IMG/VR virus record: IMGVR_UViG_3300044695_001986
Span: 1-34,658 of that record
Length of the DNA: 34,658 nt
Source: a virus
Reading direction: 5' to 3' (one strand)
Shown here: piece after piece, positions 1 through 34,658 of the stretch
How the letters are laid out: each line of letters begins with the position of its first letter
Numbering within the stretch: position 1 is the stretch's first letter
Made by a program: the position numbers and the translations under genes
Notes under the pieces: model-generated
What the model saw: only the letters and a program-made list of their open reading frames with translations
Database searches by the model: none
Told to the model about the DNA's origin: nothing

Positions 1-984
1 TGACTTATTAAAAACAGTTGCCTCAGTTGTCAAGTTTTCTGAGCCAAAAACATACCTTATTGCCATTTCCTCTGCGATGAACTTATAATATATGGCAATC
101 TTTAACCCATTAAACTTTTCTTTAATGTATTCAACCTTGCTATAATCCACAACCTTCGCCATCCTTTCTGGCTCATCTACTATTACAGTGCCAGAATACA
201 CTTGATGCAATTTTTGCAATAACTTGACTGCCGTATCACCAAGCACAACTTGCCCTTCTTTGTTCCTTACTACTTTATCTATTCGTAGCCTATTTGCCAA
301 AGTATAGGTTGACTGAAGCATCTCAACGTGGTGGATATGCTCATTTACAAGTGACTCGAATCCTGCTTGCTCTTGAGTGAACGTTAGGAACAGATGCCCA
401 CAGCCTTCCATTACAGCTTTCTTGTCAGCCAGGTCATAATTGTTAAAGGACTGCCCATTTATCTTCATCTTCTTTACAGTCACAAATTGTTGCGCCCATT
501 TGTAGAAGTTAGGATAAGCCTCAAATGGAGAGTAACTGCTAACCCAGAACTGATGGTAAAGCTGAGAGAATGACTCAGGGTTGGGTGTACCACTAAGGTA
601 GATGATAGGCTTTCTAAAGCAAATGCGTTTCAACTCCTTTGCCCTTGCTGATGGTACAGGATAGGCTGCTAAGCTGTGTGCTTCGTCAATTATGATAATA
701 TCAAATGACTCCTTTACATTGCCAAGCTGCTCAAAGTTCGTAACATATATACCCATCTCAATGTTACTACCATTAAACTGGTTGACAATATCTCCGATGG
801 CTTTTTTCTTGGTTACGAACAACACAGACTTAGCACCAAACTTATGTGCCGTTGCAAAAGATGTAAGAGTCTTGCCTGTGCGAACTTGTAATGCCAAATA
901 AGCAATCTTATACTTCTTCAGCAGTTCAACTGCCTTATTACTTATCTCCTCCTGATAATCCCGTAATTCCAAGGTGCTTTTCAT
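1..984 (-). CDS. SNF2/DEAD-type helicase, N-terminal part (runs off the window)
   Basis: This is the first 328 residues of a superfamily 2 helicase. The frame is open to the left edge. Visible motifs are an ELRDYQ Q-motif-like start (residues 6-11), Walker A VRTGKT (34-39), the DEAH box in IIIIDEAH (96-103) and motif III SGTP (131-134). The ATG at 984 lies inside the preceding 73-residue gene, an overlap of 47 bases. Motifs V and VI are absent here but occur in frame at the other end of the window (34421-34658), so that piece is very probably the C-terminus of the same gene. Helicases of this kind in phages usually sit with VRR-NUC nucleases and primases, as here, and are thought to act in replication or recombination. 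The family is confident; the exact role is inferred. Confidence 0.88.
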   Translation of the reverse strand, partial: MKSTLELRDYQEEISNKAVELLKKYKIAYLALQVRTGKTLTSFATAHKFGAKSVLFVTKKKAIGDIVNQFNGSNIEMGIYVTNFEQLGNVKESFDIIIIDEAHSLAAYPVPSARAKELKRICFRKPIIYLSGTPNPESFSQLYHQFWVSSYSPFEAYPNFYKWAQQFVTVKKMKINGQSFNNYDLADKKAVMEGCGHLFLTFTQEQAGFESLVNEHIHHVEMLQSTYTLANRLRIDKVVRNKEGQVVLGDTAVKLLQKLHQVYSGTVIVDEPERMAKVVDYSKVEYIKEKFNGLKIAIYYKFIAEEMAIRYVFGSENLTTEATVFNKS

Positions 985-1159
985 TGTAGTAGTTTTGTGC
1001 GACTGATAGTTTCCATGTGCCTGTGTGACCATCTTCATCGAGTCCGTAGATGACTGCTGCTTGTATCTGTTCACGTTCCATGTTCAAATACTTCGCAAAG
1101 TCAACTCTAGTACCATTTTTTACGATGTCATCCATCAATTGTGAGATAGCTGTGTTCAT
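938..1159 (-). CDS. small hypothetical protein (73 aa)
   Basis: I do not recognise this protein. It has no signal peptide or membrane segment. The N-terminus looks helical (MNTAISQLMDDIVKNG). The middle (REQIQAAVIYGLDEDG) and the tail, rich in Gly and Asn (NEKHLGITGLSGGDK), suggest a small soluble fold. Its ATG overlaps the stop of the 84-residue gene upstream by four bases, and its end overlaps the helicase start by 47 bases, so it is embedded in the leftward DNA-metabolism operon and probably translationally coupled to both. The tight packing supports it being a real gene. Confidence 0.7.
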   Translation of the reverse strand: MNTAISQLMDDIVKNGTRVDFAKYLNMEREQIQAAVIYGLDEDGHTGTWKLSVAQNYYNEKHLGITGLSGGDK

Positions 1160-1410
1160 AGTTCATTATTTAAGATGATTGTACATTCTTCGCATCCTTT
1201 ACCGCAGCATTCAGGACAGGTCTGATCAGGTTCATTCTGGGGAAGGATTACCGACCTAACATAACCCATCAATCTGAACTGCTCAACAGTTACTTTGAGG
1301 TGTTGTACGGCTTCGCCAGAGTAGATCATGGCATCTATCAGTTCCCCAAGTAGTTTGTGTCTTTCGTTGATGTTGAGGTCACCCCATTTAGGCAATTGCA
1401 TTTCGGACAT
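1156..1410 (-). CDS. small protein with a C-terminal DnaJ-like Cys cluster (84 aa)
   Basis: The first 60 residues are predicted helical (NINERHKLLGELIDAMIYSG). The C-terminus holds CPECCGKGCEEC (two CxxC pairs around a Gly), which resembles one CxxCxGxG repeat of a DnaJ-type zinc finger. Zinc binding is an inference from that spacing. The function is unknown; it could be a nucleic-acid or protein adaptor. It overlaps the next gene by four bases. A different reading frame of the same strand (1338-1520) overlaps its first 73 bases and also reads as Cys-rich, which is described separately. Confidence 0.72.
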   Translation of the reverse strand: MSEMQLPKWGDLNINERHKLLGELIDAMIYSGEAVQHLKVTVEQFRLMGYVRSVILPQNEPDQTCPECCGKGCEECTIILNNEL

Positions 1411-1520
1411 AGTGATTGTTTTTTTAGTGTTATAGTGTATAATGATTTGCAGAGTCTACATTTCACCCATATCGGGTTCAACATCATGTTGCGTTTCATC
1501 TTCTTCGTAATAGTTGCCAT
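1338..1520 (-). CDS. possible zinc-ribbon protein in an overlapping frame (60 aa)
   Basis: This frame reads KCRLCKSLYTI, then about ten residues, then LCPKCNC: two CxxC knuckles spaced as in a zinc ribbon. It overlaps the 32-residue frame upstream (1456-1554) and the start of the 84-residue gene downstream, each in another frame. The first 18 residues are Met- and Lys-rich and do not look like a folded start. It might be a real overlapping gene, the product of a frameshift from the 32-residue frame, or a chance reading. The CPKC knuckle is encoded by the same bases as the start of the 84-residue protein, which weakens the case. Confidence 0.35.
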   Translation of the reverse strand: MATITKKMKRNMMLNPIWVKCRLCKSLYTITLKKQSLCPKCNCLNGVTSTSTKDTNYLGN

Positions 1521-1554
1521 ATTTTTCTAATTGCCAAAGTTCGTAAGGTGTCAT
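1456..1554 (-). CDS. very small hypothetical protein (32 aa)
   Basis: The peptide begins MTPYELWQLEKYGNYYEED and ends with an acidic tail. Its ATG sits in an A/T-rich leader, typical of starts in this window, two bases before the stop of the preceding 59-residue gene. The xELWQLEKYGN stretch looks like a recurring motif of small phage proteins, but I cannot name a family. It fills the operon gap between the 59- and 84-residue genes. A frameshift near its end would join it to the zinc-ribbon frame (1338-1520). Confidence 0.5.
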   Translation of the reverse strand: MTPYELWQLEKYGNYYEEDETQHDVEPDMGEM

Positions 1555-1556
1555 AT

Positions 1557-1736
1557 TTATTTTTTAACTTTAAAAACTATCGTTCTATCTATCGGAAAAC
1601 AAGCAATAGTTTCTTTTTTTTCATTTATAAATTGATAATACCTATCATAAATGTTTAAGTAGCAATCATTTATTTCTAACTCTCTTTTTAAATTAGAATC
1701 AAAAGTTGATATAATTTGTACTATGTAATTGTTCAT
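1557..1736 (-). CDS. small hypothetical protein (59 aa)
   Basis: The frame reads MNNYIVQIISTFDSNLKREL, continues through a Tyr-rich middle (YLNIYDRYYQFINEKKE) and ends TIVFKVKK. Alternating hydrophobic residues at both ends suggest a small alpha/beta fold. There is no membrane segment. Its ATG overlaps the stop of the 111-residue gene upstream (ATGA), the usual sign of coupling in this operon. The function is unknown. Confidence 0.6.
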   Translation of the reverse strand: MNNYIVQIISTFDSNLKRELEINDCYLNIYDRYYQFINEKKETIACFPIDRTIVFKVKK

Positions 1737-2068
1737 GTTGTAATATTTACTTCAATTGTTCTACCCTTTAGAATATCATCAAGCAAGCCTTCAAGGTTCT
1801 CTCGTTGATCGGGATTAAGTAATGCTATCTTCTCTATCAAGGAGTCGTAGGAAAATGCATCTGATGCAATCTCTTTTCGCATCCCATCCCTCACATCATC
1901 TCCAAAGTGAGGGAAGGTTATGACATCTCTAAATATCCAATTGATACGTTTGGAGTAGTCGCTAAAGATTACCGACCCACGAGTGCCTGGTGCTGACCGA
2001 ACAAAGTCCTTTGCATATTCATCAGCAAGCTTTAGATGGTGTATGCAACTTACAACACTACTCCCCAT
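1733..2068 (-). CDS. hypothetical protein (111 aa)
   Basis: This is a soluble protein with mixed composition and an acidic, helical C-terminal half (LIEKIALLNPDQRENLEGLL). No recognised motif or membrane segment was seen. It overlaps the MazG-like gene before it by 11 bases and the 59-residue gene after it by 4 bases, so it is a middle gene of the leftward DNA-metabolism operon. The family is not recognised. Confidence 0.7.
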   Translation of the reverse strand: MGSSVVSCIHHLKLADEYAKDFVRSAPGTRGSVIFSDYSKRINWIFRDVITFPHFGDDVRDGMRKEIASDAFSYDSLIEKIALLNPDQRENLEGLLDDILKGRTIEVNITT

Positions 2069-2249
2069 TTATATCTCTTTTCATACGTTCAAGATAAAGT
2101 ATCGCATCCATAAGTTCATCTTGCAAATGTTCCATCCAATCCTCAACATCAAGGTCATTTCGTTCAAGAGTACAACCATACTTTTTGATGCCTCGTTGCG
2201 ACCTTTCGTTGAACTTCTCAATTACTGCCTCTACTATTTTATCCTTCAT
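2058..2249 (-). CDS. MazG-like small phage protein (63 aa)
   Basis: The protein starts with a helix and contains RSQRGIKKYGCTLERNDL followed by EHLQDELMDAILYLERMK. The second stretch has the E..DE..D spacing of the metal-binding helix of all-alpha NTP pyrophosphohydrolases. Very similar short phage proteins are often grouped with MazG-like proteins. At 63 residues it has only one to two of the four helices, so it would need to oligomerise or may not be an enzyme. A role in clearing nucleotides during replication is inference. It overlaps the nuclease gene upstream by 11 bases. Confidence 0.65.
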   Translation of the reverse strand: MKDKIVEAVIEKFNERSQRGIKKYGCTLERNDLDVEDWMEHLQDELMDAILYLERMKRDINGE

Positions 2250-2991
2250 TTTTCTTATGTGTTAGTTGATAAGATGTTCTTTTGGGTTTGATGTCATCAT
2301 TGATTGACTTCCAAAGGTCAAAGGTTGTTTGGAATGTTTTCCAATCTTGCTCAGACTCTTCAAGAGTTCTTGTCAGCAGTTGCCACCCAATACCTTGGAT
2401 TGCACCACCTTTGCCAGCAGTCCTTGTCTTGGCGTTGAGCCAAAGTATTGCTACACCCTCAACCTCGTAGTTATACTCTTTCAAGAGTTGGTTATATGCT
2501 GCAAGTTGTAGCCAATAAGAGTTATGCATATTGTTAGAGGTCTTGATGTCAACCAGGTACTCTTTTCCATTTATTTCAAGCACTCTGTCAACTGTGCCTG
2601 CAAACCCAAGCACATCAGATGAGAAGTGCATCTCCATCATTCTCATTCTTGGGTTCTGAGTATTGCAGAAGTCAACATACCTCTCAAACATTGCCCACTC
2701 CATCATCTTGTACTTAGGCTTACCATATTGGTTGACAAATGTCACCTCTTGGTGTTGATCGTACTGCTCTGTCAGTTCATGAACAAGTGACCCTCTTTTA
2801 CCCGCCTCATCACGAATGGTGTCAGCATCAGAGCCAACATCCTTTAACCATTTAAAGAACGCTGCATCTTTTGGGTAGGCTTCTAAAATTGTAGTAACCG
2901 ATGGAACGTAGTTCCCATTTTCGGTTGCGTAGAACCGATTGTCAACAAACTCAATTCTGCCTTTGTTGATGTCAATGTTGAAATTTTGCAT
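2239..2991 (-). CDS. PD-(D/E)XK nuclease, Cas4/RecB-like
   Basis: A 250-residue nuclease of the PD-(D/E)XK superfamily. It shows a conserved helix with His (RGSLVHELTE, 67-76), an upstream Glu (near 119), the catalytic Asp in GFAGTVDRV (Asp135), the D-x-K motif LVDIKT (Asp148, Lys150) and the following QLAAYNQLL helix (162-170). This is the order of RecB/Cas4-type exonucleases, which phages use in recombination or end processing. The start is the ATG at 2991. A longer open frame to 3078 exists but runs through the tRNA-like element and reads it as protein, so I reject that extension. It is followed at an 11-base overlap by the MazG-like gene. Confidence 0.85.
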   Translation of the reverse strand: MQNFNIDINKGRIEFVDNRFYATENGNYVPSVTTILEAYPKDAAFFKWLKDVGSDADTIRDEAGKRGSLVHELTEQYDQHQEVTFVNQYGKPKYKMMEWAMFERYVDFCNTQNPRMRMMEMHFSSDVLGFAGTVDRVLEINGKEYLVDIKTSNNMHNSYWLQLAAYNQLLKEYNYEVEGVAILWLNAKTRTAGKGGAIQGIGWQLLTRTLEESEQDWKTFQTTFDLWKSINDDIKPKRTSYQLTHKKNEG

Positions 2992-3012
2992 AGTATTTGT
3001 TTTAATAGTGAG

Positions 3013-3099
3013 GACAAGGTATGGGATTCGAACCCATATCTCCGCATTTTTGCGGATGCTACCCAAGTCGGTATTCATTCCCGATTACACCAACCTTGT
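3013..3099 (-). tRNA. tRNA-like element, anticodon unresolved
   Basis: This 87-base stretch has a perfect 7-bp acceptor (ACAAGGT with ACCTTGT), a perfect T-arm (ATGGG TTCGAAT CCCAT), a D-arm-like segment starting GTGTAATCGG and an extra hairpin CCGCA-AAAA-TGCGG placed like a class II variable arm. The length fits a class II tRNA. No acceptable 5-bp anticodon stem with a 7-base loop could be found. The loop-like CTTGGGT would read TGG (Pro), but its flanks do not pair. No CCA is encoded. It is either a degenerate tRNA, an unusual tRNA or a tRNA mimic. It lies between the SSB-like gene and the nuclease gene, on the same strand. Confidence 0.5.
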
Positions 3100-3106
3100 C
3101 TATTTT

Positions 3107-3676
3107 TTAGAATGGTGCTTCTTCTTCTATTGGTTCAGCCTTGCTACCACCAAAAAGTGACTTAGCATAGTTCTCCAAGAACTCCATTCTATCTGAGTCA
3201 TCCCAAGTTTCCTTGCCTTTGATCTTAACTTTAGTAAGGTCAGGCATACCATTTGGGTTATCTTTTGTGAAGAACCACTTTAGTCCTCCACCTTGGTTAA
3301 GGAAGATAACACTTTTCTTCTTATCACCCTCAATGGTCAGCTTTGGAGTGATGGTTACCCTTGATTCAAGTGTTACATTGGGAAGAGTTTTAAGAAAGCT
3401 TGCTGAGTAACCCGAAGAGTAGTTCATTTCAAGCTGGTAGTTCACACCATTGCTCTCAACATTAACCACCAAGAACTTGCCATAATCACCATCTTTGGTG
3501 TCAACACTCTTGATGATGCCTTCAAGTGAGTCGTAGAACATCTCGTGAACCTCACGACCTGCTTTGTTGACCCTTGATACTGACCCTTCAACTTTCTCTT
3601 TGTAGCTTCTTACAAGCTTTCCGTTGCTGATTGACAAAAACACTTTTGAACCGCCTTGACTGTTTTGTAGTCCCAT
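3107..3676 (-). CDS. putative single-stranded DNA-binding protein
   Basis: The 189-residue protein has a beta-rich core (VFLSISNGKLVRSY, then FLVVNVESNG, then KKSVIFLNQGGGLKWFF) and a C-terminal acidic tip ending EEEAPF after a linker. That tip resembles the acidic tail with which SSB proteins recruit replication partners. Its place at the head of the DNA-metabolism operon, before a nuclease, helicase and primase, fits an ssDNA-binding role. The assignment rests on the tail, general fold and context; no close family was recognised. It starts three bases after the stop of the membrane-anchored protein. Confidence 0.5.
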   Translation of the reverse strand: MGLQNSQGGSKVFLSISNGKLVRSYKEKVEGSVSRVNKAGREVHEMFYDSLEGIIKSVDTKDGDYGKFLVVNVESNGVNYQLEMNYSSGYSASFLKTLPNVTLESRVTITPKLTIEGDKKKSVIFLNQGGGLKWFFTKDNPNGMPDLTKVKIKGKETWDDSDRMEFLENYAKSLFGGSKAEPIEEEAPF

Positions 3677-3678
3677 TT

Positions 3679-3999
3679 TTATTTGTTTTTATTGTTTATA
3701 AACTCTTTTTTTGTTTTATAGCTTCTTAGTATTTCTCCCATCCTATCGTTATATACTTGGTAGTCTACTATTTGGCTATACTTATACTCAAAATCCTCAA
3801 TCTTATACCTAATTGTTTCAGCACTTGCATTTGTCATGTAATATATGTCAAGTGTGATTGTGTTATATTCATCCCAAAATGATGATGGTATTTCGTACAA
3901 ACTTCTTCTTTTAGGTTTGATTGCTTCTTTTTTACAATTACTCTTTACCACTAATCCAACTGCACTACAAGCCAGAATGAACAGGCATAGATATAGCAT
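3679..3999 (-). CDS. membrane-anchored or lipoprotein hypothetical (106 aa)
   Basis: The N-terminus MLYLCLFILACSAVGLVV is a hydrophobic export or membrane segment. ILAC (Cys11) resembles a lipobox, though Leu at -2 is unusual. The rest is charged and Tyr-rich (DIYYMTNASAETIRYKIED) and would lie outside the cytoplasm if exported. The ATG at 3999 is preferred to a TTG two codons upstream. The start overlaps the end of the XRE regulator gene. The function is unknown; a superinfection-exclusion or membrane role is possible but not shown. Confidence 0.65.
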   Translation of the reverse strand: MLYLCLFILACSAVGLVVKSNCKKEAIKPKRRSLYEIPSSFWDEYNTITLDIYYMTNASAETIRYKIEDFEYKYSQIVDYQVYNDRMGEILRSYKTKKEFINNKNK

Positions 4000-4162
4000 C
4001 TTCAAGTTGATTTAGAGTGTTAAGTAATTTGATGTAAGTGGACTGCCTCATCTTGCCATTCTTCTCGGCACGATTGACCGTAACTGTGGTAACCCCACTA
4101 AGCGAAGCAAGCTTCTCTTGGGTTAACCCTTTCTTTTTTCGTAAATCTCTGATTTCTTTCAT
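3965..4162 (-). CDS. XRE-family helix-turn-helix regulator (65 aa)
   Basis: The protein is essentially one Cro/CI-type HTH domain: MKEIRDLRKKKGLTQEKLAS, then GVTTVTVNRAEKNGK (recognition helix, residues 23-37), then a helical tail. The ATG at 4162 fits the family start. A longer open frame to 4288 runs through the terminator and promoter region and is rejected. It is the first gene of the leftward early operon. An inverted repeat lies 32-68 bases upstream of its ATG, so autoregulation is likely. Whether it represses or activates cannot be told. Confidence 0.85.
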   Translation of the reverse strand: MKEIRDLRKKKGLTQEKLASLSGVTTVTVNRAEKNGKMRQSTYIKLLNTLNQLEDAISMPVHSGL

Positions 4163-4193
4163 TGTTTTAAATTTTGATTTGATAAAGCGAAGA

Positions 4194-4230
4194 TATATAA
4201 CTTTTATATACAAAGTACAAAGTTTATATA
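4194..4230 (-). promoter_or_regulatory. operator-like inverted and direct repeats before the XRE gene
   Basis: On the plus strand TATATAACTTT (4194-4204) is mirrored by AAAGTTTATATA (4219-4230), a near-perfect inverted repeat with one extra T. Between them the heptamer ACAAAGT is repeated head to tail (4210-4216 and 4217-4223). It lies between the terminator at 4251-4281 and the XRE ATG at 4162, in very AT-rich DNA. It is the natural candidate for the promoter/operator of the early operon. Binding by the XRE protein is inferred. Confidence 0.5.
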
Positions 4231-4250
4231 TATTTCTTTTTATAATATAT

Positions 4251-4281
4251 AAAACAAACCCCCTCATAGAAATAAGGGGGG
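4251..4281 (-). terminator. rho-independent terminator after the lysis block
   Basis: CCCCCT (4259-4264) pairs with AGGGGG (4275-4280) around a 10-base loop. Read leftward, the hairpin is followed by TTTGTTTT (4258-4251). It comes 26 bases after the stop of the acidic-protein gene, so it ends the late/lysis transcript and separates it from the early operon. Confidence 0.8.
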
Positions 4282-4306
4282 AAAACAACCATACGAACCC
4301 AAACTG

Positions 4307-4534
4307 CTATTCGTTAAATAATGTTTCGTGCATGGATTTTACCGAAAATTCAAGCATCTCAAAGCACATCTTTCTTAGGTTCTCAACCCTTTTCACCTCT
4401 GCTTTGGTCATTGGGTTGGCACTTTCAAGGAAGGTCAACACCTCAACCGAGGCGTGCAAATATTCGCTATAAGTTATCTCCTCAATAATCTCCTCAACCT
4501 CTTCTTCTTCTCCTAAAACGAGGTCTTGTTCCAT
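4307..4534 (-). CDS. acidic hypothetical protein (75 aa)
   Basis: The N-terminus is strongly acidic (GEEEEVEEIIEEITYSE), followed by an amphipathic helical region (KAEVKRVENLRKMCFEMLEF). There is no membrane segment and no motif was recognised. The start lies two bases after the stop of the metallophosphoesterase gene, and a terminator follows, so this is the last gene of the late transcript. Acidic small phage proteins are sometimes inhibitors or DNA mimics, but there is no evidence for that here. Confidence 0.65.
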   Translation of the reverse strand: MEQDLVLGEEEEVEEIIEEITYSEYLHASVEVLTFLESANPMTKAEVKRVENLRKMCFEMLEFSVKSMHETLFNE

Positions 4535-4536
4535 CT

Positions 4537-5508
4537 TTATAGGATTTTTCCATTATGTATTCTCTTGTTCCTCACCTCAAATTTCTGCCCATCAATATCC
4601 ACTATGGCGAAGCCATGATTCCATTTGTTTATGGGCAAATATGCCGGGTGCAATTCACATAAGCAACCAAGCGACCAGGTGGTAGTTATATCACCATTCA
4701 TATTGCTTTCGGTATGGGAACTGCTTTGATGGTTATGACCTTGCATAGCACTAACCTTACCTTTCAAAAATAATCCCCTGGCGATGTTAACTGGTGAGAA
4801 TACCGATCCACCAAACTCGTGACCATGAATAATGTTAAGGTCACCCGCCTTTATAATCCTTTTATCTTTTATTATCTCAATCCCTTCTGCTCTTGACTTA
4901 ATTATATTCTCCAATTCAAACTCCTCTACCCCGACAATCTCGTGTGCCTTCATCCAAAGGAAATGGAAGTACCTTTCCTCATGGTTCCCTATCTTAAAAT
5001 AAATCTTGGCGTTGAATGTCTTTTTAATGACATCCATAAACTCCTTAAATGTCTTTAGTTCATGTGCAAATGACCTTGCCTTTGGGTCTTTAGAAAATCG
5101 TGACAACCCAAAAAAATCAAGGGTATCTCCATTCAAAAGTATGGCATCGGGCTTTTCGCGTTTCGCAAAATCAAAAGCACAAGTAAGTGCCTCAATGTTA
5201 TGGTAAGGTATGTGGATGTCGGAAAGAACCAACAACCTCTTTGCTTTTAGGTCATAAGGTTCGTAAATCGCCTCATCCGAGTCTGGTAAGTTGTAGGGAT
5301 TTTTAGGTCTTTCGGGCATATCAATACTTTTTATTATTCTTTTTGGATTACCCATTTTATGCTCAATTGCTCTTAGTGCTGTCCTTGCATGGTCTACACC
5401 ACTAAAAAACAAAGGATTATCATTGTACATAATCCTTGCAAGTTTGAGTGTTGGCATTTCATTGCCATACTTTTTGCGATATTCCCTTGCTACATTTACC
5501 TTTTTCAT
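4537..5508 (-). CDS. calcineurin-like metallophosphoesterase
   Basis: A 323-residue two-metal phosphoesterase. The five motifs are in order: DIHIPYH (97-103), GDTLD (127-131), GNHEER (174-179), HGHE (228-231) and GHNH (257-260). These supply the metal ligands and catalytic His of the calcineurin-like fold. The first 90 residues are a separate helical, basic region (MKKVNVAREYRKKYGNEMPT) and might bind nucleic acid. Phage members act as phosphatases or phosphodiesterases; the substrate here is unknown. Its start overlaps the endolysin stop by four bases, an odd place for a nucleotide-processing enzyme. Confidence 0.88.
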   Translation of the reverse strand: MKKVNVAREYRKKYGNEMPTLKLARIMYNDNPLFFSGVDHARTALRAIEHKMGNPKRIIKSIDMPERPKNPYNLPDSDEAIYEPYDLKAKRLLVLSDIHIPYHNIEALTCAFDFAKREKPDAILLNGDTLDFFGLSRFSKDPKARSFAHELKTFKEFMDVIKKTFNAKIYFKIGNHEERYFHFLWMKAHEIVGVEEFELENIIKSRAEGIEIIKDKRIIKAGDLNIIHGHEFGGSVFSPVNIARGLFLKGKVSAMQGHNHQSSSHTESNMNGDITTTWSLGCLCELHPAYLPINKWNHGFAIVDIDGQKFEVRNKRIHNGKIL

Positions 5509-5993
5509 ATCTTAACAAAGCCATTGGCATCAACTTTGTTCTTAATCTTTAGGTCAAGTAGTTGTTTGATTGAGTAGCCGAAAGTCTTTTGGAAGTGGGG
5601 AGCATCCACGAAACGCCAATCTCCACCCCATTCCCATCCATATTGCTTGAAGATAGTGACTACTTCTTGCCAGTCACTTCTACCATCTCCATCATAGTCA
5701 CCTTTGGTGTCCCAAATGGCTTCTTTGCCATCTTTAATAAGCACTATGTCTATTGCCAATCCGTAGTTATGGTAGCTATACCCTCCACGAGCATTTGAAA
5801 CGATTTTACCAGGCTTTGTTCGCCCTTGGGCATATATTGCATCTTGCTCGGCAAAAGTGCGTAAAGTGTACGAGAAACGACAATAACACCTACCAGTCAA
5901 GGCACGAGTTATTGCGTAATATAATTCAAGGACTTCTTCTCTTACTTTTGGATGGAGAAGGTTGATCCTTTCAAGAGTTTTTGTGTCAGTCAT
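5505..5993 (-). CDS. endolysin, M15 peptidase (L-Ala-D-Glu / VanY type)
   Basis: A 162-residue cell-wall peptidase that would cut the peptide of peptidoglycan. The zinc motif is SYHNYGLAID (His75, Asp82), with the third ligand His133 in WRFVDAPHF. TLRTFAEQDAIYAQGRTKPG (43-62) is the typical substrate-side region before the zinc site. Residues 99-110 (DYDGDGRSDWQE) match a 12-residue EF-hand-type calcium loop placed between the two zinc motifs. There is no signal peptide, so it depends on a holin; candidates lie just upstream. The start overlaps the 55-residue membrane protein gene by 8 bases. Confidence 0.9.
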   Translation of the reverse strand: MTDTKTLERINLLHPKVREEVLELYYAITRALTGRCYCRFSYTLRTFAEQDAIYAQGRTKPGKIVSNARGGYSYHNYGLAIDIVLIKDGKEAIWDTKGDYDGDGRSDWQEVVTIFKQYGWEWGGDWRFVDAPHFQKTFGYSIKQLLDLKIKNKVDANGFVKI

Positions 5994-6153
5994 TTGCTAC
6001 ATCATTGTCCTTGGCGAACAATCCGATAAGCAATGTGCCTACGCCTATTGCTACTTTAGAAATGTCTTTTGCTACAACACCTTCAACAATCATTGGAAGT
6101 CCTGCAACTGCTCCGAAAATGGAGGTTTTAAAATTTGCGATAATCTTTTTCAT
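5986..6153 (-). CDS. holin-like small membrane protein (55 aa)
   Basis: The frame reads MKKIIANFKTSIFGAVAGLP, with hydrophobic stretches at about residues 11-26 and 34-47 separated by EGVVAKDISK, and a charged end (AKDNDVAND). A small protein with two hydrophobic helices just before the endolysin, with which it overlaps by 8 bases, fits a holin or a membrane accessory of lysis. Holins have little sequence conservation, so the call rests on topology and position. Confidence 0.7.
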   Translation of the reverse strand: MKKIIANFKTSIFGAVAGLPMIVEGVVAKDISKVAIGVGTLLIGLFAKDNDVAND

Positions 6154-6395
6154 TTTTTATCTTCTTTGTTTTGTAAAGCTATTTTTACCTCATTAATAGT
6201 TTCTTGTAGCTTGTCCAATTTGATTGATATTTGGTCATCAGTCTTTTCCTTATTTGACATACGAATCTCCAATGCGGATATTCTCACATCAGTTGTTTTC
6301 CAAAACATCAATGTAGCAGAAATGATAACAATGGATGCAGTCATTAACTCACCCATTGTTATTCCCAATCTCTTTTCAGCTTGCTTGCTATCCAT
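6150..6395 (-). CDS. membrane protein with coiled coil, lysis-block (81 aa)
   Basis: One membrane segment is visible at about residues 16-33 (LMTASIVIISATLMFW). It is followed by a long charged coiled coil (MSNKEKTDDQISIKLDKLQE and on). This layout resembles XhlA-type or spanin-like lysis accessory proteins. It overlaps the 43-residue protein before it by 8 bases and the 55-residue protein after it by 4 bases. The role is inferred from topology and position. Confidence 0.65.
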   Translation of the reverse strand: MDSKQAEKRLGITMGELMTASIVIISATLMFWKTTDVRISALEIRMSNKEKTDDQISIKLDKLQETINEVKIALQNKEDKK

Positions 6396-6519
6396 TTTCT
6401 TGCTTCAATTTTTCAATTTCTTCAGCTATCTTTTGGTTCAATTCTTGGAGTTGCTTTTGATTGTACTCCAAATTCGCTAAAATGTCATAGGCTTGTGCCT
6501 TCAGTTCAATAAGGTTCAT
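6388..6519 (-). CDS. small coiled-coil protein (43 aa)
   Basis: This frame encodes a fully helical, Gln/Glu/Lys-rich peptide (NLIELKAQAYDILANLEYNQ, then QLQELNQKIAEEIEKLKQ) with heptad-like leucines. It ends by overlapping the start of the membrane/coiled-coil gene (ATGGATAG). An A/T-rich leader precedes its ATG. It probably partners another lysis-block or tail coiled coil; its function is unknown. Confidence 0.55.
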   Translation of the reverse strand: MNLIELKAQAYDILANLEYNQKQLQELNQKIAEEIEKLKQENG

Positions 6520-6543
6520 AGTATAAAATTTAAGGTAAATTTA

Positions 6544-6822
6544 CTAAATTATTGTCAAATTCAGCTTACTTGCTATCCAATCCCAAGCAAATATATCCTG
6601 GTTCCATTGCTGATAATCTTCGCCATCCATTTTCAAGTTACCTTGTGCAACTTGTTCTCCTTGTGTTTCAACTCCTTCTGCATCTACTACTTTTGTATAA
6701 AGTGTCCAATAGAAGTCAGCAGATAGTCCAAGAGTTACATTGATACCATTTGCGTTCAAAAATTCTGCCACTTTCGTTTCGCCATTTACCCATACATTGA
6801 CGGGTGAGATTTGTTTTGCCAT
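6544..6822 (-). CDS. hypothetical protein (92 aa), after the tail genes
   Basis: The protein reads MAKQISPVNVWVNGETKVAE, then FYWTLYTKVVDAEG, and ends QDIFAWDWIASKLNLTII. Alternating beta residues and many Trp/Tyr suggest a small beta sandwich. Proteins of this look are common between fibres and lysis genes in Bacteroidetes phages, but no function is known to me. A virion-associated role is possible. Confidence 0.65.
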   Translation of the reverse strand: MAKQISPVNVWVNGETKVAEFLNANGINVTLGLSADFYWTLYTKVVDAEGVETQGEQVAQGNLKMDGEDYQQWNQDIFAWDWIASKLNLTII

Positions 6823-6841
6823 TTTTATTTGTTTTTAATAT

Positions 6842-7075
6842 TTATATATTTTCTATTTCTTGTTTGACTTCTTGCCAATAATTTATTCTTGCTTCAATTA
6901 CATCCATTGAAACCGATGGTTCTATATTTGCTATTATTTCATCTACTGCTATTAATGCACATTCTTTTGCTGCATTTAAATCATTATAATAACCAATACC
7001 ATTTACAGGATTCCATTTAATTGTTGGTTTTATAAATTTATTTACTAATTCTTCTGCTTTTTCTTGTGGTGTCAT
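6842..7075 (-). CDS. small helical hypothetical protein (77 aa)
   Basis: The start chosen is MTPQEKAEELVNKFIKPTIK at 7075; eight upstream codons in the same frame would overlap the fibre gene end and are less likely. The rest is helical (NDLNAAKECALIAVDEIIAN) and ends with a charged helix. No membrane segment or motif was seen. It lies ten bases after the fibre gene. Confidence 0.65.
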   Translation of the reverse strand: MTPQEKAEELVNKFIKPTIKWNPVNGIGYYNDLNAAKECALIAVDEIIANIEPSVSMDVIEARINYWQEVKQEIENI

Positions 7076-7085
7076 AGTATTTATT

Positions 7086-8969
7086 TTAAAATAAATCATT
7101 CCAAGATGTTCCGTTATAACACCTTAATTTGTTTGAGGTTGAATCGTAGTAGACATCTCCTGCAACTGCACTTGCTGGGGTTGCCATAGGTGTATAATTT
7201 ATTGAACCATTTGCTTTTATTGTTAGTCTTGGAACACTATTTGTTGAAAGTAAAAGAGGATAAGAACCAGTAGTTGATACCTCGCTATTTGTAATGTCAG
7301 AAAATATGCCAAATGTTCTCGCACCATTTACACCCATGTCAAAATATACACCATTTCCGGTTGAACTATTTAACTCAATAGCTGATTGACCGGATGCTGA
7401 AATTCCTAATATTCTACCACTATAACCTCTTGAAAATACATCAGCAGTTGTAGCAGTTCCAATAATAGTATTCCCCGTAATTTTCGCACTTCCATCTACC
7501 TGCAACTTCTCCCCCGAATCGGTGGTTGTGCCTACAAGGAGATTGCCGCCACTTGTCAGCGTCATTGCTTGGGTGAACGTGATTGCGTTTCCTGCGGTGC
7601 CGGATGGGGCGTTGTACCAAGCGTGTGTGCCTAATACTTGTGAATATAATGCCGATGAAATTGTACTTGATTTATATTTCCAACCTGCATTGTAATAAGC
7701 ATTTTCAGTTAAATATAAACCGCCTTGATTTGAACTTATAGCACCACCACCTTCTACAATATCAAAACCTACAAGAGTAGCCCACGCACTCGGTGTCACT
7801 CCCAATCCGAGGTTGCCGTATTGATTAATTGTTAATCTTGTTGCACTATTTGTTAAATCATATATATAAAAACTATTTGAAGGTGCTATCCCTCCGCTAT
7901 TATCTGCTTTTCCTATTTGCCAACCATAACCTGTATTTGCTCCGAAGTTTTGATAAGCATAAGCATTTATAGTATTTGAAATTAAAATACTATTCCCCGC
8001 AGTTACAAATCCACTAAAACTTCCATTCCCCGTTACCTGCAAACGATTGCCGTTGTCGGTGGTGGAATTTACAAGGAGGTTGCCGGAGGAATCAAGTGTC
8101 ATACTTGAACTGCTCGCACCATTAACTTCAAATTTTATACCTCTACCCGTTGTTGCATGAATATATAAACCATCGGTTGTATCTCTTGCTCCGTAGATTT
8201 TATTATAACTATTTGACCTTCCACCAAAACCTAATGCCATATAAGGAGTGGAATATGTAGTATCTCTACCTAATTCAATACTTCCCGTATTGTAAACATA
8301 TAAAGCATCCCCTTGTACTCTTGCAGTGCTATTCACATCAAGCGTATAAGCCGGACTCGTAGTTCCAATACCTAATCTATCGTTAGTAGCATCCCAAAAT
8401 AAATTGCTTTCACTTGTTATAGATGATGTGCCATTGAAGTATGCAACTTGCCCACTTGTTCCCGTTCCCGTTACGGGGTTGGTGATTGGTGCTTGATAGT
8501 CCGTACCTGCAACGGCAGCGATTAGTTTATTAGATGCATCAACTTTTAATATTGTATTGCTAACCGATTGGAACTTTACATCACCTTGAAAATATGAATC
8601 GGATTGGTTGTATAATCCATAACCCGTTCCGGTATTTATTAACCTTAATGTTTCGGCTGATGATGCGGATGATAGCGTTCCACCGGTTAATGGGAGATAT
8701 GAGGTGTTGTCATACGAAATGGTTGTTCCGCTAATCTTTACGAAACCCGTTCCGTTAAGTTGTGCTTGATAAGTACCACTATCCAAAGACCCATCACCCT
8801 TTAGGAACTGAGAAGAAGTGCCACTTGCGATGTACTTTTGAAACCTTTGGTTAGCTGCACCCGTTCCTATGTATAGGTCATTTGTATCGGTAGTAAAAAG
8901 AGGTTCGCCTGCACTCCCAGTTGGCAATGACCCCGATGCACCTCTCTTTAATTGTAATTTATACGCCAT
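7086..8969 (-). CDS. tail fibre / receptor-binding protein (627 aa)
   Basis: The N-terminus (MAYKLQLKRGASGSLPTGSA, then EPLFTTDTNDLYIGTG) is the common attachment-type start of repetitive phage fibres. The body is Ser/Thr/Gly/Asn-rich with repeated blocks such as RLGIGTTSPAYTLDVNS and GNLLVGTTTDSGEKLQVDGS. It ends VYYDSTSNKLRCYNGTSWND, a short C-terminal knob found in many fibre proteins. No peptidase or chaperone domain was seen. Receptor binding is inferred from fold type and position at the end of the tail block. It shares the TGFVKISGTTISYDN block with the next fibre. Confidence 0.8.
   Translation of the reverse strand: MAYKLQLKRGASGSLPTGSAGEPLFTTDTNDLYIGTGAANQRFQKYIASGTSSQFLKGDGSLDSGTYQAQLNGTGFVKISGTTISYDNTSYLPLTGGTLSSASSAETLRLINTGTGYGLYNQSDSYFQGDVKFQSVSNTILKVDASNKLIAAVAGTDYQAPITNPVTGTGTSGQVAYFNGTSSITSESNLFWDATNDRLGIGTTSPAYTLDVNSTARVQGDALYVYNTGSIELGRDTTYSTPYMALGFGGRSNSYNKIYGARDTTDGLYIHATTGRGIKFEVNGASSSSMTLDSSGNLLVNSTTDNGNRLQVTGNGSFSGFVTAGNSILISNTINAYAYQNFGANTGYGWQIGKADNSGGIAPSNSFYIYDLTNSATRLTINQYGNLGLGVTPSAWATLVGFDIVEGGGAISSNQGGLYLTENAYYNAGWKYKSSTISSALYSQVLGTHAWYNAPSGTAGNAITFTQAMTLTSGGNLLVGTTTDSGEKLQVDGSAKITGNTIIGTATTADVFSRGYSGRILGISASGQSAIELNSSTGNGVYFDMGVNGARTFGIFSDITNSEVSTTGSYPLLLSTNSVPRLTIKANGSINYTPMATPASAVAGDVYYDSTSNKLRCYNGTSWNDLF
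8704..8760 (-). repeat. block shared by the two fibre genes, copy 1
   Basis: These bases encode SYDNTSY and the preceding TGFVKISGTTI segment in the 627-residue fibre. They align without gaps to 9904-9960 in the neighbouring fibre, where most differences are synonymous or conservative. It suggests shuffling or duplication of a fibre module. Confidence 0.65.
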
Positions 8970-8978
8970 TGTTGTTCT

Positions 8979-11654
8979 TTAAAAAGTTCCGTAATCACCT
9001 ACTTCAAAAGTCCTATTCGCACTCAAATCAAACACCTCTCCATTAATGGTTATTGTCCTACTTGCTGGCACCGCACCGAGTCCCGTCACAGTATATGTTG
9101 GGATGTTAAGGGTAGCACCTACCAAAGTGGCTGATCCGCTTGAACCCGTTGTGGTCAAAGTGATAGCGTTCTGCTTCGCATTAAAAGTTGACCAATCGGT
9201 ACTGCTCAAAGCACCATTTGTGCTACTGCTTGATAGTCCAAGCGACAAAGCCTGGGTGCTAAGACTCAGTCCATTTGCTGTGCCAATTGTCACCGCATTG
9301 TGCCTTGCGGCAGTATTCGCCGCAACATCACTATTCGCACTTACCCTTACATCAGTATAGTATAGGTTAGTACCCTCAGTCACCAAAGTTGTGGTATAGT
9401 CACCACTCGTAGAAACCACAGCACCAGTACGACCAAACACACTTGTAACTGCATCTGTGTTGTCATCAGTCCAACTGGCAGTTATCGTTCCACCATCTTG
9501 TTGGGTAAGGGTTAGAGTCTTGGTTGTAGTACCCGTTACCGCAGCACTATTAATCTTGTCATTATAGGCTGCATCCCAATTTGTAGCACTTGATGTGGTT
9601 GGGATAACATACCCACTTGTTAGGGTGAACACACCAGTTGTGTTGTTGTAGTCCAACCCCGTTACTGACTCACTTATTGCCAACCTCGCCAATGCATCAG
9701 TATATTGTGTTATGGTTGATGCGATTGTAAAAGAAGGGTAAGTGCCTGAGATGCTTATCCCACTACCTGCCGTTAAGCTAACAATTTGGTCGGGTGCTGA
9801 ATTTGTTATAACACCAGTAGTGTTATTGTAGCTTATTCCCGTTCCCGCACTTAATGCCGTTAAGGCAATAAATGCACTTGGGTTAGATGCTAAATAATAT
9901 GTTGAGTTATCATAGCTTATTGTCGTGCCACTAATCTTTACAAAACCAGTACCACTAAGTGCTGGTTGCTTACTATTAAAAGTAGTCCAATCAGTAGAAC
10001 TTAAATATCCGTTCTGACTACCACTTGATTGTTGAATGGTTAAAGTAGGTGTTTTACCTCCCGTTGAAAACAAAGGAGAAGTAGCACTTACGCTTGTAAC
10101 TTTCGCATTGAATGTAGTCCAATCCGTAGAATCAAGATACCCTGGTTGCGATGTTGTTGCAACTGGTATTGAAACTGTGTTAACTGACCTTGACAAAGGT
10201 GCTGAGAAAGTAAGCACGTTCTCTTTCCCATCAAAAGTAATCCAATCTGTATTGCTTAACTTACCGGTATTGCTTCCAGAAGCAACGGGAAGATTGAACG
10301 TATGTGTACTTGTAAGAGATTGTATATTGAAATCAGTACCAGTCGTACCAACCGCAAAAGACTGACTTAATGCAGTCAAACCATTTAACGTAGTAATACC
10401 TGTATCTGTGTCAGATGATGGTGTCCAAATAGTACCATTGTACTTCAGAACGCTACCATTGACTGCACCAGCAGTACTGACATCATGCAACTCACCGAGT
10501 TCCCACCCGTTCATGACCTTTACATATATCTTACCATTATTGGCGTGAGCATACTCAACGTAACCAATTATAACAAGATGCTGTGGTGCTACCGGCTTTA
10601 TATTTGTAATTGCACCAGCAATAGTTGGACTTAAATAAAGTACATCTCCATCAGTCCAATTTTCTCCTTGTAAAGAACCCGTTGTATTAATACCTTCAAG
10701 CTGACCAACTGTGATGATAAATCCTTCTTGATTGGTTGGGATTGTTTCAGTAACCAATCCAATTGTATCTGCACTACCATTGTCATTGTTGGCTTGTGCA
10801 TACGCAACCGCCAATCTCTGCCCTTGGGCCCCACTTACCCTCACCGCTTGATAAGCAGCTTTGGTTAATGTTGCATTTGGTGAAACCTTGTTTACCACCC
10901 TTGCCACCAAGTCAACACCATTCTTCAAAATAACGCTACCACCCTTTAGGGTTGTTTCGCTACTACCTATTGTGTTGTTCCACCTTGTTGTTCCTACTGA
11001 TGCTGTCCCCGTTGGAGAAACATCAAGAGTAAGTTGACCAGCTTTGAGTTCATACTCCCCAAGATCAACATTTGTGGTTGCACCTGTGTATGGGACATAA
11101 CCCGTAAGTGCTGGGAACGTAGCAAGCGTACCATCACCGCGAACATATTGTGCGGTTGTGCCAGCACCACTAACTGAGATAGTACCATTGGCCGTTAGAG
11201 GCGTATTGGTGACATTGAACGCAGTTGGCATAGATAAACCAACCGATGTTAGTCCCGTATCAATGTCACTCCAAGATGCTTGGATAGTTCCACCATCTTG
11301 TTGATTAAGGGTTAATGTTTTTGTGGTTGTACCCGTTACTGAGGCACTATTTATTTTATCATTATAGGCTTGATCCCACTCAGATTGTTTGGTGGTTGTG
11401 GGAAGGGAATATCCTGCTGCATAAGTAACACCAAGAGTACCCGATGAGGTCAATGGACTATTGGCAACTGAGAACCCCGTTGGCATTGTCAATCCCACAC
11501 TTGTAATAACTGTAACCGCACTTGATGATGAATAGTCCAAGCTTATATAAACCGGTGCTATATCACTACCAGCAACAGTTATATTGGTAACGTCATACGT
11601 TACCTTTATAACCGGGTTAGTTACATCATATACTATCTTAATTATCGTTGCCAT
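8979..11654 (-). CDS. large repetitive tail fibre protein (891 aa)
   Basis: The protein has a beta-rich N-terminus (IIKIVYDVTNPVIKVTYD). The body is made of repeated modules, including LSSTDW-TTFNSKQ-like units (at least five) and two long copies of the DKINSA.VTGTTTKTLTL region. Composition is Ser/Thr/Gly/Asn-rich with almost no Cys. This is typical of trimeric fibre shafts in Bacteroidetes phages. It lies between the BppU-like gene and the second fibre. No enzymatic domain was seen. A receptor-binding or shaft role is inferred. Confidence 0.8.
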   Translation of the reverse strand: MATIIKIVYDVTNPVIKVTYDVTNITVAGSDIAPVYISLDYSSSSAVTVITSVGLTMPTGFSVANSPLTSSGTLGVTYAAGYSLPTTTKQSEWDQAYNDKINSASVTGTTTKTLTLNQQDGGTIQASWSDIDTGLTSVGLSMPTAFNVTNTPLTANGTISVSGAGTTAQYVRGDGTLATFPALTGYVPYTGATTNVDLGEYELKAGQLTLDVSPTGTASVGTTRWNNTIGSSETTLKGGSVILKNGVDLVARVVNKVSPNATLTKAAYQAVRVSGAQGQRLAVAYAQANNDNGSADTIGLVTETIPTNQEGFIITVGQLEGINTTGSLQGENWTDGDVLYLSPTIAGAITNIKPVAPQHLVIIGYVEYAHANNGKIYVKVMNGWELGELHDVSTAGAVNGSVLKYNGTIWTPSSDTDTGITTLNGLTALSQSFAVGTTGTDFNIQSLTSTHTFNLPVASGSNTGKLSNTDWITFDGKENVLTFSAPLSRSVNTVSIPVATTSQPGYLDSTDWTTFNAKVTSVSATSPLFSTGGKTPTLTIQQSSGSQNGYLSSTDWTTFNSKQPALSGTGFVKISGTTISYDNSTYYLASNPSAFIALTALSAGTGISYNNTTGVITNSAPDQIVSLTAGSGISISGTYPSFTIASTITQYTDALARLAISESVTGLDYNNTTGVFTLTSGYVIPTTSSATNWDAAYNDKINSAAVTGTTTKTLTLTQQDGGTITASWTDDNTDAVTSVFGRTGAVVSTSGDYTTTLVTEGTNLYYTDVRVSANSDVAANTAARHNAVTIGTANGLSLSTQALSLGLSSSSTNGALSSTDWSTFNAKQNAITLTTTGSSGSATLVGATLNIPTYTVTGLGAVPASRTITINGEVFDLSANRTFEVGDYGTF
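9487..9578 (-). repeat. internal duplication in the large fibre gene, copy 1
   Basis: This segment aligns gap-free with 11287-11378 and encodes DKINSAAVTGTTTKTLTLTQ and its neighbours. Identity is high at DNA level, so the duplication is recent or kept similar by recombination. Confidence 0.75.
9904..9960 (-). repeat. block shared by the two fibre genes, copy 2
   Basis: The partner of 8704-8760. It encodes TGFVKISGTTISYDN within the 891-residue fibre. Confidence 0.65.
11287..11378 (-). repeat. internal duplication in the large fibre gene, copy 2
   Basis: The partner of 9487-9578, encoding DKINSASVTGTTTKTLTLNQ close to the N-terminus of the protein. The two copies are about 1.8 kb apart. Confidence 0.75.
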
Positions 11655-11993
11655 CTAAGATGTTATTTGTGTGTCAACTTGCACATATCCTTGCATCCAA
11701 GTATATGAATTTGTTCCAATTCCTACTTGCAATTCATAAGTAAACTCACCAGCAGTATAACCATTTGTAGTAGTAGGACTAAGTGTAACCCTTCTTGTAA
11801 AATTATCTATTTGGGCAAAAGTAGCATCCAACCACTCAAATATCACCGTTCCACTTGCGTTCTTTGCCTGCAATTTGAAAACATAAGTGCTTACATTTAT
11901 AGGCGTTGTTTCGCACTCATCATCGTAAAATGCGAGTGTCATCACCCATGTATCGCCCTTCTTTATCGGCCTTAAATTATGTTCGCCTATCAT
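11655..11993 (-). CDS. BppU-like baseplate/tail protein (112 aa)
   Basis: The protein shows RPIKKGDTWVMTLAFYDDE, then INVSTYVFKLQAKNASGTVI, then GEFTYELQV and a final YVQVDTQITS. This pattern (a range of a sandwich that begins with a 'kGDt' turn and 'a.i..q.k.sg.v') resembles the N-terminal domain of BppU-type upper baseplate proteins, which attach fibres to the tail tip. It directly precedes the fibre gene, whose ATG is one base after its stop. The family call is by pattern only. Confidence 0.55.
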   Translation of the reverse strand: MIGEHNLRPIKKGDTWVMTLAFYDDECETTPINVSTYVFKLQAKNASGTVIFEWLDATFAQIDNFTRRVTLSPTTTNGYTAGEFTYELQVGIGTNSYTWMQGYVQVDTQITS

Positions 11994-12017
11994 ATTGTAA
12001 ATTTAAGATAAATTATA

Positions 12018-12638
12018 TTATAATGCGATATAAGCTGCAATAACAGTAGTACCATTTAATGCAGTTCCTAAGTTTATAACAAATGTTCCAGGCGTAGGCT
12101 CAGTAACACTATAATTGTAATACCATTTGCCACCATATCCTATCGCTACAAGCTTATGGGTATCTGTATCTCTACCTGGAATAAGCCCAAGTGCTACTAC
12201 CTCATCATCAACAATTGTTAGTTCAGTAAACCCACCAGTACCTTGTAGAGTGTAGTTATAATTAGCAAGTCCACCAACTGTGCTATCAAGTGTTATATCT
12301 TGTATATAACAATCAAATTGATAAACCCTATAATTGTTCTGAGCATCAATCATGTCAAGAAAAGCGGTGTACTTTGTGTCAGAACCAGTAAAAAACTCAA
12401 AGAAAAACTCAATTGATTGCATATAGTCTTGTGCCATTTTCACCAATCCGCTTCCGCTAATTGTGAAACCCCTTCTTGCCGTAATGTATTCCCTATATAA
12501 ACCATTGGTCTTAGGTGCTAATTCCAAGAAATCTCTACTCATTGTAATAGATGAGTTCTTGGCACAAGCCAATGGATAGACATTATTCTCAAAAAGATAT
12601 GCTATAACTAACCCTTCTGCTTTTACTGGATCTGCCAT
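12018..12638 (-). CDS. tail tube-like / distal tail protein (206 aa)
   Basis: The region PLACAKNSSITMSRDFLELA, then EYITARRGFTISGSGLV, then YTLQGTGGFTEL is the pattern of phage tail tube proteins of the TP901-1 type. A second tube-like protein lies at 17410-17841, so this copy, placed between the tail-tip protein and the BppU-like protein, may form a distal ring or a decoration rather than the main tube. Its ATG shares one base with the stop of the tail-tip gene. Confidence 0.6.
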   Translation of the reverse strand: MADPVKAEGLVIAYLFENNVYPLACAKNSSITMSRDFLELAPKTNGLYREYITARRGFTISGSGLVKMAQDYMQSIEFFFEFFTGSDTKYTAFLDMIDAQNNYRVYQFDCYIQDITLDSTVGGLANYNYTLQGTGGFTELTIVDDEVVALGLIPGRDTDTHKLVAIGYGGKWYYNYSVTEPTPGTFVINLGTALNGTTVIAAYIAL

Positions 12639-15040
12639 TATTTATATATATAACCTGATTGATAAGATGGATATAGTGATTCGTTATTATTAAAATAAAA
12701 ATAAGTGCTTGTAATAGTAAATGATGTAATACTTATACTTAGTAGCAATTTAATTTCATCATTGGTATTTAAAGTTACATTATTTACATCAAAATCCAAA
12801 TCAACAGCAGTTGGACTTGATGTTGCTGTAACATTTATAGTTTTTAATGTAGTAGTAGTTGAGTAAAGGAGAAAATTAACAAGCACAGGAGGCCCAGATA
12901 CAGTTATACTACCAACAATCCTACATTTGATATTAACATTTATTGTAGGTATGCCAGTATATTTTAAAGTATTACCACCAGTTACAGTAAAATATTGACC
13001 ATAATTAAGTGTAATCGGAACAAGTCCATTTGATACAGCATTTGTAAAAGTAGCACTTGTATTGATAAGATAATCCCTTTCGCTATCATAAACCTCTACA
13101 AGAGTAGCTTGCCAAGTAGCACTTGCAAAGTCAATCTCCTTCATATTTGCTATATAGTATAGCTTATTCGGGTCATCATCAACAAATTTAATTGTGTTGA
13201 TTAAACCAATAGGTTGTGACCCGTATTTTAATCCGAAGAAGTTTACATCAATTTTATTACGATGGAATCTTGTCCTTTCCCAATTTGCTATTAAGTTCTG
13301 CTTCTTAAAAGGATAAGACTCCTTTTGGTATCTGTATCTGTACCAGGTTGGAGTTGTTCTTAATGTATTTGTTGCATCAAATATACAACCCATTAAATTT
13401 GAGTTAGGCAAATCCTCCAAATATATCTGATCATCAAAATTTGCCCTTATATCTTCAGCTTTTGTAAAACTATCATAATCACCAGATATTTGATCTAGAT
13501 ATCTTCCGTTTACTTTAGTATCAATACTAAACTGTATATCTTTCCAGTTATTGTCGTAAGATGAACTTTGTGTATTGCTTAATAATAATCTAACTATTCC
13601 ATCTCTAATTACTGGCTGACTTGTAACCGTAAAAGATAAGAAACCATTTTCAACATTACTATTATCATCAGGCGTTATAGTAAAATAAGTTTGATTAGAA
13701 TATATTTTACTATCCCAAGTTGATGGGTAAATATCCCATACTCCATCATTAGTCAAAGATGCCCTAAATGCTGGCAATGCATCTGCTTTATATAATAATT
13801 GACCTACTTTAAATGGTTGTATCGGTAAAACAATAATTCCAGTTTCATTCCATCTCCATTTAAAAGATAATGTAATTATATCTCCAGTTGTAACCTTTAC
13901 ATCGCAACTTTGCCACCAGTTAAAAAATGTACCGCTGGTTTCATTGTCCAAATAAAGAAAGCTATCTGTAACTACACCATAAGCATCTAAAGTATCTTTT
14001 CTATAATGGTTTTTAGTTGTAGCCGTTGGACTTTCTCTTGTGCCCGTATAAGCATCCCAACTATCTACATCATAAAGATTAAATCCACTACCAGCAGTAT
14101 TTAATGCACCTCTACTTAAATTTTGATTACAAAGCAATTCACTTGGCAATTCGTAAGTAAAATTAATTTGGTCAATCTTTGTTGGTCTATTAATAAAACG
14201 CAACATCTCAGGAGCAATAGGTTTTATATCCTCGTTTACTCCTACCTCAACATCATACCTAACATTGCTAACTGTTGTACCTAAAAGAGTAACATTGAAC
14301 TGCCTTAAATATTGAGTAGTTGGCATAAACAACTCCTCTGGTCTAAATATTATCCACTTTCCTTTGTATTGTAAAAGTGTTTGGCTAAATGCAGAATTTA
14401 TTTTGTCAAGTACATTATATTTATTATCATACTCTCCGTCACCAATGCTAAATGTTCTTGCATCTATATAGCATTGACCAATTGAAGGAGCATCAAGTAT
14501 CGGATCCATTGATGAATGGTAAAGATTGCTTATTACCCTATGCTCTACAAATGTTTGTATAGTGCCATAAGCAGCGTATTGAATCAATTGCCAAGGTGTA
14601 TATCTGCCAATTAATTCATCTCCAGCATTGTCAGCTAAAGGCTGATTCTGCAATAATCCAAGACCCTCTGTTGCCTTTAATGATATAATGTGTTTTTGGT
14701 CTTGCCAACTTTCTTGAAAATCATCTTGAAGCAAATACCCATACCAATAATATTGTACTGCACTTAAAAACTCAAATGCTACATAACAATATGTATCTGC
14801 ATTGCTAAGAAAGTCATCAATTGATACACCACTTTGACTTATGAAGTTTATAGTAGCTTGTTGAGGTCTTAATGGTTTATAAATATCCTCATCACTATTA
14901 AATTCTTGTAATACAAATGGATTTGATGCAGGTTCAAGATTTATAATACTACCAGTATATCCATCAATATAAAAGTCAACCTTGCAAGTATCATCTTGCA
15001 AAGTCTTAAAAGTAATTCTATATTTTATTCCGTATGCCAT
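12638..15040 (-). CDS. large tail-tip / baseplate hub protein (800 aa)
   Basis: It follows the tape measure gene with a one-base overlap, the standard place of the distal tail and hub proteins. The N-terminal part (KYRITFKTLQDDTCKVDFYI, then LEPASNPFVLQEFNSDEDIY) looks like a beta-rich hub domain. Later parts are rich in Tyr, Asn and Asp, with a beta-rich C-terminus (ITSTYFYFNNNESLYPSY). No lytic domain was seen. It may combine distal tail, hub and carbohydrate-binding roles, since no separate Dit protein is visible. Function is inferred from position and size. Confidence 0.7.
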   Translation of the reverse strand: MAYGIKYRITFKTLQDDTCKVDFYIDGYTGSIINLEPASNPFVLQEFNSDEDIYKPLRPQQATINFISQSGVSIDDFLSNADTYCYVAFEFLSAVQYYWYGYLLQDDFQESWQDQKHIISLKATEGLGLLQNQPLADNAGDELIGRYTPWQLIQYAAYGTIQTFVEHRVISNLYHSSMDPILDAPSIGQCYIDARTFSIGDGEYDNKYNVLDKINSAFSQTLLQYKGKWIIFRPEELFMPTTQYLRQFNVTLLGTTVSNVRYDVEVGVNEDIKPIAPEMLRFINRPTKIDQINFTYELPSELLCNQNLSRGALNTAGSGFNLYDVDSWDAYTGTRESPTATTKNHYRKDTLDAYGVVTDSFLYLDNETSGTFFNWWQSCDVKVTTGDIITLSFKWRWNETGIIVLPIQPFKVGQLLYKADALPAFRASLTNDGVWDIYPSTWDSKIYSNQTYFTITPDDNSNVENGFLSFTVTSQPVIRDGIVRLLLSNTQSSSYDNNWKDIQFSIDTKVNGRYLDQISGDYDSFTKAEDIRANFDDQIYLEDLPNSNLMGCIFDATNTLRTTPTWYRYRYQKESYPFKKQNLIANWERTRFHRNKIDVNFFGLKYGSQPIGLINTIKFVDDDPNKLYYIANMKEIDFASATWQATLVEVYDSERDYLINTSATFTNAVSNGLVPITLNYGQYFTVTGGNTLKYTGIPTINVNIKCRIVGSITVSGPPVLVNFLLYSTTTTLKTINVTATSSPTAVDLDFDVNNVTLNTNDEIKLLLSISITSFTITSTYFYFNNNESLYPSYQSGYIYK

Positions 15041-16767
15041 TATCCAACCCTTGATATTTGTGCGTTAGTCCTATTTATTGATCCCACTAAGTCAGTTCCT
15101 CTTAAAACTAAATCAATTTTTTGCCCACCGCCAGTTGCCAATGGTCTTACACCTTCAAATCTTGTATTTGCACGAAATGCAGGAAGTATGTTTCCAATTG
15201 CAGAAAGAAATCCACCACCTTGTGATAAACCACCTGCGATTGGGCCTGCAAATATTGTTCCTAATAATTCTACTATTTTTGATGCTGCAATTTGTGCTAC
15301 AATTTTAGCAATGTTTGCTTTGATATTTTTTGCAAATTCATCAAATGTAAACTTACCAGTATTGATAAAGTTCTCAAATGATTCTGCAATAGGATTGAAA
15401 AATACACCATCAATTAATTCTTTAGCCAATGCAAATTCTGCTGCAATAGCTTGCGTATCTAAGAACTTTTGATTTTTAATTATTTTAGCTTCACCAGAAA
15501 TAATTGTAGGAACAAGTTCAGTTGCTTTTTCTTTAGATGTTTCTTTTCTATATTTTACCCTTGCTGCAATTAATTTATCAATAGATTTAACTTGTAAATT
15601 AGTTTGTCCTATTACATATCTTGAAAATGCTTGTACTTGACCTAATGCATTACTTTCTCCAGTTATATTAGAATAAAATTCTCTTTCCTTTGCTTGTTTT
15701 TTTGTACTATCTGTTAATTTTCTTGTCTGTAAATCTATTTCTGCAATGCCTTTTATTGTCGGATCAAGTAAATTAAGATAAGATTCTGCAACTTTATTTA
15801 ACTTTTCTTGCTCTATTTTATTTTTTTTAATACTTTCTTTAGTATTATTAATTGCAATAAGTGCTTGTTGGCTTGCAGTTCTTCCTGCACCAAGTATTAC
15901 TTCTCCATCTTTATTTACTTTATTATATGCAGCTTGTCCGCTTGTTAAATCTTTTTGTAGTTTCTTTTCTTCAATCTGAAGTATAGCTAACTTCTCTGCA
16001 TTTGAAGTTAAAATATTTGAAATAGCTGCCTCTTGTGCTTTAAGAATTAATAATTTTTGAATTGCTTTTGCATTTTCATTAATTATTTTTACAGATTCAG
16101 CAGTAGATATATTTTCTAATTTAATACCAGCTACAACAGCTGGACTAATTTTATTTAGTTCAACATAAGCGGCTTGCCTATCTTTTAATGGTTTAGATAA
16201 GTCAGTAAGAACTTTTGTAAGAATAGTTATTTCTGCACTTTCTGTTGCAGATGAACCAATACCTTTTGCTAATTCTTTATTATATTCCCCTTGTGCAATT
16301 GCTAAAAGATTTGTTTTTCCAAATAAAGCGTCAATTGCATTACCAAGCCCCCCATATTTTATGGTTAATGTTGTAACAATTGCCGTTACTGCACTAAATG
16401 CAAGGAAAATACCAGCAGGCCCAATTAATGAACCCTTCAATTGTGACAATACAGAAGCACCATTCTTTGCTTCTGCACTCATTTGCCCAAATCCTTGAAC
16501 AATACCTGGTAGGTTATTCTGAATACCTATGAATCCAAATGGTAAATCTTGAAGTGTAAGAGATAAAGCAGTTAATGAGTTTTGAGATGCTTTTGCAAAT
16601 GACTTTGTTGAATCAGCCATTTTATTTACACCGTACTGAAATCCATTTGCTGTTTTATCAACAACTGTATTAATACTTGCAAATGATTTCTTTATTTCAT
16701 AACTGAATTTAGAAATCGCTTGTGATGCTTGCGTAACATCCGCATCTATAATTATATTTAAACTCAT
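15040..16767 (-). CDS. tape measure protein (575 aa)
   Basis: A helical, Ala/Lys/Gln-rich protein that starts MSLNIIIDADVTQASQAISK, the usual N-terminal beta strand then helix of tape measure proteins. A hydrophobic segment lies near residues 112-136 (IGPAGIFLAFSAVTAIVTTL) and the C-terminus is Gly/Ala-rich with IAGGLSQGGGFLSAIG. It directly follows the G/GT chaperone gene, with a 4-base overlap, as expected. At 575 residues it is short for the family; by the usual rule of about 0.15 nm per residue the tail would be near 86 nm, an estimate only. Confidence 0.85.
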   Translation of the reverse strand: MSLNIIIDADVTQASQAISKFSYEIKKSFASINTVVDKTANGFQYGVNKMADSTKSFAKASQNSLTALSLTLQDLPFGFIGIQNNLPGIVQGFGQMSAEAKNGASVLSQLKGSLIGPAGIFLAFSAVTAIVTTLTIKYGGLGNAIDALFGKTNLLAIAQGEYNKELAKGIGSSATESAEITILTKVLTDLSKPLKDRQAAYVELNKISPAVVAGIKLENISTAESVKIINENAKAIQKLLILKAQEAAISNILTSNAEKLAILQIEEKKLQKDLTSGQAAYNKVNKDGEVILGAGRTASQQALIAINNTKESIKKNKIEQEKLNKVAESYLNLLDPTIKGIAEIDLQTRKLTDSTKKQAKEREFYSNITGESNALGQVQAFSRYVIGQTNLQVKSIDKLIAARVKYRKETSKEKATELVPTIISGEAKIIKNQKFLDTQAIAAEFALAKELIDGVFFNPIAESFENFINTGKFTFDEFAKNIKANIAKIVAQIAASKIVELLGTIFAGPIAGGLSQGGGFLSAIGNILPAFRANTRFEGVRPLATGGGQKIDLVLRGTDLVGSINRTNAQISRVG

Positions 16768-17407
16768 TTTCCTAACCGTTTAAAGATTTCTCTCATCTCA
16801 TCCTCACTCATCACATTGTCACTTTGCTCATCACCTGGCAATTCCCACAAAGCCTCTGGTGTTTTAGGGGCGGTCTTTGGGTCACCCATCAACCGCACCA
16901 TTGTAAACATCAAAAGTCTTGTTTGCTTATATGCATCTACCTTCCTGCTTTCGCTTCCCCTTATCATCAAAGAAAACTCCCTTGGACTTATTGAATAGAA
17001 ATCATTTGGCAGTAAACATAAATCACCAAACGCAAACGCTTCTATTTCTTCCCACGAGTAGTCTTTTTTTTTGCTTCCGGTTTCTTCTCTTCTTCTTTCT
17101 GCTTCAAGAACTCATTTTGGCTCCAAACTTGTATGACTGACTTTATATCATCCAATACTTGTTCGTTGGTTAAATTAGCCTCTATAAAGTCCACAAAGCT
17201 TTCAAAGCTATACTCAGGAACTACATCCTTTATCAAACAATTGTTGTAATAACCACTATACAAAATATGAGCAATCCCAATCTCGTTTAGCTCATTATTT
17301 GAATAGGCTTTACCTTCTACGAATTTATCTGAAAGGTATCTAAAAGATGCCATTCCAAATTTTAGTCCAAGTTTAGTATCGTTAATAGTAATAGTAGTAT
17401 AATTCAT
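16764..17407 (-). CDS. tail assembly chaperone GT (product of -1 frameshift, 214 aa)
   Basis: Reading the G gene to the AAG codon at 17065-17063 and then slipping back one base gives an uninterrupted extension of 99 residues to the stop at 16764. The extension reads DYSWEEIEAFAFGDLCLLPN, then DFYSISPREFSLMIRG, then SESRKVDAYKQTRLLMF. 'SPREF' followed by a basic helix is a feature of the T domain of tail assembly chaperones. The extension has no ATG near its beginning; the first ATG is well inside it. The GT form would hold tail tube subunits to the tape measure. Confidence 0.85.
17042..17407 (-). CDS. tail assembly chaperone G (121 aa)
   Basis: The unshifted product reads MNYTTITINDTKLGLKFGMA, contains a helical core (FESFVDFIEANLTNEQVLDD) and ends in a basic tail (KKPEAKKKTTRGKK). 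It is placed between the tail tube and tape measure genes like lambda gpG. The gene is of the usual size for the family. The Lys-rich tail is where the slippery run lies, so G and GT differ only after residue 115. Confidence 0.85.
   Translation of the reverse strand: MNYTTITINDTKLGLKFGMASFRYLSDKFVEGKAYSNNELNEIGIAHILYSGYYNNCLIKDVVPEYSFESFVDFIEANLTNEQVLDDIKSVIQVWSQNEFLKQKEEEKKPEAKKKTTRGKK
17063..17072 (-). promoter_or_regulatory. programmed -1 frameshift site (A AAA AAG)
   Basis: Read leftward the message is GCA AAA AAA AAG, an A9 run ending in G. It contains the heptamer A AAA AAG, the same slippery sequence that E. coli dnaX uses. The stretch just upstream is purine-rich (AAGAAGAAGAGAAGAAACC), which could act like the Shine-Dalgarno stimulator of dnaX. 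I found no convincing hairpin downstream. Confidence 0.8.
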
Positions 17408-17409
17408 AA

Positions 17410-17841
17410 TTAGGCAGTTACATCAACAATTCCGGTAGAAGTTACAGTACCAGAGAAATTGATAAATTCAGTAGTAGATTGGTTAAGAGTAAGAGAAGTG
17501 ATATATCCAGTAAACTGATGGTAGTAAGCAGCACCAGCACTTGAACCACTAACAACAGGGTTTTGAACCCTTACTGCAACAAGAGTTTTACCAACCATAG
17601 CAGCAAGCAAATCTTCGTAAGATACTTGCGATACGCTTGGAGAAACTTCACAAATTGCATCAAAGTCAACACCCATTGTTGCATCGGCAACTGATGTCAA
17701 AGGCCCACAATTTGTTTGCTCGGTGGTGGAATCAACAGTTGTATTAACTGAAGATGTACGCAGACAAACGAGATTCTTATATGATGAGCCACCAGCTACA
17801 TCAATCTCTACGTTCTGCAATGATCCTAAAATCTGTCCCAT
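17410..17841 (-). CDS. major tail tube protein (143 aa)
   Basis: A small beta-rich protein (MGQILGSLQNVEIDVAGGSS, then TTEQTNCGPLTSVADATMGV, then SLTLNQSTTEFINFSGTVTS). Its place immediately before the G/GT chaperone and after the tail terminator is that of the tail tube protein in siphoviruses, and the length fits. A strong beta hairpin near the C-terminus, TEFINFSGTVTSTG, fits the tube fold. Three bases separate it from the G start. Confidence 0.78.
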   Translation of the reverse strand: MGQILGSLQNVEIDVAGGSSYKNLVCLRTSSVNTTVDSTTEQTNCGPLTSVADATMGVDFDAICEVSPSVSQVSYEDLLAAMVGKTLVAVRVQNPVVSGSSAGAAYYHQFTGYITSLTLNQSTTEFINFSGTVTSTGIVDVTA

Positions 17842-17847
17842 TTTATT

Positions 17848-18279
17848 CTATTTTTGAATTATTGAATTGTTGATAATAAGTATTTTTCTATTGATGAAGT
17901 TGTTTCCTTCTTGCATCGTTAAGTATCTTGATGATGTCCTTGCCTTTGCGTAAATCTGAAATTCAGCATCTCCAATATCTTGAACACCGGTAGTAGGTAT
18001 TAACAAAGTTAAGATTTGGTCAGCAATATCATCAATTATTGCATTATTTCTTGTCATATATTGTTCGCTAAATATATCAATTACCACATCAGCACCCGAT
18101 ACGAACAATTGGTTGTTATTGTCGGCAGTTTCAGTTATATCACCAATAATGACATAATTCTCTGGAACTGTTGAAAATGTATCATTTCCATAAACGGGAA
18201 CATTCTTACCATTGTAAGATATATTGCCATTTAGTATTGACAAGTATTGAGTTCTTATATTATTGCTACAATCTTTCAT
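17848..18279 (-). CDS. tail terminator / completion protein (143 aa)
   Basis: The layout is a helix (NNIRTQYLSILNG), a variable middle, then VVIDIFSEQY and IDDIADQILTLLIPTTG, and a final beta strand RKILIINNSI. This is the pattern of gpU/DUF3168-type tail terminator proteins, which cap the tail tube. It lies between the gp10-like and tail tube genes. Its start overlaps the gp10-like gene by 14 bases. Confidence 0.65.
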   Translation of the reverse strand: MKDCSNNIRTQYLSILNGNISYNGKNVPVYGNDTFSTVPENYVIIGDITETADNNNQLFVSGADVVIDIFSEQYMTRNNAIIDDIADQILTLLIPTTGVQDIGDAEFQIYAKARTSSRYLTMQEGNNFINRKILIINNSIIQK

Positions 18280-18715
18280 CCCTATCTAACACTTGTTTTA
18301 TGTTGCTTTGTAAAGATACTAAACCACTCATTACACTTGGGTAAAAATAAGGTGCTGGCCTCATCCATCCCCTTCCGTTGACATAATACTCTCTTGCCAA
18401 TGCTTGCCATTGAGCCTCTTTACCTGGGTATTGTGGAAAGTATTTACCCGTTCCAAACTCAATATAAGCAGCCATTGGGTCATCTCCATATCCAGCAGCA
18501 AGTTCATAAACAAAAGGCCTAACCTTGGTTGACCTAATTGATGCCCTTATCTCAGGATTGTCAGCACTAAATATACCTTTAGCAACAGTTGCCATCATCT
18601 CAGTTCCAGCAGCCATCTCCATATCAACCTCTTTAAGTCTGCCATCTGAGGCTGCTTTAAGCTGTTGTATTGTCTTTGTTAATCCTTGAACATTTATATT
18701 TAATGCTCTTGCCAT
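18266..18715 (-). CDS. HK97 gp10-like head-tail protein (149 aa)
   Basis: The protein begins with a conserved helix (GLTKTIQQLKAASDGRLKEV) and contains AAYIEFGTGKY, a hallmark of the HK97 gp10 family of head-tail/neck proteins, and MRPAPYFYPSVM, a matching late motif. The order gp6-like, gp10-like, tail terminator is typical. It starts directly after the stop of the connector gene. Confidence 0.82.
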   Translation of the reverse strand: MARALNINVQGLTKTIQQLKAASDGRLKEVDMEMAAGTEMMATVAKGIFSADNPEIRASIRSTKVRPFVYELAAGYGDDPMAAYIEFGTGKYFPQYPGKEAQWQALAREYYVNGRGWMRPAPYFYPSVMSGLVSLQSNIKQVLDRDERL

Positions 18716-19279
18716 CTATATCACAACTTTTTTATACTGATGATAGTTCAATCCATCCCAATTCGGAAACTCCTTCAGCATACCGGCCTTCGCATCCCCT
18801 TGGAACTTCTTACCCCTATTCTCATAAGACCAAGCAGTCAAAGTAAGAATGTCGGTAGCCAAGTCCTCTGGTATTGAAGAGAATCCACATTGGTACTTAA
18901 TGATATAAATGCCTGGGGCATAAAACCAAATCTTTCCTCCTATAACCTCAAAATCACTATTCTTGGTCAATACCTCGTAAGTATTCATTCCCGTCTTAAT
19001 CTTCACCTCATCAACACAAATTAATGGCCCATAAGGAACATCAAGAATCCAAAAGCCTTGGCTCTGTGGTGTCAACTCTACATTTATCCTTACTGACTTG
19101 TTAACCAATGAACAACCGGTCAACTTCTCAATATGCACCCTCGCACCATTTACCAATGACTGAATAAGGTCATCATCGGTATCATAATTCGTAATACGAA
19201 GCCAATTCTTCGCATCAGTCAAGCTAACTGGTTCTACAACCGTATCAGCCAATATTGTTATGCCGTCTATATATGTCAT
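18716..19279 (-). CDS. gp6-like head-tail connector (187 aa)
   Basis: The region EPVSLTDAKNWLRITNYDTD, then LIQSLVNGARVHIEKLTGCS is characteristic of the gp6 connector family (HK97 gp6/SPP1 gp15), which forms a ring under the portal. The C-terminal half is beta-rich with a final helix (ATDILTLTAWSYENRG). Its start is two bases after the stop of the GT4 gene, so the glycosyltransferases and connector are cotranscribed. Confidence 0.82.
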   Translation of the reverse strand: MTYIDGITILADTVVEPVSLTDAKNWLRITNYDTDDDLIQSLVNGARVHIEKLTGCSLVNKSVRINVELTPQSQGFWILDVPYGPLICVDEVKIKTGMNTYEVLTKNSDFEVIGGKIWFYAPGIYIIKYQCGFSSIPEDLATDILTLTAWSYENRGKKFQGDAKAGMLKEFPNWDGLNYHQYKKVVI

Positions 19280-19281
19280 CT

Positions 19282-20253
19282 TTAACTATATTTATTAACA
19301 CTTTCTCTGAACCAACTTTCAAATTCATCAAGCGTTTTTCTGGTATCAAATTCTCTTGATCTTCCTTTCGCTTTTCTTGATGCCCATGAATAGGCTTTTT
19401 TGTCATCCAACTTTGTAATGGCTTCAACCCATTCTTTGACATTATCCCTATTTTTGATAAATATACCACCTTTTTCACAATTCTCCTTCAACCCTGGCGT
19501 ATCACTACAAATAACCGGAATCCCACTACACATTGCCTCAGTTGCAGTCCTTCCCCAACTCTCATATTTTGATGGCATCAGTAATATCCTTGTCTGTGCA
19601 TACCATTGCTTAATATTAGGCGAATTAGGCACATATCTCACATTTGGCAATGTTTGGGTTATTTGCTCATCGTATGACCCTAAAACGCCTAAAAATGACT
19701 TATGTGGCATTGCCCTCGCAATCTCTGCAAATATCTTACCGCCCTTGTTCTCGTTTAAGTTTATTAAAGTGATATATTCACTCTTCTCTGGTTCATTTCC
19801 TACATCATAGTAATTGTAGTCTACGGGCGGAGTCAGTATAAAATTACTAAATTTATAGTTCAAAAGTTCTTTTAACCACTCCGAATTGTAAATAATATGC
19901 TGTTTCTTTTCAGCATCAATAATCTCAGGGTACGGATGACTATTGTGAATTAAATGAAATACTGGTTTTTTATAAAGTTTGGCAGTATGGATAGTCCATC
20001 TTGTATAGTCCAAATGCGTGAAAACCGCATGACCCCACATCATTAATCCCTCAATTACATTTGGATTTGGGGGAAATACATCAATGCCGTCAAAGACATA
20101 ATTGTTCTTAATTTTATATCTATTTGCATCGTGCAAAAGCACTCTTACGCTATGACCTTTACTTTGTAGGTCTTTAAGCATATAATGTAACATCCATTCC
20201 GCACCGCAGTTATGCTCTGGAGGGTAAAGATGGACTGAAGCTACAATGTTCAT
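19282..20253 (-). CDS. family 4-type glycosyltransferase
   Basis: A 323-residue GT-B-fold enzyme. The N-terminal domain begins with a beta strand and loop (MNIVASVHLYPPEHNCGAEW). The C-terminal nucleotide-sugar site shows LLMPSKYESWGRTATEAMCS, followed by GIPVICSDTPGLKEN, the conserved E-x7-E region of GT4 enzymes. It sits inside the head operon, next to a second sugar-transfer-like gene. It could modify the capsid or another virion protein, or the host surface to block superinfection; neither is shown. No signal peptide or membrane segment was seen. Confidence 0.85.
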   Translation of the reverse strand: MNIVASVHLYPPEHNCGAEWMLHYMLKDLQSKGHSVRVLLHDANRYKIKNNYVFDGIDVFPPNPNVIEGLMMWGHAVFTHLDYTRWTIHTAKLYKKPVFHLIHNSHPYPEIIDAEKKQHIIYNSEWLKELLNYKFSNFILTPPVDYNYYDVGNEPEKSEYITLINLNENKGGKIFAEIARAMPHKSFLGVLGSYDEQITQTLPNVRYVPNSPNIKQWYAQTRILLMPSKYESWGRTATEAMCSGIPVICSDTPGLKENCEKGGIFIKNRDNVKEWVEAITKLDDKKAYSWASRKAKGRSREFDTRKTLDEFESWFRESVNKYS

Positions 20254-20255
20254 AG

Positions 20256-20813
20256 TTAAATTAGTTTATTTGCCGAATCATCAAATATTCTTGTATAATC
20301 AGCATAGTGACCCCATAAATCGCTTTTGTGTGGTTTCTGCCAAGCTATCATAGGTTTTATAATATAAGTATTCCCTCTTGGGTGAATCCAAGTCTTTAAC
20401 CAATCATCAAACATAATTGATGTATCGGTATATCCTTTGCACAGTTCCTTTGGGTTGTTGTACATCACAGCGTGAGTAGTCCATGCACCAAATGTCTTAT
20501 AAAGATTCTCGCTATACTTCTCAATCGGTGCAATCAAATTTGCCCCAAGATAACACAATTCCCAATCATTTGGAAGTTGAGATATTGCTTCCTCAAAATG
20601 TGAGAAATCTCTTATCTCAACATCATCCTCAAATAACAAAAGCACTCCACTTGTAGAGTGCATTATCTTCTGCATTGATAGGTTGAAACTTGTTTTGGAA
20701 TCTTCGTGTGGAACTGCATAAACAACCTCACCACTGAAACTATTCCTATGCATTTCCTTTAATGCCCCATAAAGCATTGGTGAATTAGGTGTAGTAAGTA
20801 TTTTTATCTCCAT
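20256..20813 (-). CDS. glycosyltransferase-like protein (185 aa)
   Basis: The first strand (MEIKILTTPNSPMLYGALKE) and LLLFEDDVEI (residues 58-67), with an acidic D-x-D-like metal site, point to a GT-A fold like family 25 or 2 enzymes. The distal part has CYLGANLI and HAVMYNNPKELC, which also resemble GT25 proteins. It is shorter than most GT25 enzymes. It ends two bases before the GT4 gene starts, so the two very probably act together. It follows the terminator after the capsid gene. Confidence 0.7.
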   Translation of the reverse strand: MEIKILTTPNSPMLYGALKEMHRNSFSGEVVYAVPHEDSKTSFNLSMQKIMHSTSGVLLLFEDDVEIRDFSHFEEAISQLPNDWELCYLGANLIAPIEKYSENLYKTFGAWTTHAVMYNNPKELCKGYTDTSIMFDDWLKTWIHPRGNTYIIKPMIAWQKPHKSDLWGHYADYTRIFDDSANKLI

Positions 20814-20823
20814 AGTAAAAGTT

Positions 20824-20853
20824 AAAAAAAGGGGCGATAAGAATACCGCCCCC
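20824..20853 (-). terminator. strong rho-independent terminator after the capsid gene
   Basis: Read leftward, GGGGCG (20852-20847 complement) pairs with CGCCCC (20836-20831 complement) around a 10-base loop, followed by seven T (20830-20824). It lies 33 bases after the capsid stop. It could boost relative output of head genes over the downstream glycosyltransferases and tail, as partial readthrough is needed unless a promoter exists after it. Confidence 0.85.
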
Positions 20854-20885
20854 GATCATACACTTTAAAACAATCAAACAAGATA

Positions 20886-22055
20886 TTAGATAGCTCCGTA
20901 AACTGAAGCAGTAGGTTGGAACTGAAGAAGTTCGCAACGAGCCTCACAACGGAAGGTAATCAAGTTCTTGATGAAGTCATCCTGATCAAACTCAGTAGAA
21001 CGTACATTCAAACCAGATTGTTGAGCAATGGCGTACTTAGAAGTGTCCATTACATAAATCTTAGAAGCAGTTACCAAAGAATGAGGGATAACAGGAATAC
21101 CTACGATTCTTACATTACCATTGTTGTCAATAACCATTCCACCAGGAAGTGAATAGTCACTTGGCTTGGTTTTCAACATAGCAGCCCAACCAGCATGAGT
21201 TGTCAAAGCGAGGTTAGGAGTCCAGTTCAAAGCACCAAGTTGAGCAACGTAATCAATGAACTTCTCAGCGGTGTTAGCACCAGAAGAAACACCAGCAGTT
21301 GCACTTGAAGCGATAGCGTTCAGATAATAAGTATCTTCTGCCTTTTGGAAATCTTCAATCAAAGACTGCTGAAGATAAGCTTGCAAGAATGGCAAGTCAT
21401 CAATCATTTGGCGAGAAACTTTAGCGTAACCAGCGATGAATGACAGAGCAGTGTTAACCACTGTTACATCATAATCAACTTGTGGCTTATCGCTACCTTC
21501 AGTTTGCTTACCGAAAGAACCTTCACCTACTGGAGTGTTGCCACGAGGGAAAGAAACAGAACCGGTAGAAACAGGGATGATGTTAAAAACTGAACGAAGA
21601 TGAGGGTTAACATAAGACCTCAAATAAGCGTTGTCAACATAAGAGGTGTAAACAGAACCAGTCAGGTTAGTACCGATGGTCATTGTTTGTACAGCCTTTG
21701 CATCCATTTCGTAGATGAAACCTTTACCATTTCCGCGAGCAGCAGATTTGATGTCGTTCCAACCTTTCTCAATTGCAGAACCAATTTCGTTCTTAATGTT
21801 CATGATATGCTCACCATAAGAAGTTGCAACTTTTGCAGTTTCTTTAGCTTGCAATTTTCCGAACTGAGCCTTAGCTTCAAGAACTTCGTTCCTTGCTTCA
21901 GCAGCAGTTTTGTTAGCTTTAACCAATTCTTCGTTGATTTGCTCAATTTTAGAATCAAAAGCCTTTGCAGCTTTCTCGGTGTTGGCAGCAACTTCTGCCT
22001 TCTGCTCGGCGAGTTTCGCATCAAGAGCAGATTCAAACTTTTTTAAATCTTCCAT
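20886..22055 (-). CDS. major capsid protein, HK97 fold
   Basis: A 389-residue capsid protein. Residues 1-80 are a charged coiled coil (LDAKLAEQKAEVAANTEKAA and on), matching the scaffold-like delta domain usually removed by the prohead protease. The mature part contains NLTGSVYTSYVDNAYLRSYV, then SVSFPRGNTPVGEGSFGKQT and, near the end, IKNLITFRCEARCELLQF, typical of HK97-type capsids in Bacteroidetes phages. It follows the protease gene and is followed by a strong terminator. Confidence 0.9.
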   Translation of the reverse strand: MEDLKKFESALDAKLAEQKAEVAANTEKAAKAFDSKIEQINEELVKANKTAAEARNEVLEAKAQFGKLQAKETAKVATSYGEHIMNIKNEIGSAIEKGWNDIKSAARGNGKGFIYEMDAKAVQTMTIGTNLTGSVYTSYVDNAYLRSYVNPHLRSVFNIIPVSTGSVSFPRGNTPVGEGSFGKQTEGSDKPQVDYDVTVVNTALSFIAGYAKVSRQMIDDLPFLQAYLQQSLIEDFQKAEDTYYLNAIASSATAGVSSGANTAEKFIDYVAQLGALNWTPNLALTTHAGWAAMLKTKPSDYSLPGGMVIDNNGNVRIVGIPVIPHSLVTASKIYVMDTSKYAIAQQSGLNVRSTEFDQDDFIKNLITFRCEARCELLQFQPTASVYGAI

Positions 22056-22066
22056 TTTACTTAAAT

Positions 22067-23206
22067 TTAGAATTTGTTTAATATTGATATTAGTGATTGC
22101 TCAAACTCCTCGGTGTTCTTTTGCTGCATCGGTGTTTCATCAACTGCCTTTGTGCTACTCGCTTTCTCTATCGTTTGTGCCAATTGCCTTACCTTGATAA
22201 GACATAGTTCTATTGTTTCATCGGTAACATCGCTGTTCCTTATAAACTTCTCAAAGCTCTTAATTTGTTCTTGCATTTTAATAACATTGTCAGAACTTTT
22301 TATCCCCAAAATAGGTGTATATTCATTTGCACCCCATGCGGTCAGGCTTGAACCCTCATAAAGCATCACTTCATGTATCTCATTTGCTTCTGCTGACTTT
22401 TGCTCTCTAAGAATCCTAAAACCGATAGAATGTTCCCCAATTAGGTCACTCTCAACCATCTTTATAAAGTCTTGACCAAGCCTATGGCTTCCAACTTGTG
22501 AACGATAGAACAGACCATATCCATCTTCTTTCAATTCCAATATTTTACCAAGAGGTTGGCTCGGATCATGGTTAAGCAAATGCTTTACCCTTCCCTTTGC
22601 CTCTGGCCCCCAATCTTGAATAGAACGCTTGAAAGCACCTGGCATCATAATATCGCCATCGCTATCAACCATTCCAAATGCACTAAAATAACCGCTTACG
22701 ATTCCTTGCTTTGAGTCAACATCTTTTACGTTGCCATCAAATGATTTGTAATTGTATATCATACTTTTTTTATCTATTTGTTGTAATTTTCTTATTGCCC
22801 ACTCTATCCCTGCATCACCTCCCCATGCATCCCACATGATACCACCACAGCCTTCATCATAAGGAACATCCTTGTTCTGCTGATGCCTTTTGAATGATGC
22901 CATCCTCGCAATTGTATCTCGTGACAATCTCTCACGATTTGCCAATTGGTTGGCTCTCGCCCATCCTACTGGTGTTCCGCAATCACTGCCATTCTCCTCT
23001 TTATACTTCAATGCTCTTTTTGCATTGTTGCTCGCTGCCTCTGGGTAATCGTTGTAGGTTTCTTCCTTTAGGTCAATATCCTTCATATCATCATCCTCTT
23101 GTGCAAGGTATGCAACATAGGCTCTCTCGGCACTTGACCTTGACCTATACATACACTCGCCATCTCCTATCCTAAATGTACCATCACCGCAACTATATAT
23201 CGGCAT
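22067..23206 (-). CDS. prohead protease (S78) with an N-terminal extra domain
   Basis: The C-terminal part carries the HK97-type prohead protease: GIVSGYFSAFGMVDSDGDIM (168-187), catalytic His213 in LLNHDPSQPLG, and Ser260 in GEHSIGF. The first 150 residues form an additional region with MPIYSCGDGTFRIGDGECMY (1-20) and a Cys/Gly/Trp-rich segment (NGSDCGTPVGWARANQLANR, then GCGGIMWDAWGGDAG). A possible second start is MIYNYKSFDGN at residue 149, which would give the bare protease. The protease would cut the delta domain of the capsid protein encoded next. Confidence 0.85.
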   Translation of the reverse strand: MPIYSCGDGTFRIGDGECMYRSRSSAERAYVAYLAQEDDDMKDIDLKEETYNDYPEAASNNAKRALKYKEENGSDCGTPVGWARANQLANRERLSRDTIARMASFKRHQQNKDVPYDEGCGGIMWDAWGGDAGIEWAIRKLQQIDKKSMIYNYKSFDGNVKDVDSKQGIVSGYFSAFGMVDSDGDIMMPGAFKRSIQDWGPEAKGRVKHLLNHDPSQPLGKILELKEDGYGLFYRSQVGSHRLGQDFIKMVESDLIGEHSIGFRILREQKSAEANEIHEVMLYEGSSLTAWGANEYTPILGIKSSDNVIKMQEQIKSFEKFIRNSDVTDETIELCLIKVRQLAQTIEKASSTKAVDETPMQQKNTEEFEQSLISILNKF

Positions 23207-23208
23207 AA

Positions 23209-24039
23209 TTATCGTTTTAATATTAATCTACCATTTGCATCACGCTTTGGTATAAATCCAACTGTACATCTGCAATTTATAGTAAATCCTTTCGGACTTT
23301 TAGGGTCACCAGGTATGTCAGCCACAACCGGCCTCCCAAGTTTGTCAACACTTGTGAACTGCTCCTCAAATGCTTTTATCTGCCCATCCATGTCCCAATG
23401 GTCATAAGACTGCTTGGGTATTCTTCTCGTTCTGCTATCCCTTGTAGCTATCCATATCTTATCAACCAAGAACTCATGTTTACTCGCACCAACATAGGCA
23501 GCGTAATTGCTTGCCCTCATCACCTCAGTCCTCGCTATCCTCGTTGCCCTCATCTTTGCATATCCAAGTTCCTCATCCTCCATTATCATCTTTGCTATCT
23601 CATCACTACTCAACCCCTCTGCTATACCAAGTGAGATAATCGTGTCAATCTTAACTTTAGTAGTATTGGTCATGTTGGCAACCAATTGCAATCCAAATTT
23701 AGTTAAAAAAGTAAGTACCTCGTTAATCCAATCTAAATTTAAACCAAACGGATTCGCAGCCTTCCTGCTCATCACTCCTACCGCCCTATAACTCGCATTG
23801 CCAAAAAGTATGGCAGCTTCCTTATAAAGCTTCTGCATGATGGTAAACATCTCTTCGTTCCACACATAAGTACCCATCATGCTCCTTGTCGCTTGTGGGC
23901 CGTTCTTCTTCAGCATCACAATAAACCGCTTCAAGTCCTTGTCAATCGCATCAGCAAACATTGCAGTATATTTTGCATCAAGCTGGCTCCGTAGCCTCTC
24001 CACTTTGATCCAATATTGCTCTCTTTGCTTCGCGTTCAT
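23209..24039 (-). CDS. Mu F-like head morphogenesis protein (276 aa)
   Basis: The protein is helical at its N-terminus and has the C-terminal pattern of Mu gpF/SPP1 gp7 minor head proteins: RATRIARTEVMRASNYAAYV, then KIWIATRDSRTRRIPKQSYD, then a final GFTINCRCTVGFIP with the conserved INCRC. These proteins sit at the portal vertex. The ATG at 24039 is preferred to a TTG two codons upstream. It lies between the portal and the protease, the usual order. Confidence 0.85.
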   Translation of the reverse strand: MNAKQREQYWIKVERLRSQLDAKYTAMFADAIDKDLKRFIVMLKKNGPQATRSMMGTYVWNEEMFTIMQKLYKEAAILFGNASYRAVGVMSRKAANPFGLNLDWINEVLTFLTKFGLQLVANMTNTTKVKIDTIISLGIAEGLSSDEIAKMIMEDEELGYAKMRATRIARTEVMRASNYAAYVGASKHEFLVDKIWIATRDSRTRRIPKQSYDHWDMDGQIKAFEEQFTSVDKLGRPVVADIPGDPKSPKGFTINCRCTVGFIPKRDANGRLILKR

Positions 24040-24089
24040 TTTCAAGTCTTTTTTTATGCCACAACCTCAGTTGGCTCATCATCATCGCC

Positions 24090-25544
24090 TCAGTTCGGCA
24101 TTTCCTCTCCGACTCCGTCTTGGGATGAAGAGTCATCACCATTGACCATATCATCTGATCCGTTGTCCATGCTGATATTTCCTCCATCTGGTACAGTTAA
24201 ATCCATTCCAACTTGGTCAAGCCTCACCAGTCCACCATTTACATAGCTATACTCGTATGGCCCCTCTTTCTCTGAGTAGTTCATCGCAACACGCTTCTCA
24301 TCAAAGGTCAACCAGTTAGCATCACGAAGTGACCTGGTCATTCTCTCCATGTCCTGTTGCATCTCTGGTAATGCCGTAATATCAAAGTCAATGTAAAGGT
24401 TCTCACCATATCTCGGTACAAGCCATGCGTTCAACTCATCACGCAACTGACAAAGCTTTGGAACAATTGTGTTTGTCACCAAATCTCTCATTGCGTTCTG
24501 GTAGTTGTTGTAGCTTGATGTATCTGTATCAAACAACACAGCAGGCAATCCGAACACCCTACACCATTGATGCATTGACATCTGCATTGTCTTTACCAAT
24601 TCCATGTCAACACTACTCAATCCAAAGTTCAAATAATCCCAAGGTGTCTGAAGTACATCAATCCTACCCTTGTTGTCATATCCGTTCACATCATCGTTCA
24701 ACTTCCTCTTAATAAGATTAGCTTGCTCCATTGATGGTTGAGCAGAGATTGATCCCACAACTTTTGGTGTCAACGCACCCTTTGCACCACCATTGAACGC
24801 CATCATCGCAGATGCATCAGCAGCAGCGTTGCTCATGCGGAGTGTCTTGTAACTTGCTCTCAATGGAGATAATCCTCTAAGGTGAGTTCTCGTAGATGAA
24901 TTAAAATCTGGATTCCATGTTTTCCATTGACAAACCCTGCTCTTCTCTATGTCAATGGATTGGTCAACCATTAGTTTATACCCAAGGATGCCATAAAGGT
25001 CATTTGGGTCGGGATATATGTCAAGGAACTGCGTTGGAAGAACAAACATCTCCAACACCTTGCCATCACTTGTTAGTCCTGTGTTTCCGTAGATGTTACC
25101 CTCACCAGAAAGGAAATGGTAACCAATTAGGTTCTCCAAGAATTGGTCTTGTGCTTGCGTTGGGTTTGGCCTTTCCAAAAGTTTGGCAAGTGGCCCATCC
25201 ATCACAATATTTTCAGAGTAGGCATTTTTCCTTGCAAGGATAGCTTGCTCGTATGCACCTTGTCCTGCTTGGATGCCTCTTGACAATTGCTTATATCTCA
25301 TCAAGGATGTCCTTGCTTTCTCACCAGAATTGAGTGAGTAAACATACCAAGGAATAGATGCGGACTTTCTTGCAAGAAAGCTTACAATTGCATACACATC
25401 AGCGTTTCCGAGGTAGCCATCCTTTACATAACTCTCAGTATTGTAATTCTGTAATACCGCACCATTTATGCCTTGATACGAAGGTGGAACATTCTGATTG
25501 GGATTCAATCCCTTTTTTTTACCAAACAAATCAAATAGACCCAT
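24090..25544 (-). CDS. portal protein (484 aa)
   Basis: This is an HK97-type portal. It begins MGLFDLFGKKKG, has PSYQGINGAVLQNYN, then ADVYAIVSFLARKSASIPWY and a conserved KLLERPNPTQAQDQFLENLI, all typical of the family. The distal domain contains MHQWCRVFGLPAVLFDTDTS and YNNYQNAMRDLVTNTIVPKL. The end is an acidic, Ser/Asp-rich tail. The ATG at 25544 is preferred to the TTG at 25565, which would overlap the terminase end. It forms the dodecameric channel for packaging and ejection. Confidence 0.92.
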   Translation of the reverse strand: MGLFDLFGKKKGLNPNQNVPPSYQGINGAVLQNYNTESYVKDGYLGNADVYAIVSFLARKSASIPWYVYSLNSGEKARTSLMRYKQLSRGIQAGQGAYEQAILARKNAYSENIVMDGPLAKLLERPNPTQAQDQFLENLIGYHFLSGEGNIYGNTGLTSDGKVLEMFVLPTQFLDIYPDPNDLYGILGYKLMVDQSIDIEKSRVCQWKTWNPDFNSSTRTHLRGLSPLRASYKTLRMSNAAADASAMMAFNGGAKGALTPKVVGSISAQPSMEQANLIKRKLNDDVNGYDNKGRIDVLQTPWDYLNFGLSSVDMELVKTMQMSMHQWCRVFGLPAVLFDTDTSSYNNYQNAMRDLVTNTIVPKLCQLRDELNAWLVPRYGENLYIDFDITALPEMQQDMERMTRSLRDANWLTFDEKRVAMNYSEKEGPYEYSYVNGGLVRLDQVGMDLTVPDGGNISMDNGSDDMVNGDDSSSQDGVGEEMPN

Positions 25545-25549
25545 TTTTT

Positions 25550-26695
25550 TTATATTGCTCCCCAAGTTATCTTAGGGATTGTTAACTTGCTAAAAATGCT
25601 ATAACGTAAGGCATCAAGTATGTGGTCACCAAATTTAACGGGTGAATCAAGTTTATTGCCATTTCTATCCGTTTTCCAACGATAGTTCTTCAATTCCTTT
25701 AGTAAATTTACGCTATCTTGATGAATATACAAAGGAGTACCCTTTATAGTCCGTATTCCCTCCGTCACATCCTTATTAGCGTGTTTAGCATTGAACCCGT
25801 TTCTCACGAGTTCCTCAATAGTTTTTGGCTCGGCTGCATCACAAAATATCTCATCGTGTGGGTCAATATTAAGAAGCTTTAGCCTATCTACCAAATCATT
25901 TGTGGTCAACCTGGTTTCATATAGCATTTCTTGGGCATAAGCTGCCCCCTCCATGAACATAACCTTCACCAAAGCACTCGGCACATTGAACCCAAAGTCT
26001 AACCCATACACCACCTCGCCATCCTCTGGCATATTCTCCGTAGTTCGGTAGTGGGTGTATATCAAATCTTGGCTCAATCCCCTCTCACCCAAGCCGTAAA
26101 TCTGCCAGTAGTTCGGGTCGGCATCCTTTAACCTCTCCAATTCGTCAACCAGTTCTTTGGGGAGGAACGGGTTATCCCGAAAAGTGGTGATGTTGAAGTC
26201 GGCATCATCCCTTGGAATGACACTATCGTAAATCCAACTCGCCACATCAGAAGGATTGTAGTCAATGACTATCTTACCCTCTGTACGCATGATTAACTGC
26301 ATCCATGCCTCGTAAGAGAGTTCATTTGCCTCATTGCAAAAGAGGTAAGTCCTCGCCCTACCCCTTATCTTCTGTGGCTGGTCTGCACTTACAAACTCTA
26401 TCACATTCCCATTCAATGTGTAAATCTGCTCTGTCTTGTTGTGGTTGTCCTCTGAATATATGTTAAGCTTTGTTAATATGTCAACAAAGTCCCTAAGCAC
26501 CGAACCCTTAATTGATGGAAGAGATTGCCTGACAACAGTTAGCGTTTTGCCATTCTCTTGAAGCAACTTAACGATAAACCAGATTAAGATATTATACGTT
26601 TTACCGCTTCTTGATCCTCCTTGCATGACTGAGATGCGTTTGTCACTTTCTTGCAGTATCTCGTAAATCTTGTTCGTTTGTAGTGTGGCGTTCAT
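25550..26695 (-). CDS. terL: terminase large subunit (381 aa)
   Basis: The ATPase domain has Walker A GGSRSGKT (26-33) and Walker B YLFCNEA (117-123), with the catalytic Glu122. The nuclease domain has YGLDFGF (Asp233), IFCDAAEPK (Asp286) and GDHILDALRY (Asp357). All parts are present, but at 381 residues it is shorter than most. It packages DNA with the small subunit. The start is at 26695, and a 343-base gap separates it from the small subunit gene, which is unusual. Confidence 0.93.
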   Translation of the reverse strand: MNATLQTNKIYEILQESDKRISVMQGGSRSGKTYNILIWFIVKLLQENGKTLTVVRQSLPSIKGSVLRDFVDILTKLNIYSEDNHNKTEQIYTLNGNVIEFVSADQPQKIRGRARTYLFCNEANELSYEAWMQLIMRTEGKIVIDYNPSDVASWIYDSVIPRDDADFNITTFRDNPFLPKELVDELERLKDADPNYWQIYGLGERGLSQDLIYTHYRTTENMPEDGEVVYGLDFGFNVPSALVKVMFMEGAAYAQEMLYETRLTTNDLVDRLKLLNIDPHDEIFCDAAEPKTIEELVRNGFNAKHANKDVTEGIRTIKGTPLYIHQDSVNLLKELKNYRWKTDRNGNKLDSPVKFGDHILDALRYSIFSKLTIPKITWGAI

Positions 26696-26731
26696 ATCCT
26701 GGAGTATTTTAACGTTTAGTCAACCAAAGGT

Positions 26732-26755
26732 AGTGAACTTGCAGTCATGTTCACT
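26732..26755. repeat. inverted repeat AGTGAAC/GTTCACT
   Basis: Two perfect 7-bp arms with a 10-base spacer, 37-60 bases upstream of the terL start. The same AGTGAAC occurs once (29751-29757) in the origin region. Could be an operator or a recognition site for terminase. Confidence 0.45.
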
Positions 26756-26971
26756 TTGCTCACATGAGTTTTGGGCGAAAAAAAAAATTTGGGAATTGGA
26801 TTTTCGTTTGGAAAGTAATGGTTTGAAAGGGGGTCATCGTATATGGCAATGATATGAAGGTTGGTTAAACTACTATTATTCTTGGTGTTGTATATGGCCG
26901 GCCCAAAAAAGTAATTTCTTTAAGTCCCCCCCATCGTGCCAGGCTATTCGGGTCAACCACGCCAATACTAA

Positions 26972-26979
26972 CAAAGTTA
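26972..26979 (-). promoter_or_regulatory. candidate late promoter -7 box
   Basis: Read leftward the bases are TAACTTTG, an exact match to the Bacteroidetes TAnnTTTG box. They lie about 280 bases before terL and sit inside the palindrome CTAACAAAGTTAG. No clear TTG -33 element is spaced correctly, so it is only a candidate for driving the head and tail genes. Confidence 0.3.
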
Positions 26980-27038
26980 GCATCCCTTATAACGTATATT
27001 ATGTTAAATAGAAACGCAAAGCAATGAATAACAATACT

Positions 27039-27377
27039 TTACATATTATCTTTATCCTCTATTTGTACTGTTCTATTGTCTTGTAGTAAGATATTGGGTT
27101 TAATGATCTCAATAGCTATTTGATTGAGGTTGCCTTCGATCTTAGATTCAATCTTCTGTGTGGGGAGGCCAATGTAATACGCTGCGAACAGTTGTAAGGC
27201 CTTTATTTCACCCTCTTTTATTTTTTCATGTAGTTTAATGAAAAAGTCAGAGGCCATGGGGTTTAATTGCTGCATTAGTTCATCTTCGGCTAATTTACTT
27301 TTGCGGCCAGCTCCCGGCCTTGCCCCACCTCTTTTTCTTTTCTCTATTAATTTATCCAATGTTTTTTCTGCTAACAT
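27039..27377 (-). CDS. putative terminase small subunit (112 aa)
   Basis: The N-terminus is basic and has RKRGGARPGAGRKSK, a motif very common at the start of small terminase subunits of Bacteroidetes and other phages. The middle is helical (NPMASDFFIKLHEKIKEGEI, then ALQLFAAYYIGLPTQKIESK), the C-terminus mixed. This fits a DNA-binding head and an oligomerising core. Position just upstream of terL supports it. It would recognise the packaging site. Confidence 0.75.
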   Translation of the reverse strand: MLAEKTLDKLIEKRKRGGARPGAGRKSKLAEDELMQQLNPMASDFFIKLHEKIKEGEIKALQLFAAYYIGLPTQKIESKIEGNLNQIAIEIIKPNILLQDNRTVQIEDKDNM

Positions 27378-27427
27378 AGTTTGAATTTAGTTTGAATTCA
27401 CAAACATAGTTTCGTGTTGATTCTCAG

Positions 27428-27634
27428 TTAGTCTACAATATTTGTAGGCTTTTCAATTTGTTTTATCAATTCCATATTATGGGTGAATCCCTTGGGATCG
27501 TCAACCTTTTCAAATATCTTAAATTTAACCCAATCGCTAGGCTGATCATTTATGTATTGAACGAAATCAGCTTTGAATATATTCAAGTATAAACCGTTTT
27601 CAGCCTTTTTAATATAGAAACCCTTTCTTTTCAT
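27428..27634 (-). CDS. hypothetical protein (68 aa)
   Basis: A small basic protein that starts MKRKGFYIKKAENGLYLNIF and ends with ELIKQIEKPTNIVD. It looks like a small beta/alpha fold with many aromatic residues. The family is not recognised. It is the first leftward gene after the divergent promoter region, so it may be made early or serve as a regulator of packaging. Confidence 0.6.
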   Translation of the reverse strand: MKRKGFYIKKAENGLYLNIFKADFVQYINDQPSDWVKFKIFEKVDDPKGFTHNMELIKQIEKPTNIVD

Positions 27635-27638
27635 GTAA

Positions 27639-27659
27639 GTAAAATTAAATACATTTTAC
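27639..27659. repeat. inverted repeat next to the 68-residue gene start
   Basis: GTAAAAT (27639-27645) is mirrored by ATTTTAC (27653-27659) with a 7-base spacer. It begins five bases upstream of the ATG at 27634, so it could be an operator or a leader hairpin that hides the start. Confidence 0.4.
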
Positions 27660-27734
27660 ATAAAGTATTGATATTTATTTGTTTACATATCATTGAAATA
27701 AATATTTAAAAATAATTATATAAAAATGATGTTA

Positions 27735-27770
27735 AATTGATATTAATAACATATCTTTGATATATCAATT
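27735..27770 (+). promoter_or_regulatory. rightward promoter flanked by a 9-bp inverted repeat
   Basis: TATCTTTG (27752-27759) is an exact TAnnTTTG box, 35 bases before the first rightward ATG. It is flanked by AATTGATAT (27735-27743) and ATATCAATT (27762-27770), a perfect inverted repeat. The layout suggests an operator that wraps the -7 box. The region around it is very AT-rich. No clear -33 element was found. Confidence 0.55.
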
Positions 27771-27793
27771 CAAACAAACAAAAACAAATAAAC

Positions 27794-27871
27794 ATGAAAC
27801 AAGTAACAGTTATCTCAATCGTTTTCGCAGCTATCGTTTTGGTTAACCTTTCTGCATGGAACTTAATTTAA
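27794..27871 (+). CDS. 25-residue hydrophobic peptide
   Basis: This frame encodes MKQVTVISIVFAAIVLVNLS plus five residues, a single membrane helix after a short basic start. It lies 35 bases after the promoter box and is preceded by an A-rich leader. It is too short to assign. It could be a membrane micro-protein or a leader peptide for the downstream genes. Confidence 0.45.
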   Translation: MKQVTVISIVFAAIVLVNLSAWNLI

Positions 27872-27897
27872 TTAATAACAATTTAAAACCAAACAAA

Positions 27898-28248
27898 ATG
27901 ACAACAGAAATGACAGTACAGGAAATCATTGACGCAATTAATGCAATGGATCAAAATGATTTAGTTTATTTAAACAATGCATATTGCCAGGCTATAAATG
28001 CGTCAGATAGTGAAATTTTTACCAATGATGAAGATTTTTTTGAAGTATTTTTTAGTGGTTCACCAATGAGGTTGGCTCAGGCTATTTGTTACGGAGATTA
28101 CCATTATTATCATGAATACGTACGCTTTAACGGTTATGGTAATTTAGAAACATTTCAGAATATGACAGTAAATGAACTTTGCGAAAATGTTAATACCATT
28201 TCTCAATATGTAGCCGAAAATATTAATGAATTTTATCCATTATTTTAA
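27898..28248 (+). CDS. hypothetical protein (116 aa), rightward block
   Basis: An acidic soluble protein: MTTEMTVQEIIDAINAMDQN, then DLVYLNNAYCQAINASDSEI, then a Tyr/His-rich CYGDYHYYHEYVRF and YVAENINEFYPLF. The ATG at 27898 has an A-rich leader and is preferred to the in-frame ATG at 27856, which overlaps the peptide gene. Similar small phage proteins of the type 'DLVxLxNxYC' exist, but I cannot name a function. Confidence 0.72.
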   Translation: MTTEMTVQEIIDAINAMDQNDLVYLNNAYCQAINASDSEIFTNDEDFFEVFFSGSPMRLAQAICYGDYHYYHEYVRFNGYGNLETFQNMTVNELCENVNTISQYVAENINEFYPLF

Positions 28249-28250
28249 TT

Positions 28251-28343
28251 ATGAAAATTAACCCACAACTTTTGCGCCTAATTATCGCGTTAATTATCGC
28301 CGGCCTAATTATTGGGCAACTCCAGGATACTTACTCACTTTAA
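28251..28343 (+). CDS. 30-residue membrane peptide
   Basis: The frame reads MKINPQLLRLIIALIIAGLI and ends GQLQDTYSL: one membrane helix with a short polar tail. It starts two bases after the stop of the 116-residue gene, so it is likely part of the same transcript. Confidence 0.45.
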   Translation: MKINPQLLRLIIALIIAGLIIGQLQDTYSL

Positions 28344-28363
28344 AAACTATAAAATAAACAATC

Positions 28364-28912
28364 ATGAAAACAGTATTTTCCAGCAATTTAGAACTATCAA
28401 AAGTATGGGCCAATCAAACACAACAAATAGGCAGGGCCTCTAATATGTTTTTTGATGGTGAAATAATTTATTCATACGGTCATCATTATCAAATTGCACA
28501 TTTTATTGATGCTCCAAACGGTCAAAAAGTTTGTTTTATCAATTCAAACGGTTTTAGTAATTCAACCGCAAAACATACAAACCACGTTTGGAGATCAATA
28601 CCAAAAGATATTTTGACCTTTTATGTTCCTTTTATTGTTGATGGTGGTTATTGGTACAAAGAACAATATATAAAAATTGAACATTTACCTACCATTATAA
28701 ATAAAATGATGGTAAATATTGACAAATTAATAGCAAAACAATTAACGGCTAAAACTAATTTTCATTATTGGGGTCAGGCATACAATCAATACGCAAAGGT
28801 TTTGCATATTTGCGAACTTTTTAACATATCAAACCCATCAATACCCCAAAAATGGTTTGAAGCAGAAAAAAAGAGTAATTTATTATCTTATAAAATGGCA
28901 TCGGTTAACTGA
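28364..28912 (+). CDS. widespread phage protein of unknown function (182 aa)
   Basis: The N-terminal half has SKVWANQTQQIGRASNMFF, then GEIIYSYGHHYQIAHFI and NSNGFSNSTAKHTNHVWRSI. I recognise this pattern (WANQ-GRASN-FF-G-IYSYG-H--IA and S-TTAKH-like) from many phages of unrelated hosts, possibly DUF8033, but the name is from memory and uncertain. The C-terminal half is helical. No catalytic motif can be assigned. It is the largest rightward gene and is followed by a terminator. Confidence 0.78.
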   Translation: MKTVFSSNLELSKVWANQTQQIGRASNMFFDGEIIYSYGHHYQIAHFIDAPNGQKVCFINSNGFSNSTAKHTNHVWRSIPKDILTFYVPFIVDGGYWYKEQYIKIEHLPTIINKMMVNIDKLIAKQLTAKTNFHYWGQAYNQYAKVLHICELFNISNPSIPQKWFEAEKKSNLLSYKMASVN

Positions 28913-28936
28913 TGAGGCCACAAGGCCGAAACAATT

Positions 28937-28962
28937 AAAGGGCATTAATTTGCTCTTTTTTT
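28937..28962 (+). terminator. rho-independent terminator after the 182-residue gene
   Basis: AAAGGGC (28937-28943) pairs with GCTCTTT (28952-28958), including one G-U pair, around an 8-base loop, and a T7 tract ends at 28962. It lies 25 bases after the stop. Confidence 0.75.
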
Positions 28963-28983
28963 GTATTAACCTAAATAGATAAT

Positions 28984-29133
28984 ATGGAAAATTACGAAAA
29001 CCTTTATAATTGGATTAACGCCAATTATTCAGCCCTACAAATATCCTATATTAATTACCACAACAAAGAGAATATAAATTTTACTCTGTATTGTATTGCT
29101 ATGTTTGTTAAGCATCAAAGCCTCTTTTCATAA
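28984..29133 (+). CDS. 49-residue hypothetical protein
   Basis: The frame reads MENYENLYNWINANYSALQI, then SYINYHNKENINFTLYCIAM and ends HQSLFS. It is Asn/Tyr-rich. It begins 22 bases after the terminator and overlaps the end of the DnaA-like gene on the other strand by 26 bases. It may be a real small gene fed by readthrough; confidence is low to moderate. Confidence 0.4.
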   Translation: MENYENLYNWINANYSALQISYINYHNKENINFTLYCIAMFVKHQSLFS

Positions 29134-29518
29134 CATCAACTGTACAGCCTAAACCTTTTATTTTATCTATTATTTGGTCGCTTTCCAATTCAGCTGGAAT
29201 TGCAACCATTACCATTGTAGGTATTAAATACTTTTCTTTTATGCATGAATTTACCTGATCAATAAAATTGCAGGTTAGTTCATCATTAATACTAATCATG
29301 TCCTTAACCTTATTAATTCCATGAATTACGGTAGTATGGTCGCTCCCAAAAAATTGCCCAATTTCAGTCAATTTAAGCCCCATATTTTGCCTAGCGATAT
29401 AATAGTAAGCATGACGGCAAAGAACTAAGCCACGCGCCCGATTTTGCCCTATAATTTGATCCTCAGGTACACCACTAACAAAACTTACAACAGACAACAA
29501 ATTTTCCTTAGTTAACAT
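29108..29518 (-). CDS. DnaA domain IV-like DNA-binding protein (136 aa)
   Basis: Residues 5-75 match the C-terminal duplex-DNA-binding domain of DnaA: VSGVPEDQIIGQNRARGLVL, with the R-H pair (Arg35-His36), then SL-EIG-like KLTEIGQFFG and the signature GSDHTTVIHGINKV (58-71). There is no AAA+ ATPase domain, so it is a stand-alone binder with a different C-terminal region (PTMVMVAIPAELESDQIIDK). It lies directly beside the candidate origin and probably recognises repeats there, or recruits or blocks host DnaA. The role is inferred. Confidence 0.82.
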   Translation of the reverse strand: MLTKENLLSVVSFVSGVPEDQIIGQNRARGLVLCRHAYYYIARQNMGLKLTEIGQFFGSDHTTVIHGINKVKDMISINDELTCNFIDQVNSCIKEKYLIPTMVMVAIPAELESDQIIDKIKGLGCTVDVMKRGFDA

Positions 29519-29642
29519 ATTTATTTTTTAAAATGTATAATATAGTAGCTTGTATTGCACAGTACCCTTTCTTTTATCTTTTGATGACCTTTCTTTATCA
29601 AAGAAAATATATCTTATTAAGTAACCATGTATATACCAAAAA

Positions 29643-29729
29643 CCCCAAAAACTCCCAACCTCATGGTTGACAAAAACCCCACAAAAACCTCCACCAAAAA
29701 CTCCCCAAAAATCCCCACCAAAAATCCCC
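29643..29729 (-). repeat. G-rich strand block, possible G-quadruplex
   Basis: The minus strand carries five GGGG tracts and at least one GGG, mostly separated by TTTTT or near variants. The unit is like GGGGATTTTT. At least four tracts lie close together (29703-29729 and 29677-29680), so an intramolecular G-quadruplex is possible. Confidence 0.6.
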
Positions 29730-29769
29730 AACAAAAACTTCTGTGAACGCAGTGAACAGAACAACCGGT

Positions 29770-29961
29770 TACGCGATTACGCGATATTTTCATCATTCCT
29801 TTCTTTTCTATATATATAGAAATCCAAAAAAAAAACAAACATACCCTAAAAAATAGAAAAAATCGTGTAAATCGCGTATCCGCATTGATTCTCAACCACT
29901 TAGCTACCCAAAATCGTGTAAAAATCGCGTACCAATGACGTTCCCGACCAAAAATCGCGTA
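29770..29961. repeat. iteron set ATCG(C/T)GTA
   Basis: Forward copies start at 29862 (ATCGTGTA), 29871, 29913 (ATCGTGTA), 29924 and 29954. Reverse copies TACGCGAT occupy 29770-29777 and 29778-29785. A further reverse copy lies inside the primase gene at 30065-30072. CGCG-containing octamers are otherwise rare in this AT-rich sequence. Several extend to ATCGCGTAYC. Confidence 0.65.
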
Positions 29962-29979
29962 CCCAATTTATATGTCATA

Positions 29980-32478
29980 TTAAAATAAATCATCATGTGT
30001 TACTTTTTCTTTATTAAAGTTATACATCTTTTTTCCTCCAGCACTTTTTTCCCTCTTATTTAGGTACGCGATATTTAAAATGGAACACGATTCTTCAATT
30101 CCTTTGGTGAACCTTTTTACGCTATAATCCTTCTTATCAAAACCACTCATTGTCATAAAATCGTTATATAATTGCTCTAGCTTTATCCACCCTACTTCCT
30201 CATCCAAAATCCCCAAAAAGTACTCCAAAAACTCCTCTCCGAACTGGACTCTGATCTGCTTCCTTTTTATTTTCTCAGATGATTTCACCTCCAACACTCC
30301 AAACTCAAGGTAGCCTTGAACGCAATCAAACATCAAATTATAAAACCTGTTCCACTCATCTTTATCCCAATCATCAAACAATTTATGTCCAAACTCATCC
30401 TCTGGTGTCCTACCTGGGCCAAAGTATCCACTAAATTCCAATACTTTCTGCCTCCTTTTAGCGTGGTTACCCGAATTAGGTATGGTGTAATTAGTCGTAA
30501 ACATCACCTTTGGTGAGTCACTATATGGTATAAACAACTCATCCTTGTTCTTCTTCTCTACTGTGATTCCTTCAGTAATAATCGAGTAAAAACCCTCAAA
30601 ATCTACGTTCCTCCGCGTATCCTCAATTGCCAGTATCCTTGTATCCAGGTCAACCCTTTGAAAGGCGAATGACTTATCAAATTTAAAGTTCTTACCATCC
30701 ACTCTGACAATATTTAAAAGGTAACCCAATGCCTTTACAAATATCCCTTTACCAGTTCCCCCTCCATTGGCTTCCTTTTCTGTTTCCTCCGCAAGAATTA
30801 CTGAGAACGGCCTTGATGGGTCTTTATAATTGTGCAAAAGGTATCCTATCAATCCAAGCGCATAGATATACCTATCCTTATCTGAGTCAGAAATCTTTTC
30901 TATAAATCGGAAGTATTCTATCTTTTCCAGTTCAATTTCAGAGTCCAAAACAATAAAATGGTCAATAACTTGCGACTTCCACACCACTTTGCCGAGTTCC
31001 CCGTAACTTTTTAACATAATTGAGTCCTTTCCAACCACGACAACTCCATTCTTAAATGGGAAAAAACCCTCATTCTTGGTATCCTTCAAAAAACTCAACT
31101 CTGCCCGCTCAAAAAACTCAAAAAAAGCATCCGAAAATAAAACAGTAGCCCCTTTATAAATCAACTCAAGCAGGTCTTGAGGTGTGACCCCACCATCAAA
31201 CGAGTCAGGTAATTTATCAACATAATCCTTGATAAACCTCTTAATCTGCTCAGTTGATGCCTCCTCCACAAATCCATCTTTCACCCGAACGAGTCTGTAA
31301 ATGGTTGACCCTTGGTCATAGAAATATAGCCTAAACCCTCCAACTGTGGTGAGAAATACTTGCAACTTGTACCTGTTCACGCTCGCCTTTCCCTTATCAT
31401 CAACATCCCAGAACGTGCAAATCTCATCCCCCCACCTAGCATCCAGTTCATCAACCATCACCTTGGCATCATCCAGCGACTTGTTGTGCTTCTTGACTAA
31501 AATAGTCACCAAATCATCCTTCGAAGCACCATCATTTTTCTTGGAAAACAACTCTCTCTCAACCCTATCACCGAAGGATGTTTTTTTTTCTCCGTATCCT
31601 TTGTCAAGCAACTTACGCGCTGCCAACTTAAAATCACCATCGCACTCCATGACGGCGAAAACCGCCGCCAATTTGTATCCCTTTTGAACTAAAAATGCGG
31701 TATTCACCGAAAAAACGCTAAAAAGCCCTAAACTTTTGTTCCACGACCCACTATGTTCAGCGTTTGAGCCAGGTCGCAAAAAATAAATCCGTTCGCTGTT
31801 CTCTTTTCGAACAATCCACCCATTGCGAGTCATCAGTTCAACTATATCCCCTCTACGATTGTAGTCATCAAATGGTGATACCCCATAATCTTTGGTTGAC
31901 GGCCTTTGATGGGCTTCGATGATCGCCTCCTCAAATATCTCATTGAACGACCGCATAATTTCGAATAATATCTCTCGTTCATCCAATGAGATGATGTTGA
32001 TGCCTTCCTGTTCGACTTGGTAGCCTTCCGTAGGCGGAGCAACAACATATCCACCTTCTCCCCTTGTCTCAATAATGCAATAAGATTTGATCGAAGGATT
32101 ATTTTTCGATTCTTCCAATGTCGGTAGTCGCTGTGCGAGTTTCTGATTCTTTTCAATCGCCTCGCATTTATAGATGAGGTGTTTGCCATTGCTTCTTGTT
32201 TTTACGATGTGCAATTTCTTGTACAAGTCAGATGGAATAGCGGACTGAATAGCCTCCCACAGGTCATATGTCTCATACTTTGTATCTATATCAATCACCT
32301 CAAGATTGCCACTCACTGCCCCACAAATAATAGCCACACCTTTTGCCCTATTATCAGCCATTTGCCGAACCAATTCCTCTTCCTTTATCATTTCCTCTTG
32401 GTAGACCTTCCAAGGGAAAATAGCCTGCTTATTTTCATTTACAGCGATAGTATTGATGCCGAGTTGTAAGTAGTTCAT
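29980..32478 (-). CDS. primase-polymerase / SF3 helicase fusion (832 aa)
   Basis: The N-terminal domain fits an archaeo-eukaryotic-type prim-pol: VIDIDTKYE (Asp63, Asp65), then HIVKTRSNGKHLIYKC, then RGEGGYVVAPPTEGYQ. The C-terminal domain is an SF3/D5-like helicase with Walker A GGGTGKG (572-578), Walker B RILAIEDT (614-621), sensor-like TTNY (661-664) and Arg675-Arg676. The middle part links them. It would make primers and unwind DNA at the origin, which begins right after its stop. Its start is two bases after the stop of the VRR-NUC gene. Confidence 0.85.
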   Translation of the reverse strand: MNYLQLGINTIAVNENKQAIFPWKVYQEEMIKEEELVRQMADNRAKGVAIICGAVSGNLEVIDIDTKYETYDLWEAIQSAIPSDLYKKLHIVKTRSNGKHLIYKCEAIEKNQKLAQRLPTLEESKNNPSIKSYCIIETRGEGGYVVAPPTEGYQVEQEGINIISLDEREILFEIMRSFNEIFEEAIIEAHQRPSTKDYGVSPFDDYNRRGDIVELMTRNGWIVRKENSERIYFLRPGSNAEHSGSWNKSLGLFSVFSVNTAFLVQKGYKLAAVFAVMECDGDFKLAARKLLDKGYGEKKTSFGDRVERELFSKKNDGASKDDLVTILVKKHNKSLDDAKVMVDELDARWGDEICTFWDVDDKGKASVNRYKLQVFLTTVGGFRLYFYDQGSTIYRLVRVKDGFVEEASTEQIKRFIKDYVDKLPDSFDGGVTPQDLLELIYKGATVLFSDAFFEFFERAELSFLKDTKNEGFFPFKNGVVVVGKDSIMLKSYGELGKVVWKSQVIDHFIVLDSEIELEKIEYFRFIEKISDSDKDRYIYALGLIGYLLHNYKDPSRPFSVILAEETEKEANGGGTGKGIFVKALGYLLNIVRVDGKNFKFDKSFAFQRVDLDTRILAIEDTRRNVDFEGFYSIITEGITVEKKNKDELFIPYSDSPKVMFTTNYTIPNSGNHAKRRQKVLEFSGYFGPGRTPEDEFGHKLFDDWDKDEWNRFYNLMFDCVQGYLEFGVLEVKSSEKIKRKQIRVQFGEEFLEYFLGILDEEVGWIKLEQLYNDFMTMSGFDKKDYSVKRFTKGIEESCSILNIAYLNKREKSAGGKKMYNFNKEKVTHDDLF

Positions 32479-32480
32479 AA

Positions 32481-32753
32481 TTATTGTAGTTTATAGCAAA
32501 AAACATCAACATCAGATACATCCCTAACAACGCGAGCAAAGATGCCCATCGCGTTAAGTTTGTCAATCATGTATTGTTGCAGTTCAGACACAACTCCTGT
32601 GTCAGTCTTAACCTCAAGCATAATGACTGTGCCTTTACGAATAGCCATCAAGTCGCAAATTCCAGGTGTTGAGGTGCTTATCAACTTTGTAACAAACCAC
32701 CCATTATCTTTTAATCGTTTAACTATTTTTGTCTGGAGTGTTGATTCTTTCAT
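32481..32753 (-). CDS. VRR-NUC domain nuclease (90 aa)
   Basis: A compact PD-(D/E)XK enzyme of the VRR-NUC type: Asp34 in GICDLMAIRKG, Glu47 and Lys49 in MLEVKTDTG, and Gln-rich SELQQYMIDKL (57-66). The length fits stand-alone phage members. It would act on branched DNA in replication or recombination, together with the SNF2 helicase of the same operon. It overlaps the methyltransferase end by 35 bases. Confidence 0.88.
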   Translation of the reverse strand: MKESTLQTKIVKRLKDNGWFVTKLISTSTPGICDLMAIRKGTVIMLEVKTDTGVVSELQQYMIDKLNAMGIFARVVRDVSDVDVFCYKLQ

Positions 32754-33837
32754 ATTGTGAAATTGTTTTAAAGATTTGTAGAACTACTTGAGGGACTACT
32801 GCATTTCCTCCTGCTTTGATTGACTCGTTTCGCCATTTAGGAAAGGTAATAGAGTCCAATCGGTCGGAAATCCCATCATCTCCAGTACAAATTGGGGAGA
32901 CAGATGGGAACGAGTCCCAAGCATTTCGTTGATGTGACTGCCCAAATCGTCCCCTTTCCAATTCTCCGTTTTCCAATGCATATTCTTGTCTGATGTGCGA
33001 GGTGTTGGTAGGATTCCCTGTTTGTGCAGTAGTGCCATCTTCCCCGAAAGCATATTCGCTGTCCCATCCGACCTCAACTGACCCTTCCAATCTCCTGCTA
33101 TTGGTGTTGGCAACATCCCCATCGCCATTGCTCTCGTAAATGTCACCGAGTGCATTGAACCTTCCTTCACTTGTGTTGACTTCATTGTCGCTGTTGCATT
33201 GGTTGAGTCCATTGCTGTTGGGGTTGGAAGTAGTCCCCTCAATGCCATCTGATCTAAAGGCATCGTAAATGGTTTGTGACCCTTCTCTACCAATCTCTCC
33301 ATCCTTGCATCGTATGCCTGAAAGTTGGTTTGCTCTCTCGCTTGCGCGAGCGGAGTAGGCAACAAACCAGACTCTGTCCCTTCTGTGTGGTGCGTTGACG
33401 GATACAGCTGGAAGTACATACGGTTGTACTTCGTACCCTTCAGCTTCCAGGTCAGCTTGCACTTCGTGGAAAACCAACCCTCCTGACCAATTAACAAGTC
33501 CGAGAACGTTTTCGCCCACAACCCAACGTGGTTGAATCTCCCGAATCGCTCTAAGCATCTCTGGCCAGAGGTGTCTCTCATCTTCTTTACCAAGTCGCTT
33601 TCCTGCTGATGAGTATGGTTGACAAGGGAATCCTCCTGTGAGAATATCAATTCTGTTTGCATATTTTTTAAAGTCTGTTTTAGTTATGTCTGTGAATTGT
33701 TCTGCTTTTGGGAAGTAATGATGGAGGACTTTTTGACCAAATGGATTCCATTCACAATGAAATTTATTTTCCCATCCCATCCATTCAGCAGCCAAGTCAA
33801 ATCCTCCGATACCAGAAAATAGTGATCCGTGGGTCAT
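32719..33837 (-). CDS. DNA cytosine-5 methyltransferase (372 aa)
   Basis: Motifs in order: I FSGIGGFDLA (7-16), IV GGFPCQPYS with catalytic Cys72 (68-76), VI VVGENV (106-111), VIII HRRDRVWFVA (151-160) and X GGNAVVPQ (343-350), preceded by TFPKWRNESI. The target-recognition region (about 165-310) is Asn/Ser/Gly-rich with repeats such as SNPNSNG and ANTNSRR, unusual for a folded domain. The target sequence is unknown; protection of phage DNA from host restriction is the usual role. Its ATG overlaps the preceding stop (ATGA). A second long frame is nested inside the gene. Confidence 0.9.
   Translation of the reverse strand: MTHGSLFSGIGGFDLAAEWMGWENKFHCEWNPFGQKVLHHYFPKAEQFTDITKTDFKKYANRIDILTGGFPCQPYSSAGKRLGKEDERHLWPEMLRAIREIQPRWVVGENVLGLVNWSGGLVFHEVQADLEAEGYEVQPYVLPAVSVNAPHRRDRVWFVAYSARASERANQLSGIRCKDGEIGREGSQTIYDAFRSDGIEGTTSNPNSNGLNQCNSDNEVNTSEGRFNALGDIYESNGDGDVANTNSRRLEGSVEVGWDSEYAFGEDGTTAQTGNPTNTSHIRQEYALENGELERGRFGQSHQRNAWDSFPSVSPICTGDDGISDRLDSITFPKWRNESIKAGGNAVVPQVVLQIFKTISQYERINTPDKNS
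32796..33662 (-). CDS. LPTP-repeat protein encoded in the +1 frame of the methyltransferase
   Basis: This 288-residue frame starts with an ATG at 33662 and lies wholly inside the methyltransferase gene, same strand, +1 frame. It does not look like random translation. It has TSGQRCLERFGRFNHVGLWA (31-50), GWFSTKCKLTWKLKGTKYNR (62-81), MYFQLYPSTHHTEGTESGLL (82-101), then four LPTP units at residues 101, 145, 184 and 218, and SPQFVLEMMGFPTDWT (255-270). From memory, proteins with TWK-KGTK--RMYFQL and LPTP-A-D units ending MGFP--WT are common beside or in place of cytosine methyltransferases. The function is unknown. Translation would need internal initiation. Confidence 0.55.
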   Translation of the reverse strand: MQTELIFSQEDSLVNHTHQQESDLVKKMRDTSGQRCLERFGRFNHVGLWAKTFSDLLIGQEGWFSTKCKLTWKLKGTKYNRMYFQLYPSTHHTEGTESGLLPTPLAQAREQTNFQAYDARMERLVEKGHKPFTMPLDQMALRGLLPTPTAMDSTNATATMKSTQVKEGSMHSVTFTRAMAMGMLPTPIAGDWKGQLRSDGTANMLSGKMALLHKQGILPTPRTSDKNMHWKTENWKGDDLGSHINEMLGTRSHLSPQFVLEMMGFPTDWTLLPFLNGETSQSKQEEMQ

Positions 33838-34049
33838 TTTATCTTAGTTTTATCAGGATTTGTGCCTTTGTCATTAAACTTTACATATTCATACGATGGG
33901 TAATATAGGTCAAACATTTCCTCTGACCCCCATACTTTAGGATGTATCTCAAACATCCAATCACCATCTTTTAGTATCCATCTAACGCTTTTCCTTGCTT
34001 GGTTTCCTTTGATGTACTCCGAGATTGAGTGAGTTTTTTTTTGATGCAT
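33834..34049 (-). CDS. hypothetical protein (71 aa)
   Basis: A basic, aromatic-rich protein: MHQKKTHSISEYIKGNQARK, then SVRWILKDGDWMFEIHPKVW, then DLYYPSYEYVKF and a Lys-rich end. No motif was recognised. It starts on the stop of the 86-residue gene (one shared base) and its stop overlaps the methyltransferase start, so translation is probably coupled. It might be an accessory of the methyltransferase, but this is only from position. Confidence 0.65.
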   Translation of the reverse strand: MHQKKTHSISEYIKGNQARKSVRWILKDGDWMFEIHPKVWGSEEMFDLYYPSYEYVKFNDKGTNPDKTKIK

Positions 34050-34309
34050 TAGTTTATAAGTTTATTTACGTCAATTGAGTGTTCGTTTATTTTGTCAATG
34101 ATAGCATCAAAAACAAAATCAACAGTATCAAATGTGTCAAATACTTCTTTTCTTGATGCTTTGTATTCAATTTGACGGTGCATTGACTTTCTCATGTTGT
34201 GTACTATCTCCCAAAGAACCTGTGCCATCTCAAGTGAGTGGGCATATCTAAGGTACTCAAGGCGTTCATCTGTGTCTGAGAGATCAAATGTGAATGTTGC
34301 GGTAGGCAT
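34049..34309 (-). CDS. small helical phage protein (86 aa)
   Basis: The protein reads MPTATFTFDLSDTDERLEYL, then HSLEMAQVLWEIVHNMRKSM and ends FVFDAIIDKINEHSIDVN. Short phage proteins beginning with a 'xFxxxLxDxxDRxEYL' strand and a helix with EMAxxLWEI are common in my memory, and their function is not established. It overlaps the small membrane protein gene upstream by 26 bases. Confidence 0.7.
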   Translation of the reverse strand: MPTATFTFDLSDTDERLEYLRYAHSLEMAQVLWEIVHNMRKSMHRQIEYKASRKEVFDTFDTVDFVFDAIIDKINEHSIDVNKLIN

Positions 34310-34424
34310 GGTAGATTTGTTTAAGTGTATAAAATGTGTGAGTGAGGATAAAAATAATGATAAATACGGGAATTGATACGATGAAAAAATAAATTATTGT
34401 TAGGAAGTAAATGGATATTTTCAT
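34284..34424 (-). CDS. 46-residue membrane protein
   Basis: The frame reads MKISIYFLTIIIFFIVSIPV, then FIIIFILTHTFYTLKQ and a basic end. One long or two short membrane helices are visible. Its ATG overlaps the helicase stop (ATGA) and its end overlaps the 86-residue gene, which supports its reality. The role is unknown. Confidence 0.55.
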   Translation of the reverse strand: MKISIYFLTIIYFFIVSIPVFIIIFILTHTFYTLKQIYHAYRNIHI

Positions 34425-34658
34425 ATATTGAAATCCTTTTTGAAGTGATAAGTAGTGTAATCTTTCTTGTTCATCACAGCCTCATATATCTTGTCCTCAA
34501 TGCCTCCTTTGCTGAAAATCCAATGAATATTTGCCTCTTTTACCCTATCCTTGGTTTGAATCCTTGCTCGCGCCTGCCAGTAACTTACTGCAGAGAAGTC
34601 AATATTTAAGAATATCAGCGCATCAGCACTTGAGATATTGACCCCTTCCCGACCACTC
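34421..34658 (-). CDS. SNF2-type helicase, C-terminal part (runs off the window)
   Basis: The first full codon is at 34657. The frame reads SGREGVNISSADALIFLNID (motif V type), then SAVSYWQARARIQTKDR (motif VI type with the two arginines), and ends HFKKDFNI at the stop 34423-34421. This is the end of a SF2/SNF2 helicase and lacks the N-terminal motifs, which are found at 1-984 on the same strand. Joining the ends directly would shift the frame by one base, so 3n+2 bases are missing between them. Confidence 0.85.
   Translation of the reverse strand, partial: SGREGVNISSADALIFLNIDFSAVSYWQARARIQTKDRVKEANIHWIFSKGGIEDKIYEAVMNKKDYTTYHFKKDFNI

What the first reader, a model, noticed from the sequence alone, without database searches (positions are those of the whole stretch)
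29519..29979. Probable origin with iterons, a G-rich strand and a neighbouring stand-alone DnaA DNA-binding domain
Seen: seven ATCG(C/T)GTA octamers in both orientations plus one inside the primase gene, an 18-bp AT palindrome, an A-rich stretch and a G4/T5-like block, all in a 461-base non-coding gap. Known: iterons, AT-rich DNA and initiator genes cluster at origins. Inference: the DnaA domain IV protein binds the iterons and the prim-pol/SF3 helicase loads there. No perfect DnaA box is present in the gap; an 8/9 match (TTATCCACC) is nearby in the primase gene.
Basis: partly seen in the sequence, partly recalled or inferred. Interest (0 to 1): 0.62.

Follow-up and report, generated by a model that had tools for sequence, protein, structure and literature searches.

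The report
Phage origin read by its primase-helicase

Summary
The repeats are real: seven ATCGYGTA octamers lie in the 461-bp gap and one in the primase gene; 0.8 is expected in the whole window. In relatives the same geometry follows the Prim-Pol/SF3 gene: forward iterons 20, 11 and 11 nt apart, TTGATWATCAA, two head-to-tail iterons 9 nt apart, a T-run, then often an inverted pair. So 'origin' is well supported, though unproven. The proposed reader of the iterons is not supported. Ten records with significant repeats hold no DnaA-C gene anywhere. Across 42 phages, iteron divergence tracks the primase's C-terminal winged-helix domain (r 0.68; 0.59-0.70 after correcting for the rest of the protein), not DnaA-C (about 0 after correction). 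Best model: the Prim-Pol/SF3/winged-helix protein binds iterons just downstream of its own gene, as SaPI Rep and SCCmec Cch2 do; DnaA-C is a frequent but dispensable neighbour of unknown role. The G/T block and AT palindrome are not conserved, and GC skew does not change sign. This is a new variant of a known kind, with a repeat-protein pairing ready to test.

The parts
29980..32478 (-). Prim-Pol / SF3 helicase / winged-helix replication protein (832 aa), proposed initiator
   Evidence: Pfam Prim-Pol 7.8e-13 (residues 2-152) and DUF5906 1.1e-7 (573-676); invariant GGGTGKG Walker A and catalytic DxD in 13 diverse relatives
30013..30246 (-). C-terminal winged-helix domain (residues 745-822), proposed iteron reader; recognition helix residues 787-800 at 30079-30120
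   Evidence: AlphaFold2 model pLDDT 83 with helix-helix-helix-strand-wing-strand order (residues mapped); its divergence best explains iteron divergence
29954..29963 (-). iteron 1 GGTACGCGAT
   Evidence: position +16 after the primase stop, as in relatives
   Evidence: the same slot holds a full iteron in relatives L165 and L151
29924..29933 (-). iteron 3 GGTACGCGAT
29913..29922 (-). iteron 4 TTTACACGAT
29885..29895 (-). TTGATWATCAA element (here TTGAGAATCAA) between the two iteron groups
   Evidence: 52 of 111 loci, 1.32/kb after the primase against 0.009/kb elsewhere
29862..29880 (-). head-to-tail iteron pair GATACGCGAT/TTTACACGAT, 9-nt step, abutting a T-run
   Evidence: a 9-nt pair in 57 of 79 loci, all followed by a T-rich stretch
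29800..29861 (.). 82% AT stretch with T-runs and the 18-bp AT palindrome 29805-29822; candidate unwinding element
   Evidence: palindrome itself conserved only in close relatives
29768..29785 (+). inverted iteron pair GTTACGCGAT/ATTACGCGAT, 8-nt step
   Evidence: present in many but not all relatives
29636..29740 (-). GTTTTTGG array (G/T-rich on the coding strand); accessory, not core
   Evidence: at least 3 copies in only 22 of 65 relatives with a downstream DnaA-C gene
30063..30072 (+). extra iteron GGTACGCGAT inside the primase gene
29108..29518 (-). stand-alone DnaA domain IV protein (136 aa) with an extra C-terminal tail; frequent but dispensable neighbour
   Evidence: Pfam Bac_DnaA_C 2.1e-16; model pLDDT 90, TM 0.93 to the M. 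tuberculosis DnaA DNA-binding domain 3pvp; absent from several whole relative records

Best explanation
29768-29963 is the core of the phage's replication origin. The Prim-Pol/SF3 protein encoded just upstream binds the 10-bp iterons (KGTANNYSAT) through its C-terminal winged-helix domain, assembles as an SF3 helicase around the two head-to-tail iterons, opens the adjacent T-rich stretch and primes DNA synthesis with its own Prim-Pol domain. TTGATWATCAA between the iteron groups is a conserved second site, reader unknown. The stand-alone DnaA domain IV protein is an optional accessory. Shown here: the repeats, their conserved geometry, their persistence without DnaA-C, and their co-divergence with the winged helix. 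Inferred: binding, unwinding, priming, and that the locus fires as an origin.
For: The repeats exceed chance. The same layout directly follows the primase gene in relatives at 100% to about 44% identity, and in the L088/L175 group the whole module is inverted as a unit. Ten records with significant repeats (0 of 200 shuffles) hold no PF08299 match anywhere. Mantel tests on 42 non-redundant loci: iteron against winged helix r 0.68, partial 0.70 and 0.59; iteron against DnaA-C r 0.38, partial 0.13 and -0.04. Sliding windows along the 832-residue protein peak at residues 721-820, and in close relatives reach r 0.89 (partial 0.74), while DnaA-C is about 0. Recognition-helix class Y[ST]R[IR]R goes with iterons ending in CACTT-type sequence, YS[VLMIQ][KR]R with those ending in SAT. 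[quoted passage not shown]
Against: No binding, coverage or replication data. GC skew does not flip. The winged helix is encoded next to the iterons, so linked recombination could inflate the correlation; without the R-class the partial r falls to 0.28-0.38, and part of the 361-460 region reaches a similar value. The recognition-helix class change may be one event. The Foldseek hits of the winged-helix model are mostly winged-helix proteins but not significant (best E 0.089). The records are IMG/VR fragments of unknown completeness, so absence of DnaA-C is not proven. Twenty-five of 70 DnaA-C loci did not pass the exact-7-mer repeat test, mostly those with degenerate or mixed iterons.
Confidence: 0.7

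Rival explanations
1. The DnaA domain IV protein binds the iterons and loads the primase-helicase there.
For: The gene lies directly downstream of the iterons in most relatives; the fold is a true DnaA domain IV with the minor-groove Arg (R27) and the His (H61) invariant in 38 proteins.
Against: Iterons persist without the gene; near-identical iterons occur with 27%-identical DnaA-C proteins; no co-divergence after correction.
Confidence: 0.1
2. Both bind the region: the winged helix reads the iterons, and DnaA-C (or host DnaA) reads TTGATWATCAA or DnaA boxes near its own gene as a helper or autoregulator. This extends the best explanation rather than excluding it.
For: DnaA-box contact residues are kept; TTATCMACA lies in the gap of 12 relatives, TTATCAACA at about eight times and TTATCCACA at about four times the rate elsewhere; TTGATWATCAA is strongly localised.
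Against: TTGATWATCAA also occurs in loci without DnaA-C; no DnaA box in the window's own gap.
Confidence: 0.35
3. The repeats are an operator or partition site controlling the downstream gene rather than an origin.
For: They lie upstream of the DnaA-C start codon; repeat operators and centromeres exist (general knowledge).
Against: They stay with the primase when the downstream gene is replaced, and the module is found inverted in the prophage group.
Confidence: 0.08

Closest known systems
SaPI Rep origins and SCCmec Cch2 (staphylococcal islands)
   Same: Helicase-type initiator whose C-terminal domain recognises iterons directly downstream of its own gene (PMC7581432).
   Different: Different primase arrangement, host phylum and iterons; here a fixed 20-11-11 / 9 geometry, TTGATWATCAA and often a DnaA-C gene. 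Homology to Rep or Cch2 was not shown.
pRN1 ORF904 and its downstream origin
   Same: Prim-Pol, SF3 helicase and C-terminal winged helix in one protein; essential non-coding region directly downstream of the gene (PMC4234260).
   Different: pRN1 uses a 100-bp stem-loop and is stated to lack iterons; here iterons are the conserved feature, although inverted pairs could form a stem.
NrS-1 phage primase-polymerase
   Same: Phage Prim-Pol plus helicase; recognises TTTGGTTA and GTG-type template sites (PMC8718748), loosely like the TTTTTGGTGG array.
   Different: No sequence match to it in the PDB searches; no iterons mentioned in the passages read; the G/T array here is not conserved.
Bacterial DnaA domain IV / oriC
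   Same: The neighbour is a genuine DnaA domain IV fold.
   Different: No AAA+ domain, no DnaA boxes in the gap, and the repeats do not follow it.

Membership tests
SaPI Rep / Cch2-type downstream iteron origin | repeats directly 3' of the initiator helicase gene | tested here: met
   Iterons begin 16 nt after the primase stop and stay there in relatives
SaPI Rep / Cch2-type downstream iteron origin | repeats read by the C-terminal domain of the helicase protein | tested here: inconclusive
   Co-divergence supports it; no binding assay possible
SaPI Rep / Cch2-type downstream iteron origin | sequence homology to SaPI Rep or Cch2 | not tested
   Only a sub-threshold TIGR01613 primase_Cterm match, E 0.029
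pRN1-type replicon | Prim-Pol + SF3 helicase + C-terminal winged helix in one protein | tested here: met
   Pfam domains, Walker motif, winged-helix model (fold hits not significant)
pRN1-type replicon | conserved ~100-nt stem-loop as origin | tested here: inconclusive
   Stem from inverted iterons, z -2.45 and -4.04 in two members; the inverted pair is missing in several groups
DnaA-dependent oriC | full-length DnaA with AAA+ domain | tested here: not met
   136-aa protein with domain IV only
DnaA-dependent oriC | DnaA boxes in the origin | tested here: not met
   No TTATCCACA with up to one mismatch in the gap
Iteron origin | several direct repeats beside an AT-rich region and an initiator gene | tested here: met
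Iteron origin | initiator binding and autonomous replication | not testable with these tools
   Needs bench work

The most novel reading that the evidence does not exclude
A two-reader phage origin: the primase-helicase's winged helix reads the iterons, while a stand-alone DnaA domain IV protein, lacking the AAA+ motor, acts as an auxiliary initiator or as a decoy that occupies host DnaA boxes and shuts off host replication.
Probability: 0.3. Interest if true: 0.7.

Novelty: new variant of a known kind. Interest (0 to 1): 0.5.

Why it matters
About 30 distinct iteron consensuses are paired with sequenced winged-helix domains, so the DNA-recognition code of a self-loading primase-helicase can be read from nature and tested by domain swaps. 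It also gives an iteron origin for the Prim-Pol/SF3/winged-helix architecture, for which a stem-loop origin had been proposed, and shows that a DnaA-like neighbour need not be the origin binder. The prophage in cultured Niabella aurantiaca DSM 17617 makes this testable.

Tried and rejected
Megablast against the phage records gave no match; protein searches there gave only distant relatives. An exact-7-mer repeat statistic was too strict for mixed iterons, and a first automatic motif caller was misled by T-runs and the G/T array; it was replaced by a tandem-pair search. The G/T array as a Prim-Pol priming signal, by analogy with NrS-1, was considered and left aside because 43 of 65 relatives lack it. 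Sequence searches of the primase against the PDB gave nothing useful. GC skew was checked and is uninformative. Literature searches found no description of stand-alone DnaA-C phage proteins of this kind; most subscription papers are not held.

Full report
Observation. The window is a 34,658-base virus record. ATCGYGTA occurs eight times, all within 29770-30072, against 0.8 expected. On the coding (minus) strand the gap runs from the stop of an 832-aa Prim-Pol/DUF5906 protein to the start of a 136-aa protein matching only Bac_DnaA_C. The repeat unit is 10 bp: GGTACGCGAT, GGAACGTCAT, GGTACGCGAT and TTTACACGAT, then TTGAGAATCAA, then GATACGCGAT/TTTACACGAT, then T-runs, then an inverted pair.

Relatives. 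Scans of IMG/VR with both proteins and with a primase alignment gave over a hundred loci, and a scan of bacterial genomes gave prophages in Niabella and Chitinophaga plus other Bacteroidota contigs, so the host is probably a member of the Bacteroidota (inference). In 49 distinct loci the order primase, gap, DnaA-C is kept although DnaA-C identity falls to 26%. The gaps carry repeats whose sequence differs by lineage (GGTACGCGAT, GGTACACGAT, TTAACATCAT, TGTAGTCCAT, TGTAATCGAT, TGTACCACTT, TGTTCCACTT, TGTAACCGAT) while the layout stays: steps of 20, 11 and 11 nt, an interval of 31 or 42 nt holding TTGATWATCAA, a step of 9, a T-run, and in many an inverted pair 80-90 nt further on. Of 79 loci with confident iterons 57 have the 9-nt pair, all followed by a T-rich stretch. 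TTGATWATCA(A) occurs at 1.32/kb after the primase and 0.009/kb elsewhere.

Which protein reads the repeats? First, natural absences: whole-record searches with PF08299 find no DnaA-C in the records of L087/L114, L088, L117, L119, L120, L124, L135, L164, L166 and L169, yet their repeats are significant (0 of 200 shuffles). These are related in part (about five groups) and the records may be incomplete. Second, co-divergence: over 42 non-redundant loci with both proteins, iteron distance correlates with the primase C-terminal domain (r 0.68; partial 0.70 given the Prim-Pol domain, 0.59 given the helicase) but with DnaA-C only through shared ancestry (r 0.38; partial 0.13 and -0.04). A sliding window along the primase peaks at residues 721-820 in the full set, and among close relatives gives r 0.89 and partial 0.74 at 761-820, with DnaA-C near zero. 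Without the R-class loci the peak is weaker (partial 0.28-0.38) and not unique. Third, structure: this region is predicted as a winged helix whose recognition helix starts with a variable residue (V, M, Q, L, I or R at 787) and an almost invariant Arg 789. The R class goes with iterons ending in CACTT-type sequence, the others with SAT. Fold matches in the PDB are mostly winged-helix proteins but not significant. Genetic linkage between the winged-helix codons and the iterons is an uncorrected confound.

DnaA-C. The 136-aa protein is a genuine DnaA domain IV fold (TM 0.93 to 3pvp), and the residues corresponding to the minor-groove Arg and the recognition His are invariant in 38 relatives (correspondence from the alignment and general knowledge of DnaA). 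It probably still binds DNA. Its target is not established; TTATCMACA boxes in the gap of some groups suggest autoregulation or competition with host DnaA, but this is inference.

Known systems. [quoted passage not shown] pRN1 ORF904 shares the Prim-Pol/SF3/winged-helix architecture and a downstream origin, but there a stem-loop, not iterons, is essential, and the authors suggested stem-loops for this protein type in general (PMC4234260). The present locus works like the first and has the architecture of the second. Formal membership in either is not claimed.

Verdict. Direct proof needs gel shifts, a plasmid replication test and coverage mapping.

Noticed in passing
L175 (Niabella aurantiaca DSM 17617), directly after the primase gene, from about 10,536: Prophage in a cultured strain with TGTAACCGAT-type iterons, TTGATTATCAA and a DnaA-C gene directly after the primase gene; a practical bench model.
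   Followed up: partly
L088, L089, L174, L175: The iteron module is inverted relative to the primase gene, as if it were a movable unit.
   Followed up: partly
gaps of L129, L139, L141, L151 and others: A TTATCMACA DnaA box in the gap, often shortly before the DnaA-C start; enriched over background; absent from the window's gap.
   Followed up: partly
window 29636-29740: GTTTTTGG array, G-rich on the coding strand, in a third of relatives; role unexplained.
   Followed up: partly
window 32481-33837: Hjc/VRR-like nuclease and a C5 cytosine methyltransferase directly upstream of the primase; the iterons contain CG sites, so methylation could matter.
   Followed up: no
window 1-1074: Open-ended ORF matching phage DNA helicase families (phrog_62, 1.6e-28), so a second helicase is encoded.
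   Followed up: no
window 27856-28912: Two plus-strand genes of unknown function in an AT-rich stretch, opposite to nearly all other genes.
   Followed up: no
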